Positions 1 to 60,264 of a DNA stretch of 60,264 nucleotides are shown piece by piece (position 1 is the first letter of the stretch; each line of letters opens with the position of its first letter). Under the pieces are notes generated by a model. That model searched no databases and had not been told where the DNA came from. It worked only from the letters and a program-made list of their open reading frames with translations. The DNA comes from Leucosporidium creatinivorum (taxonomy: Eukaryota > Basidiomycota > Microbotryomycetes > Leucosporidiales > Leucosporidiaceae), in assembly GCA_001600635.1 (NCBI GenBank), contig BCKL01000046.1, positions 1-60,264 of the forward strand. The letters are read 5' to 3'. Made by a program: the position numbers and the translations under genes.

Positions 1-1089
1 GGGGGTAGCAAGCGGGCGAATCGCTTCTTTGTACTTTGCTACAGCTTTTCCTGACCGCCCAACATCATCTGTCCACTCCAAGAAATCCTTTCGCCAAGGC
101 AGCTTTTCCTCTCGACGTTCTCCGACGTTCACGGAGAGCTGCAGAGTAGTACAGGGGCTCGTTAGGGGCTCAGACAGCTAGCAAGCCTGTGTTCAATGGG
201 TCTCAAGCCTCTCTGCTCGACCTTGAGCTCACAAGCTACAGCTCAGCCTTCGCCGAGCCCTCTCCTCTCGCTGTTTCAGCTTTTGAAGGGGCGGTAGTGT
301 TGACTGTCGACTAGGTGAAGCGTAGCAGCCCTCTCTACTATGTCGATACATTTCCTCTCGTCGATGCATGTCGCTAGTGGCTTTCGCAAGTCGGTTGAGC
401 GAGCTTCGGCGATGGCGGTCGAGTGCGAAGGAGACGGCCTCTTGTCGCGGAAGGGCAGCTGCCTCTCCCGTCCAGCTGGTGGTGGAGCTGTGTTGTATCA
501 TCTCCCGTGCCAGAGCACAAGCTTGCTCTGTCCAGCCCTTCGTGAGGAGGGTCGCGGCGACGGGAGCAGGCTCCTTCGCCCTCGGCCGAGCAGCTGCACA
601 CCAACAGAGTTCGGATCTCCAATCGTTGCTGACGAGTGCGGGGCTGCCTCGTCTGCAGGCTGTCATCCGGCATCAGGGCTGCATTCGACCACCTCCATGC
701 AGCCTGTCGAGACCAGTCGTGCCTAACTCGCATTTGCTCCCGCCTTGCCACGCTCCCGAAGCTTCACTCTTTCAGCGAGGAAGGGACCATTCAGCCCTCC
801 TCTAGGCAGTGATGACAGTGTTGGGATCCACCGCTTCTCCCTTCTTCCTCTTCCCACTCATCTCCTCGCCTTCTCCTACAAGACTCGACGACCACTCGAC
901 CGCCGAGCGCCTCAGTTCGGCGCTGCTCGTCTCGGATCTCATCCTTTGCTTCGCAGCGCCTTTGTAGCGCCTCTCGTGCCACTTTAAAGCTCTTGCGCGA
1001 AGTATAAGCATTCAAGACTTTCTGTGCGTGTACTTGAGGCCTCAGATTGCGTGTACTTGAAGCTGATCCCCTTCCATCCTTCGCAGACC
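1..1089. other. no supported gene
   Basis: Several overlapping open frames occur on both strands, but none shows consistent codon bias, recognisable domains or a convincing exon chain. The stretch is GC-rich and nothing in it can be annotated with confidence. Confidence 0.4.
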
Positions 1090-1905
1090 ATGCCCTCGAG
1101 CTCCTCGCGCTCGTCGAGCAGCATCATGACCTCCTCGGGGTCCAGCCCAAGCTCGTCGGGCTTCTTCTCACGCTTTCGCAAGTCCAACAAAGCACAACAA
1201 GAGCCCGTCGTGTTCGAGGTGGTGCAGCCAGTCTACCGAGGTGCGCTGCTCCAGCCTCCCCTCCCTCCCTCGCCGTTGCTGACACTTTCCGGTGATGCTA
1301 CAGCACCTCGCGACCCCCTCGTCGGCTTTTCTCGACCCTTCGCGCCACCCTTCCCGTCCACCTCCTCACCAACAACCTCTTCCTCCTCATGCTCCGGCTC
1401 GGTCAGTCGTCGCCGGTCCTCAACCCCGACCTGCACCTCCAGCGACAGTCGGCGCGAGTGCCTCTACCTCCTTGACTTCATCTCGGAAGGCGGAGATAGC
1501 ACTGTACCCGTCGGTGCTGCTTTCCCATCGAGGAGGGAGCTCACCGAGCCTGCTCCCTTTTCCAACCTCGACCCATGGCCTTCGCATGTCGCTGAACCGA
1601 CGGGGGAGCTGGGCATATCGGAGATTGCTGCAGGGAAGTACGAGGGTGGAAGAGTGTCAAGAGGAGGTGGAAAGATCTGGTTCAGCGGGCAGTCGCGGAC
1701 GAGTAGGATAGGGACCGAGTCTGAGTCGAGCGCCGACAGTGGAGTGAGTCGGCGGGGGAAGGGAGCGTCTAATCTTGGTGAGTTCACGGTCTCGCCAGCA
1801 GAATACCACTGTGGCTCACCCTTTCTTTGCTTTAGTGTAGCACCACGCAACTCGTCTCTTACAGCATCAGCAATCCCCTCGTCAACCTCGGCGCCGAACG
1901 TTTGA
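1090..1905 (+). CDS. hypothetical low-complexity protein
   Basis: I do not recognise this protein. One frame is open from the ATG at 1090 to 1905 (271 residues) with good C/G-ending codons, which argues that it is coding. The N-terminal 20 residues are nearly all Ser, followed by a basic FFSRFRKSNK stretch and the motif VVFEVVQ. The centre is Ser/Pro/Thr-rich and the C-terminal third is Gly/Arg/Ser-rich; no transmembrane segment or catalytic motif is seen. A consensus intron (1778-1835) would end the protein at a TAG at 1838-1840, so the C-terminus is uncertain, and a further intron near 1241-1302 is possible. The next small gene (from 3059) has a similar Ser-rich start, basic segment and VVFELVQ motif, so the two may be diverged tandem paralogues. 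Reality of a gene is moderately likely; function is unknown. Confidence 0.5.
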   Translation: MPSSSSRSSSSIMTSSGSSPSSSGFFSRFRKSNKAQQEPVVFEVVQPVYRGALLQPPLPPSPLLTLSGDATAPRDPLVGFSRPFAPPFPSTSSPTTSSSSCSGSVSRRRSSTPTCTSSDSRRECLYLLDFISEGGDSTVPVGAAFPSRRELTEPAPFSNLDPWPSHVAEPTGELGISEIAAGKYEGGRVSRGGGKIWFSGQSRTSRIGTESESSADSGVSRRGKGASNLGEFTVSPAEYHCGSPFLCFSVAPRNSSLTASAIPSSTSAPNV

Positions 1906-3058
1906 GACGTCTCGTCAAGGCCTGTAGCCATTTATGTAGTCACATACCATGTTCAGTACATATAGTATGTCACAAGTAGTATCACAAACGAACTCTGACC
2001 CGGTGAGACGCCGCGTTCGAGCGAAAGTGTGAGCTCGGCGCTGCTCGGCGAAGACTTGCTAGCCTGGCTCCTCCCTCTCTTCGCTGCCTGACGCCAAACC
2101 TGCGATATCCTGAACAGCTAGGGCCTTCACTGAGCCGCTACATGGTGCTGCTGATCTGCCTCGGCGACTGTAAGTCCGAGTGAGAAGCAGCTCGACTGCC
2201 TCAAGCTCACAATCTCGAGCCCGCCCAGCTCCCGACCATCGTACGACGGAGTCACGAAGGGTTCTGCACGTTGCTCTTCTCGAACCCGGAGCCTCTCCCG
2301 TGTGCGCTTCCATGTCGAAAGCTTCCTCCCTCGTGAAGCCAGCTGCCCTACGCTCGGCGCAGGGCTCGAAGCGACCAAGACCGACCGGCCGCTCCAGGGC
2401 GATGCCACGCTCTCCGCGTGTTGCGAGCAGATCCGGGGAGATAACAGACTAAGCCATCTATGGTGCTGATGAACAGATCTGCCTTTCGACTTTCTGCGAG
2501 CAGCGTGCGCCGCCGAGCAGATCTGTTCCCCCTCTTCGCTCTCTCATTCCTCCTCATCACCACCGCTCTGCTGCTGCTTCGTCGAGATCGAGTTAAAAGC
2601 TCTTGGCGATGTAGCGACCCGACGCGAGGGTCATCCCGGTGGGCGACCGACCCCAGCGCGGTTTCTGGAGCCTCAGGTCCGAGCTTCCTCCTTCGCCTGC
2701 TCGCTCAGCTCCGCACAAAAGGTTAAGTCGAGCAATCATGCCTGAGGGCTGCTTTGTCCCTTCTCAAAGTGCGTGCTCTTCTCTCTTTGCTCTTCCACTT
2801 CCTTCTTCCTCCTCCCTCTCAGTGAGTCGCGCCTCAGCAGCTCGAGCAGGCTCGGCGTTCGGCGCTGACACTTCTCTCGGCAAGCAGCTCTCTCGACGCG
2901 CTCCTCTGGCTTGAATCGCGTTCATTCGCCTCTCCAATATCTAAACGCTCGGCTTCAACACATCTACAGTCAGTTGCTGCTCTTCACCCTGAATTCTTGA
3001 CATCTCGAGCTCATCTCGGCGTTTCCTTTCGCAGACGCTACCTCATTCGCGTTCACCC
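1906..3058. other. intergenic, no supported gene
   Basis: Only short open frames on both strands without coherent splicing or similarity. The last 150 bases are probably the promoter of the small gene starting at 3059. Confidence 0.4.
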
Positions 3059-3579
3059 ATGTCGTCCTCTTCCGAGTCACAGCCGCAGCAGCTTGTCTTG
3101 AACTCTACATCCCGCCTTCGTAGGCTGAGCAAGTGCTGCCCGCCCGTCGTCTTTGAGCTCGTACAGGCCGCTCCGTCGCCTTCGCGATCTCGTGAGCTGT
3201 CTTCCTCTTGTCACTTCGGCGTGAGCCTTATTCACCTCTTCTTCTCATAACACAGGTACAAAGGAGTCCACCTCCACCTCCCCACCCTCCAAGACCTCCC
3301 GCAACCGTCCCCTCCCTCCCCTCCCACCCGTTCAATCCCCCTCCCTCTCCCTCGCCGAACGGCGCTCCTCCTCCTCTTCCACCGCACCGAATCCGCATGC
3401 TCAGAAGCGATGAGCGACTGTCTGAGCACGCTCAAGCTGCTGAGGATGGAGGCCGTGCCGCTGGACACGAGGGAGTTGATGGCGAAGGGGAGGGGAGCCG
3501 AGAAGGCAAGGCGGATAGGGAAGGAGCAGAGTGGGAAGAGGAGGAAGAAGTAAGCCGAGTCGGTGGAGGGTGGGGTTGA
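3059..3579 (+). CDS. hypothetical protein, possible paralogue of the 1.1-kb gene
   Basis: I do not recognise this protein. Exon 1 opens with the ATG at 3059 (MSSSSESQPQQ), then a basic RLRRLSK segment and VVFELVQ, echoing the neighbouring gene at 1090. An intron with a GTGAGC-type donor near 3192 or 3223 ends at the acceptor CACAG at about 3255. Downstream two frames stay open. One reads YKGVHLHLP and ends at a TAA at 3550-3552 with a Lys/Arg-rich tail; it matches YRGALL of the neighbour, but no consensus donor gives its phase. The other is Pro-rich, then Glu-rich, and ends at 3579. The exon-intron model is therefore unresolved. Function is unknown. Confidence 0.4.
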
Positions 3580-3757
3580 AGCTTCTGCCTTGTATATACG
3601 AAAGGTGGTGGGCGCGGTTTGAAGTCCTGCAGGCAGGACGACTTGAAGCAGCGTTGTTGTAACATCATCCAGGATTGCTCTGCCTTGCTCGGTCGAGGGA
3701 CAGCGCAATCGAGAGATAAGTTATGATGCGTTACATGCAGCTGTACCTGCTTGTTGT

Positions 3758-4812
3758 CTACTTCTCGCTGGTAGTCGGCTCGTCGTCGCCCTCGGTCACT
3801 ATCGCTGACGACCGGATCGGCTTCATGGCGGCGAGCTCGTCGTCCTCTGATACGAAGGTGTAGGCTCGTACTTCGGCATTGGCCCAGTGCTGTTCAATGA
3901 GGAGAAAGTGAGGTGGTGGACAGGTCAGTCAGCGCCGAGTTGAGGCAGACGACTTGAAGGACTCACTGCTTGTCCATGGTCGCCGGCCATGATCCGAAGG
4001 ATATCTCCATGTGCAACGACTGTGCGAGGGGTAGCTTCGTCAGCTCTGTACGACTGCAGCCTTCGTCTCCAAGCGAGCTCACCGACGATGACCTCCTCCG
4101 GCCTGGCCCTCAGCCACTTCTTGACCCACACCGCCCTCTTCTCCACATTTGCCGCGTCAAAGAACCCCTTCTTACTCGTCCACGATACTCCATGCCGCTC
4201 CACCGTCTGATCCAAGACCGAGAAGTCCAATCCAGCGAGCTCGGGATCGGCTTCCAGCTCGTGCCGCTCGAGGCCGGTATCGCAGGGGAGGTTGGTGATC
4301 TCTTGTAGTTCGGGGAGGAGGAGGATTTCGCTGCCTAGGCGCTTGACGAGGTCGGGGTAGCTGTGTGAAGAGCGGAGGGGGTCAGCGAGCAGGGTGGGCT
4401 GGCGAGAAGGGGTGAGGCCTTGCGCACCCGATGAGCATCGTTTGAAGAGGTCGACGGAGCTGTAGTAAGGTGCAGGTCAGCTCTGTGCTGCTCGGTGACG
4501 GGTCGACGTGTGCGATCACGCACAGGACTCGCTACAAGCAGCTCCGCTTCGAGCTGGACCGGCGACGCCTTGGTGTCCTGATGCAGAGCAGCTGCTTGTT
4601 CCCGTCCTACGTCCGTGAGAGGTGCATCTCGTCCTGTAGGCTAGGTCAGCTTTCTGCTCCTCTGTGAGGGCTGATTGACTCACTCTGGGAGGCCGATTCG
4701 AATACAGGGTCGACGCTGAAGAGCAGGGTCAGCTTAGGAATAGACTGTGTGGCTCTGTAGCTCACTTGTGGGTCGCCTGAGCGTGTCGTGTGAAATAGAT
4801 AGTCTTGACCAT
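3758..4812 (-). CDS. histidine phosphatase superfamily (phosphoglycerate-mutase-like) protein
   Basis: Seven exons, checked for phase, give 227 residues: 4812-4766, 4715-4684, 4633-4524, 4459-4428, 4360-4083, 4019-3967, 3889-3758. The start is the ATG of MVKTIYFTRHAQATHN, which carries the catalytic RHxQ at residues 9-12 of the branch-1 histidine phosphatase fold. Further family hallmarks follow: RDAPLTDVGREQ, LLVASPLRRPLQTM with the second conserved Arg, ELQE with the acidic residue, and the second catalytic histidine in VVAHGDILR. This layout matches the small fungal phosphoglycerate-mutase-like proteins of unknown substrate, not the glycolytic enzyme. There is no signal peptide or membrane segment, so a cytosolic location is likely. 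The C-terminal tail (EGDDEPTTSEK) is acidic. Family assignment is firm; substrate is not known. Confidence 0.9.
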
Positions 4813-5283
4813 GATGCGGGAAGAGCTCAACCTCGCCGAGCAGCTTCAATCGCTTCTCTCGCTCCTGCTGTTTCTTGCTGTTTGGTCTCGTCTGGTTTCT
4901 ACTCAACTACAGCTTCTGTGCTTGCTCCCTGTCTGCTGTGCTCTCTGTAAGTCTACAGCTCTCCAGCCTCTCGAATTGAGCGGGGCTCCTTCGAGCGAGA
5001 TCAAAGGCCAGAGCTGACTGAGTGGGGCTGCTCGACTATAGATATATCGACCTGATCGCTGTGCAAGACTGCTAGCCTAGACTACGATACAGGACTTCTC
5101 GTTGAAGGGTGCGCTCGCCGAGCCTGAGCTGAACGTTGTTGGACGCTGAGAGCTGACGTACGTCCCTGCTACACTACAGACTCGCTCGGTCTTTTCTTAT
5201 CACCTCACACTCTCCTCTCTGCCTCTCCCATTCGACTCTCGCCATGATCTCCTCCCCCCTTTGACTCTTGGCTCGGCGCAAGG

Positions 5284-6520
5284 GTCGGATCAGGCAAGAC
5301 GGCCCTCACTTTGGCGCTCTGCAAGCGGTTCAGGGAACATTGGTGCGTCTATCCTTCTCATTCCGTTGTGCTGGTGGGCTGGGATGGTTGGGCTGGAGCT
5401 GGATTGAGTCGGAGCCGGGAGGGAGGGGGAACGGCAGGGAGGCGCGAGGATGGGCTGATAGCTGCCCGTCGTCTCCAAGGCGATGGGGAGCTGCTCTCAA
5501 GCTCTTCCGCATGCTCCTCGCTGCTCCGTCGAGCTGCTGGCTCTCGGGAGGAGCAGAGGGCTTCGAGGAGCTACTCATCCTCAACTAAGGTCTTTGCTCA
5601 ACGCTACGGAGTGATGCGAGCCGGGGCTCTTAGTGATGTAGAGGGTGTACACTCGTGGGACGTCTCGCACTCCGCGCGGGTAGGAACAGAGCTCGCCGAA
5701 GCAGGGGGGACACGAGAGCGTCTCGGAGGAAGGGCAGTCTTAGCAGCACTGCGCCATCGCAGGGTGGTCGGGACGCTGCTCTACCCGACCCTCCGTGTAG
5801 ATGTTCTACTGCTCTTCGTGCAGCTCCGCGCGATTCGCTCGGAGCTGCCGGGCAAGGAGGGAGGGAGCTGATGGCGCTCGGCTGGCTGAGGCTTCGGTTC
5901 GCGCTGCCGGGCAGTACGAGTTGAGCCTCTAGGGTAAAACCGACCCGCTCTTTCTTTTGTTCTCCTTGCGGACTCTGTCGCCTCGCCGAGCTAGCGGTGG
6001 AGGATCTACCACAACGTGAGCAATCCGCCGGTGGGGAGTGGGCAAGCCGGGCTGAGCAGCTATTCGCTGTCAAAGAGGCGGGGGTCAGCCACTCTAGCGG
6101 CTCTCAACTCCACGGTCAAGCTGCTGTGCACACGAGAGTCAGACAGCGGACTCGGAGGGCGGCTGCTCGCGCTCTGCTGAGGTCACGTTTTAGGCCTTAA
6201 GGGTCGTAGGCTGGGCGTCTGGAGTCGGTGCTTTTGAAAGGCTGCCCTCTAAGTGATCTTTGCCACGTCGCTTTGCTGGGGGACTGACGAGCAGCTTCGA
6301 GAGTATTTGCCTCGGCTGTCTCGCTCGACGCTTCTGCGCTGGCTTTCCAGGAGGGAGCTGGCACTGGCTTCGTGGAGGAGCTTACAATGTGGATGCTCTT
6401 CTGAAGGATGTGACTTGTCCAGTCTGAGACCTCGAGGCTCAGCGGAGCAGTATCGGACGAGGAGAGGCACTTCCCTCGCTCTCGGAGGCGGTCTTGTGCT
6501 CGTTGTGCGGGCATGAGACG
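5284..6520 (+). pseudogene. duplicated fragment of ureG exon 3 and its long intron
   Basis: Bases 5284-5340 repeat ureG exon 3 (P-loop region, [16 protein letters not shown]), with a small deletion just before the intron donor. The similarity then runs on into sequence corresponding to the ureG third intron: blocks near 5345-5400, 5515-5590, 5700-5730, 5860-5900 and 6340-6516 align with 43440-43490, 43610-43675, 43785-43820, 43930-43970 and 44420-44583. I judge identity at roughly 75-85% in the matched blocks. The other ureG exons are absent, so the copy cannot encode UreG. Similarity starts within a few bases of the exon 3 acceptor. I infer a segmental duplication of an exon plus the inserted intron DNA. 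Confidence 0.75.
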
Positions 6521-6888
6521 ACCTCGTGGGTGGGTTGGGTATTGCCTGACCCTACTCCTTGTCGCCGCTTGGCTAGGGACATTCTGTGGGCTAATTGAGC
6601 GGCGGAGTCGTGCTTGATCCGAGCCGAGTTTCGGAGACGGTGGTCGGACTCGCTGAGCCGAACAGCAGCAGCAGCTGGTCGCGAGGCGGAGGCTTCGCAG
6701 GTCTGTGCTCCGTTCTCTCTGTCATCGGAGTCTGTCTCCTGGACAGGTTTCTGCTGCAGCCCATCCGTGGTATCTTGTTCAGGACGAGCTGCGGTCGCCT
6801 CTCCGCCGCTGCTTTCTGCCGAACTCGGCTTGTCAGATTTGGGTTTTCATATAATCCAAATTCACGAAGCAGAAAAAAAAAGGAACTT

Positions 6889-6973
6889 GTGCCGATAGCT
6901 CAGTGGTAGAGCGGTCGACTGCAGTTCTTTCCTGTACATCGTCAGGTCTCCGGTTCAAACCCGGATCGGCACT
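6889..6973 (+). tRNA. tRNA-Cys(GCA): tRNA-Cys (GCA), intron-containing
   Basis: The acceptor stem GTGCCGA/TCGGCAC pairs perfectly. The D arm is GCTC...GAGC (A box TAGCTCAGTGG) and the T arm is TCCGG-TTCAAAC-CCGGA (B box GGTTCAAACCC). The anticodon loop CTGCAG places GCA at positions 34-36, which reads Cys. A 13-nt intron follows position 37. The anticodon stem GTCGA/TCGTC has one T-T mismatch. A T6 run at 6975-6980 is a good Pol III terminator. Confidence 0.92.
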
Positions 6974-6974
6974 C

Positions 6975-6980
6975 TTTTTT
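6975..6980 (+). terminator. Pol III terminator of tRNA-Cys
   Basis: Run of six T two bases after the tRNA 3' end. Confidence 0.8.
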
Positions 6981-7062
6981 GGTGGGCCTCGGCTCACACT
7001 CTCGCCCATTGAACTGCGTATCGGCTGGTAGCATGCTGCAGCGATCTTTCCTTTTGCCCTCG

Positions 7063-9327
7063 ATGTCCGCACCAGCTCCGCGGGCTACTTTCAACGGGAA
7101 GTCGTGAGTTTCCTTTACTCGGGGGAGAGGATGAGCTGCTGGGCTGAGGTGAAGCGAGGAAGAAGTATAGCGCGGTCCGCTGAGATGTAACGAAGTACAG
7201 CGGGCGGAGGAGGGAAGAAGCGACGTCGACTGAGTTGGAGGAGGGCAAGCAGCGCAGAGCAGCGCAGAGTGGTCGGGGGCTGGGAGAGGGGTCAGTTCGA
7301 AAGCGCCGAGGTCCCGGGCGACTGGCCTGGTACGGTACAGCTGCGACGTTCGCTTGTATTCTGCTGTACAGTAGAGCAGGGAAAATCTCGGGGTTGGGAA
7401 TTTGAGCTGTACTCCAATACAAGTGGACATCCTTGCTCGCCGCAAAGTCGAAGGTTGCTCTTTTACCGCTGTTCGTCTCGCTTCGCGCTTCGCCTTGGAG
7501 CTGCCGGATCAGCTACAAGACTCTCCGATCGACTCCGACTTGTATGGCTACACACAACGCGCTCCCTCACTGAAGGGCGGTCCGCTGTCAACAAGACCAT
7601 CGTAGCAGCTCATCCTAGCGGCGGAGACCCGGGCAGTCACTCCCAGCCTTAGCACTGGAGCAGCCAGCCCAGGTGAGCTCGGCCTACAGAGCTCTGCTCT
7701 ATTAGGCTACAGCTCGCTGATGCTCTGCGCTCGCCTCAGGTCTTCCCTCCTCCGCTGCTGTCGCTGGCCGCTGAACCGGCTCTCGGCGCTGGTGGTAAGT
7801 TGCTCTACACTATTTGGCGCCGCTCGAACCTGCTGACTCATAATCTGTACTCGCTACAGGCTCTCCCTCGGCCGTGCGCATCATCGACATCACCGCCGCT
7901 CGCTCAACTTAGGACGCCTGCTCCCTCAACCAGCTCCGCAAGTTTCTCTCGGCCTCAAGCAGTTCACCGAGCTCAAGAGTGAGGCGTCCTCCCCCGCGAT
8001 CGAGTCGTGCAGCTCTCGCTGACTCGCTTCCGTCCCCCCTTCCCCCTCCTTGGTGCTCTCTCCGCGGCTCCCTTCTGCTCGTCTCATCCCCATCAGCTCG
8101 CTCGAGTGGGACTTGGATCCCGAGATTGACGGCATCGCCAGCAGGCCTAATCTCACATCAAAAAGCTGGCGCGTGAGTCGCCCTCGATGCTCGGCGCCGG
8201 CGTTCGCTGACCTCCCTTCCTCGCAACTCAGTCTTCCCGGGTCTGCTCGCCGATGAGGCGAACCCTAGCACGTCTGCAAGGGGACTCGAATCTAGCTACA
8301 CCGTCTTCCGTACGTCGACCCGACCGAGCAGTGACGCTGAGGCTGACCCTCCCCCCCCGCACTCGCAGGCGCTATCGTGAACGACGCCGCTGCTCTCGTT
8401 CGCCGAGCCCGCTACGTGCGTGCATACTCAGGCTAGATCTCGGCGCACAGGACACTGACCGAGCTTCTCGCCCCACAGTTCTGCCAGGAGTGAGCTCTGC
8501 GCGCCTTTCCTCGCCGACTACCTCGGCGCTGACTTGCTGTTTTACACTGACAGCATGGACGCCAACAACTTCACCGTCTATTTGCTTGGAGAGCTCACAC
8601 CCGTTCTCGAGGGTGGCAGCTGCAGCGGAGTGAGCAAGGTGAGCTAAGACCCGAGAGCGAGCGAGTCGGTCGAGCGATGGGGGCTAACCTGGTTCTTCAC
8701 CACCAAAGAAGGAGCTACTGTGGCGTGTACGATCACGAGAACAAGCGGAAGGTGGATCCAACGCCGTCAACCTCGGTGTTCTATTCGACTCGTCGGCAGC
8801 GCCGTGTCAGTTTCTGCTGCTCTGAGGGAGTCACCAGCGTGCTTGTTAAGTATGCACTAGTAGTGTGAGCCGTCGAGCTGCTTCTTCGTCTCCTCCGGAC
8901 TGATGCCGACGAGCAGCAGCTGACTCGTTGTTTTCCTTTAGCGGACGGGCAACGCTCGGCTCGTAATGGCTTTCCAACGAGCCCGGCAGACTGGCTTGCT
9001 CTTTCGCAGAGCTCAGATCTTGGACGATAACACACATGTGAGCTTGCCTGTCCTTCTTCTACTCTCCGGCTCGTCGTGCGATTACCCGAGCTGACCGCTC
9101 TCGCCTTCTCCGAACCTGTCTTCCCTTCACTTCACCTTCCCCTCTTACCAATGTCTCGCTGTCGCCCGAAAAGAGCTGGACGATGGAGTAGCCCTTTCCT
9201 GCAACAGTTCCCATACGTTACCCGTCATCGGTCGTCGGTTCGCTCGAGAGCACGCCGCCGGGGGAGAGGCGAGCGACGTCGAGGGCTCGGACGTGCCCCA
9301 AGGAGCGGCTCTGCTACACTTCAGATG
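7063..9327 (+). CDS. probable multi-exon gene, unrecognised
   Basis: I do not recognise a family and cannot settle the exon chain. Several stretches have host-like codon use and are bounded by plausible splice sites. They include MSAPAPRATFNGK (from the ATG at 7063, donor GTGAGT), a segment at about 7420-7600 (VDILARRKVEG...), one at about 8555-8640 (MDANNFTVYLLGEL), one at about 8945-9040 (RLVMAFQRARQTGLLF) and one at about 9165-9327 ending in TGA. Typical introns such as 7796-7859 (GTAAGT...CTACAG) are visible. The region could be one gene, or a decayed gene whose frame is no longer continuous. Confidence 0.3.
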
Positions 9328-9516
9328 ACTGGTAGACGGCTCAGCGCCGAGCCGACTTGCTAGAGTGTGCATCTCGTGCTGAAAGCGACTTCGAGGATGG
9401 CCGCAGCGGTGGAGTAGGGCGGTGAAGTATAGTGGCCTCGATCGCCGACGTTTCCAATCCTCGCTCGAACGTTGATGGGGGCAATGCTGGACCTAGCCAC
9501 ATCTTTCACCAAAGCC

Positions 9517-12500
9517 CTACACCGCTTCTCCCCCCTCTAACGCCTGCGCCTTCTTCTCGTACGCCGCAACGACGTCCTTCCACTTCTCGTCCTCCGCCGA
9601 CCCCGCCTCCAACGTCCCCCTCTTCGTCCTCCCCCGACTAGCCCACCCACTCGCGATCCACCCCATCTCATCCTCTCCATACAGCTCTATCAACCGAGGG
9701 AGGTCGACCGCCCACTTCCGAAGGCATCCGCCGTCCTCGGCGCGACACCCGAAGGTGCAGCCCGGCGCCCTCTCTCCCAGCTTGAGCCGGACCTGCTGTC
9801 GCTCCCCGACCCTCCTGAACCCATTGAGCTCGACTTGGAACGTTCCAGAGCTGTCCGGTGTGATCCAACAGCCTGTGCAGGCTCGGAGATTGACGTAGGT
9901 CGCGGTTTGGTCGGCGGAGGCGGCGAAGTGGGGGGTCGAGACGTGGATGGAGTTGGTGCCGGCGATCCTTGTCGACTGGTCCATGGAGAGCTCCATGGCG
10001 CGATGCCGGTGAGCCTTGTCCCGACGGCGAGCGGAGACGGCGAGTTGAACCGCTTGGTTGAAGGCCATGGGATGCTCGAGATCTCTCCTGCTCACTCCGG
10101 CTTCCGTCATCTTATCCCTGAACGTCTCCGAATCTTTTGCTCTCAACAGCAGCGCGACATCGTCCTCATCGACGACCTCCCCACGCTCGAGGGCTCGTTC
10201 GGTCGCGGCGAGGCAGACGAGCCGCTGCTTGCTGCGAATGCTCAGCAGATCGGCGAGATGGGTGTCTCTGCGAGGCGGCTCGTCGAGAGGGTGTAGGAGG
10301 AGGGTGTCGAGGAGGGAGCGAAGGAGAGGGGAGGCGCGGTGGAGGAGGTTGTAGGGCTGCTTGGTCGTGATCTCGGTCGAGCGGTGAGCGCGGATGGATT
10401 TCCAGGGCGCTGCAGGATCGAGGTAGAGGAGGGAGGTGTCGGATGACATGTAAGAGGGGTTGGAGAGTTGCTCGAGGTAGGTGGTCGCATTGTTGGAGCG
10501 AGCGGTGTGGTAATCGGCGAGGAAGGAGGACGATTCGGGGGAGGGAGGGCCGAGGATGGTGATGGTGACCATCGTCGCCTCCTGGTTGCGCACGTTGGAG
10601 ATGTACTCTTTGGGGGATCGGCGGAAGTGGTCGACTCCGCATGGGTGTCCCTCGAAACCGACGAAGCGGTCGAGTCCCTCCCTCCCCAAAAAATCCAGCA
10701 CAAACACCAACAGCAACCCCCCTAACCCATCCTTCCTCAGCTCGAAAACGTGCCCGTTCCACCACTCCTCACCCTCCTCCTCCGTAATCGCCCTCACGAC
10801 ACACCCCTCCTTCTCCTCGCTATCCCACCTGAACTCCTTCCTCCCATCCTCGCTCTCCCTAATCATCGACGGACCCATACTCTCAATCATCCAATCCCGG
10901 TTGGTTGCTTGTGAGAGTACGATGAGGGGAGCCGCCGACGCCATGAGTACTCGATGAGAGAGTTGGAATTGGGTGTGTTGCGAGATCGAGTCTCGGCGAG
11001 TCCGGTCGCTGGCGGGGCGACTCTGGGGACAGGTATCGCAGCGGAAGATGGCTTCTTTGATGGAGGAGGGGAGCGGCGACTCGCGCCGCTGCTGTACGAG
11101 GCCGGTGTGGCATAAGGGAGAGGGGAGTGGGAAGGTGGCTGCGCCGAGGGTTCGAACAAAGGAGTTGGGCGGGAGGGTCAGGTTGAGAGCGGTGGTGAAT
11201 GTCGAGTTGTGTGTGACTAGGTTAGTCAGTATCGCAGCAAGAAGGCGATATGGTTGAGAAGTAAGAGCAGCCAACTCACTCGGCGCCGACTGCGTATCTT
11301 CAGCCTCGGATCCCACCCCACTAACATTCTCCATCTCAACATCACCAACCCCCGTAGCCTTTTCCATATCCTCATCCACACTCATACTCTCAATCCCCTC
11401 CGCCCCCGCCTTATCTGCCTCCCCCTCAATCTCTCTCTCCCCCTCGCTCCATCTCCTCCTCTCCGCAATCGCCGCTACTGCCTTCCTAGCTATAGCGATG
11501 TATAATCGACGCCCAAACATATGCCCATTGGTAGAGACGGGGAAGGTGTAACCGAAGAAGACGAGCTGCTTCAAACCGAGCGCGAGCGAGCGAGTCGTCT
11601 CGGCGTCGAGCGAGCCGAAGCAGTAATCGACGTCGGGGTGACCGACCGACGAGCGATACTCTGGTGGTAGATCGCTGCGACGACTCTCCAGCGCCCTCAA
11701 CATCTCGTCCAAGTGACTCTGATCCGTCACCGCGCCGCCTTTATGCATCGACTTGCGAAGAGCGAGGTAGCGGCGCCTTGCTTCCGGATTGCGATTGAGG
11801 AGAGGGTCGCTGAAGACGTAGGAGGGGGAGACGACTTGATCGTAGAGAGTTTGAGGGTCGAGAGGGTGTGGAGAGAGGGCCGCCTGACCGCCGGAAGTGA
11901 TGGGAAGGAAGAGGGAAGGGAGCCGCGCCGCGACCGAGGCAGTCACGCCGACCGGGCGGTGCTCCAGCTTCGACGTGACGTCCAACGCACACTCGCTCAT
12001 CCGCTCCCCCTCAACAAACTTCAACGCATCCTCGCTCGCCGTGTTGCGAGATGGTCGGATGTCGTCTGCTGATGGTTCGGCGGAAGCGACGCAGGGTGCG
12101 GGAAGAAAGGGTGGAGCTGAGGAGGGAGGAAGTGATGCGGGGGGAGTCGGAGAGTTGGTAAGGGGGGTGTGGGAGGACTTGGAGGCGGTAGCTGTAGCGT
12201 ACAAGCGGAGAAACGCGAATCAGCGCAAGCTCCTTCTTCGCCGAGACCTTCGAGAAGGGGGGATCAGGCTTACGAGGACCATAAGCCGCAGTCTTCCGTC
12301 TCTTGGTACCCTGCTCTACTACCGCCTTGCGAACCAACACCGCCTCCAGACCCTCCTCATCCTCCGATAGCTCCGCATTCTCCCAATTCCACTCCTTCAT
12401 CCTTCGTCGGCGCCTTAAGCTGAGCGGGTCGATAGGGAGAGGTCGAGGCTGATGGACTACGTCGGGAGTATGTCCCTCGAACTGGATATGGTGGGAGGTG

Positions 12501-13969
12501 GAGGAGGAGGCGAATTGGAAGCGGAGAGGCGACGGCTTCGGAGGTGAGGAGGAAGAGGAGCGGTTGGGAGCGGCCTTTTGAGTGACGAACTCGCGGCGAG
12601 CGGCGTCGACTTTCGTGTAGGAGTAGCGTCGAGCGAGTGTGGTAGCGGAGACGCGAATCTTGGCGATGCGAGTGAGGAGAGAGGAGAGGTTGTCGAGGAA
12701 AGAGGGAAGAGATTGGGGCGAGGAAGTCGCATTATCGGGAACATACTGGGATGAAGGATACTCCCCATTCGGGATCCCCATCTCCCCCCCTTCAACCGAC
12801 CCTCTCAGAGCCTGCAGCATCATAGACTTTCTATCCGCCCAATAAAAGCTCCCCCGAGCTCGGTCTCCATCGCCGACAACGAGTTCGAACCTGGGGTTGG
12901 TTTGGAGGTGAGATTGGACGAGAGTTTGGAGTGGAGGGCTGGTACTGAAATGAGCGGGTGTAGGCTGGCAGGTGAGGTCTTGGGAGGCAAGGTGGGCGAT
13001 TTCGACGGCGAGGGTGAGGCCGAGATGGAGGCGGCGCGGGAGGGAGAGGTGAACTGGGATACCAAGGGTGTCCAGCCGACCGAGTGGGATTTGGTTCAAA
13101 GTGTAGCGGAGGATCTGCAGCGGAGTACATCAGCTTTCGTCGCCAGCGCGACGGCGCAACGACGAACCAGGTTAAAGACTTCGATAGCGAGCGAGGGACC
13201 ATGCAGGTACCCAACAAGACGCCACTCCACTAGACGATCTCGATCAATTCTGTCGTATGCCATGCATCGAAGCTCGAAGTCAGCTCTCGATCCTCTCCCG
13301 AATGCCGAGGCGAGACGATGGGCTCTTTACTCACCCCCCCTGCAGCAAGCTAACTCCAAACGGCTCCAACAACCTATCAAAGAAACTTTGCACAAACCAA
13401 CTCATTCTTTGTGGGTAGGAGAATGTCGCGGTGGTGAGGAGGCGGCGCAGAACTGGGAGGGAGGTGTCGGCAGCGGCGAGAGGGATGTTGCGTGGGGAGG
13501 TGAGAGCTTCTTGTAGCTGAGCGTCTCTAATGGCGTGTAGGCAGCTGTAGGGAGTAGCCCCGAACTCTCAGATCTGCTCCAGCTTCCTCGCCTCAGCTCA
13601 CAGCCGGACTCACCTGATTATTTCCCCTAAATCTCGATCCTCTGTAGCTTCCCACTCCCTCACCAGCCCCTTACTGAATCGCTCCCAATCACAAGCATAC
13701 CTCCATCCTCCTACAGGGTTCACGCTCTCGTATTTGACCGTAAGAGGAGCAAGAAGGAATCGGAAGGGCTTCTGCCGCTTGAGCTCGTCCACCAGATGAG
13801 GGGAAGGGGGCGAAGAGAGGTGTTGTGGAAGTTTTGAGAGTGAAGTGAGATGATCGAGGAGCTGAACTGGTGGGAGGGAGTGGTGGTTGGCTGGAGCAGG
13901 TGGTGGTGCGCGAGCTGAGGGCGACGGGGGACGGCGAAAGACGCTGTACATCTGTCTCCGGTAGCCCAT
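9517..13969 (-). CDS. large protein of unknown function
   Basis: I do not recognise this protein. The proposed start is the ATG at 13969 (MGYRRQMYSVFRR); an in-frame TTG lies further upstream. Exon 1 runs to about 13615, followed by an exon near 13360-13535 ending VSLLQGG, an exon near 13175-13245 (IDRDRLVEWRLVGYLHG) and a long exon from about 13110 (ILRYTLNQIPLGRLDTLG). The frame then changes near 12.2 kb across an intron I could not fix, and continues in a Pro/Ser linker. A clear intron near 11225-11280 has branch CTGACTAAC, and the last exon ends at the TAG at 9517-9519. Total length is about 1,350 residues. Basic KRRK and acidic LSEDEEGLE patches suggest, weakly, a nuclear protein. Two adjacent genes split near 12.0 kb cannot be excluded. 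Confidence 0.65.
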
Positions 13970-14424
13970 GCTACCCACGGAGTGACTGTGGCAAGTCGGA
14001 AAAGCTGCTGTGGCCGATGCGAGCGCCGAGACGATAGAACGAGGCGAGGGCGGGAGAGAAAGCGAGAAGGCGGACGGTTGACGATGCGCTGCATCGCTCC
14101 AAGTCAAGCGAAATTTGGAACGCGCGCGGAAGCTCTTGCCCGCTGTAGCTCACTCAGACTTTCTCAGCTTCCTTCGCTCAGAGCGAGCCTTGCACTCGTC
14201 TCGCAATCGGCAGCTCGGCTTTGCCTAACTCGGTCTCTCGTCTCGACAGCTCCCCTCTGCTTCACAGCGTCTGTAGCTCTCTTAAGTCGCACCATACCGT
14301 TTCGGAGGTTAGGCAAATATGTAGCTAAGCTACATCTCCGAGCTCCCCGCCGCTATAAATCCCTGCCTGCCTCGTCCCCCTCTCTCTCCTTCGACTCTCG
14401 ACAGTCGACTGGTCGCCTCGCACA

Positions 14425-17400
14425 TCACGGATCGCTGGCGTTCCGGATGAGCATGCCTGTAGCGAGAGAGATCAAGGTCGAGGCGAAGAGGGTGGCAGGA
14501 GGTAGGGGAGCGGGTCGGTGAAGAAGAGGGAGGGATGGAAGGGAGGACGGTCAGCAGCCGCTCATCTTCGTTCGTCGAACCCGATGAGAGAGACAGCAAC
14601 AAGGACACCCCGACTCACGAACATTGTTCAAAAACACCTGCACCATCTCGAGGTACTGATTCTCCTCCCCTCGCTCCTCCTTTGCCGCCTCGGCGAACAA
14701 GACCCTCGCATCCTTGAACTCGATCTCCAACTCATGCAGCGTGGGCTTGCCCTGCTGGTCGGCGGTAGCGGGTTGGGAAACTTGCGTGAGGTCGACGGTG
14801 AGGAGTTGGTGGGAGTAGGAGATGCGGTCTTTGGAGCGAGTGAGGGTGGAGGGGGTTGATGGGAGAGAGGGTTCTGCGAGAGAGGACGAGTCGTGGCGAG
14901 GGGCGGAGGATGTGAGAAGGGAGCGGAAGAGAGGGAGAAAGGTTGATGGACGAGGAGAGTGAGGAGGAAAGGCGAAGTCCGAAAGTCAGCTCGGTGGCCT
15001 CCTTCCCCTCATCTGCAGCCCGAACTCACCAGGCATTTCCACACTAACGCTAATCCGCCAATCAAACAGCCGCTTGGGGCTGAAGATGTTCATGTCTGCG
15101 ATCCTCGTCTTCTCGACGACGCGGAGCACCTTGTTCGGATCCTTTTGGTCGCGAGTGACGCGGACCTTGCGCTTGGGACCAGAGCCGGTGGGCGAGGGTA
15201 CGTCGTGGAAGCTGTTGTTGAGGTTGGAGGAGAAGGATGGGAATGGCGCCGAGAGGAGGGGAGGGAAGGCCCAAGGAGAGAGGTGTTTGGGAGAGAGGAA
15301 GGTAGTGTGAGGTCAGCATACTAATCGATTGCAGAGAGAGAGAGGCGTGCTGGAGGCATGTGAAGCACTGAGGACGCTCGGATGGAGCGCCTGCAACACA
15401 GTCGACCGTCACCAGCAGCAGCAGCGACCGCCAAGACTGCATTGGTGCTCTTCCAGTCCTCCCTCGGTGAGAGTGCGCTCTTGCAAGGCCTATGCTCCGT
15501 GCGGCTCGCATCATCAATCCCGAACGCCAGGCTTGTGACAACCGCACCTTCCGAGCGCGATGAAACCAAAGCGAAGCCGGCGACCGAGTGAGCAAGCCGC
15601 CTCTGCGCTCATCAGGGCGTTCACCGCTAACCTCGCGGTACGAGACGAACGAGACTGACGACTTCCCTGCACACTCGCTCACTGCAGACCTCCGACCGGA
15701 GGGACACAGAGAAGAGGAACAGCGAAGGGAGTTCCCGACTCGGATGCTCTGACCGCAGAGAAGGTACATCAATCTTGTGCGACCCTAGTGAGCTGCAGCT
15801 ACTGCGAGCAGAGCCTCCATACAGCCTGGTACCACCGCAATGCCATCGTATGCCCACGACGACAGCCCCGGGTCAACGATCGCGAAGCCTGACGGGGAGC
15901 GCTCGAGTCGCGTGCTCATGTGCACAGAGTTGAGAGCGGTAGCTAGTCGAGCTGATTAAGCCGTCTACTCCGACTAGACCTCGCCAGCCCGGGAAGCACG
16001 GCAAAGCACCTCGTCCCGCCCTCGCCTCAGCCTTCCCGGCTAACCTGCACTGTACGGAGAAGACAAGGAAGGGGGACCCCAGCGAGCAGCCCAGCAGCAG
16101 TCTCCTGCTACCGAGCTGCCTCGTTGCCTTCTCCCCTCGTCTTCAAACTGACGAGCGCCGAGTCGAAGAGCGCTAAGCCTAGCCTACGCCTCCTTCTCCA
16201 CGCTGTGTCGGAACGCGAAAGCACAGCAGCGAGAGTGAGAGCAATGCTTGGCTCCGTATCAGCTCCGAAGTCGACCAGATGCTCCAGCTGATCAACCCGC
16301 GAAGCGAGCGAGCGGCGGCGGCCTCCCAACTTGCCCTCAGAGCCCAGCTGGAGGTGCAACAGGCAGCGGAAGACGCGAGAAAGACGAGGGCCAGCGAACA
16401 AGCCGCCAGCAGACTCCCGCTAACAAGCTGCACGCTCCGCTCTGCTTCGGCCTCCGTCGAGGCAACTTGACGAGCGCCGAGTCGAAGGGGCGCCGAGCTA
16501 CGCCTCATTCTCAACGCTGTGTCGAGAGCCCAAGAGCATAGCTGTGAGAGTGAGAGCAGAGCTTCCTCCTTAATCAAGCTACGAGGCCGACCAGACGCCC
16601 CGTCCAGTCGACCTGCGAAGCAAGCGAGCGAGCGACGACCTCCTCACAGCGCATCTCGAGAGGGAGCAGGCAGCGGAGTCGAAGGCGATGAAGAACGAGC
16701 GAGCAAGCCGTCAGACTCCCGCTGATGACCTGCACGCTCCGCTTCCTCACGACTCCATCGAGGCCGATTCGATCAGCGCCGAGCGTCAATCGGCTCGCCT
16801 GGGCACGAAGCCCGCGATCCAGAGCGCAGCAGGAGAAGCCATCTGCTACCGCGAATAGCTCCCAAGACGACCAGATTCCCGATCCAGTCGACCGGCGAAG
16901 CAAGGGAGCGGCCACGGCCTCCCAGCTTGCCCTCAGGGCGAAACCGATAGGCGGCAGCGGAAGTTGTATAAGGTGGTCAAGAGCGAGCGAGCCGCCAGCA
17001 GACTCCCGCCGGCAACCTGCACGCCTCCTCCTCCTCGCGTCTCCGTCGAGATCAACGCCAACGAGCGCTGAGCTGCCCGACTTGGAACAGAAGGTCGAGA
17101 GCTCGAGAGCACAGCGACGCCAGTGAGAGGACGCCTTCGCTCGGTATTAGCTCCGAAGCCAAGCGGACACCTCATCCGGTTAACCTGCGAGGCGAGCGAG
17201 CGAGCGAGCGACACCCCCGCCTCCTGCTCGGCGCCCAAGGTAGCAGAGAGATGGCCAAGAAGGATCAGCAACAGCCTCGCTGGCAGTCGACCTGCCAGCG
17301 AGGCCTCTTGCTCCTCATCCTGCCCTCCCCCCTCCCTGCCCCTTCTGCCTCGCCCTCACCACCCCATCCCAGCACAGCACACCACACCACCCCTAGCGAA

Positions 17401-19092
17401 GTGCAAAGCCAGAAACGCACCTATCCACCTCCCTCGTATGCATATACCTAACGACTGCATCCCTATACTCGGGGTGCGCGGCCTCTTCGACGCGCGAGTT
17501 GAGGAGGAGGTTGAAGGATTTGTGCTGGTTCTGCTCGGGCGAGGGGGGATGTGAGGCGTCGAAAGAGAGGAGTTGGGCGACCGACGTGAAGAGTCGAGTT
17601 GGAGGAGTGAGTCGAGGGCGGAGAGAGGAGAGCGGCGAGGGAGGAGGAGGAGCGAGGGCGGGAGGCAAGGGAGAGGGCGAGGCGAGGCGAGGCGAGCGAG
17701 TGGAAGGGGCGAGGGTGGAGGGGTGAGGAGAGACGAGAAGAGGGTGAGGGCGCGAGGAGAAAAGAAAGTGAGAGTAGAGAGCAGGGCGACGGCGGAGATG
17801 GGGAGTGGCCGAGCGAGGTTGAAGGAGGGGGAGCGAGCAGAAAAGTCGGCGGCAGACCAGCGAGAGAGGTAAAAAAGAAAAGAGGACAAACGATCGTCAT
17901 ATTGCTCTGGAACCGGAAGCCCGAATCGTCGGTGATGACTGTTGGGAGGACAGGGGGTCAGCGCCGAGTCCCGTCGTCGTCGTCGAGTCGCTGCTGTGCT
18001 TCTCGTGCGTCTCAAGCCTTAGCCCCTGTTCACGCTCTACTCTGCAATCCTCCTCAACCTCCTTCGCTAACCTCGACCCTTCCTCACCCTCTGCAAACCA
18101 CAGCTCGGCGCTCCCTCCCTCCCTCCTTCTCACTGGCTCCTCCCGTCCGCCTTCCCCAGGCCACCACTCTCCCCCTTCACTACGTCCTCCACACCCAGAA
18201 AAGAGACTCAAACATCAACTCACTACTTTCACAAGGAATCGGCAGGCTATAGCGCTGATTCCCTCCTCGGGCGCGCGTGTCCATGAGCACGCCAATCTTG
18301 GCTTCGATCTGTGATGCGTTTGTGGTGAGGAGGAAGAGGTTAAGGAAAGGGAGAGGCGACGAGGCGTACAGGAAGGAGCGGGCAAAGAGAAGAAGAGGGG
18401 AGTCAGTCCCTCGTTCGTTCGCCGAGCGCCGAGTCCGAGCTGCTCATCCCGGCCTCGAGCTACCTCGCTCGTCGTCCTGCATCCTGCATCCTTCTCCTAA
18501 CTCTTCAACTATCCCTCTGCAGCAATGCAGCTCTCCCTCCCCTCCCCTCACCGGCCAAAGTAGCTCCGCTCCTCCTCGCACTCACCTCGACATACCCCTC
18601 CTCCCACCCCAGCCCTTTACTAAACCCCCACAACCAATCTGCGACTTCTCTAGTAAACTCATCGATGGGCTCTACGTTGAAGATTGAGGGTTCGAGCCTT
18701 GAAGTCGGCTGCTGGGGTGTCGGAGCCGCTGGAGCTGTCGGAGGCGGGAGTGGGCCGGAGGAGGAAGTTGGGCGGGAGGCTGCGGAGGAAGAAGAAGAGG
18801 AAGTCCTCCGCGCTGCTGGTGGGGGCATCGAAGGCGGCGGGGAGCGAGAGGAGGAGCGCTGTCGCTTCTTGGACGCGGCTGAGTTGTTTGGAGCGGGAGG
18901 GGCGAAATATTCCTCTTCTGTAACCTTCTGATCTCCTCCATAAGCTGTCGGTGCTCCAAAGTAATCGTGGTACAAATCTGGCGCTGAGAGGGGGTTTAAC
19001 AGCGAAGTAATGGAAGGGGAGAGGGAAGGGGAAGGTAAAGGGCGCGATCCTGCAGGGGGAGACAGCGAAGGCGAGTCCGAGGGGTGCGCCAT
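14425..19092 (-). CDS. CET1: mRNA 5'-triphosphatase (capping enzyme beta subunit), Cet1-like
   Basis: This enzyme removes the gamma phosphate of nascent mRNA 5' ends in the nucleus, before guanylyl transfer. Seven exons, checked for phase, give 405 residues: 19092-18586, 18308-18224, 17938-17892, 17530-17421, 15211-15030, 14873-14619, 14456-14425. The first ~130 residues are Ser/Pro-rich, followed by the catalytic tunnel domain typical of fungal metal-dependent triphosphatases. Its hallmarks are VEPIDEFTREVADW, EIEAKIGVLMD (metal-binding glutamates), FRFQSNMTI, RKVRVTRDQK, KTRIADMNIFSPK, DWRISVSVEMP, KDRISYSHQ and HELEIEFKD (C-terminal metal-binding glutamates). The C-terminus is NNVRMLIRNASDP. 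Intron 4 (15212-17420) is 2.2 kb and intron 3 (17531-17891) is 361 nt, far above the usual 50-100 nt. Length and motif order fit an intact gene if intron 4 is still spliced. Confidence 0.95.
15212..17420 (-). other. 2.2-kb intron 4 of CET1 with repeat array
   Basis: The intron is bounded by the donor GTGCGT after ...REVD and the acceptor CAACAACAG before SFHDVPS, so the coding phase is preserved across it. It holds a diverged tandem array (16085-17270) and other sequence with no supported gene. Open frames inside it on both strands are by-products of high GC. Confidence 0.85.
16085..17270. repeat. ~300-bp tandem repeat array, about four diverged units
   Basis: A block resembling GACTCCCGCTnnnnACCTGC followed by a CTCCGTCGAG-like end recurs at about 16097 (weakly), 16410, 16710 and 17000. 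Between blocks the order of other shared words is the same: GACGAGCGCCGAG, GAGAGTGAGAGC, GATCCAGTCGACC-like, GCGAAGCAAGCGAGCG, and CCTCCCAACTTGCCCTCAG. Unit length is about 290-315 bp. The array lies wholly inside the CET1 intron. Confidence 0.75.
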
Positions 19093-19241
19093 AGCTGTAC
19101 GAGTCGTCTGTAGCCTGGTAGAATCCGAGCGACGAGAGCGGTAGGAGGAGAAGCAGCCAACTTGGGCGCGCCCTCTCTTAGCTTCCGCCCGACCGTCTCC
19201 TGCCTGCTTGCTGCTCTCTGCTCTGCTCCGATCCTGTACCA

Positions 19242-21179
19242 ATGTCCTCCGCCTCCGCCTCTAAAGCAGCCGTACGTCCCTCTTCTGCTCTCCTACATCT
19301 CTCGCTCGCTCACACAGCTTGAATCTCACGCGCAGGGCAATGCCGCCTTCAAAGCGGCCAACTACCCTCTCGCCCTAGCACACTACACCACCGCCCTCCA
19401 GCAAGATCCCTCCGAGTTCACCTACGCTCTCAACCGTGCTTTAGTCTATCTCAAGCTGGAGCAGTGAGTCCTTCAAGCTCTCCTTTCGCGCTCCTTCCTC
19501 CGAGCGTAGGCTGATCAAGCTTTGATGAGATACAGATGGAAAGAAGCAGAGAAGGACGCTACCACCACGCTCAAGCTCATGCCGAATCATCCCAAGGCGC
19601 TCTTTCGCCGAGGATTGGCGAGGAAGGGTAGAGGGGAGCTCAAGGGCGCGAAGGAGGGTGAGTTCGCGTTGATCTTACTTGATGTGCTGGAGGGAAGAGA
19701 ATAATCAGAATGCTCTTATACAGACTTTGAAGAAGCGAAGAAGTATGGCGCGGGCGACGAGGTGGACAAGGAGCTGAAAGAGTTGGGGCTCGGCGATGGG
19801 AAGAAGGAGAAGGAGGGAGTTAAGGTGAGTCTTTACATCTTCTGACATTCACCCCCATTGTTTCTTTTTTCCGCGACAACCTCCCCCTATCACCCATCCC
19901 CCTCGTTCCCCGCTTCTACCCTCCTTGGCTCCGCCGAACTTACTGAACCCCCCTTCTCCCGCTCTACAGCCCTCCCCTGCTCCCCCTTCATCCACAACAC
20001 CAACATCGAAACTGTCTCCTCCACCCTCCATCACCAAGCCCTCCGCCCCTCCAGCACCCACTCCATCATCCCCCTCACAGCCCGAACCGAAACCCAAGAC
20101 TGATCGCTCCCGCCTTCTCTCGGCTCTCACTCCTACCTCACTCGCTGCACCAACATCAAAAGCAGCGCCCTCTAAGCCGACTTCAGCAACAATATCAACG
20201 CCCCCTTCTACCGCCCCAACGTCAAAGCCAGCAGGAGGAGCAAGCGGCGACCTGATGCAAGCGGTCTCTACTCGGCGACTTACCAAGCCCTCCCCCTCTT
20301 ACTCATCTTCTCCTACTCTCGACGGAGGAGCAGAGAAGAAGGAGAACGCCTTCGAGAAGTTGAAGAGGGAGAGGGAGGAGAAGAAGAGGGTGGGCTTCGC
20401 GGCGCCGGGCAAGCGGGAGGATAAGGAGGAGAAGGCTGAGGCAGGGGGAGAGAAAGCTGTAGCAGCAGCAGAGGAGAACACACAGGAAACCAAGGTCTTG
20501 CAGATGAAGGAGCAGCCTCCTTCGCCCACTTCCTCGTCTCCCGCACCCGCGGCACCAACACCCGCCGCTCCTCTCGCCGCTCCCTCGCCAACCCCTCCTC
20601 CACCGACAACAGCCACCACAGTAACCTCCCTCGAGCTGCTCCTCTCCGCCTCTTCCTCTACCACCCAGATCGAGAAAATGGCTCTCCTCCAGGTCAGTCA
20701 TGCGTCAACTCAGTCTCGCCCTTCCCTTGCTCTTCTAGGCGCTAACCGCTCCTCCTCCTCCTCAATATCTAGAGCCTCCCCCTTCGGACCCTCCCCACCT
20801 TCTTCGCCGCATCCCTCACTCCCGACTTACTCTCCCTAATCCTCTCCGTCCTCCTCTCCTACCACTCTCCCGCATCGTCCTCGCCTGCCCCGAAGGAGGA
20901 GGAGCTAGTCCTCCTCGATTTCACACTCCCCTTCCTCCGCGCGTTAACAGGAGTGCAGAGGTTCGATATGTGTCGCATGTTCTTGGAGGAGGAGGAGAGG
21001 GACGGTACGTTTCTCTTTTCTCGCCATTCTTCCGCCGAAACTCGGCAGCGAGCTTTGTTCGGTCGGTCCGAGGACTGATCCTCTCTTTCCGACATGCATC
21101 ACGCACGACAGGTATTCGACATCTCCTGCAACGGGGAAGGGAGGCGCTGGATGGTATGGCGAAGGAGTGGGACGTCTGA
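19242..21179 (+). CDS. RPAP3-like TPR co-chaperone protein
   Basis: Seven exons, checked for phase, give 473 residues: 19242-19271, 19318-19463, 19536-19657, 19724-19824, 19970-20692, 20773-21004, 21112-21179. Residues ~10-110 form TPR repeats (AQGNAAFKAANYPLALAHYTTAL, then WKEAEKDATTTLKLMP and KALFRRGLARKGRGELKGA). A long Pro/Ser/Thr-rich linker with a basic coiled stretch (FEKLKREREEKKR) follows. The C-terminal ~130 residues (LELLLSASSSTTQIEKMALL, PTFFAASLTPDLLSLIL, LLDFTLPFLRALTGVQRFDM) resemble the RPAP3 C-terminal domain. Proteins of this build assist Hsp90/R2TP assembly of RNA polymerase II and related complexes in the cytoplasm. That role is family knowledge. The gene converges on the small-family gene that ends at 21474. 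Confidence 0.85.
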
Positions 21180-21473
21180 GCGAGACTTGCGGTTGGGCCG
21201 AGACTGGCGAGTCGAGAAGGTCGAGCATGGGAAGAAGCTGGGCGAAGGGAATACAGGAAAGACTGGAGTACAACCGAGCGACAAGGAATACATCCATCGA
21301 AGGCGCTTACGAGCGCCCTTCGCTGTTGGATAACGAGACCACGAGCCAGCTGAGAGGCAGAAGCGAACGCCGAGTCGAGAGCAGAGGTTACAAGGAGCTG
21401 CCCGGTTCGGATTCGACCGTCTTGACTGGCACCCAGACATCATTGATCACAGCTGCGATCCTAATCTTAAAGT

Positions 21474-22348
21474 CTACTCATCACCCCTCGCCCTCGGCCA
21501 GAAGACCCCTCCCGCCTGCTCGGCTCGGTCGAGCGCCAACTGCCTGCGCGAGTGAGCCGAGGTCTGACAAATGCCGAGACTCTGCACAACATGCTGCAGA
21601 TAGACATCAGCTCAATACAATACCGAGACAGAAAGAATGTTGGGTAGGAGCAACTGCACCTTTTCGTGATCGCTGCCATCGGCCTCTTCTTCGTGAGCGG
21701 GCTTAGGAGGAAGCAGGCGAGTTTGACGCCTCCTAGTACGTCCATTCAAGGCTTCCAAGGCCTTTTCACATCAGAGGTCAGCTCCCTTTAGTGGCTCCTG
21801 CTTGCTGCAAGGCGCATGCCGAGCCGAACTCGCCGACTTACCTCGCCGTGCAGCGCTTCATTGATACGGCGCGTGATCTCCAGAGCCGAGAACGGCTCGT
21901 CCTTGGGGATACTGGAAAAACGGATGGAGAGCTCATAGCGGTTGGCCGCATAGAGCTAAGTAAGTGGTGTCAAGAGTCGTCAGCGCCGCGTGCCACGTGC
22001 GCCGAGCCTTTGGTCGAGTCACCAAAGACTCACACTGGCAAGGGTGCGACCCTTGAGGTGCACATTCTCATAGCGCTTCAGCTCCTTCCCAACCTCCTCC
22101 GGGTTAGCTGCAACCCAGCCCGGGTTGATGTCGTCCGAGTGAACGCTCAGCAAGTTGGTAATCTCCTCCTTGACTTCAGACGCCAAGCCCCGCGAGTCCA
22201 TCGTGCGGTGACGTCGGGTGGCTGGTATTATGATGTTGTCCTTGATTTCGCGTGGTTTTGTAAGCCACAGATCGTCAAGAATGTCTCGTACCGCTTCGAG
22301 GATCTTGCGCTGGTGCTCGAGGGAGGCCAAAGTCCTTGCGGGAGCCAT
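21474..22348 (-). CDS. small-protein family member 1 (intact), unknown function
   Basis: I know no named family for this protein. Four exons, checked for phase, give 216 residues: 22348-22034, 21955-21842, 21761-21660, 21593-21474. Exon 1 encodes a helical N-terminal region (LASLEHQRKILEAVRDILDD, LWLTKP) and KELKRYENVHLKG. Exon 2 encodes LYAANRYELSIRFSSIPK and SALEITRRINEALHGE. Exon 3 is charged and variable. Exon 4 ends in QLALDRAEQAGGVFWPRARG-DE. Three paralogues in the window (23.0-23.9, 36.5-37.4 and 37.8-38.7 kb) share the same exon pattern. No signal peptide or membrane segment is seen. The 5' flank of about 110 bp is also similar to that of the copy at 37829. Confidence 0.8.
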
Positions 22349-23026
22349 CGCGAGAGAGGGTCGCAAGAGACGGAGAGAGCAAGGGAAGACGGCGCAGGAA
22401 AGGGGGCGAGGAGAGGGGTTTGGATTTCGATCGCCCAACTCCGAGGAAGCCAGACCGAGGCGATGAAACGCGGTGCTCTGCTGTCTCGCACAGAGAGAGA
22501 AGAACTGAAAGTGTGGAGAAAGAGAGCAAACCAGAGTGTCATCGTGAGCACCGGCGGCCGCAGGCCGCAAGGTGCGAAAGCAAGATATCAGCGGTGCTCG
22601 GCGAACGCTCTTGAGCGGCTACTTCCGCACCTTGGGTGTTCAGCGGGACAGCGTAGGCTCTTCATTTCATCTTTACACATAGATGCTGTGAAATGACCCC
22701 CTTCACTTCTCTTCACAGCAAACCCCTTTGCCCTAACGACACGACCGAGATCGAGCTCGCTCTTCGCCTCTCTCAGCCTCGATTTCTTGGCCTCAACATT
22801 GGATGGGAGGACAAGAAACCGGTAAAGCACTCTTATGAGAAAGCCTATCCTTGTAGCTCAAGCAGCGGGCAGTGCGAGATCGGCGCTCGGCGCTTGGACT
22901 CGGCGAGTCGGCGGAAAGAGTGCTGAGCTGTTCTCACTCTCTTCCTAGCCGGCAAGGTTGGCTTAAAGGCATGTGGCTTGCATGGCAAAACACCACCTAG
23001 CACGGCTGCAAGCCCAACCTCAACGT

Positions 23027-23914
23027 CTACTCGTCACCCTTCGCCCTCGGCCAAAAGACCCCTCCCGCCTGCTCGGCTCGGTCGAGCGCCAACTGCTGTT
23101 GCGAGCGGGCTGAGGTGTGACGAGTGCCGAGGCTGTGCGTCTGCAGAGGAGATCAAAGCTTTAGCTCTTATCGGCGTACTGAACAACCTAGGAGCAACCA
23201 AACCTGCTCATGACTCGAGCGAGTCCCTTCGGCCTGTCCCGCGTGCGCTGGCTCAAGAGGAGCCACACGGTGAGTGCGCTTCCTAGCATGTCCGTTTGGA
23301 GTCCGAGCGTGAAGTATCTTGTAGTGGTGGTAATGTCAAAGGTCAGGGTCTGAGGTGTCGCCAATCTCTTGCTTCAGCCTCTACGGGGAAGCTCGACTCA
23401 GCCTCGACTCACATCGCCGTGCAAGGCTCGATAGATCGTACGCGTGATCTCCAGCGCTGAGAGCACCTGACCTTTGGGTATGTTCGTGAAGCGTGCCGCG
23501 AGCTCGAAGCGGTTGGCGTCGTAGAGCTGTGTAGAGTCTTGTCAGCGCCGAGCTTCGGCCGACTCCTCATCCCTCGCGCCAAGGACTCACTCGAGAGAGT
23601 GGGCACCCCTTCAAGTGCACATTTTCGTAGCGCTTCAACTCCTTCTTGACCTCATCCGGATGCTGTGCAACCCACTCTGCACCGACTTCGGCCGGGTGAG
23701 CACTCAGCAAGGCGAGAATGCTCTCCTTAATCCCAGCAGCCAGGGCGTGGGAGTCCGTCTCCCTGTAGCATCTGCTGGGTGGTTTACTAGCGGGGACGAC
23801 GATATTCTCGATATCGGGAGGATTGGAGAGCCACAGGTCGTCGAGGATGGTCAGCACGGCCTTGAGAATCTTTCGGTTGTTCTCGAGGTTTGCCAGAGAC
23901 GGCGAGGGAGCCAT
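23027..23914 (-). CDS. small-protein family member 2 (intact), unknown function
   Basis: Same four-exon layout as the neighbour at 21474-22348 and same strand, forming a tandem pair. Exon 1 is 23914-23591 (108 codons; LANLENNRKILKAVLTILDD, LWLSNPP, ELKRYENVHLKG). Exon 2 is 23526-23413 (38 codons; LYDANRFELAARFTNIPKG, SALEITRTIYRALHGD). Exon 3 begins ILHARTPNGHARKRTHR, and exon 4 ends QLALDRAEQAGGVFWPRAKG-DE before the TAG at 23027-23029. Splice sites are standard (GTGAGT donors). The conserved N-terminal, middle and C-terminal blocks surround a variable exon 3, which suggests selection on the protein. Function is unknown. Confidence 0.8.
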
Positions 23915-24487
23915 CGAGGAGAGAGTCGCCAGGGAAGCGGAGTGAAAGAGCAGAGTCCAGAAATCAGTTCGCTGCACAAAGTCCGAGGAGGGCGAGTCTT
24001 GACTCCCGTCGCCGAACTCCCAGCGTACCAGGACGAGGCGATGAACCGCGATGCTCGCCCCTTCTTCTGCATTAGTCAGAGGGAAGAGTTATTTGATAAG
24101 AAGCAGGGTAGCATCCCTTTCGTTATTGCGTCGCGAGAAGACGACGAGAAGAAGGCCGAGCAGTCATCGCCGAGCCAAGCCCAAGAAGTCAGCTCGCGTC
24201 CTCTTCTTCGCTGTCTCTCCGTTCTCAAGCGCGCAAATGTTCACCATAAGTGTGTTGTACATTCTGCTCTGGCTCGACGTAGTTGAGGGGTAGTAGGAGG
24301 GATGAAGTCGGGCGAGGGATGGCTCGGAGGATGAAAGGGGGCGTGGATGAGAGGTCGAGGGATGGGAGAGGCAGGAAGGGTAGTTGAAGGGGGGTATCGT
24401 CAAACAGAACGGGAGGGACGAGGAGGGGGTACACAGAAGGGAAGCGAGAACGGAGAGGGAACCGAGAAGACCGAGCGACCGAACCGA

Positions 24488-26575
24488 CTAGATAGTCGTC
24501 GGCGGGCTCATACTCGTCTTCAGCTTGCCCGCCTCCTCCGCACCCTCTTTACTCCCCTCAGCCAAGACGCCGACCGCACTACCCTCCTCGATCCCCTCCT
24601 CCCTGGCCAGCTCGGCCATCCTCGCCTGCAACGCCTTCTGAATCGCCGGCAGGTCCAACTCCTCGCCATCATCATCCTGGTCATCCTCCTCTTCCTCCCC
24701 TCCACCACCGAGCGCCATCGAAAGGCTCCCTGGTGGTCCTCCCGCGCCCCTTCCTCCACCCGGCGCCGAGAGCGCGCCCCTAGGTCCCTGTCCCTGGCTA
24801 AACGGGTCGACCATCTCCGTCGGGGTGTTGTACCCCACACCACCCTCTACACGCCCCTTGACCCACTCGTACCACTCTGCGGTGGTCCTCTGATCCTTGA
24901 TGGCGATAATCATGGCCGTCATGTTGTCGCATCCTACTCCTCCCCAATCGGAATCGGGAGCGAGGCAGCGGTCCATCAGGTCTTCCGAGATGGTGTGCAG
25001 GGGCTTGCCGAGGGCGATGGAGCGGCGCACGAAGTCGATGACTTGTTGCGAGGTGAGGACGTCCCAGATTCCTGAATGGTGGCGAAAGCGGCGAGGGGTA
25101 GCGAGTAGAACGAGAGTCAGCTGCAATCCTACTCTATACATCTCAGTAGCCAGCGAAATCGCAACGCACCATCGCAAGCGATGACAAGGAACTCATCCTC
25201 GCTCGTGTGCTCGTGGATGGTGATGTCGGGGTCGGCGGTGACGATCTGGTGCTCGGGCTCGAGGGTTGTGCTCTGCTTGAACTCAAAGTCTCCGAGGGCG
25301 CGCGATAGTGCGAGGTTGCCTGTGTGCAAGCGCAGGAGGTCAGCGAAGAGCTCGGTCTCGCTCGACCCTCGACCGAAGTCGATTCGGCGAAAAGTCGAGA
25401 AGGCGATGGGAGACCCACCGTTGACACGACCAAACTCGACGAATCCACCAGCGGCGACGATGCGGCTCGTCTCGCTCTTATTGGTAGGCTTGTGGTCGAA
25501 CGACAGTGGCTTGGCCTCTCCTCCGAGGGACATGACGGCTCGAGAATCTCCAGCGTTGGCCTGTATGAGACGGACGAGCGGGATCAGCGTGTGTGAAGCC
25601 GCAGGCAGTACAGGGAGAGCGTCGAACGCACGCAGATGATCTTGAGGTCTTCGGTGAAGATGGCCGAGACGGCGGTACATCCCGAAGGGTCGCCACGGAA
25701 GTCGGGGTCTGCGTGAAGTCGAACAGAGTCAGTCCTACTCTTCCTGCTGTGTCATCTCCCTCCCTCTGCTCCCTGCTCTGCTCCCTCCCTTCAGCAACGC
25801 ATCGGCGATCCCTCCTCGCTTGCTCATCCTCCTCCCTGCCCGCGCCTCCGCCGGACCCGATCCACGCAGCAGTAGAACCTGAAACGCACTGGCACGAAGA
25901 TCCTCATCCGTCTCCAAGAAGGCGCGCTTGAGCGCCGCCTCGAAATCACGCCTCTTGAAAGCGTCGTTGGCGGCGAGTCGCGAGTGGACGGTATCTCCTG
26001 CGAAGCGGGCGACGGTGGATCCTATACGCGTAGAGGGAGGGTTGTGAGCATGCTGAGCGAGATGTACGGAAAGCGGAGCAGGCCCAGCATGAAGCCCGAC
26101 TGCTCCTCCCTCCCTTTCAAGCCTTGAGCCGACCTACCTCCATGACCATCGTAGACGGCAAAGAAGGAAGTCTTCTTTCCGTTGATTTCCTCTCCCAACG
26201 AGAGCTCATGAGCGTGAGCATCCTCCATGGCTGCAAAGGCAAGGCAAAGGGCGATAACGCGTCAGCTTTGCGGTGGCAGGTGCTGTCGCTGTCCCCGCCG
26301 TTTGAGGAGACGGAGGAGCTGTAGGACAGCAGGAAGAAGGGGAGAGACTCACTCAAACGCCATCCTTGCATCTCTGATACACCCCATGCGAGTCTATACG
26401 TCGGAAGAGAAGAGGAGAAGCCTAAGGTCAGTCTCGTGCGTTGCGGGTGGGCGCAATCTGCCTCGCTGCTGCTGCTGAAGAGCTGTAGCCTAGCAGAGAG
26501 GAGGAGGACCTACCGATCATCCTCTGCGAAAGCTGTATGCTTCTCGCAGACGGGTTCCGAGAGGGTTTGTCCCAT
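24488..26575 (-). CDS. PP2C-type protein phosphatase (PTC2/PTC3-like)
   Basis: Metal-dependent Ser/Thr phosphatase. The start is the ATG at 26575, reading [20 protein letters not shown], the typical N-terminus of the Ptc2/Ptc3 group and a likely N-myristoylation signal. Exons then carry [15 protein letters not shown] (metal-binding Asp), [76 protein letters not shown] and [11 protein letters not shown]. All expected metal-coordinating aspartates are present. The C-terminal extension is Gly-rich and then strongly acidic ([13 protein letters not shown]), ending at 24488. There are about eight short introns. In yeasts this group turns off stress MAPK and DNA-damage kinases. That role is inferred. 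Confidence 0.93.
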
Positions 26576-26973
26576 GGCTGCTAACGAGCAAGCTGAGCGC
26601 GCGAAAGAGAAGGGGAGAGAGAGAGAGGCGGGGAGAGCTGAGAGGAAGAGCGAGACGAGTCCTTGGAGGGGACTATCAAGGTACAGTCGAGTCGATTAAG
26701 TCGGTAGGCGAGGTAACGATTAAGAGGAGCAAGGTGTTGGGAGAAGCAGAGCAGCGAGCCGCATCCTCACCCTCCCTTACACAAAAGGCCTCGAAGCCAG
26801 CTCATTTACAGCCGGGTTTGCTCAGCGGGACCCAGGCCTTTCACTTCTATCCAGTCGAAAGCATGCTCAATGGTACATTCATACAGACATAGCGAGCTTA
26901 TCTACCACGCTTCAAAAGCCGAGCAAAATCCGACTCCTCTCGACCGGACCCCTCACTCCATCGCCGAGCCGCT

Positions 26974-29590
26974 CTAATATCCCCAAGGCTGCCCTCCTTC
27001 CACCGTAGGCAAGCTCACACCGCCAAGAGACGACATGGGGGACCATCCACCAAGATTGATATCCTCTGTCAGCATGAGATTCAGTTGAGGATCGTGGAGG
27101 CCGAGGGAGTGGCCTGGGGGTTCGAGATAAGGTGCAGGCGCGCCGGCGTTGAGGAGGTGGCCGTGTGGTGCTGGAAGGTCTTGGAGATGAGACCCAATGG
27201 ATACGATGGCGGAGTCGATGGAAGGGTCATTGCAGGAGAATTGCGAGAGCTTGAGCACGTTGAGGATGCTGCTCGGGTTGGGCGTCAGCTCCTCGGTTCC
27301 AGCGCTCGTCCCCCTCGAATCAGAGCCACAACCTCGACTCACGTGCTCAGCGCCCTTCTCGTCTCTCCCTCCTTCTCCCCTCCCTCCCCCTCGCCCTCCT
27401 CACCCTCCAGCAGCAAAACCCGCGCCCACCCCTCCAACCTCCTCCCACTCCCCCCACCATCACAAAAGTACATCCCATAACCCCACCCGGGCCAATCCCC
27501 ACACCCCTCTGCAAACTCCCTCGCCGCGTCCCTCGCCAACGCCTGCACCTCTCTCCTCAACCCACTCAGCCTTTGCCTCTCCTTCTCCGCCCCGAGCCCG
27601 ACTCCTTCTCCGTCGTCGAGAGCGCGCCGCTGCACTTCTTGGTATAGGGCGAGCACGAGAGTCGTGTAGCATGTGCTGGTGACGAGTTTGACCGCCTGCA
27701 TGACGGATTGGAGGAAGAGGGGATCTCCTGGACCTCGGCTTGATGGGCGAGACGGGGAGGGAAAGAGGAACGGGGTAGGCGTAGGGTGGAGGATGGAGAG
27801 CCGTTCAAGGAGGAGGGAGTGGACTACGTCGAGGGATTTGAGGGAGGTGAGGGTGCTGAGGAGGTGTTGGGAGGAGAGGGGCCGACGGCGAGGGTAGGCT
27901 GTTCGTGGGACGAGGGTCAGCCGAAGCCTTTCGGGGCTCGCACGAGAGGGAGAGAGAGAGAGAGAGAACACACCACCAGTCACGTTCTCGTCAATTTGGC
28001 GTGCTAGGTCGATGACCTGCGAGGTGTCTGCGAGACCTCACGAGGCGATGTCAATTCAAAGCGCCGAGCGCCGAGAGATCAACGAAACGACTCACAAGGC
28101 CTCACACACTGCAGCACGACCTGCAGATCATGTGTCGTGCTTGCATCCCTCAGCTTAATCGTCATCTGGTCGAGAGTGAGGAGATTGGCGCCGTAGAGTG
28201 TGCGTTGGTCGCCCGGGGTGCTGAACGAGCGAGGAAGGTCAGCCTGAGCTCGGCGGTGGAGGAGAACGAGAGCCGGGACGAACAAGATGATAGGCAAGCC
28301 GAGGGAGATGGAGTTGAGAGCTTGTGTAGCCTTTTGGGTGGGCAGAGGGGAGTTGGAGTGTGTTTGGAGAACGCCGCGAGCCGAACTCACCAAGAAAGCG
28401 GACCAGCCCATGCCGTGAGCGAAAGAGGGCTCTTCCGACACCTCTGCCAGCGTTCGAGCATGAGCCAGAAGTGCAACAGCATAAGGTCTCGAGATCTTGC
28501 CGGTGCAGGGTCGACCTGTAACGCGGGAGAGTAAGCTTCGGCGATGACTGTCGGCGCGGTGAGGATTGACTCACCGTTATCGAGGTAGTCTAATAAAAAG
28601 CAGCAAGCCGCATTCGTCGCATCCGTCCACTCGGCGACTACATCCGCCTCCCTCGCCAACCTAAACGCCTCCTCCCTCAAAGCCCTGCAAGCTCCTTCCC
28701 TCCGTCGACCGAACTCTCTCCAATCGACGACGCCTCGGTCTAGCTCCTCCCAACTCGGGAGGTAGCCCGGTCCGAGGATCGAAGGATGCATAGCGATCAA
28801 AGCGGAGCAGGCGCATATTGCGTAGGCGAAAGCTCGGGAGGGGAGAGGGAGGAGCGAGGTCCGATAATTAAGGGAGTGGAGCGAGGAGCGGAGGGAGGAG
28901 AGAGGCAGGCCGGGGTGCGCTCGCAGGGGGAGGTGGTCGAAGACTGTGTGTTGAGGCTGTTAGCTCTCAGCGAACGAGCCAGCGGCAGAGCTGGACGAAC
29001 CGTCGAGGAGGTGCTGAACGAGGTCGGGCGAGAGGTCCTGCATTGGAGCTACGGCAGTAGCGTGTGCAGCAGCCGAGGTGGCCACATCCAAGGGAGATGA
29101 ACCTAGTGGTGTATTGCTGCCTGAAGGGTTGTTCTGCAAGTGAACCGAAGGGGAGCGTTTCTGCTGTCGGCGAGGTTGCTTCTCTTCGAGCGGGACAGAG
29201 CCGCGCGGTCGTCGAGTGACGGGCGTGGTGGTACATCTGTTCAGCAGATGTTTGAGAGCTGGTCAGCGATTGCTTTTGTCTGCTTCATGACAGCTCGGCG
29301 AGTCCGATAAGTCGCCAGCGCCCGTCGCCCTCGCCTTTCATTGCCTCGGCTCGGGCTTGCCCTACAGCACCAGCAGCAAGAGCAGAGACTCACTCAATCC
29401 CACCCTCCACACATCGCGGACAGCTCCCTCCCAGCAGCTGAGGATAGCAAACGACGCGTTTCGCCTATAGGCGAGCAACAGGAATCGCCGCGTCAGCTAC
29501 AGGATCGCCTGGGAGCAGAGCAGCAGGACCTACTTTGCATCTATCGCATGCGGGCAGCTTCTTGTGCTTTGGAGGTTGATCTGGTGGCAT
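26974..29590 (-). CDS. Zn2Cys6 (GAL4-type) transcription factor
   Basis: Probable DNA-binding regulator. The start is the ATG at 29590 (MPPDQPPKHKKLPACDRCKA). The zinc cluster is split by two introns and reads CDRCKAKRVVC then YPQLLGGSCPRC then VEGGIEC, giving six cysteines in the C-x2-C-x6-C-...-C-x2-C-x6-C order. A basic/Gln-rich linker follows (KQPRRQQKRS). The downstream exons (about 28390-28950, 28110-28420, 27340-27900) encode helix-rich sequence such as ADVVAEWTDATNAACCFLLD and SVMQAVKLVTSTCYTTLVL, similar in texture to the fungal regulatory middle region. The C-terminal exon ends ...EGGQPWGY at 26974. The inner exon borders are approximate. The gene is transcribed toward the PP2C gene and divergently from the VAP gene. 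Confidence 0.82.
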
Positions 29591-30238
29591 CACAGGCGAG
29601 CAGGACGAAGAAGCAGGAAAGCAAGGGGCGGCCCTGCACCGCTCTGTGGGCCGAAGTGGTGAATGAGTGAGGGGGAGGAGTGATTGGTGTAGCAGAGTAC
29701 TTAGAACCTGCTACGGCGTAATCTGCGAGCCGCGGCCTCCAGAGAGAAGCAGAAAGAAGGGGTCAAGCCTTCGCCGAGCGCCGAGAACAGGTCAGTCCGA
29801 GAGCTGCGGGCTAGCCGTAAGTGAGCAAAGTTGCAGAGCAGTCGATTGAGCATGCTGGAAGCGAAGCGAGTAGAAGCTTCAAGAGACCTCAGTGTGTTGC
29901 AGAAGCGGCCAAGAAATCAGTTGAGAACGAGCTGTAGCTCGATAGAAGAGGCTCGGCGATAATTAGAATCGACTGTAGTAATCTAGCTTTGATCGGCTAC
30001 AGTCTTGTAGCACTCCGAGAGACCGCTCTGGTCCCCTACAGGAAGCCGGGTGTCTCGCTCTCGCTCTGACGGGGCCAAGTCGAGAGGCTGAGCTTCCCAA
30101 GTCTCTTTCGCTCCTACCTCATCCTCGCTCGTCTCGTCTCGTCTCTCAGCCAGCTAGCCCTACCGTTCTACAGCTTCCTCTCACTGTACCCTACTCAGCC
30201 CCGCCGTCACTCTCAGCGCCAGCCCTCGCTCAGTCACT
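29591..30238. promoter_or_regulatory. divergent intergenic region between Zn2Cys6 factor and VAP gene
   Basis: About 650 bp without a supported gene, which must hold both promoters. The last 200 bases before 30239 are rich in C/T, as is common just upstream of highly expressed basidiomycete genes. Confidence 0.5.
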
Positions 30239-31922
30239 ATGAGCGTTACCCTCTCCCCTTCCTCTCAGCTCGCCTTCCAGCGTACGTTCACCGCTCTCTC
30301 TCTTACTCTGTACCCTTGTAGCCCAGCTAACCCCTTTCTATACATCTCGAACAGGCCCTCTCACCCAGCTGGTCAAGCGAACGCTGAGCGTCTCCAACCA
30401 CAACTCGCAACCCATCGTCTACAAGGTCAAGACAACTGCGCCGAAACAGTACTGCGTCAGGCCTAATTCGGGGAGGATCGAACCGGGAGAGACGGTCGAG
30501 GTGCAGGGTCAGTCTTTGCTCACTTACAGAACAAGTGGGAGGACAGGCGACGCGCTGCCAGCGCTCTTGAAGCGGAGGGCCATGTACAGCTGCACAGAGG
30601 TGACGGGAGGAAGCTGGATTAGCTCTACTGCATGTAGCACATCGGATCCCTGTCCCGTTCTCCCTCCGAAGCCTCCTCCACCCAAGCACCTTTCGTCATT
30701 TCCAATGCTGACCGATATCGCTCTCGCCCGGGCCCTCTCCCTCTCGTCTCCACCTTTCCGCCAATGCTACCATACTACAGTGCTCCTCCAACCGATGAAG
30801 GAGGACCCCGCCCCCGGCGCTAAATGCCGCGACAAGTTCCTCGTCCAATCCGTCGTCGTGACCCTGGACCGCGAGTCGTCCTCCTTGGCCGAGCTGGTTC
30901 GTCTCTCGTCTCATTCCTTCCTCCTCTCGCTACCTGCAGACGCTGATGATGGTGGACGCGCGAATAGTGGGCCGCCGTGGAGAAGGAGGATAAAGCCTCG
31001 TCCGACAAGCCGTCGTTGATTCACGAGCAGAAGATCCGGTGCGCGTACTTGCCTGCTGCCGAGGATGGAACCAATGGAGCCAATGGAACGATTCACGAAG
31101 AGGAGGTGAGTTGCCTGTTGCTCTCTGCTAAAGCCTCTGAGACGCGCCGTGTGGAGCTCCTCGCTCGCTAGTCGAGCGGGATCGCTGACTCTCCTCTCTG
31201 CTCTACGACACTACAGTCCACCCCCTCCTCCAACTTCAACACCGTCCGTTCCACCTCCTCCTCCGGCACTCCCACCAATGGTAACTCCGTCTCCAACCTC
31301 GCCGACCAATCCTTCGCTTCGACCCTCGGCACTCCTCCTTCCTCTTCTTCCCCCTCCGCCGGCGCAGACAAAGCGCCCGACTCCCCCTCCCCAGCCCACT
31401 CCTCCACCTCCCCTCTCCTCGACCAAGCCCAATCCGGCCTTTCTCAAGCTGCCGTCGCGGCGGGAGGAGCGATCGCTGGAGCTGCCGCGGCGGTTGGGCT
31501 CACTGGAGTAGCCAGCGCAGTGGCAGAGAAGAGTGGTGCTGAGGTCCCTCCCTCCGCCTCCGCGGCGGTCAGCAAGGAGTTCCCCACCGACGACTCTTCC
31601 CTCCGCACCGAACTCGCCGCCGCTCGGTTGGAGATCGCCTCGCTTCGCAAGCAGCTCGCTGCCTCGGAATCGACCGCCGCGGGACTGAGGAGTCGTGGTG
31701 TGAGTGAGAAGACGCCGGTTAGCAGTGGAGGAGCGGTGCCGGGGACGGCGCAGGCGGTGGTTATGGAGAAGGGAAGCGATGGGGTGCCGGTACAGATTGT
31801 TGTTGGAATCGCGGTGGCCGTGTTTGTGGTGACTTGGTGGGTTATTCTTCTCCCTCGTTCTCCTGCGCTAGCGAGCTACGATAGCTGACGCACACTCGAC
31901 CGCGAACAGGGCCCTCTTCTAA
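30239..31922 (+). CDS. SCS2: VAP/Scs2-type ER membrane protein (MSP domain)
   Basis: Tail-anchored ER protein that binds FFAT-motif proteins at membrane contact sites. The start is the ATG at 30239. The MSP (major sperm protein) domain spans the first exons: LVKRTLSVSNHNSQPIVYKV, then KTTAPKQYCVRPNSGRIEPG, ETVEVQ, VLLQPMKEDP and KDKFLVQS-like CRDKFLVQSVVV. These include the typical KTTAP and P-x-G-x-I-x-P-G elements. A long Ser/Pro/Ala linker, a short coiled coil (LRTELAAARLEIASLRKQL) and a C-terminal hydrophobic anchor (VQIVVGIAVAVFVVTW) follow, ending ALF at the TAA 31920-31922 after a final short intron. Length and layout match fungal Scs2. Confidence 0.9.
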
Positions 31923-32372
31923 AATCCCTTCCTCCGCTTCCGGCTCTCATAACCCCATCAGTAACTCCCCTTCCTTTCTCTCCGTTTATATCGACCTCGT
32001 TTCGTCTCCCCTTGCCTCGACTCGTTCCCCCTCCCCCTCCCCTCCCCTAAAACCCGCCCCTCGCCTCTCGTTCTCCTCTACACCCCCGACTCGCTTCTCT
32101 CGTCTTCCCCCTTTGAGTTCAGTTCTCTCGATACGCTACGCTGTGCAATCTTGCTTTCTTTTTGATCCTTCTCGGAGTCCGCGGTGAGATGAGAGGAGGG
32201 AAGAAGCGAGGAGAGGGCGAGTTCGGCGCTGTCTCCTGAGCCATTTCGCCGGCGCTGGATCGCTGCAGCTTCGCCTTCCATTTTCCACTGACCTAGATGA
32301 CAAAGTTGAGAAGGTACACAGATAAGGTACAAACGAGATGCTATCTACTAAGCTTCAGCGCCGAAGCCCAGC
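31923..32372. other. convergent 3' region
   Basis: 450 bp between two convergent genes. It is pyrimidine-rich on the left and holds no supported gene. Confidence 0.5.
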
Positions 32373-34363
32373 TCACGCCTCGGCCCCGAGCTCCGCCAAC
32401 CTCGCATTACACTCCTCAATCAACTTTCTCTCCGCCTCCGTCATCCCCTCCCTCACCTCAAACTCCTCCAAACCCATCGCCCTCCTTGCCTCCACACTCC
32501 CCACATCCTTCTCAGTAGCCCGACCTACGAATCTCGCCTCCCCCTCGCCTCCAGGAAAGTCCGAGGGCACCCGGCCGGCGAGGAAAGCCTTCCTCTGCTG
32601 CAGTAAATAGTTGAAATTGTTCTGCGTCAAAGGGATGGCAGGGATGTACATGACGGAGCTATCGCCCTTTCCCTGATGATGGGCTTCAACGGCGTGGACG
32701 ATCGAGTCGTGCCAAAGGACCATGTCGCCGGGCGAGACTTGGGGGATGGAGGTCATGGCCGTGGGGAGGGAGAGATGGGGATGGGTGAGAGGGGAGAGCT
32801 CGAGCGAGTGGCCAAGGGAACAGCCGGGGAAGGAGGAGGTGTCGGTGTCGAGCTAGACGGAAGGGTCAGCGAGCGCCGAAGATGGGGCGGCGATTGGAAA
32901 GAGAGGGCTTACGACCCAGTTGTCGGCGTGGAGATACTCGGGAGGGTAGGTGCCGTCGGGGAGTTGGCTGGCGGCGATAAGAGGACGGAAGAAGGGGCGA
33001 AGAACGATGTAGGCGGTCGCTTCCTTGAGGAGGGGGAGGACTCGGAGAGTGCCCTCGTTCGGGCCCGTCTCGCTCATCGAGAGCCATCCTTGGAAGGGTC
33101 GGAATACGGAGCACTGTAGCAGGTTCGTTCAGCTTCTGCTCGACTGTTGAGGAGCAATGTCGAAGTCGGCTCACCCCTCCCGGCGCTTCGCAAAGGTCGC
33201 CCTTGGCAACGAGCTTCTGTCCATCTCGTCCGAATGACCAAGCGTCGTGCTCTCGCCAGTCGCACGTACCCTCCAAGATTGACCTCCAGTACGAGCGGAA
33301 CTCGGGATCCTCCCTGTTGAACGGAGGGAACCGAGTCAGCGAGCTCCGCTAGCGCTTCCATCTCCGAGACCGGCGACTCGGACCACTCACCAGCGCTCCA
33401 CTCCTCCGCCGTCAATGTGGGGTCCAAGAGCGAACTTTGAGTCTCCTGGATGACGGATGCGAAGGCGATCGGCGTAGGAGACGACGTTGGAAAGGGAAAT
33501 GGCGCGCTCGGTCGAGGAGGGGTCGATGGACTCGAGGTGGGGAGCTCGGAAGAGGCCGTTGAGGAAGGTACGTTGCACATTTAGAAGATTGAGGTGGGCT
33601 TTGTGGGTGAATGGAGGGGGTGGTCAGCGTAGGGAAGAGGGAGGGCAGAGAGCCGAAAGCTTACCTCGGGCGGCGACTTGAGCTTTGGACCAGTACAGCT
33701 CGAACACTTGCTTGTCATCTTCCGGGAAGCCTGTAGATTATTGAGGTACGCGATCAGCGTCTGATCACAGTGTAGCGGAGCAGCAGGCGCCGACCAGGAC
33801 TCGAGGACAGCTCGCGCCGACCCTGCGAACTTCGAGCTCCGGCGTTCTCTGAACTCACCTCGAACTTGGGGGTTGGCCTTGACGTAGCTCTTGACACTTT
33901 CCTTCCACTCGAGAGCTTGGTCTTTGGAGACGACACCCTTGATCCTCACCACTCCTCGTCGACGAATCTCGGCGAGGGTTTCGGCGCTCATCCACTCGCT
34001 GAGGGGCCTCCTCGCGGTCGCCTCGTCGGGGTACTGCACAGTCGGGATGACCTCGGGTCCCTTCGATACGATGCTGTTGATTTCGGGCTGCAGGTCCTTG
34101 AGCACTTGACGCCAGGCTCGGAGCATCGAGTCGCCGTGCAGCTCGGATCCGACCATGTCGCGCTTGAGGTCGCGGAAGCGGGAGGGAAGAGCACTCTCGC
34201 TAGTGTTCGAGAGAGAGGCGAATACAGAGGCGATTGTTCCCTCCTTCTTCTGCTTTTCCGGCATGGCGCGCGCGAGCGAGGGTGCAAAGGTGGAGATGGA
34301 GCGAAGTAGTGTGTTGGACTTGGAGAGTGAGCAAGAGGTGTTTTGAAGGCGCTGGGAGAGCAT
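32373..34363 (-). CDS. DUF1479-family protein (predicted 2-oxoglutarate/Fe(II) oxygenase fold)
   Basis: Member of the DUF1479 family, which includes bacterial YbiU. The start is chosen at the ATG at 34363, because the next ~33 residues (MLSQRLQNTSCSLSKSNTLL...) lack acidic residues and are rich in Ser/Arg, like a mitochondrial presequence. A second ATG (MPEKQKKEG) follows. Family features include RGVVRIKGVVSKDQALEWK, FALGPHIDGGGVERW (the HxD of the metal site), GWLSMSETGPNEGTLRVLPL, LHADNW, and SPGDMVLWHDSIVHAV with the distal histidine. The C-terminus is GMTEAERKLIEECNARLAEL. At least five introns are needed, each with consensus ends. The substrate is unknown. Confidence 0.88.
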
Positions 34364-34613
34364 GTGAAGCGAGATGAAGGGAAGAGAAAGGATGGAAAGC
34401 CTGGGAGGCGCCTCTTTTGAGTGGGGGAGAAATCGCCGACAAGTGCCCGAGCCTCTCTCTACGTAAGGCGACAAGTCCCCGAAGCGGCAGTGGACGCCGC
34501 CGTAAGGTCAAAAAAAGACGAGGCTCGAGAAGCGGCAGACCCAAGTCGGCAGAACGGAGGAATGATTTCTCGCCGAGGGTTATCGGCTGAATCGCTGGGA
34601 AGACGGTACTCGA

Positions 34614-35907
34614 TTACAGACCTGGGTCAAGCATTACTGCAAGCTTTTTGACTGGTAATGGTTGAGGCTTGCCTGTTGTCCAATCATAGAAGCCCGAGCC
34701 AGTCTTCGTGCCGAGCTCACCAGCCTCGCGGTACAGCTGCAGCAGGTCTCGAGGCGATTGAGGTAGGCCGACTCGCTCCTTTGCGTAGTGGTGTTCTGGT
34801 CGAGAGGAGGGCCGGTCAGCGTGCGGAATCAAGTGAAACCCCTAGGCGACCTACCGATGTCGAGCTGAAGGGAAAGCGAGGGAAGAGGCGTCAATGCTGG
34901 TCTGAACGGCTAAGCATGGAGAAAGAGACGTACCACAACATCTAGTCCGACTCCATCCATAATCTCAAAGGGTCCCTGGGGCGTCTTGAACCGAGCGCGG
35001 AAGAGGGCTTCCACGTCTATTGGCTCGGCAATTCCCTCGGCGACGACCTGGAGAGCTTCGCGCTTGATGGCTGCAGCAGAGCAAGGCAGCCAGCGCCCGA
35101 GAAGATACACCGTGACATACCCCCCTACATAACTCACCAGCCCAGATCCGATTCTGGATGAAACCGGTCGACTCGGCTCGAACCCGGAAAGGCTGGTGAC
35201 CGTGAAGCTCGAGTTGCTCGACAACCACATCGAGAAGCGTCACGCTTGTCTTGCCCGAGGTCATGACCTCGCATGCGATGCTGGGTATGAGCTCAGAATC
35301 AGTTCGAGCTGCATGCTTGAGGTTCCGCTGAAGCGCTTACATCTCGGGCGGGCGAAAGTAGTGGATGTTGCAGACTAGAAGAGGGCATGCGGTCAGTAGG
35401 GGAATCTCGACACACTCTCAAGACAAAGCTCACCTCGATGAAGCACTTTGGTGTGCCCAGCGATCTCTGAGGAGCGGTACGAGGACGAGTTGGTCGCGAG
35501 CACGGCGTCGGGCTTCGTGAGCTGCTCTAGCCGGCTGAAAACCTCGCCCTTGAGATTCAGCACCTCGGAGACCGCCTCCAGAACAAGCCAAGCATCCTTG
35601 ACGGCGGTGGCGAGATCAGACGTGGTCGTAAGGGGGCCCAGATTCTGAGAGAGAGAAGCGAGATGGTAAGCTCTCAGCTCGGCTTCGGCTCTCTCGCCAA
35701 AGCTCGACTCACCGAGTTCATCTCCCTGCATTCAGCCAAGTAGTCGGCTGTCTGCTTCAAAGACCCTTCAACGGTGTCAAACACAATCACAGGACGTCCT
35801 TGCGTCGCCCACATGTAGGCAATTCGCCTCCCCTGAAACCCGCCGCCGATGATGGCGACTGGGCGCTTAGCGAGATTAATAGGTCGAGTCCAATTATCGG
35901 TAGACAT
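34614..35907 (-). CDS. 3-hydroxyacyl-CoA dehydrogenase family protein
   Basis: NAD-dependent oxidation of 3-hydroxyacyl-CoA (or a related short-chain substrate). The start is the ATG at 35907 (MSTDNWTRPINLAKRP). The Rossmann signature is VAIIGGGFQGRRIAYMWA, followed by VIVFD with the NAD-ribose-binding Asp. LVLEAVSEVLNLKGEVFSRL, then DAVLATNSSSYRSSEI, CNIHYFRPPEM (the catalytic His region) and STGFIQNRIWA are typical of the NAD domain. The C-terminal dimerisation domain is represented by DGVGLDVV and LGTKTGSGFYDW. The stop is the TAA at 34614-34616. No peroxisomal SKL-type end is present (it ends LDPGL). It lies just downstream of the DUF1479 gene, on the same strand, but nothing shows a functional link. 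Confidence 0.9.
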
Positions 35908-36537
35908 GTTGTCGGGAAACGATACGAAGTGCTCTGGGGAGAGAGCGAGAGAGGAAGTCGAGCAGGTGGAGAAGGAGCCGGCCGAGCGGATCGCCGAAGT
36001 GCCGGTCGCCGATATTACTTATCAAGAGTCTAGTGAGCGGACAGTTTGCAGTAGTACCACAGACATGATTTGACCTCGTCCCGACTCCACTAGTACCCCA
36101 AGTCTGCACGGGGCCAAAATGTCGGGGCGTGAACGTCCTCCCTATCCTCCTTCAGTAGATGTCATAAACATAGACGGAGCACCAGCCGTCACAGAAGAAA
36201 CATTCATAGGGGAGACTATTCGTAGCTGACGTCGCAGCTGACCGAAAGTCCGACTGCAGGCCGAAGCGTGGACTTTGCTCGGCGCTCGCTCTTTGCCCTG
36301 TCCCAGTCACTTCTGCAGCTCCTCTCCTCTTCAGCAACATCTGGAAGCCTCTATACCTTTGAGCTGCAGCATAGCTGCAAGTCTTGTTTCCTCAGCCCTA
36401 CGGCAGCTCCGAGCCACGGCAGTGCAGTTCGGCGATCCTTCAGTGTTCGTTTCCGAGGGGCGCTCCTGAGCTTGTCTGCTCCTTCTGCAGCCCATTTTCC
36501 TGCTTGGATCTCTCTTTCTTCCATTACTCATCACGCA
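35908..36537. promoter_or_regulatory. divergent region between dehydrogenase and small-family gene 3
   Basis: About 630 bp with no supported gene. It must contain the two divergent promoters. Confidence 0.45.
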
Positions 36538-37444
36538 ATGGTCTCAACACCGGTGCTAGTCACCTCCGCAACCCTGCGTCAAGGCCGGCGCCACCTGCTC
36601 GGCGTTCTCAGCATCCTCGATCTTCTCTGGCTCAACCCTCACCCAGACATGGACCCAGAAGCTCTAGTACACCGGGAGAAGACCTCCGTTCCCTCGGAGC
36701 TTGTTGCTCGTAAACTCTACAAAAGCGTGCAGGCGCTTTTGGAGACAGTCACTGACGGGCAGGCTGCTTCGGAGAGTTGGATTGTCAGCCAGAAGAAGGA
36801 CGCGACGGCGGCGTTGCGAGCGTACAACAACGTATTTGCACCTGAGAGACCGCTTCTGTTGGTGAGCTGCCTCCTTCTTGCTATCGGGCTTGACCTCGGC
36901 GTTCAGCGCAGCGCTGCGCTGACCCTGTCTTTCGCACAGCTCTACAGAGCCAACGCCCAGCAGCTTACAGCGAGGTTCAACATCCCCGTCGACGAAGACC
37001 TCCCCGTCCTGCGAGTGACTTCTAGGGAAGCTAGAAGTCACTCGGCGCATCTACCTGGCTCTGTACGAGGAGGTGAGTTCGGCGTCGAGTTCGAACGCTC
37101 GCCCTCTGCTCGCGACGCTGAACTCTCGCATCCCGCATCTGCACGCTTACAGAGGCTCGTTAGTATTGTGCCAGGACGAGAGCCTAGGCAGTTCAAGAAG
37201 AGGACTCAGTCTCCGGCTCGAGGCGCCCAGCATCATGCTTTGACGGGCAGCCAGGTGAGCCAAGTTCTTCCTCTCAGTCTGCTCGTCTTGCAGGGTCTTA
37301 GCTAATCTGACTTCTCTGTGACGCTAGGTAGAGCACAGCCTCGGCGCTCATCAAACCTCGACGCAAACGAGGAGGCAGCTTGCGCTCGACCGAGCCGAGC
37401 GGGCGGGAGGGATCTTTTGGCCGAGGGCGAGGGGTGATGCGTAG
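36538..37444 (+). pseudogene. small-protein family member 3, frame-damaged
   Basis: Most diverged of the four paralogues. Exon 1 is 36538-36861 (108 codons; LLGVLSILDLLWLNPHPDMD). Exon 2, 36940-37072, begins LYRANAQQLTARFNIP. It should be 114 nt as in the other three copies but is 133 nt. The extra 19 nt lie in a perfect palindrome (37014-37042) and change the frame before EVTRRIYLALYEE, which survives in another frame. Exon 3 (about 37151-37254) and the last exon still end QLALDRAERAGGIFWPRARG-DA. Unless unusual splicing removes the insert, the protein is broken. The gene is host DNA. Confidence 0.7.
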
Positions 37445-37828
37445 AGGTGGAGGTTGGGATGCTAAGCGGAGGCGACAGAATGTGTTCCGCTGCAGTTGAA
37501 CTAACAAATATGCTGCTTAACCAAAGAGAGGGCGAGAACGGCTCGGCGCTCATCGGGCCAAGTCCGAGCGCCGATCTCACGCTTTCTGCTGGTCACGTCT
37601 CGACATGGACATTGCCTCTGGTTCTTTACTTTCCCTGCTTTCCCTCGTCCCTGCGCCTGTGCCTTGGCGCATGCAGCAGAGCCTCACGTTTCATCGCCTC
37701 GGTCTGGCTTCCCCGGGGTTCGGCGACGGGCCTCCACCCTCGCTTTCCTTGGTCACTCCTCTCGCCCTCTCCTTTCCTCTTTCCCTTTCTTCTCTTGCTC
37801 TTTGTTTTTTCTGCAACCCTCCCTCTTG

Positions 37829-38685
37829 ATGGCCCCCGCACCTACTCTCGCCTCGCTCGAGCACCACCGAAACATCCTCGACGCGGTGCTCGACATCCTC
37901 CACGACCTGTGGCTCTCCAACCCTCCCGAGATTGAGAAAAACCTCATCATACCAAAAGCCAAACACCAGAAAGAGACGGACTCGCAGAGTCTGGCTGCCG
38001 AGATCAGTGAGAAGGTATTGGCCATGCTGCTCGTTCACTCGGCGAACATCAATGCGGGGTGGGTCGCAGGGCACCAAGTTGAGGTGAAGAAAGAGTTGAA
38101 GCGCTATGAGAATGTGCATATGAAGGGTCGCGCCCTCGCCAATGTGAGTCCTTAGACCATCGCCCCGGAGCTCGACGTGCATGCTGACGAGCCTCGAGGA
38201 AGCTCTACGACGCCAATCGCTATGAGCTCGCCATTCGTTTCAGCTTTATCCCTGAAGCGGGGGTGTTGTCAGCCATGGAGATCACTCGCAGGCTCACTCA
38301 AGCTCTGCGCGACGAGCCCGAGGCTAGTCGAGCATTATCTGGAGCCAGAGCAAGGCAAGAAGAAGCTGACCTTTGACCTTACCACCACTGGAAGGCCCTG
38401 AACACCATCAACAAACTTACTGGATATGCTCGGAAGCGCATGACTCGCCGTCGGGTTGAGTCGGCTCACGTCGCAGGACAGGCCGAAAGCAGTGGCCATG
38501 AGGGGGTGCATTCTCTTCTGCACTTCAGTCTTTCTCTCGAGGACGAGCTGAACCTTTGATCTCCTCTTCAGGCGCACAGCCTCGGCGCTCATCACACCTC
38601 GGCCCGCTCGCGACAGCAGTTGGCGCTCGACCGAGCTGAGCAGGCGGGAGGGGTCTTTTGGCCGAGGGCAAGGGGTGACGAGTAG
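37829..38685 (+). pseudogene. small-protein family member 4, splice donor lost
   Basis: Tandem with member 3 and closest to member 1 in exon 1 (37829-38143; 105 codons, LASLEHHRNILDAVLDILHD, LWLSNPPEIEKN). Exon 2 starts at 38203 (LYDANRYELAIRFSFIPEAG, AMEITRRLTQALRDE). At 38317, where members 1-3 have a GT donor, the sequence is CCCGAG, so the second intron has no normal donor. A cryptic GT lies about ten bases on. Exon 3 (ALNTINKLTGYARKRMTRRR) and exon 4 (QLALDRAEQAGGVFWPRARG-DE) are well preserved, ending at the TAG 38683-38685. It may be recently inactivated or use the cryptic donor. Confidence 0.65.
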
Positions 38686-39296
38686 AGGTGGAGGTTGGGA
38701 ATTCAATGATCCTAGTCGAGGGCTTCGATGCTGGTCAAGATGGTCGAGTCGAGCTTCCCTGCGAAGGAGAGCAGCTCGGCGCTCCTCCCACGTCCGGTTC
38801 GTCGAGTTGAGAGAAACTGCAAGAGTGGGGAAGAGAGAGTGGGTCAGCGGGAGCTTCTGAAGCCTTGGAAAGTTGATTGGGTCTCCATTCGAGAACGGTG
38901 AGAGCCTCTCGGCGGGCTACAGAGCCTCACTACTCTGCAGCCCGACGAACGCCGAGATCAGCTTCCAAGACCGCTTTCGAGCCAGCAGGGCGAAGGATAT
39001 ACTCTTCAGTAGATCAAGAGAGCTACTCACCTTGCTCAGACTCCCTACGAGGCGCTCAAGTCGGCTCGTTCCAATTCCAGCTCCGCTCGAGACGCGTCGA
39101 GCGGTTGTAAGAACATCGAGAAGGGTGCAGGCTGAGTAGGGCGAGCTGTAGTCCAGTAGAGAAGCACTCTTCGAGTTGGAGCGGAGTAAAGAAGTCGAGC
39201 GAGATGTAGTCTAAGCTCAAGCCTTCAGAACGCCGCGCGGGGCCTCTTCCACATCTCTCCCTCTCGCAAATCACCGCCTCTTCACCTCGACTCGAA
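38686..39296. other. intergenic, no supported gene
   Basis: About 600 bp. Only short frames without splicing support are present. It probably includes the promoter of the transporter gene at 39297. Confidence 0.45.
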
Positions 39297-41935
39297 ATGG
39301 CGCCGGACAAGATTGCCCTACAGGACCTCAGCGCCGAAGCGGAAGCGGACGCTCTCTTGCGCGAAGAGGACGAGCGCTCTGGCTCTGGCGCACAGCACAA
39401 CAGCTCGGACGAAGCGCAGTTCAAGAATGATTTGGAAGAGCTGGAAGCGAGTGAGAGTCTACCACCACCGGTGCAGGCTACTAGTGCTGTGAGTCTGCAG
39501 CTCTGATCTGATCCCCTACAGCTCGAAGCGAGAGAGCTGACCCTGGACGGAATGCGCTGCTCGCTGCTTGCTGGCCCTGTAGGTCAAGAAGATCCACCCT
39601 GCGCCAATTATCTGCATTTGGATCTTCCTCTCCTCCTCTGTTATCCTCATGAACGCTTGGATCCTGTACGGCTTTGCCTCTCCCGGGCAGCTCGTGCGCA
39701 GCTAACCACGACAACGACGCGCAGGGGAGACGATGCGGGCGATCTCAACTTCCCCTAGTGAGTCTCTTACTATATCGTACAGCAGGATCAAGCTAACCTT
39801 TAGGAGTACAGCCCCATCTTCCTCACGACCGTCCATTTAGTTTACGCGACGATCGGCACGCGGTTGATGTTGAGGTTCACGCACTTGCTGGACGGGTTGA
39901 ACAATGTCGAGATGAGCTGGGATCGGTGGGTTGTACTGTCTTGCTCTCTCTGCGGATGCTCCCCGACGGTGGAAGCGCCGAAGCTGACCACCGACCAATC
40001 TGGAATCCTCGCCGAGCAGGTGGTTGAAGAACGTGGGTCTCTTCTCTCTCGCTCTCTGCTCCTCCTTCTCAGTGAAGCTAATCAATATGCTCTGGTACCA
40101 CAGATTGTCCCCATCGGCGCCCTCTTCTCCGCCTCGCTCATTTTCTCCAACCTCGCCTACTTGACCCTCTCGGTGCCCTTCATCCAGATGCTCAAAGCTT
40201 TCACGTGCGTTGCACTTTGTAGACGTCTATGGAACGTCCAAAGGAGAGCGAGCTGACCTTGCTGTCCCTCTTCTTCCCCCGTCCTGGCTTCGGCGCTCCC
40301 CTCCATCCCTCCCGCCTCCCCTTCCTCCCTCTTTCCCTCACCCGCTCAAATCCCCCTCTCCCACTACGTCGCTCGAATCCTCGCTCTCCAATAGTTCTGT
40401 CGCCGTCCTCACCATGTCAGTCCTCATGGGCCTCGACCAGTTCAACAAACGCACCGCCGTGGTCGTCGTGGCGATCAGCTTTGGTGTTGCGATGGCGAGT
40501 TATGGGGAGTTGAACTTGTGAGTGGTGTGATTCGCTTGAGTTGGCGGGGGGTGGGAGAGGGGTAGGAAGGGCAGAGAGGGAGGGGGTGTGAGGGGAGTGA
40601 GAGGGCAGGGGGCGTCGAGGGAGAGGTGAAGGGAGAAACGGAGGAGAGCTGAGCGAGGAAGAGGAGACATGAGGAGGGATGACCCACAGAAAGGGGCAAG
40701 GCCGGCAGCGAAGCCGAACTGAACCGAATACTGACCATCCCCGCTCGACTCCCGACGAACAGCGTCTTCGGCGGCTTCGTCTTCCAATGCTTGGGCATCA
40801 TGTTCGAGGCTACTCGATTGGTGTACGTTTCATTCCTGTCCTGTTGCTTCCCTCGTTCTCCTGCTCACTCCTCTCATCATCCTCTTGCCCTCAATGCCGA
40901 ACCGCTCGCTCGACCACACACAGCGCCATCCAGAAGCTCCTCCAAGGGATGAGGATGGACCCGCTCGTGTCGCTGTACTACTACGCTCCCGTGAGTTTGC
41001 GCTATCGGGGTCGTTAAGAATCGCCAGGACGAGGAAGGCGCAAAGGGGCCCGACGCTGACTCGCCTCTTCCGTTCTTCACTCCACCGCTGCTCCTTCCTC
41101 TCTCCAACCACCATTCGAACCCTCCCTCCCACGCTCATAGGTCTGCGCCACCCTCAACGCCCTCCTAATCCCCCTCTTCGAAGGCTCGACACCCTTCCAC
41201 CTCGTCCTCGAACGAGTAGGCCCAGTCACCCTCTTCATCAACTGCAACGTCGCGCTGCTGTTGAATGTTAGTGTTGTCTTTTTGATTGGGTGTGCGAGTA
41301 GTTTGGTTTTGACGCTGTCAGGTGAGATTGAGCGCTCTCCGAGTTGAGACCGAGCCGAGCTAACCCCCCCAAAACCCCTGCACTCAATCACTGCACTCGC
41401 TATCGCTCACTGCCATCAATCAGGCGTCCTCAAGGACATCCTCCTCGTCGCCGGCTCGGTCGTCCTCTTTGGCTCGCCCGTCACCTTCACTCAGGTGCGC
41501 CGAGCTCTTGCTCCCCATCTCCTCTTGCTTTTCATCGCACTGACTCCCTCCTTCCTCTCTCACCCCTACACCCCGCCGTCGCCTCGCTCCTCCCTCTCCT
41601 GGCTCGCTACGCTCGCCCGCCCGCCAAATCGCAGATGTTCGGCTACTCGGTCGCCCTCGCGGGTTTGGTCGTGTTCAAGACGCCTCCTGTACGTTTTCTT
41701 TTTTCTCCCACCTTCCCCGCCCGCTCCTCTTTCTACCCCTGCTCTGCTTCCTGGCTCTTCAGACTAGCGGTGTTCGGCGCTGACGCACTTCTTTCCCCTC
41801 CCCTCCCCTCTCTCCTCCCTTCCCCCTGCCGAACGCTCATCGAACATCCAATGCGACGATATGGGGGGTGATACGATCATCCAGGAGGTCATGGCGGGCT
41901 ATATCGCGCACTTTAAGGCTTCGGTCGGGCTGTAA
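39297..41935 (+). CDS. triose-phosphate-transporter-family (DMT superfamily) membrane protein
   Basis: Multi-pass transporter of the TPT/nucleotide-sugar group, probably in Golgi or ER. The start is the ATG at 39297 with an acidic cytosolic tail (DLSAEAEADALLREEDERSG). Hydrophobic segments follow across about nine exons: PAPIICIWIFLSSSVILMNA, FLTTVHLVYATIGTRLMLRF, IVPIGALFSASLIFSNLAYL, VVVVAISFGVAMASYGELN, GGFVFQCLGIMFEATRL, DPLVSLYYYAP, VTLFINCNVALLLNVSVVFL, DILLVAGSVVLFGSPVTFTQ and GYSVALAGLVVFKT. The motif SLIFSNLAYLTLSVPFIQML and the word LVSLYYYAP are family hallmarks. The C-terminus is HFKASVGL, with the TAA at 41933-41935. Which phosphate ester or sugar it carries cannot be told from sequence. 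Confidence 0.88.
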
Positions 41936-42770
41936 CGAGCTCGACTTGGGGCTTGACTCACTCGGTTGGCGTTGTGGAGGATCGAGGAAGCGGCGATGGC
42001 AGGTGGAGGGAGTCGGAGGGCTGCTGAGACGGTAGAGGAGGGGAGGAGGCAACAGGTGGGAGAAGGCGAAGGGGGAGCGGAGCAGGGGGACACGACCTTA
42101 CGTTAAACTCGGATTGACGATGATGAACTTGTGATGAATGGATCGCGGTATTGGATTTCTTACTTACTCTCGCGGTGATCCGAGAGTGGCGGAGAAGAGG
42201 AGAGCGCGAGGGAGATGAGAAGGCGACAAGGCGAGAGGAGGGCACCGAGCAGCTCTCTTGCTCTCTCCGTCTCGCTCGCAGCGAGTTGTTTCGCTCGAGC
42301 TTACTGTCCAGCTCTGCGATACACACGGGTAGCGCTCTCGGTCTACTGCGTGAAGGTAGGTCTGCCTTCGCCGCTTCAGCTCTACTGCAGCCTGCCTCTC
42401 ATTCGCTCTGCTCGGCGCTGATCTCCTGCGCGGCGAGCGAGCGGAGGGCTGGGCTGATAGCATACAACTGAAGCAGGGTATATCATTCTTGTAAAGCTGC
42501 AGAACGAGTCCTAGCTTTGTCTGTAGCTCAGCCGTCAGCTAGCCTGCTCGCTCGGCGCGAGATAAGCTCGTGGTGAGAATGAGGTGCAGCTCATCAGCAG
42601 GGTGAGCTTGGGCTGTAGTAGACTGAGTACTATGGTTCGAGCTCTGGTACTCCTTGTCCATGATGCATCTGCCCCCTCTCCCAGCCGCTCCAACCCAGCT
42701 CCGCCTCCTCCGCTCCTTGGCCTCTCTCCCTCATCTCTTCTCGTCTTTGGCTCGACCTCAACCCAGCGCG
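41936..42770. other. intergenic, no supported gene
   Basis: 835 bp between the transporter stop and the ureG start. It includes GC-rich repeats of words such as CTCGGCGCTGAT. No gene is supported. The final 150 bases are C/T-rich and probably promoter. Confidence 0.45.
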
Positions 42771-45700
42771 ATGGTTACCTTCCTTCCACCACCTTCACTC
42801 TCCTCCTCTGCTTCTGCTGTACCTCATCAACACGACCACGACCACGACCACTCGCACCATTCCCACGACCATCAACACGCTCCTTCAACCGCGGAGGGAG
42901 ACGATGGGGAGGGCTTGACAGAGAGGGAGCGTTTGATCAAGGAACATGGTCATGATCATAGTGGCATGGAATTCGTCGGTCAGTCCCTTTCTCTTCTCTC
43001 TGTAGCCTTCTCGTCTCGCCTACAGTGGGGGTCGCACCTCTCTCGACCTCAAGCTGACCACCGGAGCTGCTGCAACTACAGGCAAGTTCGCCGAGCGGGA
43101 TCTTCCTGATTTCACGGGCAGGAATTGGCAGGAGAGGGGGTTCACTATCGGTATTGGAGGGTACGTTGCCAGCTCATCTCTCTCTCTCTCGCGTCTCCCT
43201 TTCCCTCTGGCGCTCTCTCTGAGCTGGGCTTGGGCGCTAGCTGATCTGAATCTCTTACATCACTTCCTTCGCTCCCTGCTCCCCCTCACTGCTCCCTACC
43301 TCACCCACTCGCTCGCCGATCGACACATGCTCGCTTCACTCGCTCCACCACGACCAGACCCGTCGGATCAGGCAAGACGGCCCTCACTTTGGCGCTCTGC
43401 AAGAGGTTCAGGGATGAGTACAACATTGGTGTGTCTATCCTATTCATTCTCTTGTGCTGGTGGGCTGGGATGGTCGGGCTGGAGCTGGAATTGAGTTGGA
43501 ACTGAGGGAGTAGTAGGGCACCAGGGAAGGCAGGACAGGTCAAGCGGCTGCTCATCGTTGAGAGACGGTGGGGAGCTGCTTGATGAGGTCATCGCCGAAC
43601 CTTGTGCAGAGTCGAGCTGCCAGCTCTCCGAAGGAGCAGAGGGCTTCGAGGAGTTGCTCGCTCTCGGCTGAGGTCTTCGGTCGGCACTACCGAGTAGTGT
43701 GGACCGGGCCTCTTCATGTTGGAGGTGGGTACTCTTTGTGATAGTCTGGCGCTGGCTGCGCGATGGAGCATCAGAGCTCGCCGAAGCACGGGGGAGCTGA
43801 GAGCTTCTCGGAGGAAGGGGAGTCTGAGCAGCTCTTTGCCGCCGCACAGTGGCGGGGACGCTGCTCTATACGCGGCCATCCTTCTCGACGTTCTGGTGCT
43901 GCTCGTGCAGCTCGGCAATCTCGGCTCGGAGATGCTGGGCAAAGAGCTGCTGACGCTCGGCTGAGATTGCGATTCGCGCTGCTGGCAGTACGGGTCGAGC
44001 TTCTCCAAGCCGGAGGTGACAGGTGCTTTTGATCTTTGCCTGCCTGCTCGTTCGGGTGGTAAAGCGTATGGGGCTGCAAGACCCAATGGGAAGGCGGGGA
44101 GCGAGAGCACCGGGTTGAGTAGCTGTTCGCTGTCTTGAGGCGGCGTGGAGCTGGTCTATAGTCCAGTTCGGACTCGCTACAGTTCACAGGAGCTCAAGGA
44201 TTGAGCAGATGAGTAGATGAGCACGGAGGGCGGCTGCTCGCGCTCAGCTGAGGTCTCGGTCGGCGACCTGAGGGTCGTGGACCAGGCTTCTGGATCGGAC
44301 GTAGACTAGCTGTGCCGCATGATGCAAAACTGGTCACCTCCCTCTATTGGCAAAGGGGAGGATCAGCCGTAAGATTAGCGCTTCGATTCGTCCTCCTCGC
44401 TCGAAGGTGCCGGCTCTCAAGGAGGGAGCTGGTGCTGCCTTCGTGGACGAGCGCAGGATGCGAGTGCTCTCTTGACGGACGTGACTCGTCCAGTCTGAGA
44501 GGTCGAGGCGCAGCGGAGCAGTATCAGGCAAGGAGGGGACTTCGCTCGCTCTCGGTGGCTGTCTCGTGCTCGTTCAACGGACATGAGGCGTCTTCGTACG
44601 AGGATAGGCGTGTCTCTTCCCTGCGTGGTCTGCGCGCTTCCAGCTTGCCTTTCAGCAGGACAAGGCGCTGTCTGTGCGGCCGAGTTGAGCACGAGCCGAG
44701 CCTGACCTGACGGTCGGCGAGCTGAGCAGATGATTCGTGAGGCAGAAGCTTTGCGGGTCGGTGCTCTGTGCTTGTTCCGTCGCGGTCTCTGCTCTCACCT
44801 CGCAGGCGCAGATCTCAGCTCTCGTACGCGTCTCAGCTTGGCTCGGAGCAGCCCATTCCGCTCAGAGGTCCGCTTCTCGTCGAGTCCTCGACGAGGGTGG
44901 ACACTCTGTGCCGCGCTGTATGAGCTCTCTCTATGCTGCCCCTGTGGCGCAGTCGGTCACGCTGGTGCAGAGTCGCGACGGCCGAGGGATCGCTCTCGCT
45001 TCTAGGCTCGCTGCTGCTTCCTCGAGGGAGGCGGCGTGGGTTTCGTGCATGGACGCAGAAGTTCCTTTGCACTGCACTACCTCAACCGCTGTTGCCATTG
45101 TAAACGGGGGCGCACTTCGCGAGGCGAGCAGCGTCGGCATGGACAGCGCTGGGTTCGACTTCGAGATCCACTTCGTCTTTGTGTGAGACGGAAGGGGTCC
45201 TCGATGAAGATGGCCCACATTCTTGCTTTTGTGGAGCTTGGGCCGAGCTGTGCGCGGACTTGCCGCTCAGCGCAAACGGACAGCACGCCGAGCTGGGCGC
45301 CGAGGGTCGAGCAATGGCGTTGACTGAGCGGCTGTTTGTCAGAGGTTCTCTGGTGGACTCACGCCCTACTGCTAGCAACTGCGAGCCCACTAACGCCGTC
45401 TCAACGTCTCGGCTCTGATCTTCTCGCTCGAGAAACCCGCGCGGAGGTCACTCGCCGAGCAGCGAGTGACGAGGGCTAGTGAGCTGGACTTTGCGATGGG
45501 ACACCTGTCGCGGGGTCTGTCTCTGGTCGAGCCGTCCTCTCGTGTCCTGTGCCACCTTGCATCTCGCACGGAAACCCGGCCAGCGGAGACAGGTCGACTC
45601 GCTTGAGGTTGCGCCGAGAGTGCCGAGGGGCGTTCTCGGGCAGTTGCTTGAGGCGGATGAACGCCTGCTTCGCTCCGGTATCAGTCTGTGCAATGAAGAA

Positions 45701-47443
45701 GTCCAGCCGTGGCAGAGGAGCGGCGCGACCTCGGCAGGCAGCTCGGCGCTCACTTTGCTGGCGGAGTGGGCGTCGGCTGCCTTAGCTTGAGGTCTGCGTG
45801 CTTCTCCAAGCTTTTTCAGCTTGTTTGAATCCTCGAACAGAGACTGGAGGTCCGGCGTGTGGTACAGCGTACCTCGCGAGCGGCGTCAGCTCGCCCTCAG
45901 TGGGTGCTGTTTTGCTCGATTGACGAGTCGGCGACGTTGCCTGTACGCTCGGTCGCGACTACTAACGCTCTCGGCTAGCTGCTGATCGAGTGGCGGGGCA
46001 TTATGATCACCCCGCCGGGTGACGGAGGAGCGGCGCCGAGCAGGTGGGCTTTGAAGCGTGGCTTCGCGGCTTGCTGCTCTTCGCGCCATCGTGCAGCGCT
46101 TCCCCCGGAGACCTTCGTATTAGCAGCTGTGTCGTGCCATGTGCAAGCTAGTCTGGAACAGAACGCTGACTTTCCTCACGCTTCCCTTCCCGCTCGCTCT
46201 CCCTCCCTCCTCCGCCTCCGCCACCCCTCTCTCCTCGCCCTCGCCCTCCACTTACTCCCCGATAGGCGTCGTCACCAACGACATCTTTACCAAGGAGGAC
46301 CAAGAGTTTCTCATCCGCAACGAGGCGCTCGCGGACAAGGGCCGCATCCGCGCCATCGAGACGGGAGGATGCCCGCATGCTGCTATTCGGTGAGTGGTGC
46401 TCTTTTTTGAATCTCGTAGTACGTTGGGGTGAGACGGTGAGAGCTGATCGTCTTCCTCCGTCGCTCCCTCGTCGCCTTCCTCTCGCCTTCCCTCCGTCTC
46501 CGACTCGACACAACCGCCTCGTCAACCACAGCGAGGACATCTCGGCCAATGTAGGAGCGCTCGAGGAGCTGCAGGCGGCCTACGGGTGCGAGTTCCTGGT
46601 AGGTCTCGGCGCTCGCTTCGGCTGAAGCTGCTCGCTGACCCTTTTATCTGGGAGCAGCTCGTCGAGTCAGGTGGAGATAACTTGGCTGGTGAGTTGCCTC
46701 CCCTATCGACTCGAGTCGCACTCGCAGAAGCTCGTGCTGACGCTTCTTCCCGCCGACAGCCAATTACTCGCGCGAGTTGGCCGACTACGTGAGTCGCTCG
46801 CTGCTCCGCTCTCGTCGCGCTCCACCCTCGTTCGTCGCTGACTTCCTCACCATTCACACCTACAGATAATCTACGTTGTACGTTCTGCCCCTTCCTCCCC
46901 TTCTCCTCGCTCGGCGCTGACCTCTTTCGCCGAATCCCTCCTCAACCGCGCAGATTGACGTCTCCGGTGGCGACAAGATCCCTCGCAAGGGAGGACCAGG
47001 AATCTCGCAGAGTGATCTGCTCATCGTCAACAAGGTACGCTCTTCCGACTCGGCCGAGGAGTAGGATACGAGAGCTGACCTTCCGCTCCTTGCTCCTCCA
47101 TCCTCTCCGCTCGCCGAACCCCCCGACTCATCTTATCACATCCTGACTCTGCTCGCCCATCACTCCCAACCTTGTCGCCGACCGCACCCGATTGTCTTCT
47201 CGCTGCCATCGCTCTCTCCCGCTCTCCTTCGTCCCCCTCGTCTGCCCCCTCCACCCTCCTTTCCCTCAGATCGACCTCGCCCCCTACGTCGGCGCCTCCC
47301 TCGAAGTCATGCGCCGCGACGCCGACAAGATGCGCGATGGAGGACCCACCCTCTTCACCAGCGTGCGGAACGAGGTGGGAGTTGAGGGAGTTGCGGAGTT
47401 GATTATTGGGGCGTGGAAGGGTGCTACTGGTGGGAAGAAGTAG
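42771..47443 (+). CDS. UREG: urease accessory GTPase UreG
   Basis: SIMIBI-class GTPase that delivers nickel to apo-urease together with UreF and UreD/H. Ten exons, checked for phase, give 291 residues: 42771-42978, 43082-43160, 43358-43428, 46266-46389, 46532-46598, 46658-46688, 46760-46788, 46866-46877, 46954-47034, 47270-47443. The N-terminal ~70 residues hold a His/Asp-rich nickel-binding stretch ([18 protein letters not shown]). Then come [20 protein letters not shown] (P-loop), [25 protein letters not shown] with the nickel-binding [50 protein letters not shown] and [17 protein letters not shown]. All key residues are present. Intron 3 (43429-46265) is 2,837 nt, and exon 8 is a 12-nt microexon. 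The last 63 nt of the gene are repeated in inverted orientation at 57108-57170. Confidence 0.96.
43429..46265 (+). other. 2.8-kb intron 3 of ureG
   Basis: The donor G|GTGTGT follows ...DEYNI and the acceptor CCCCGATAG precedes GVVTNDIF, so UreG is in phase across it. The first ~1.2 kb is repeated at 5284-6520. Open frames on both strands (for example a shared antisense [20 protein letters not shown]) lack splice or domain support. No transposase, reverse transcriptase or clear terminal repeats were seen. Confidence 0.85.
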
Positions 47444-48220
47444 AGTGATGGAAATGTCTTGAATGCTCTTCTCTTGGTGTTGAGGTTGCGGAGAGCGCAG
47501 AAAGAGGCCTGAGAGGAGAGCTCAAGGAAGGCAGAGCTGAGCAGGTGGAGACAAGCAAGCAGGCAGCTGTAAGGAAGCTTGAAGCCCTGAGAATACTGTC
47601 AAGGCTGATCAGTGAGAGGAGGGAATGCAGAACGGTACAGCTTGACATGTGAGGAGCTTGCCGCCCGCAACACCAAAGCTAGTGTGAACGAGGCTGACCT
47701 CCAACTGAGGCAAGGCAACCTGTGGGTAGCTCGACAGGTAGACAGACTGCAATTGCACCGCTGGTGTACTCGACTGAAGCCAGGAACCGGCAGCAATTGG
47801 GAAAGGCAAGCAAAGTGAGGAGAAGTGATCTTTGCAGCACCGAGGGTGCTCCGAGAAGCCCCTGGAGCCAGCCAGCTGCGCCATAGCAATGTCCTACAGC
47901 TTAAGGGTGACTGAAAATAAAAAGTAGCCTCCTGGGTGTGGCAGGAGGCAAAAGAATGATTCGTAGCGACGTTGGCAGGACTCGAACCTACGCCCTCAGA
48001 GAGGATCAGCTAATCGGTAATACCAATTCTAGGCTGACGCAGTAACCACTTTGCTACAACGCCTTTGCTTGTTGTAAAAAGCTTGCCTGTAGCCATCCTT
48101 ATTCTCACTGGCTGAAGCAAGAGAGATCAGTTCTGGCGTGAGGGCCGAGGAGGATCTCCGGGGAGGCTGAACATGATCTTGTGCACCTAAATCAACAATC
48201 TCAGCCTGTAGTGTGGTAAA
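47380..48220. repeat. left arm of ~840-bp inverted repeat
   Basis: Reverse complement of 56330-57170. It starts inside the last exon of ureG (GTTGAGGGAGTTGCGG...) and includes the ureG 3' flank, tRNA-Ser(AGA) and ~150 bp upstream of the tRNA. The central part (47599-47889) matches the other arm without any difference in translated frames; about four mismatches occur in the outer 130 bp. Arm ends are given to within about 10 bp. Confidence 0.92.
47967..48063 (-). tRNA. tRNA-Ser(AGA): tRNA-Ser (AGA), intron-containing, left copy
   Basis: Acceptor GGCGTTG/CAACGTC with one G-T pair; A box TAGCAAAGTGG; anticodon stem TCAGC/GCTGA; loop CTAGAA giving AGA at 34-36; 15-nt intron after position 37; long variable arm CCTC-TCT-GAGG typical of serine; T arm GTAGG-TTCGAGT-CCTGC; discriminator G. 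It lies in the left inverted arm and is identical to the copy at 56487. Confidence 0.93.
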
Positions 48221-48325
48221 AGGGGAAGGTGGATCTGCTCAATGCTGCTACAGTGTCGCTCTTGCTCTTCCCTGCCAGCACCGGGGACTCGGGAGGCACC
48301 TTCTTCTGGTGCATAGCTCTAGGGG

Positions 48326-48550
48326 ACGCAGTAACCACTTTGCTACAACGCCTTTGCTTGTTGTAAAAAGCTCGCCTGCAGCCATCCCCATTCTCACCGG
48401 CTGAAGCAAGAGAGATCAGCTCTGTGTCGAGGGCCGAGCAGGATCCCCGTGAAGGCTGAACATGATTTTGTGCACCTAAATCAACAATCTCAGCCTGTAG
48501 TGTGGTAAAAGGGGAAGGTGGATTTGCTCAATACTGCTACAGTGTTGCCG
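48326..48550. repeat. direct repeat of the tRNA-Ser 5' half and its upstream flank
   Basis: Repeats about 48030-48250 in the same orientation with ~90% identity. It contains the 5' ~28-38 nt of tRNA-Ser (reverse strand, GACGCAGTAACCACTTTGCT then ACAACGCC), breaking off around the anticodon. It then continues through the same flank (CTTGTTGTAAAAAGC, GGCTGAACATGAT, AATCTCAGCCTGTAGTGTGG) and on past the inner end of the inverted arm. Confidence 0.85.
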
Positions 48551-50575
48551 TTCTCCGACGCTCTTTACCCCTACAGGACCGCTCACGAGGTTCCCAAGGG
48601 AACGAGCTCGGTGATCTCTCGTTTGCTGCTTGCTTCAATCCACTCGACTTGAGTAAGCTCCTCCCGTCTCGCCTTTGCATGCAGCCTAAACAAAAGGCCT
48701 GGCTCTCCCAGAGCAGGGCAGTAAGCCTCATACAGAGCTACTCTTCATTGACGTCTTGAGCTCCTACAGATGCAGACGCAAGAGAGCGCAGGTCAGCGGA
48801 TTTGTTCTGGACACCTTGTGCTCATGCAGCGCAAACAAGGCAAGAGCTCACCGGAGACCGTTGACCCAACGCCTCAGCTCCCTCTCCAAGCTGAATACCG
48901 ATGCCGTCGACGGCAGGTAGCTCGTCATTGGCGCTGTACGAGAGAAGAGTGAGCAATGTAAAGCAAGAAGCTATGAGCAAGAACCGCACCTTCGTCCGAA
49001 CACACCATCGACCGCCCAGCACGAGACGGCCACCAGAGGGAAAGGCTGGCTTTGAGCGAAGGATGTATGGCGCGAAGCAAGGATGAGTTGCCGCTCCTCA
49101 AAAAAGAGACAAGCGTCACTCACACTCAGTCCTCGGCCGTAATGCGCCAACATCGTCTCGCATTGTCTCAGCTGTCCCAGGGAGCTGTGCCCTCCTCTGC
49201 TGAACAGCCCTTGGGCTTCCCTTCTTGCCCCAAGACGTATGCGACAGCCCCCTCAATACCAGCAAGTGATGGCCCGCTCCACCGAGGAAGCCTATGCGCC
49301 ACCGAGTGAGCGCTAATTAGCGGCGAGCCCAACAACACTGAGCATTGTCTCACTTGCAGAGAGTTGGTTAAAGGTACACCATCCCACTGGCAACGATAAC
49401 AGATTGAGGTACAGATAAGACGAGGAAGGAGCTGTAAGTGCAGTCGGGGTACAGCTAGGCGGGCTGGAAAGGCGTGAAAGAAGAGGTGCCAAGGTGCGAG
49501 AAGCAGAAGGCCGAGGCGAGGGGGAGCTTGGCAATGGATTGACAGGGTGGCGTACGTGGGGAATGCTGTAGCGAGACGGCGGCTGGAGTCAGCTCTCTGA
49601 TCCCCTCCTACTCGCGAGCAAGCCGGAGACGATGAGCACACACCTCGAGACTAACATCATCAACTCCGCTCAACACAGCTTATCAATATCAGCTCAAAGC
49701 AGGCAGAATCTACAGCCGTGCTTGTTTCGTTGCCATGGTCCGAGTAGCCGCCTATCGAGCTCCAAGGTCCAACCGTCGAGCACACCTTTGTGATAAGCAG
49801 GCGAGGGAACTGCAAGCGCAGGCAGGCTGGCAGGTGGAGCACGTGTACGTCTGTAGTAGATGCAATCAGCTAGCTGCCCTTGTACGCCTCTGCGGGGCAG
49901 CGCGCTGACCTTCAGCAACTCAAGGCTCGAACCGAGGGCTGTAGCTCACCATGCGCTTCCCACGTATAATCTACAGCGTAGCTCTCTGATCGTGGCTGAC
50001 AACCTGCTCCCGTACGTTGTCCTCCTGAGTTGTCCTGCCCTGTGAGCAAGTGTTGTGATGAAAGTTCCAGTCGTTCGAGCTGGCTCTGGCTCCAGGTTGC
50101 TGTAGCCAAGTAGTCTCCAGCTCGCCCGCATTGTCGAAGAGAGCTGCCCTCGACGGAAGGCGCAGCTGAGGGCATTTAAGCCGCTTGAGATGATAGGAAG
50201 AAGAGCGGTGTCAGCTCGACTTTCGGACTTGAAGCTTGAAGGCGGGCAAAGGGCTCGCTCTCGGTCGCCTACTTGAGCTGTTCAGATCTCTCACTGGCAA
50301 ATCAAGATGGGCAGTGATAGACCGTGTTACTCAACTGTACAACCCTTGTAGTTCTCTCGCAAGCCGACGCAGTTCAAGAGCGACCCTCTTCTCCAACTCC
50401 TTCTCCCTCCTCTTCAACTCGCCCAAGGCCTCTACCGCATCCTCAGCAGGAAGCTCCTCACCTCCCACCACAACATCAACAGCTCCTCCTTCCTCCCCCG
50501 ACCCGCACTCCATCGCCCTGGCGCCGGCGCCGAGCTCCTCCCCCTCCCACTCGGCCGCGCCCTCGTCATCCTCCT
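48551..50575. other. left part of the accessory block, no supported gene
   Basis: About 2 kb with short frames on both strands, none with a coherent exon chain or recognisable motif. A Pro/Ser-rich frame at 50236-50598 on the plus strand mirrors a Glu/Gly-rich minus frame; neither is convincing. Confidence 0.4.
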
Positions 50576-51760
50576 CTACCTCCAAGCCTCCGGCCTGACA
50601 CGACTCCTCTCAAAGACTGCCTTTGCTGGATCCGACTTGCCCGTGGTGAACCTCCAGGTGGCGAGGTGGGTGCGAAGAATGAGGGTGGCGGGGAGGGAGA
50701 GGAAGGAGGTAAAGTCGGCGGATAAGAAGGCAAACTCCTTCCTCTTCTCGGCGTGGTTGTTGTCATGCCTTGGGAACTCGGACGTAGCGGTGAAGGAGTA
50801 GCCTGTGCAGACATCCGAGGGTTTGCACGTCCAAAGCCGAGCTGTTGCTGCCTTCCTCGTGGTCCCCTTGGTGGCGCTCGTGGTGCTTGGCTGCTGGGCG
50901 TCTTGTGCAAGCTTGAGGATCGAGCTCGCCGCTGGGCCGGTTGACCACAGGGGAGCCAGGCAACGAGAGATCATCTCGGCTCCCACTGCCGAGCCGTCTC
51001 GAGCGGTGATGAGAGGGGTAGGGGTGAAGCTGGCGAGGTGGAGGAGGATGCGAGCAAAAGCTTGGTGCTCAAGCCATTGACGCTGCTGATCTGACTCCTC
51101 GCTGGTCGCCGTTGGAGGGAGAACAGCGAAGTAGATTGCGCCGAGGTCCTCGTCGATGGCCTCGAGGTCGCTGAGGTGGCTCCGCTCTGCGTCGGAGAAA
51201 GAAGCGAAGAGGGCTTCCGGTGTTGCCTCCCGGATGATGTTGACCGTTCAAGCTTCCTGCCAGCCTGTGGGCAGCTCCGCACCGATGAGCTCATCGAGCT
51301 GAAACGGGTAGAAGATGTACACCTTCTCCATTGAGGCAAGCGTGCAGGGGCGGTGGGAGCTGGATGGGTGACGCCGCCGTTGGTAGGTGGAAAGGCGGGA
51401 GGAGGGGGCTTTGGTGGTGGCAAAGGGGCTCGAGGAGGGGAGCTGAGGAGGAGGGGCGGCGGAGAGACAGGGACAGCGATGGCCCGAATTCTCCCCGCCG
51501 ATGACCTCCTCACCGCAATCAAGGCAGGTGAGGAGGATGACTCCATCCCCAACAGTCATCCTTGCCCGCTCGTAATCGTCCAAACGAGTCAACGCCTGCT
51601 CGTAGGTCATGGTTGACGTCCACTGCCCGCGAAGGTCGAATCCTACACGCTTGCGGACCTCCTGGAAGGCAAGCAGATCCCTCTCAGAGAGGTGGAGGAG
51701 CGGGCGGCGTCCGTAGGTGAGGGCTGAGCGGAAGAGGTTGGTGCTCTCCTTGCGCGAGAG
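50576..51760 (-). pseudogene. element protein with Cys-cluster, unrecognised
   Basis: Minus-strand coding sequence in host-like codons. The upstream part reads LSRKESTNLFRSALTYGRRP, LLHLSERDLLAFQEVRKRVG and TYEQALTRLDDYERARMTVG, then a possible zinc ribbon, LLTCLDCGEEV...GHRCPCL. The downstream part (about 51240-50578) reads VNIIREATPEALFASFSDAE, RILLHLASFTPTPLITARDG and WRFTTGKSDPAKAVFERSRV, ending in TAG. The two parts are probably one protein, and the frame is interrupted. I know no family for it. Confidence 0.5.
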
Positions 51761-52045
51761 CAGCTAGTCCTTCCAGCCCGAGCTCCCCACGACGGTTGAA
51801 GCGGGCGAGGAAACGGCGATGAGGGAGGAGGGGAGCCCATGGCGGGACTGGCACTGATAGCTGGGTGTCCCTCCGCCTTCTCGGCTGCGTCGTTCCAACT
51901 GCAGAGGGAGTAGGTTAGCTAGCAGGCCCTAACGCAACACCGAGAATAGTGGGAGTAGGAGAAGAAGCAGGAGAGACTCACTCTTGAACGACAGTCGAGA
52001 ACCTGACACCTCGAGCTTCGGCTCGCTCGCCCCTAATCTCCTCCT

Positions 52046-53973
52046 CTACTTCCTCCCACCGTTTCCCCTCAGCTCCTTCTCCCATCCTCTCCCCCCCAAT
52101 GCCTGCACTTTCCTATCCTCTCCACTCATCACTCGAACACTCCGCAACGCGCCCACATGCTCGACCAACCAACTCCTCTCCTCCTCCATTGCCTCGCTCA
52201 ATCCCACGGCTGCGGCCACGTCCTCGACCATGACGCGAACGGCAATGCTGGAGTCCTTGTCGTCCGTCGGCCGGAGTGCGTTGACAACGGAGAGGAGGAT
52301 CTTGCCCTTGAGCGTGGCGAGGGAGAGCATGTTGCGGTTAGCGAGGGTGGAGACCGTGTCGTATGGAGCCGCTCCGCCACGGAAGGAGAGGATAACGTTG
52401 CGGAAGTGGCCGACGGCGAGCTCGATGGTGATGATACGGCCGACGTGGTGGGAGAAGTCCCAAAGAGGGACGTCGTGCCAGGATGGGAGGTTGATGTCGG
52501 CGATGAGGAGGTGGAGGCAACTGAAGTCTTGACGGACGACAACAGCTTCCCAATCATCTGGGCCAATGTTGCTGCAGAAGAGTGAGGGGAGGATGCCGGA
52601 GGTGAGGAGTTGGGCGAGCTGCGAAGGAGGCGGATCAGCGAACCACTCGGCGGGAGAGTGTAGAACGGATACAGAGAGAAGGAAGGCTGAGAGATGAAGA
52701 TCAATAGAGAAAGAGACATACCTTGGCAGAATGGACCACGAAGCCACGAGCATTCCATAGTTGCAGAAGCCCGAGGACGAGGAGGACAAGGACGAGGCGA
52801 AGCTCGCGGTGGCGAAGGATGATATCCCATAGATCAATGAGTGCGCCGAACGCTTCGGTGATCTCATCATAGTCCATCTCCTCCGGCCGCGGTCCATCGA
52901 GGTGGTCCTTGGCGAGTCCTCGGGCGAAGACGAGCAGTCGGTGGAGGAGGTTGGGGGCTGGACCAGCGGTGTTGGCCCAGAAGCGAATCCTAGGGTGCGC
53001 ATGCTCTTCGACGGTGATGTCCTTGAGAAGCGTGATCCGCTTGACGTAGCCGTTGTTGGAAATCCTCACCGCCGCCGAGCGTCGAGCGTCGAGCGACATT
53101 GTCCAATCTCCCCCGATCGATCGTTGGCCCTCCATCTCCTCGCCCCTTCCACATCTCATCCAGCAACTTGAAGCGTTTCTTGATCGCGTCCTGCACCTCG
53201 TCCTGGGGCTTTCGCTGCTCCCGATTGCTCAGCGGTTGGCGGTCATCTGTGTGGGCGCAGGCGAGGGATGGAGAAGGAGGGGAGAGAGATGGTGACGAGG
53301 GGGAGGAGAAGGTTGTGGGGGTGGTCGGGATGTGGGCAGAGAGGGAGCGCTGGATGGGACGGCAAGTGACCGTGGCTTGAGCGTTGGCGAGTTCTTGCGA
53401 GAAGCGAGGATCCGAGCGAAGGTCGAGCTGTTTGACGGAGTCGCGGAGGGCGAGAAGGTGAGGACCGGGGAGCATGGGCTCCCTCAAACCTCCGGCTGCC
53501 GTATTGAAGCCCGCGAGACCCATGCAGGTGACCATCATTGACTCAAGAAGGTCCGTCGCGGGGTGGCAGCGAAGGGCGGCGGAGGTTGGGAGGGAGGGAT
53601 CAAGCGACCAGAGACCCTCTGCATTGTTGAGGTGGAGGTGGTAGACATCAAAGTCGTCCTGTAGGCCGTTTGTCTTGATGAACGCCTTGAAGGAGGTGGT
53701 ATCGGCGCCAACCACGTCCTCGTCTTGACGGTCCTGCCCGATGCAGCCATCTCGTCCGAGGATACCAGCGTAGATGCGAGTAGCTGGGTCTTGGTCGTCC
53801 CGATTGTTGAGGGTGGAGAGGTAGGGACTTTGGTTGAGGGAGTAGGCGGGTGGCTGGAGAGTGTCGCCGAGAAGGTCGACGCAGCTCAGGCTTCGGCGCA
53901 GGAAGCTGGGGAAGCGGGGAATAAGGGGATTTTGGTGGTCATGGGTTTCGGAGTGATTTATCCCCTCGCACAT
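52046..53973 (-). pseudogene. element protein, unrecognised, spliced or broken
   Basis: Three successive frames with good codon use: about 53973-53160 (DVYHLHLNNAEGLWSLDPSL, LLESMMVTCMGLAGFNTAAG, QDEVQDAIKKRFKLLDEMWK), 53159-52722 (RISNNGYVKRITLLKDITVE, LLHRLLVFARGLAKDHLDGP, LVLVLLVLGLLQLWNARGFV) and 52620-52046 (LAQLLTSGILPSLFCSNIGP, ADINLPSWHDVPLWDFSHHV, ELAVGHFRNVILSFRGGAAP). A plausible intron with GTATGT and CTTCGCAG ends joins the second and third. One hydrophobic stretch could be a membrane helix. No family is recognised. The relation to the flanking recombinase is by position and strand only. Confidence 0.5.
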
Positions 53974-54056
53974 CTTCGCATAGCATCATTCCCTTCGCCT
54001 TCTCTCGCTCTCGTTCGGAAGTCATCAATGGACTGGGTTTTTCGTCTCTTGTCTTC

Positions 54057-54151
54057 GTACTTCTCGCACCGTACTAAGACTCGTCGGACCCAGGTGTGTA
54101 GTTCATGCAACTTGGTACTTCTCGCACCGTACTAAGACTCATTGAACCCAG
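54057..54151. repeat. 37-bp direct repeat pair
   Basis: 54057-54093 and 54115-54151 share GTACTTCTCGCACCGTACTA followed by AGACTC and ACCCAG, with three mismatches, separated by 21 bp. Each copy contains two GTAC words spaced by 10 bp. The pair lies between two element coding blocks. Confidence 0.8.
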
Positions 54152-54232
54152 CGAATCCTTGTCTTTCGTATCAGAGAGGAGGGTCTCGACTTGTCGACGA
54201 GAGTCGGTGACGGTGCCGAGGAGTACCCGTAG

Positions 54233-55231
54233 CTAGAGGAGTAGAGTGGCGGGGGAGGAGGATGGGGAGTTGCTGGTGAATACGTCGGCCTCATCCGTTG
54301 TGGTCGCCCCCTTGCTCTCGACCTTCTCCTCCTCCTTCTGCTCGGTCGACGCCAAAGTCTCCCACTCTCCCTCCCCGTTCTCATCCGTAACCTCACTCTC
54401 CTCCGCCCCAAAGCGACTCTTCCATTGCAGCTCCTCCTCTCCGACCATCGCTACCCCCTCCCCTACTTCAACATCCTCCCCCACCCGAACTCCTTTGCTG
54501 GTGACGAGCTGCAGCAACGGCGAAGACGAGGGGTCGAACGAGTGCGGGTCTCGGGCGAGGTTGAGGCAAAGCTCGACTAGATCAAGATGGCAGCTGAGGT
54601 AGTCGTAGAAAGGACCGGAGCGGGGGAAGGGGGAGCGGCTGAGGTGCGAGTTGCGGGCGTCGAGGATGAGGAGTAGATGCTCAAGGGAAGAGATGTCGGG
54701 CGGCAGGTTCTGAATGAGCTTGTCGAGCTCCTGCTGCTGTTCCCGGCGCTTCATGGACATCTGGGCAATGACGTCCATCCTCTTCTCGAATACAACTTGA
54801 CGCTGACGTCCTGACTCGACGCGCTCCTCCTGGGTCCGCCTCTGCTTGTACTGAGCCGTCGATGTGGTGGCACGCGGTCGAGCCTCAAACTCCTGGGCCT
54901 TCTTCTCCTTCCTCTTCCTTGTCTCCTTCTTGGCCTTGGGCTTCTTGCCCGCCGAGCCGCTCGGTCCCGCCGGTGCAGGAGGATCAGGTTTGAAGGGCTC
55001 GTCGTGCGCCTCGGTAGCACGCTTCCTCTTCTTCTGCCTCTTAGGAGGAGGCAGGTCAGAGATCGGAGGAGGGGCCGGAGGAGGGGCCGGACCAGGAGGA
55101 AGGAGGGCATCGGGAGGAGACAAATTGAAGGGAGCGAGCGACGCGAGCGAGTCCTTGTGGACGGCCAAACGAGGGTGCTTGGAGCGAGAAGATCTCGCCC
55201 TTGGAGGAGGAGAGGACGGGGTCCCTCCTTG
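54233..55231 (-). CDS. basic coiled-coil protein in the element, unrecognised
   Basis: Open frame of ~330 residues preceded by an acceptor-like TTTGCAG at about 55232. Upstream exon(s) may lie at 55270-55360, so the start is unknown. The order is a Pro-rich segment, strongly basic patches (PPKRQKKRKRATE, KKPKAKKETRKRKEKKAQE) that look like nuclear localisation signals, and a charged coiled coil (QRRTQEERVESGRQRQ, MSMKRREQQQELDKLIQNLP). A helical stretch (SLEHLLLILDARNSHLSRSP, YLSCHLDLVELCLNLARD) and an acidic C-terminus follow. It could be a DNA-binding partner of the recombinase. That is inference. Confidence 0.5.
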   Translation of the reverse strand, partial: QGGTPSSPPPRARSSRSKHPRLAVHKDSLASLAPFNLSPPDALLPPGPAPPPAPPPISDLPPPKRQKKRKRATEAHDEPFKPDPPAPAGPSGSAGKKPKAKKETRKRKEKKAQEFEARPRATTSTAQYKQRRTQEERVESGRQRQVVFEKRMDVIAQMSMKRREQQQELDKLIQNLPPDISSLEHLLLILDARNSHLSRSPFPRSGPFYDYLSCHLDLVELCLNLARDPHSFDPSSSPLLQLVTSKGVRVGEDVEVGEGVAMVGEEELQWKSRFGAEESEVTDENGEGEWETLASTEQKEEEKVESKGATTTDEADVFTSNSPSSSPATLLL

Positions 55232-55525
55232 ACTGCAAATGGAGAGAAACACTCAGCGGGAGTCGTTCAGCAAAGCTTGCGACCAAGGCCTACCTCGAGG
55301 CGAGGGTCTGCAGGGGGAGACGAGTCGACGAGAAGGAGAAGTCCGATGTTGGTGCAGCTATTCACACAGCAAGATTAGCTATGTCGGGCACGGCAGAGTC
55401 TGAGCTGAGGGCCCCACTCACCCGCAGACTTGCGACGGTGTGAAGGCCTGTTTAGGAGGGGAAAGAAGTTAGCTCAAGAGTCGAGGAAGGAAGAGAGAGC
55501 AGCAGCTCACCCGACCGAGTTCGTA

Positions 55526-56337
55526 TCATCCTGCATCATGACGTCCTTGTCCTTGGTTCCATAGCGCATCTCCTACATATCCTCTCCTACTACGCACATA
55601 CAACTCCCACTTGTTGCTCTTCCATTGCCCGGCAAGCTTGACCACCTCCTCGGGCACGCCTTGGTTGAGCAAGAAGTTCGTTCCTCCGATGCGGAAGCTG
55701 TGTCCGGTAAATCGCTGTAGGCCTTCCGTCTGCCAAATCTGATTGACGCGCCTGAGGGAGACGTTGCGAGTCATTGGGACAAGCTTGTTCTTTGCGTTGA
55801 AGTACAAGAAGAGGTGGGCGTCGGCGGGCGCTGACTTGAAGACCATCTGCTGTAGGAGAGCTCGTTTTGGGTTGCACATTGAGTGGTCGATAAGTGCGAC
55901 AATCTGCTTCTTGTTAGGCTTCTTGGTCTTGGTCCACGGGAGCTCGATCTCCATCATCTTTCGTCCCTTCGGCGATGTGAACGAGGTTACATCGCTGCAC
56001 TTGACGTCTTCTTGGGGTTGAACAACTTCTGCGTCTCGACCGTAATTTCTCCTAGTTGGCAGACACCGTGGAAGGCAAGGAAGGCGCAAGCTTTGACGGC
56101 TACATCGAGCGACGATCTTCCGAGGTTCTTGTGGAGAGCACCGAGCATGGCGAGGGTGACGGGCGGGCAAGGGGGCTTCTGGTAGTCTGACCCTTTCCTC
56201 TTGGCAGCGCCTCTGAGCACCTCGAGCCAGTCAAACTCACCCTCTTCAGCTATCGGCCATGCGACGTGGTTGATCTTGTGCCACTTCTTGAGCGCCAAGA
56301 TATCCCTAACCCGACCCAACCCCTTCACCTGTACCAC
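55526..56337 (-). pseudogene. tyrosine recombinase (Crypton-like) remnant
   Basis: Integrase of the tyrosine-recombinase superfamily, which cuts and rejoins DNA through a covalent 3'-phosphotyrosine. The N-terminal part is RVRDILALKKWHKINHVAWP, followed by the core (ACAFLAFHGVCQLGEITVET, MMEIELPWTKTKKPNKKQIV) and the C-terminal catalytic box TGHSFRIGGTNFLLNQGVPE, VVKLAGQWKSNKWELYVR. The HxxR, the following W and the nucleophile-position Tyr are visible; the first catalytic Arg is probably in the GVCQLGE region and not certain. The frame is interrupted at least once, and the 5' end runs into the right inverted arm, so it is not functional as it stands. Which element class it came from cannot be decided here. 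Confidence 0.8.
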
Positions 56338-57170
56338 ACTACAGGCTGAGATTGTTGATGTAGGTGCACAAGATCATGTTCAGCCTCCCCGGAGATCCTC
56401 CTCGGCCCTCACGCCAGAGCTGATCTCTCTTGCTTCAGCCGGTGAGAATAAGGATGGCTAAAGGCAAGCTTTTTACAACAAGCAAAGGCGTTGTAGCAAA
56501 GTGGTTACTGCGTCAGCCTAGAATTGGTATTACCGATTAGCTGATCCTCTCTGAGGGCGTAGGTTCGAGTCCTGCCAACGTCGCTACGAATCATTCTTTT
56601 GCCTCCTGCCACACCCAGGAGGCTACTTTTTATTTTCAGTCACCCTTAAGCTGTAGGACATTGCTATGGCGCAGCTGGCTGGCTCCAGGGGCTTCTCGGA
56701 GCACCCTCGGTGCTGCAAAGATCACTTCTCCTCACTTTGCTTGCCTTTCCCAATTGCTGCCGGTTCCTGGCTTCAGTCGAGTACACCAGCGGTGCAATTG
56801 CAGTCTGTCTACCTGTCGAGCTACCCACAGGTTGCCTTGCCTCAGTTGGAGGTCAGCCTCGTTCACACTAGCTTTGGTGTTGCGGGCGGCAAGCTCCTCA
56901 CATGTCAAGCTGTACCGTTCTGCATTCCCTCCTCTCACTGATCAGCCTTGACAGTATTCTCAGGGCTTCAAGCTTCCTTACAGCTGCCTGCTTGCTTGTC
57001 TCCACCTGCTCAGCTCTGCCTTCCTTGAGCTCTCCTCTCAGGCCTCTTTCTGCGCTCTCCGCAACCTCAACACCAAGAGAAGAGCATTCAAGACATTTCC
57101 ATCACTCTACTTCTTCCCACCAGTAGCACCCTTCCACGCCCCAATAATCAACTCCGCAACTCCCTCAACT
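56330..57170. repeat. right arm of ~840-bp inverted repeat
   Basis: Reverse complement of 47380-48220. It contains the second tRNA-Ser(AGA) and ends with 63 nt of the ureG 3' coding end (inverted) at 57170, where similarity stops sharply. Confidence 0.92.
56487..56583 (+). tRNA. tRNA-Ser(AGA): tRNA-Ser (AGA), intron-containing, right copy
   Basis: Same sequence as the left copy, including the 15-nt intron and the serine long variable arm, but on the plus strand because it lies in the inverted arm. Promoter boxes A and B are intact. Confidence 0.93.
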
Positions 57171-57178
57171 GCAACTTG

Positions 57179-57200
57179 GCAAGGCGCGGCGGCGCCTTGC
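57179..57200. repeat. hairpin at the outer end of the right arm
   Basis: Perfect inverted repeat GCAAGGCGC / GCGCCTTGC with a 4-base loop, eight bases outside the arm end. Confidence 0.8.
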
Positions 57201-58297
57201 GACGCTTCCCTCAACTTTGGACTTAAAGACGTGCGGGCATTTGAGGGAAGATCCTTTTCTCTTTAGCTTGTTATACACACTACAGTCCTGTTATCTCGCG
57301 GTCCCAGTGAGGAGCACTAGAAACCCCGTGCTCCTTTCATTAACGCCCACCTTGTTGCGCACGCTGGTGAAGATGGAGCATGGTGTGGTGGGGAGTAAAG
57401 AGAGTGGTCAAGAGGAGATGGTGGGAGGAACAAGGCGCCAAGCTTGGCGGAGGCGGCGGGTGAGAGACTCAGAGGAGTGGGAGGAAGAAGGATTGAGGCT
57501 GAGGGGAGTGATTGCCGAGAAGGAACGGAGAGAGGAATTGAGGGAGCGCAGCAGAAAGAAAACGGGTGAAGGAAAAGGGGAGTAGGGAAGAGCCGTGGGA
57601 TGCAGAGGGACAGTGTGAGAAGGAGGGATCTGGAGATGTGATGGGAGCAACGAGGGTGAGGGAGGGATGAGGGAGCGGTGGCTGTGTCCGAGGGATGGAC
57701 TTTGAGGGCGAGCAGCTTCGAGCCTTTTCTCCTTCAAGGCTCATCATTTATTCACTGCTTGCTGGTCCTCTGCAAAAGTCCCTTCTTGAGAGAAGAGGAT
57801 TTTTAGGCAGGACTTTTTAGGGCACAGATTTGAGGGTGCTGGGCAATGCCTCTTAAAGGCCGTTTTTCTCTTTCTCTCTTGCCCTTGACAACCCTGCAAG
57901 CTCTCAGATCCACCCATGTTCTTGTGCTTCTAGACTTTCCGCGAGCTCCTAGTGCTCCCTCATCTCCCATCTCTCCCAACTTCACTCCTACTCCTTCAAT
58001 GTCTCCCTTTGTTGAGAAGTCGACAAGGTTCCTCTATCTCATCTAACTTCCCGTCCCCTCACTTTTGCTCTACCTGTCTTCCTTCACCTCCTACCCCTCT
58101 TTGCCAAACCTCGCCTCTCCCCCAAACTTTGCCCCGCTCCTTCCCTAGTCTCACTCTCTCCTAGTTTAGCACTCTCAATAGTTTCCTCTTGATTAGCTCT
58201 TCCACTCTAGTACTACTCTCTCCCTCACTTAGACCCACTCTTTGTGCCAGCAAGCCGGCAAACCATTGCTGAACCCCTCAGCTCGCCTCCCGCCAGC
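57201..58297. other. no supported gene
   Basis: 1.1 kb with simple purine- and pyrimidine-rich tracts. Frames here have no codon bias or motifs. Confidence 0.4.
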
Positions 58298-58379
58298 TCA
58301 TCCCTGCCTCAGCCAAGGCAGCACCGGTCTCGCTACTTCACCCAGGGACACCATACCAAGCGACTGACCAGGCCTTGAA

Positions 58380-58740
58380 GCTGAAGCAGCGCCGCCGACG
58401 ACACTGTAGTCTGGTAATCCGTCGAGGATCCGTAGCCGTAGGCCGACAAATCCCTGAAGGCAATTCCAGCCCTCCTGGCAGGGTTGTTGGGGTCCTCCAA
58501 CTGCATTGGAAGCATCAACTTGCTCCAAGCGCGAGCGCTGAAGTTCGGTGAAGCTGGGTCGAGGTGAGATCCTTCGGCGTGGTCGAAGGGGGTTTTGGGA
58601 CCTTCACCCTTGCTTGCTGAGCGCTGGGATTGGCGAGTGAAGGTGTGAGTGAGGTCGTGGACCTGCTCGTGCGGGAATGGCTGCTCTGCATCACCGGCGG
58701 TGGCCAAGGATGCGCTGCTGCCTGACGCAGAAGGGTCCAT
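58380..58740 (-). pseudogene. N-terminal fragment of a PDR-type (ABCG) multidrug transporter
   Basis: From the ATG at 58740 about 120 residues match the cytosolic N-terminus of pleiotropic-drug-resistance ABC transporters. They include a HEQVHDLTHTFTRQSQRS-type segment, LDPASPNFSARAWSKLML (the typical 'fs.r.w.k.ll' block) and RRAGIAFRDLSAYGYGSSTD followed by YQTTV. A full PDR transporter has about 1,400 residues with two nucleotide-binding and two membrane domains. Here similarity stops near 58380, and no Walker A, membrane segment or later domain follows. It is therefore a truncated gene fragment. Other PDR genes are presumably elsewhere in the genome. Confidence 0.75.
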
Positions 58741-60161
58741 CTTGTTGGATGACAGTTTGGGTGAGTGTTGCTCTTGTGACGCGCGAGTGAGGAGAGAGAA
58801 AGCGCGAGCCCAGTTTGCCCTCTCTAGAGCCCTTCAGAAGCGGCAGAGCTGAGCCGCCGACGTAAAACTGCTGGCTCCCAGCCGGGCTTCCGTTCGAGCA
58901 CGGCTCTCCAAGTTGACAAAGGTGAATTGCAATGGCCAAGGGAGTTGTAAGCAGGGTTCCCCGAGAGTGAGGTAGCAAGAGGAAGCCCCTGAGAGCAAGA
59001 AGAAAAGGAGGCGAGCAGCTTTGCCAAATCACCGAAATGCAAGAACTCGGCCTGTAGGTCCAGGCGAGTGCTCCGAGCTATAGTAGCAGGGTGAGCAGTT
59101 TACCATCTACCCTGCAGTGTGATGATGGCGTTAACGCTGCTTGCAATCTCTCAGTAAACTCGTTTACGTCCTCCGCCGAGCTGCTCAGACGTTGGCCTTC
59201 CTTATGCTCCCACCGAGGTCGAGGAGCGAGGGCTTCGGCTCGCTGTTCCGACATTTTCTTGGCTCACTTCTCCGAGATGTCAGAAAACGAATGCCTGGTT
59301 GGTCTTCTGTCATTTGGATGACTTCTGTGGAGGTGGGCGGTAAGAACCCCACTGAGCCGTTGCAGCTGTCGCAGAGCAAGGCCAACTGTCACGGTCTGCG
59401 CCGAGCAGCTGTCCGAGCAGCTGTCCTCTCCTGAATGAAGCACACTTTAATGGCTTGGAGGGTAGCTTCAGCTTCTTTAGCTTAGTCGCTTTTGAGTGTG
59501 TCCTCTTGAAGCTGGCCCGTGCATGTCAAAACGGCTCACGACGAGCCGGCCGGGGTGAGCGCTCTCACTTGGCTGACGTACTTCTGCACGAGCTCAGTCA
59601 GGTTTGTCAGAGGGTGTGTACTGCATTCAATTGACTTTGGTGTGATCTGTCAGACATCCCATTCAGTGAGCAGGCCGTTCCCTGGCCCTGCCGAGAGGTG
59701 ACTTGCGAAGCTTGTCGCTCTTCACCGGCACTCCCAACCTCAGGTCAGCTTCTCATCTCCTTGATGGCTACATTCCAGTGGAGTCTTGCCGTGTTTGCAG
59801 GCGCTTTCTACACCGTTCTGTACTTTACAAAGTCAGGTAAAGATGGACATTGGGCCGGTAGGGAAGCCGCCTTCCCAAGCGCCGAGCAGATGTCAAGCGC
59901 AGTCCTCCTGCTTGCATGACAGCTAGGTACGACAGCCCTTGCAGGATGATGAGCACCTCTTAAGTGTACTGTACCTTGACCAGGCTACGGTAGAGGTAGA
60001 GGTCAAAGAAGGTCAAAGGGCAGGAGCGGAAGGCTACCGTGCTCGGCGCCGGGCTGCGAGGGCGCGGAGCGCCCTCTGTGGGTCTTGTGGCGGGCCAGGG
60101 AGGTACAGGGTGCAAAAAATGAGTGTGCTGGGCTTGCCCAGCAGCAAAAGAGAAGTAAATG
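58741..60161. other. no supported gene
   Basis: 1.4 kb of short frames on both strands. Some lie next to splice-like sites, but no chain could be built and no motif is recognised. The part next to 58740 would be the old promoter of the transporter fragment. Confidence 0.4.
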
Positions 60162-60264
60162 CGACGTTGGCAGGACTCGAACCTACGCCCTCAGAGAGGA
60201 TTAGCTGAACTTGTTACTTGTAGTAAGCAATTCGAGGCTAACGCAGTAACCACTTTGCTACAAC
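60162..60264 (-). tRNA. tRNA-Ser(CGA): tRNA-Ser (CGA), intron-containing, cut by window edge
   Basis: Same body as the tRNA-Ser(AGA) genes, but the loop is CTCGAA (anticodon CGA), the anticodon stem is TTAGC/GCTAA and the intron is 24 nt. The first three bases lie beyond the window. The variable arm, T arm and discriminator are intact. Confidence 0.9.

Follow-up and report, generated by a model that had tools for sequence, protein, structure and literature searches.

An inverted copy of a ureG and tRNA-Ser segment beside an LTR-like repeat in Leucosporidium creatinivorum, probably left by repair-type duplication

DNA integrated by a tyrosine recombinase (YR) is bounded by short direct repeats. 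In prokaryotic elements residing at tRNA genes these repeats consist of a tRNA fragment, the tRNA is adjoined by a complete integrase gene, and further copies sit at tRNA genes as well; we know of tRNA-site elements of this kind only from prokaryotes. DIRS-like retrotransposons, for their part, combine inverted terminal repeats with a YR. As far as the portions of the literature covered here go, the LTR retrotransposons Ty1 and Ty3 target Pol III genes (PMC5911963), while the Dada transposons are eukaryotic DNA elements which target tRNA genes and are described in fish (PMC8869645). In the covered part of a study of yeast cdc73/tel1 mutants, inverted duplications arise via hairpins or recombination and their second breakpoints often lie in Ty delta (LTR) repeats; in the same assay, recombination also takes place at tRNA genes (PMC5779705).

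We analysed a stretch of 60,264 nucleotides of L. creatinivorum (hereafter the window), which is the entire contig C46 of its assembly; other contigs are named in the same manner, and the features of the window are collected in Table 1. A preliminary description had reported two near-identical inverted arms, each carrying tRNA-Ser(AGA) and the last 63 nt of ureG, the left one being the original context and the right one an inverted copy. We confirm this description, with a ureG tail of 64 nt. A base-by-base walk gives arms of 839 nt with 4 mismatches (835/839 identical), and a repeat search places them slightly wider, at 47375-48229 and 56321-57175, with 99% complementarity. The longest run of exact inverted identity in the window is 709 nt; 20 random sequences of matching composition, generated by a first-order Markov model, give 14-20 nt. 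Only the left side runs on into the whole ureG gene, which makes it the original context. The right copy breaks off within the last ureG exon, and among repeats of at least 60 nt the ureG sequence before 47380 does not recur on the right side. The identity of ureG rests on PDB matches of its last exon to the UreG chains 4hi0 (E 3e-8) and 5xkt (E 1e-5), found with phmmer; two short ureG exons have no match in Pfam. The two tRNA-Ser(AGA) genes are identical over 98 nt; a tRNA scan in bacterial mode missed both of these intron-bearing copies. A search for further arm-related sequence found, apart from the arms themselves and the assembly duplicate described below, only a partial copy at 48318 and tRNA genes.

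Table 1. Features of the window around the inverted arms
Feature	Coordinates	Strand	Basis or remark
ureG last exon (urease accessory protein)	47273..47443	+	phmmer to PDB UreG; stop TAG 47441-47443
Left arm	47380..48218	+	original context; comprises the end of ureG, tRNA-Ser and 155 nt of its 5' flank
tRNA-Ser(AGA), left copy, 15-nt intron	47966..48063	-	Rfam RF00005, 47.3 bits; ARAGORN with introns
Partial tRNA-Ser copy, apparently tandem: first 28 nt and 5' flank	48325..48548	-	92% to 48036-48259
Decayed copy of a two-ORF gene block	50576..55252	-	tblastx to C24; in-frame stops
YR fragment	55526..56331	-	PF00589, phrog_1, frame analysis and comparison to the second YR (C24:187 kb)
Right arm	56332..57170	-	inverted copy of 47380-48218, 4 mismatches
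tRNA-Ser(AGA), right copy, 15-nt intron	56487..56584	+	Rfam; ARAGORN with introns
Solo LTR-like repeat, TG..CA	57177..57339	+	about 160 bp; no target-site duplication here; 6 nt from arm
Second interspersed repeat	57809..58353	+	about 73-79% to eight aligned copies
Duplicate of C19:56434-58411	58361..60264	+	92-93%; includes tRNA-Ser(CGA) 60161-60264 (-)

The 8.1 kb between the arms hold the YR fragment and a decayed gene. The preliminary description had seen there about 8 kb of minus-strand coding remnants with a YR. Both components are present, but they do not form one element: a gene that is unbroken on contig C24 has a frameshifted paralogue here, which makes up most of the interior, and no YR was found next to the C24 gene. 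In the C24 version the first ORF of the block is intact (115777-118749, 990 aa in a single frame). In tblastx, the window matches this one frame successively in frames -3, -1, -2 and -3, which means at least three frame changes, and two of the four matched window pieces of the block contain an in-frame stop. In Pfam the block has weak matches only, below the cut-off, and the two C24 block proteins have no match in NCBIfam. Two tRNA-Ser(AGA) loci were found in the genome, and at each the block lies alongside the tRNA in the same relative orientation, a coincidence with a probability of about 2e-4 by chance, for a given tRNA and a reach of 6 kb. Because the other tRNA-Ser(AGA) locus has the paralogue in the same orientation, the linkage of tRNA and block looks old, and the block appears to have been there before the right arm was copied. 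Elsewhere in the window, Pfam gave one significant family among 15 ORFs, a Gig2-like one at 33581-34474.

The YR fragment matches PF00589 with E 1.9e-5 and 24.9 bits, under the Pfam cut-off of 27.1, and the integrase family phrog_1 of PHROGs with E 0.001. Its coding sequence is split over two frames, and comparison with the YR of C24 shows that the Arg of box I is replaced by Gln. Its frame enters the right arm, with 91 residues between the arm edge and box I; in the C24 YR, box I is preceded by 128 residues counted from the STRRGY stretch and by 236 counted from the start of the frame. The fragment has thus apparently lost its upstream part at the right arm. This reading of the sequence is based on length, since upstream of the frame change BLASTP aligns only residues 68-111. 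No RT or RNase H match was found by Pfam in the 9 block ORFs scanned, the site upstream of the YR being now filled by the right arm, and none of these ORFs has a Pfam match of the Starship captain type. A PDB search with the YR fragment gave no match at E 0.1, and no relatives of the YR or of the 990-aa protein of C24 were confirmed in viral contigs. We took an NCBIfam match of a YR piece to UDP-N-acetylmuramate dehydrogenase (14.8 bits, cut-off 224) as due to chance, and discarded a structure prediction of the fragment from one sequence (pLDDT 34). One other YR was found in the genome, at C24:187 kb, adjoining an RNase H frame; its own frame matches PHROGs with E 1.7e-8 and no Pfam family.

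The right arm ends close to an LTR-like repeat. Three other copies of this repeat were read, and their target-site duplications are CCGCA (exact, C19), CCCAG (exact, C24) and one with 4 of 5 bases conserved (C29), whereas the copy in the window is flanked by CAACT and TTAAC. Of the eight copies outside the window, five have a listed tRNA no more than 5 kb away (binomial P 1e-7, for a limit set after looking at the data and a tRNA list which is incomplete and misses the tRNA-Cys of the window). The distances range from 0.4 to 4 kb, without a fixed offset. The tRNA-Ser(CGA) at the right end of the window is truncated by the contig end and was absent from the preliminary description.

An inverted duplication of the repair type, at an LTR/tRNA breakpoint, is in our view the likely origin of the right arm. 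A mark of such duplications is that host sequence from the neighbourhood recurs inverted and nearly unchanged, and here the copied segment (ureG tail, tRNA-Ser(AGA) and tRNA 5' flank) sits between the degenerate YR fragment and the edge of the LTR-like repeat. A repeat lies at the breakpoint at the outer end of the arm; none is shown at the inner end. In the order of events which we infer, a break or a stalled fork would have arisen beside the tRNA-linked LTR and would have been healed by reverse copying of the nearby tRNA-Ser segment, through a template switch or break-induced replication. The copied segment would have replaced the former sequence between the YR remnant and the LTR, apparently cutting the YR fragment, and would have given the locus a second tRNA-Ser(AGA) gene, which probably works. 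The YR is then probably a bystander and not the cause of the arms. Alternatively, the adjacency of arm and LTR could be due to a later insertion of the LTR followed by the loss of one flank.

A weak point of the repair reading is that the assembly carries the region twice: the longer contig C45 begins with 60264 bases that match the reverse complement of C46 without a single difference. This recurrence, together with the termination of the contig in a tRNA-Ser repeat, would fit inverted arms produced by mis-assembly. We hold such an artefact to be unlikely. When the partial copy is taken as outgroup, the four substitutions are polarised, two having arisen in the left arm and two in the right, and hence the arms are not assembly copies of each other. 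Moreover, each junction falls in other sequence, and the arm edge adjoins an LTR without target-site duplication. A mis-join within the repeat might, by reasoning, invert the intervening 8.1 kb, but the arms themselves would not arise in this way. Equally improbable in our view, the arms might be what remains, after a larger ancient rearrangement, at either end of a formerly longer palindrome or inverted segmental duplication that lost its centre or had it invaded. All four other tRNA pairs of the same score that lie at most 10 kb apart, namely C13:197302/198151, C26:446844/451178, C3:258651/263866 and C25:3/3193, are also inverted, which speaks for this possibility; against it, the block has decayed, in contrast to the near-identity of the arms that enclose it, and the ureG sequence breaks off on the right as described above.

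The preliminary description had instead suggested integration or recombination at the tRNA-Ser gene by the YR. That a YR element integrated there, the arms being its attachment or terminal repeats, now seems quite unlikely, even though a YR fragment does lie between two tRNA-Ser copies and a block paralogue lies near both tRNA-Ser(AGA) loci. In place of short direct tRNA-fragment repeats, inverted arms of 839 nt form the ends; they are host DNA and carry part of ureG, and we rejected them as att repeats for this reason. In place of a complete integrase gene adjoining the tRNA, there is a frame which runs into the arm, is split in two and has lost the Arg of box I. No YR was found at the block copy on C24, and among the 12 best short matches no tRNA fragment longer than 14 nt was found in C24:112000-131000 besides the tRNA itself, nor, among as many, any tRNA match longer than 13 nt in 48561-56320 of the window. 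The short direct partial tRNA-Ser at 48325, a third copy absent from the preliminary description, would suit integration; however, it looks like a tandem duplication because the 5' flank of the tRNA is duplicated along with the tRNA part, and on this ground we rejected it as an att site. A tandem unit of this kind recurs at the tRNA-Ser(CGA) loci of C19, where the flanks are unrelated. Recombinase copies away from tRNA genes had been named beforehand as evidence against integration, and the sole other YR lies 22 kb from the nearest listed tRNA, a single case measured against an incomplete tRNA list. What stands of the suggestion is that the rearrangement took place at a tRNA- and LTR-rich site. 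Still less probable is that tRNA-Ser(AGA) is the homing target of a fungal YR or gene-block element, a recombination step at the window locus having copied tRNA and flank in reverse as well. The idea comes from the block carried in the same orientation by both loci found; if it were true, it would provide a eukaryotic tRNA-site element of the prokaryotic kind. Finally, a DIRS-like retrotransposon with the arms as its inverted repeats is hardly credible: a YR within inverted repeats and the RNase H and YR element at C24:187 kb would fit, but we rejected the arms as DIRS terminal repeats since on the left the ureG and tRNA sequence of which they are made runs on without a break into the host gene, the block ORFs scanned have no RT or RNase H match in Pfam, and arm-related sequence elsewhere is confined to the partial copy and tRNA genes.

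The comparison with described systems can then be drawn as follows, within the portions of the literature covered. Like Starships (YR captains, Pezizomycotina), the locus has a fungal tyrosine recombinase; the phrase 'tRNA gene' was not found in the Starship literature covered. The window YR is related to the YR adjoining RNase H in the same genome, as in DIRS elements, but no RT or RNase H was found beside it, and the arms are host DNA. No Dada-like gene was identified at the locus. The LTR-like family resembles Ty1 and Ty3 by its enrichment near tRNA genes and its 5-bp target duplications; no internal coding region or integrase was identified for it, and it lies 0.4-4 kb away with no fixed offset. 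The yeast inverted duplications are assay-selected and chromosome-scale, whereas the copy in the window is small and interstitial, with a history that we infer. A YR between two tRNA genes, then, need not be a fungal integrative element. If the repair reading is right, the locus is a young and readable case of tRNA gene duplication by reverse copying beside a tRNA-linked LTR, and given the four other inverted tRNA pairs in the genome, this route of duplication may be general.

As the preliminary description had it, the two arms are near-identical inverted copies of one another, each with a tRNA-Ser(AGA); they show 4 mismatches in 839 nt, and the tRNA, of 98 nt with a 15-nt intron, is identical in both. 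The end of ureG is likewise present in both, although it measures 64 nt and not 63. The longest exact inverted match is 709 nt, against 14-20 nt in 20 Markov sequences, and by this comparison the arm match is beyond chance. The remainder of the final ureG exon adjoins the left arm and not the right. Hence the left arm is the source, and the claim that it is the original context and the right arm a copy holds. We polarised the four arm differences with a tandem partial copy at 48325-48548 (the first 28 nt of the tRNA-Ser plus flank, 92%) as outgroup: the changed base is in the left arm at sites 48109 and 48131 and in the right arm at sites 48089 and 48190; therefore the arms diverged independently, and little. 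Such tandem partial copies (first 28 nt plus upstream flank) also occur on contig C19 of the same assembly, at 58389, 58718, 162 and 494. They are spaced by 289-332 bp and lie upstream of tRNA-Ser(AGA) or within tRNA-Ser(CGA) arrays. Although the AGA and CGA groups have unrelated flanks, the tRNA breaks at the same nucleotide in both.

Features of the window and related places in the assembly
Feature	Position	Strand	Remark
Gig2-like domain protein	33581-34474	minus	PF07350 E 3e-20
Left arm	47380-48218		ureG side
Decayed relative of two adjacent C24 ORFs	50576-55252		tblastx vs C24
Tyrosine recombinase (YR) fragment	55526-56331	minus	PF00589 E 1.9e-5 (below Pfam cut-off); PHROG integrase E 0.001
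Right arm	56332-57170		
LTR-like repeat copy	57177-57339		163 bp, TG...CA; starts 6 nt past right arm
Second interspersed repeat	57809-58353		after LTR-like repeat
1.9-kb duplicate of C19:56434-58411			92-93%; with tRNA-Ser(CGA), cut at contig end
Other same-score tRNA pairs	C13:197302/198151; C25:3/3193; C26:446844/451178; C3:258651/263866		

A YR does lie between the arms, as its PF00589 and PHROG matches indicate, but it is a degenerate fragment with a sub-threshold PF00589 score. Tyrosine recombinases carry the motif HxxR...W...Y, and around this region 21 of 39 residues are common to the window YR and to a second YR at 187 kb on contig C24, which matches a PHROG integrase (E 1.7e-8) and, in a Pfam scan, no family. 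Upstream of the latter, on the same strand, is an RNase H-like frame (PF00075 E 2e-5, RVT_3 E 1e-4). RNase H followed by YR is a DIRS-like order, and C24:185787-188915, where some letters are unread, has both frames of a DIRS-like element. The window YR frame, which emerges from the right arm, has 91 residues from the arm edge to box I, where the C24 YR has 128 counted from STRRGY, or 236 counted from its frame start, so that an upstream part of the window YR seems to be missing, a reading limited by the fact that BLASTP aligns just residues 68-111 of the window frame. The fragment also switches reading frame, and at the box-I position where the C24 YR has Arg (GVMRLGE) it has Gln (GVCQLGE). 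It is therefore most improbable that the window YR, as it now stands, is functional. A genome-wide search with PF00589 returned this locus alone (in C45 and in the window, C46); a search with the YR protein added the C24 copy, one further YR in total.

The gene block between the arms is related to two C24 ORFs, the first of which is unbroken (990 aa, C24:115777-118749). By tblastx, its single frame matches window frames -3, -1, -2 and -3 in order, and two of the four matched pieces have an in-frame stop. A genome search with the intact C24 protein yields two members, C24 and the window; Pfam and NCBIfam offer no usable name for the block. Between the left arm and this block, 48889-49030 (142 nt) resembles C42:4022-4174 at 73%.

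Two independent tRNA-Ser(AGA) loci emerged from the searches made, that of the window and C24:126239, and at both the block lies upstream on the same strand, its end being 2.5 kb (window) and 5.8 kb (C24) from the tRNA. A post hoc estimate puts at about 2e-4 the chance that a given paralogue lies on that side at a distance of up to 6 kb. The block pieces have 39-59% amino-acid identity between the loci, which have no other neighbours in common over the 19 kb examined on C24. This points either to tRNA and gene having been duplicated together long ago or to a common insertion preference; joint duplication would be the simpler of the two, because genome-wide YR searches found no recombinase beside the C24 gene and the best 12 short matches in C24 hold no tRNA fragment above 14 nt apart from the tRNA itself.

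That the block or the YR homes to tRNA-Ser(AGA) could be read from this double occurrence, and from the YR being located between tRNA-Ser copies, and the preliminary description inferred integration or recombination at the tRNA-Ser gene. We consider homing, or integration by the YR, highly improbable: the repeats are inverted and not direct, they contain host ureG, the YR frame enters the arm, spans two frames and is without its box-I Arg, and the C24 block has no YR that we could find. On that reading further YR copies should abut a tRNA-Ser, yet the other one is 22 kb from the nearest listed tRNA. Among published work, Cryptons, Starships, Pol III-targeted retrotransposons and Dada were the subjects that came up; the phrase "tRNA gene" does not occur in the best 12 of 16 matches among Starship papers, from which we do not conclude that the arrangement is unpublished.

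Beyond the right arm, the LTR-like repeat (157-163 bp) occupies nine distinct places in the genome once the C45 duplicate is dropped. Three other copies were read: those on C19 and C24 are flanked by perfect 5-bp duplications, CCGCA and CCCAG respectively, and that on C29 agrees at 4 of 5 bases. The window copy has no target-site duplication (flanks CAACT/TTAAC). Six of the nine copies are no further than 5 kb from a listed tRNA (P 3e-9), or five of eight when the window is left out (P 1e-7), the 5-kb limit having been picked after seeing the data; the zones around the 60 listed matches (63 less 3 on C45) cover 1.8% of the genome, and the list, which omits the tRNA-Cys of the window, is a lower bound. 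The remaining copies are at C2:1597112, C20:564216 and C26:183563. We thus regard this repeat, enriched near tRNA genes, as a candidate tRNA-targeting retrotransposon. The second interspersed repeat is not enriched in this way: of its 11 other places, 1 has a listed tRNA at 5 kb or less, and one further place has an unlisted tRNA-Val nearby.

C46, which the window spans in full (60264 nt), is one of 63 contigs in a 27.7-Mb assembly whose size, like the introns in its protein-coding and tRNA genes, is consistent with a fungus. The reverse complement of the window equals, letter for letter, the first 60264 nt of C45 (80383 nt); this exact 60-kb duplicate terminates in one and the same tRNA-Ser(CGA) repeat in both contigs. 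The window end (58361-60264) and C19:1-805 are both within a tRNA-Ser(CGA) tandem array, and from the order of array units the former probably joins the latter. All 5 listed pairs of same-score tRNA matches less than 10 kb apart, the window pair included, are inverted with respect to each other, in an incomplete list where equal score need not mean the same tRNA. The window also holds two diverged duplications, one direct (5336-6467/43422-44538, 38 kb apart, 75-91%) and one inverted (21437-23918/37328-38700, 70-92%).

On one side of the inverted host tRNA segment is a degenerate YR fragment, on the other the edge of a tRNA-linked LTR. This repeat-rich tRNA site probably suffered a break or a stalled fork, which was repaired by reverse copying of the neighbouring tRNA-Ser segment. 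For budding yeast, inverted duplications of a comparable kind have been described whose second breakpoints lie at LTR repeats, and tRNA genes are described there as sites of recombination (PMC5779705).
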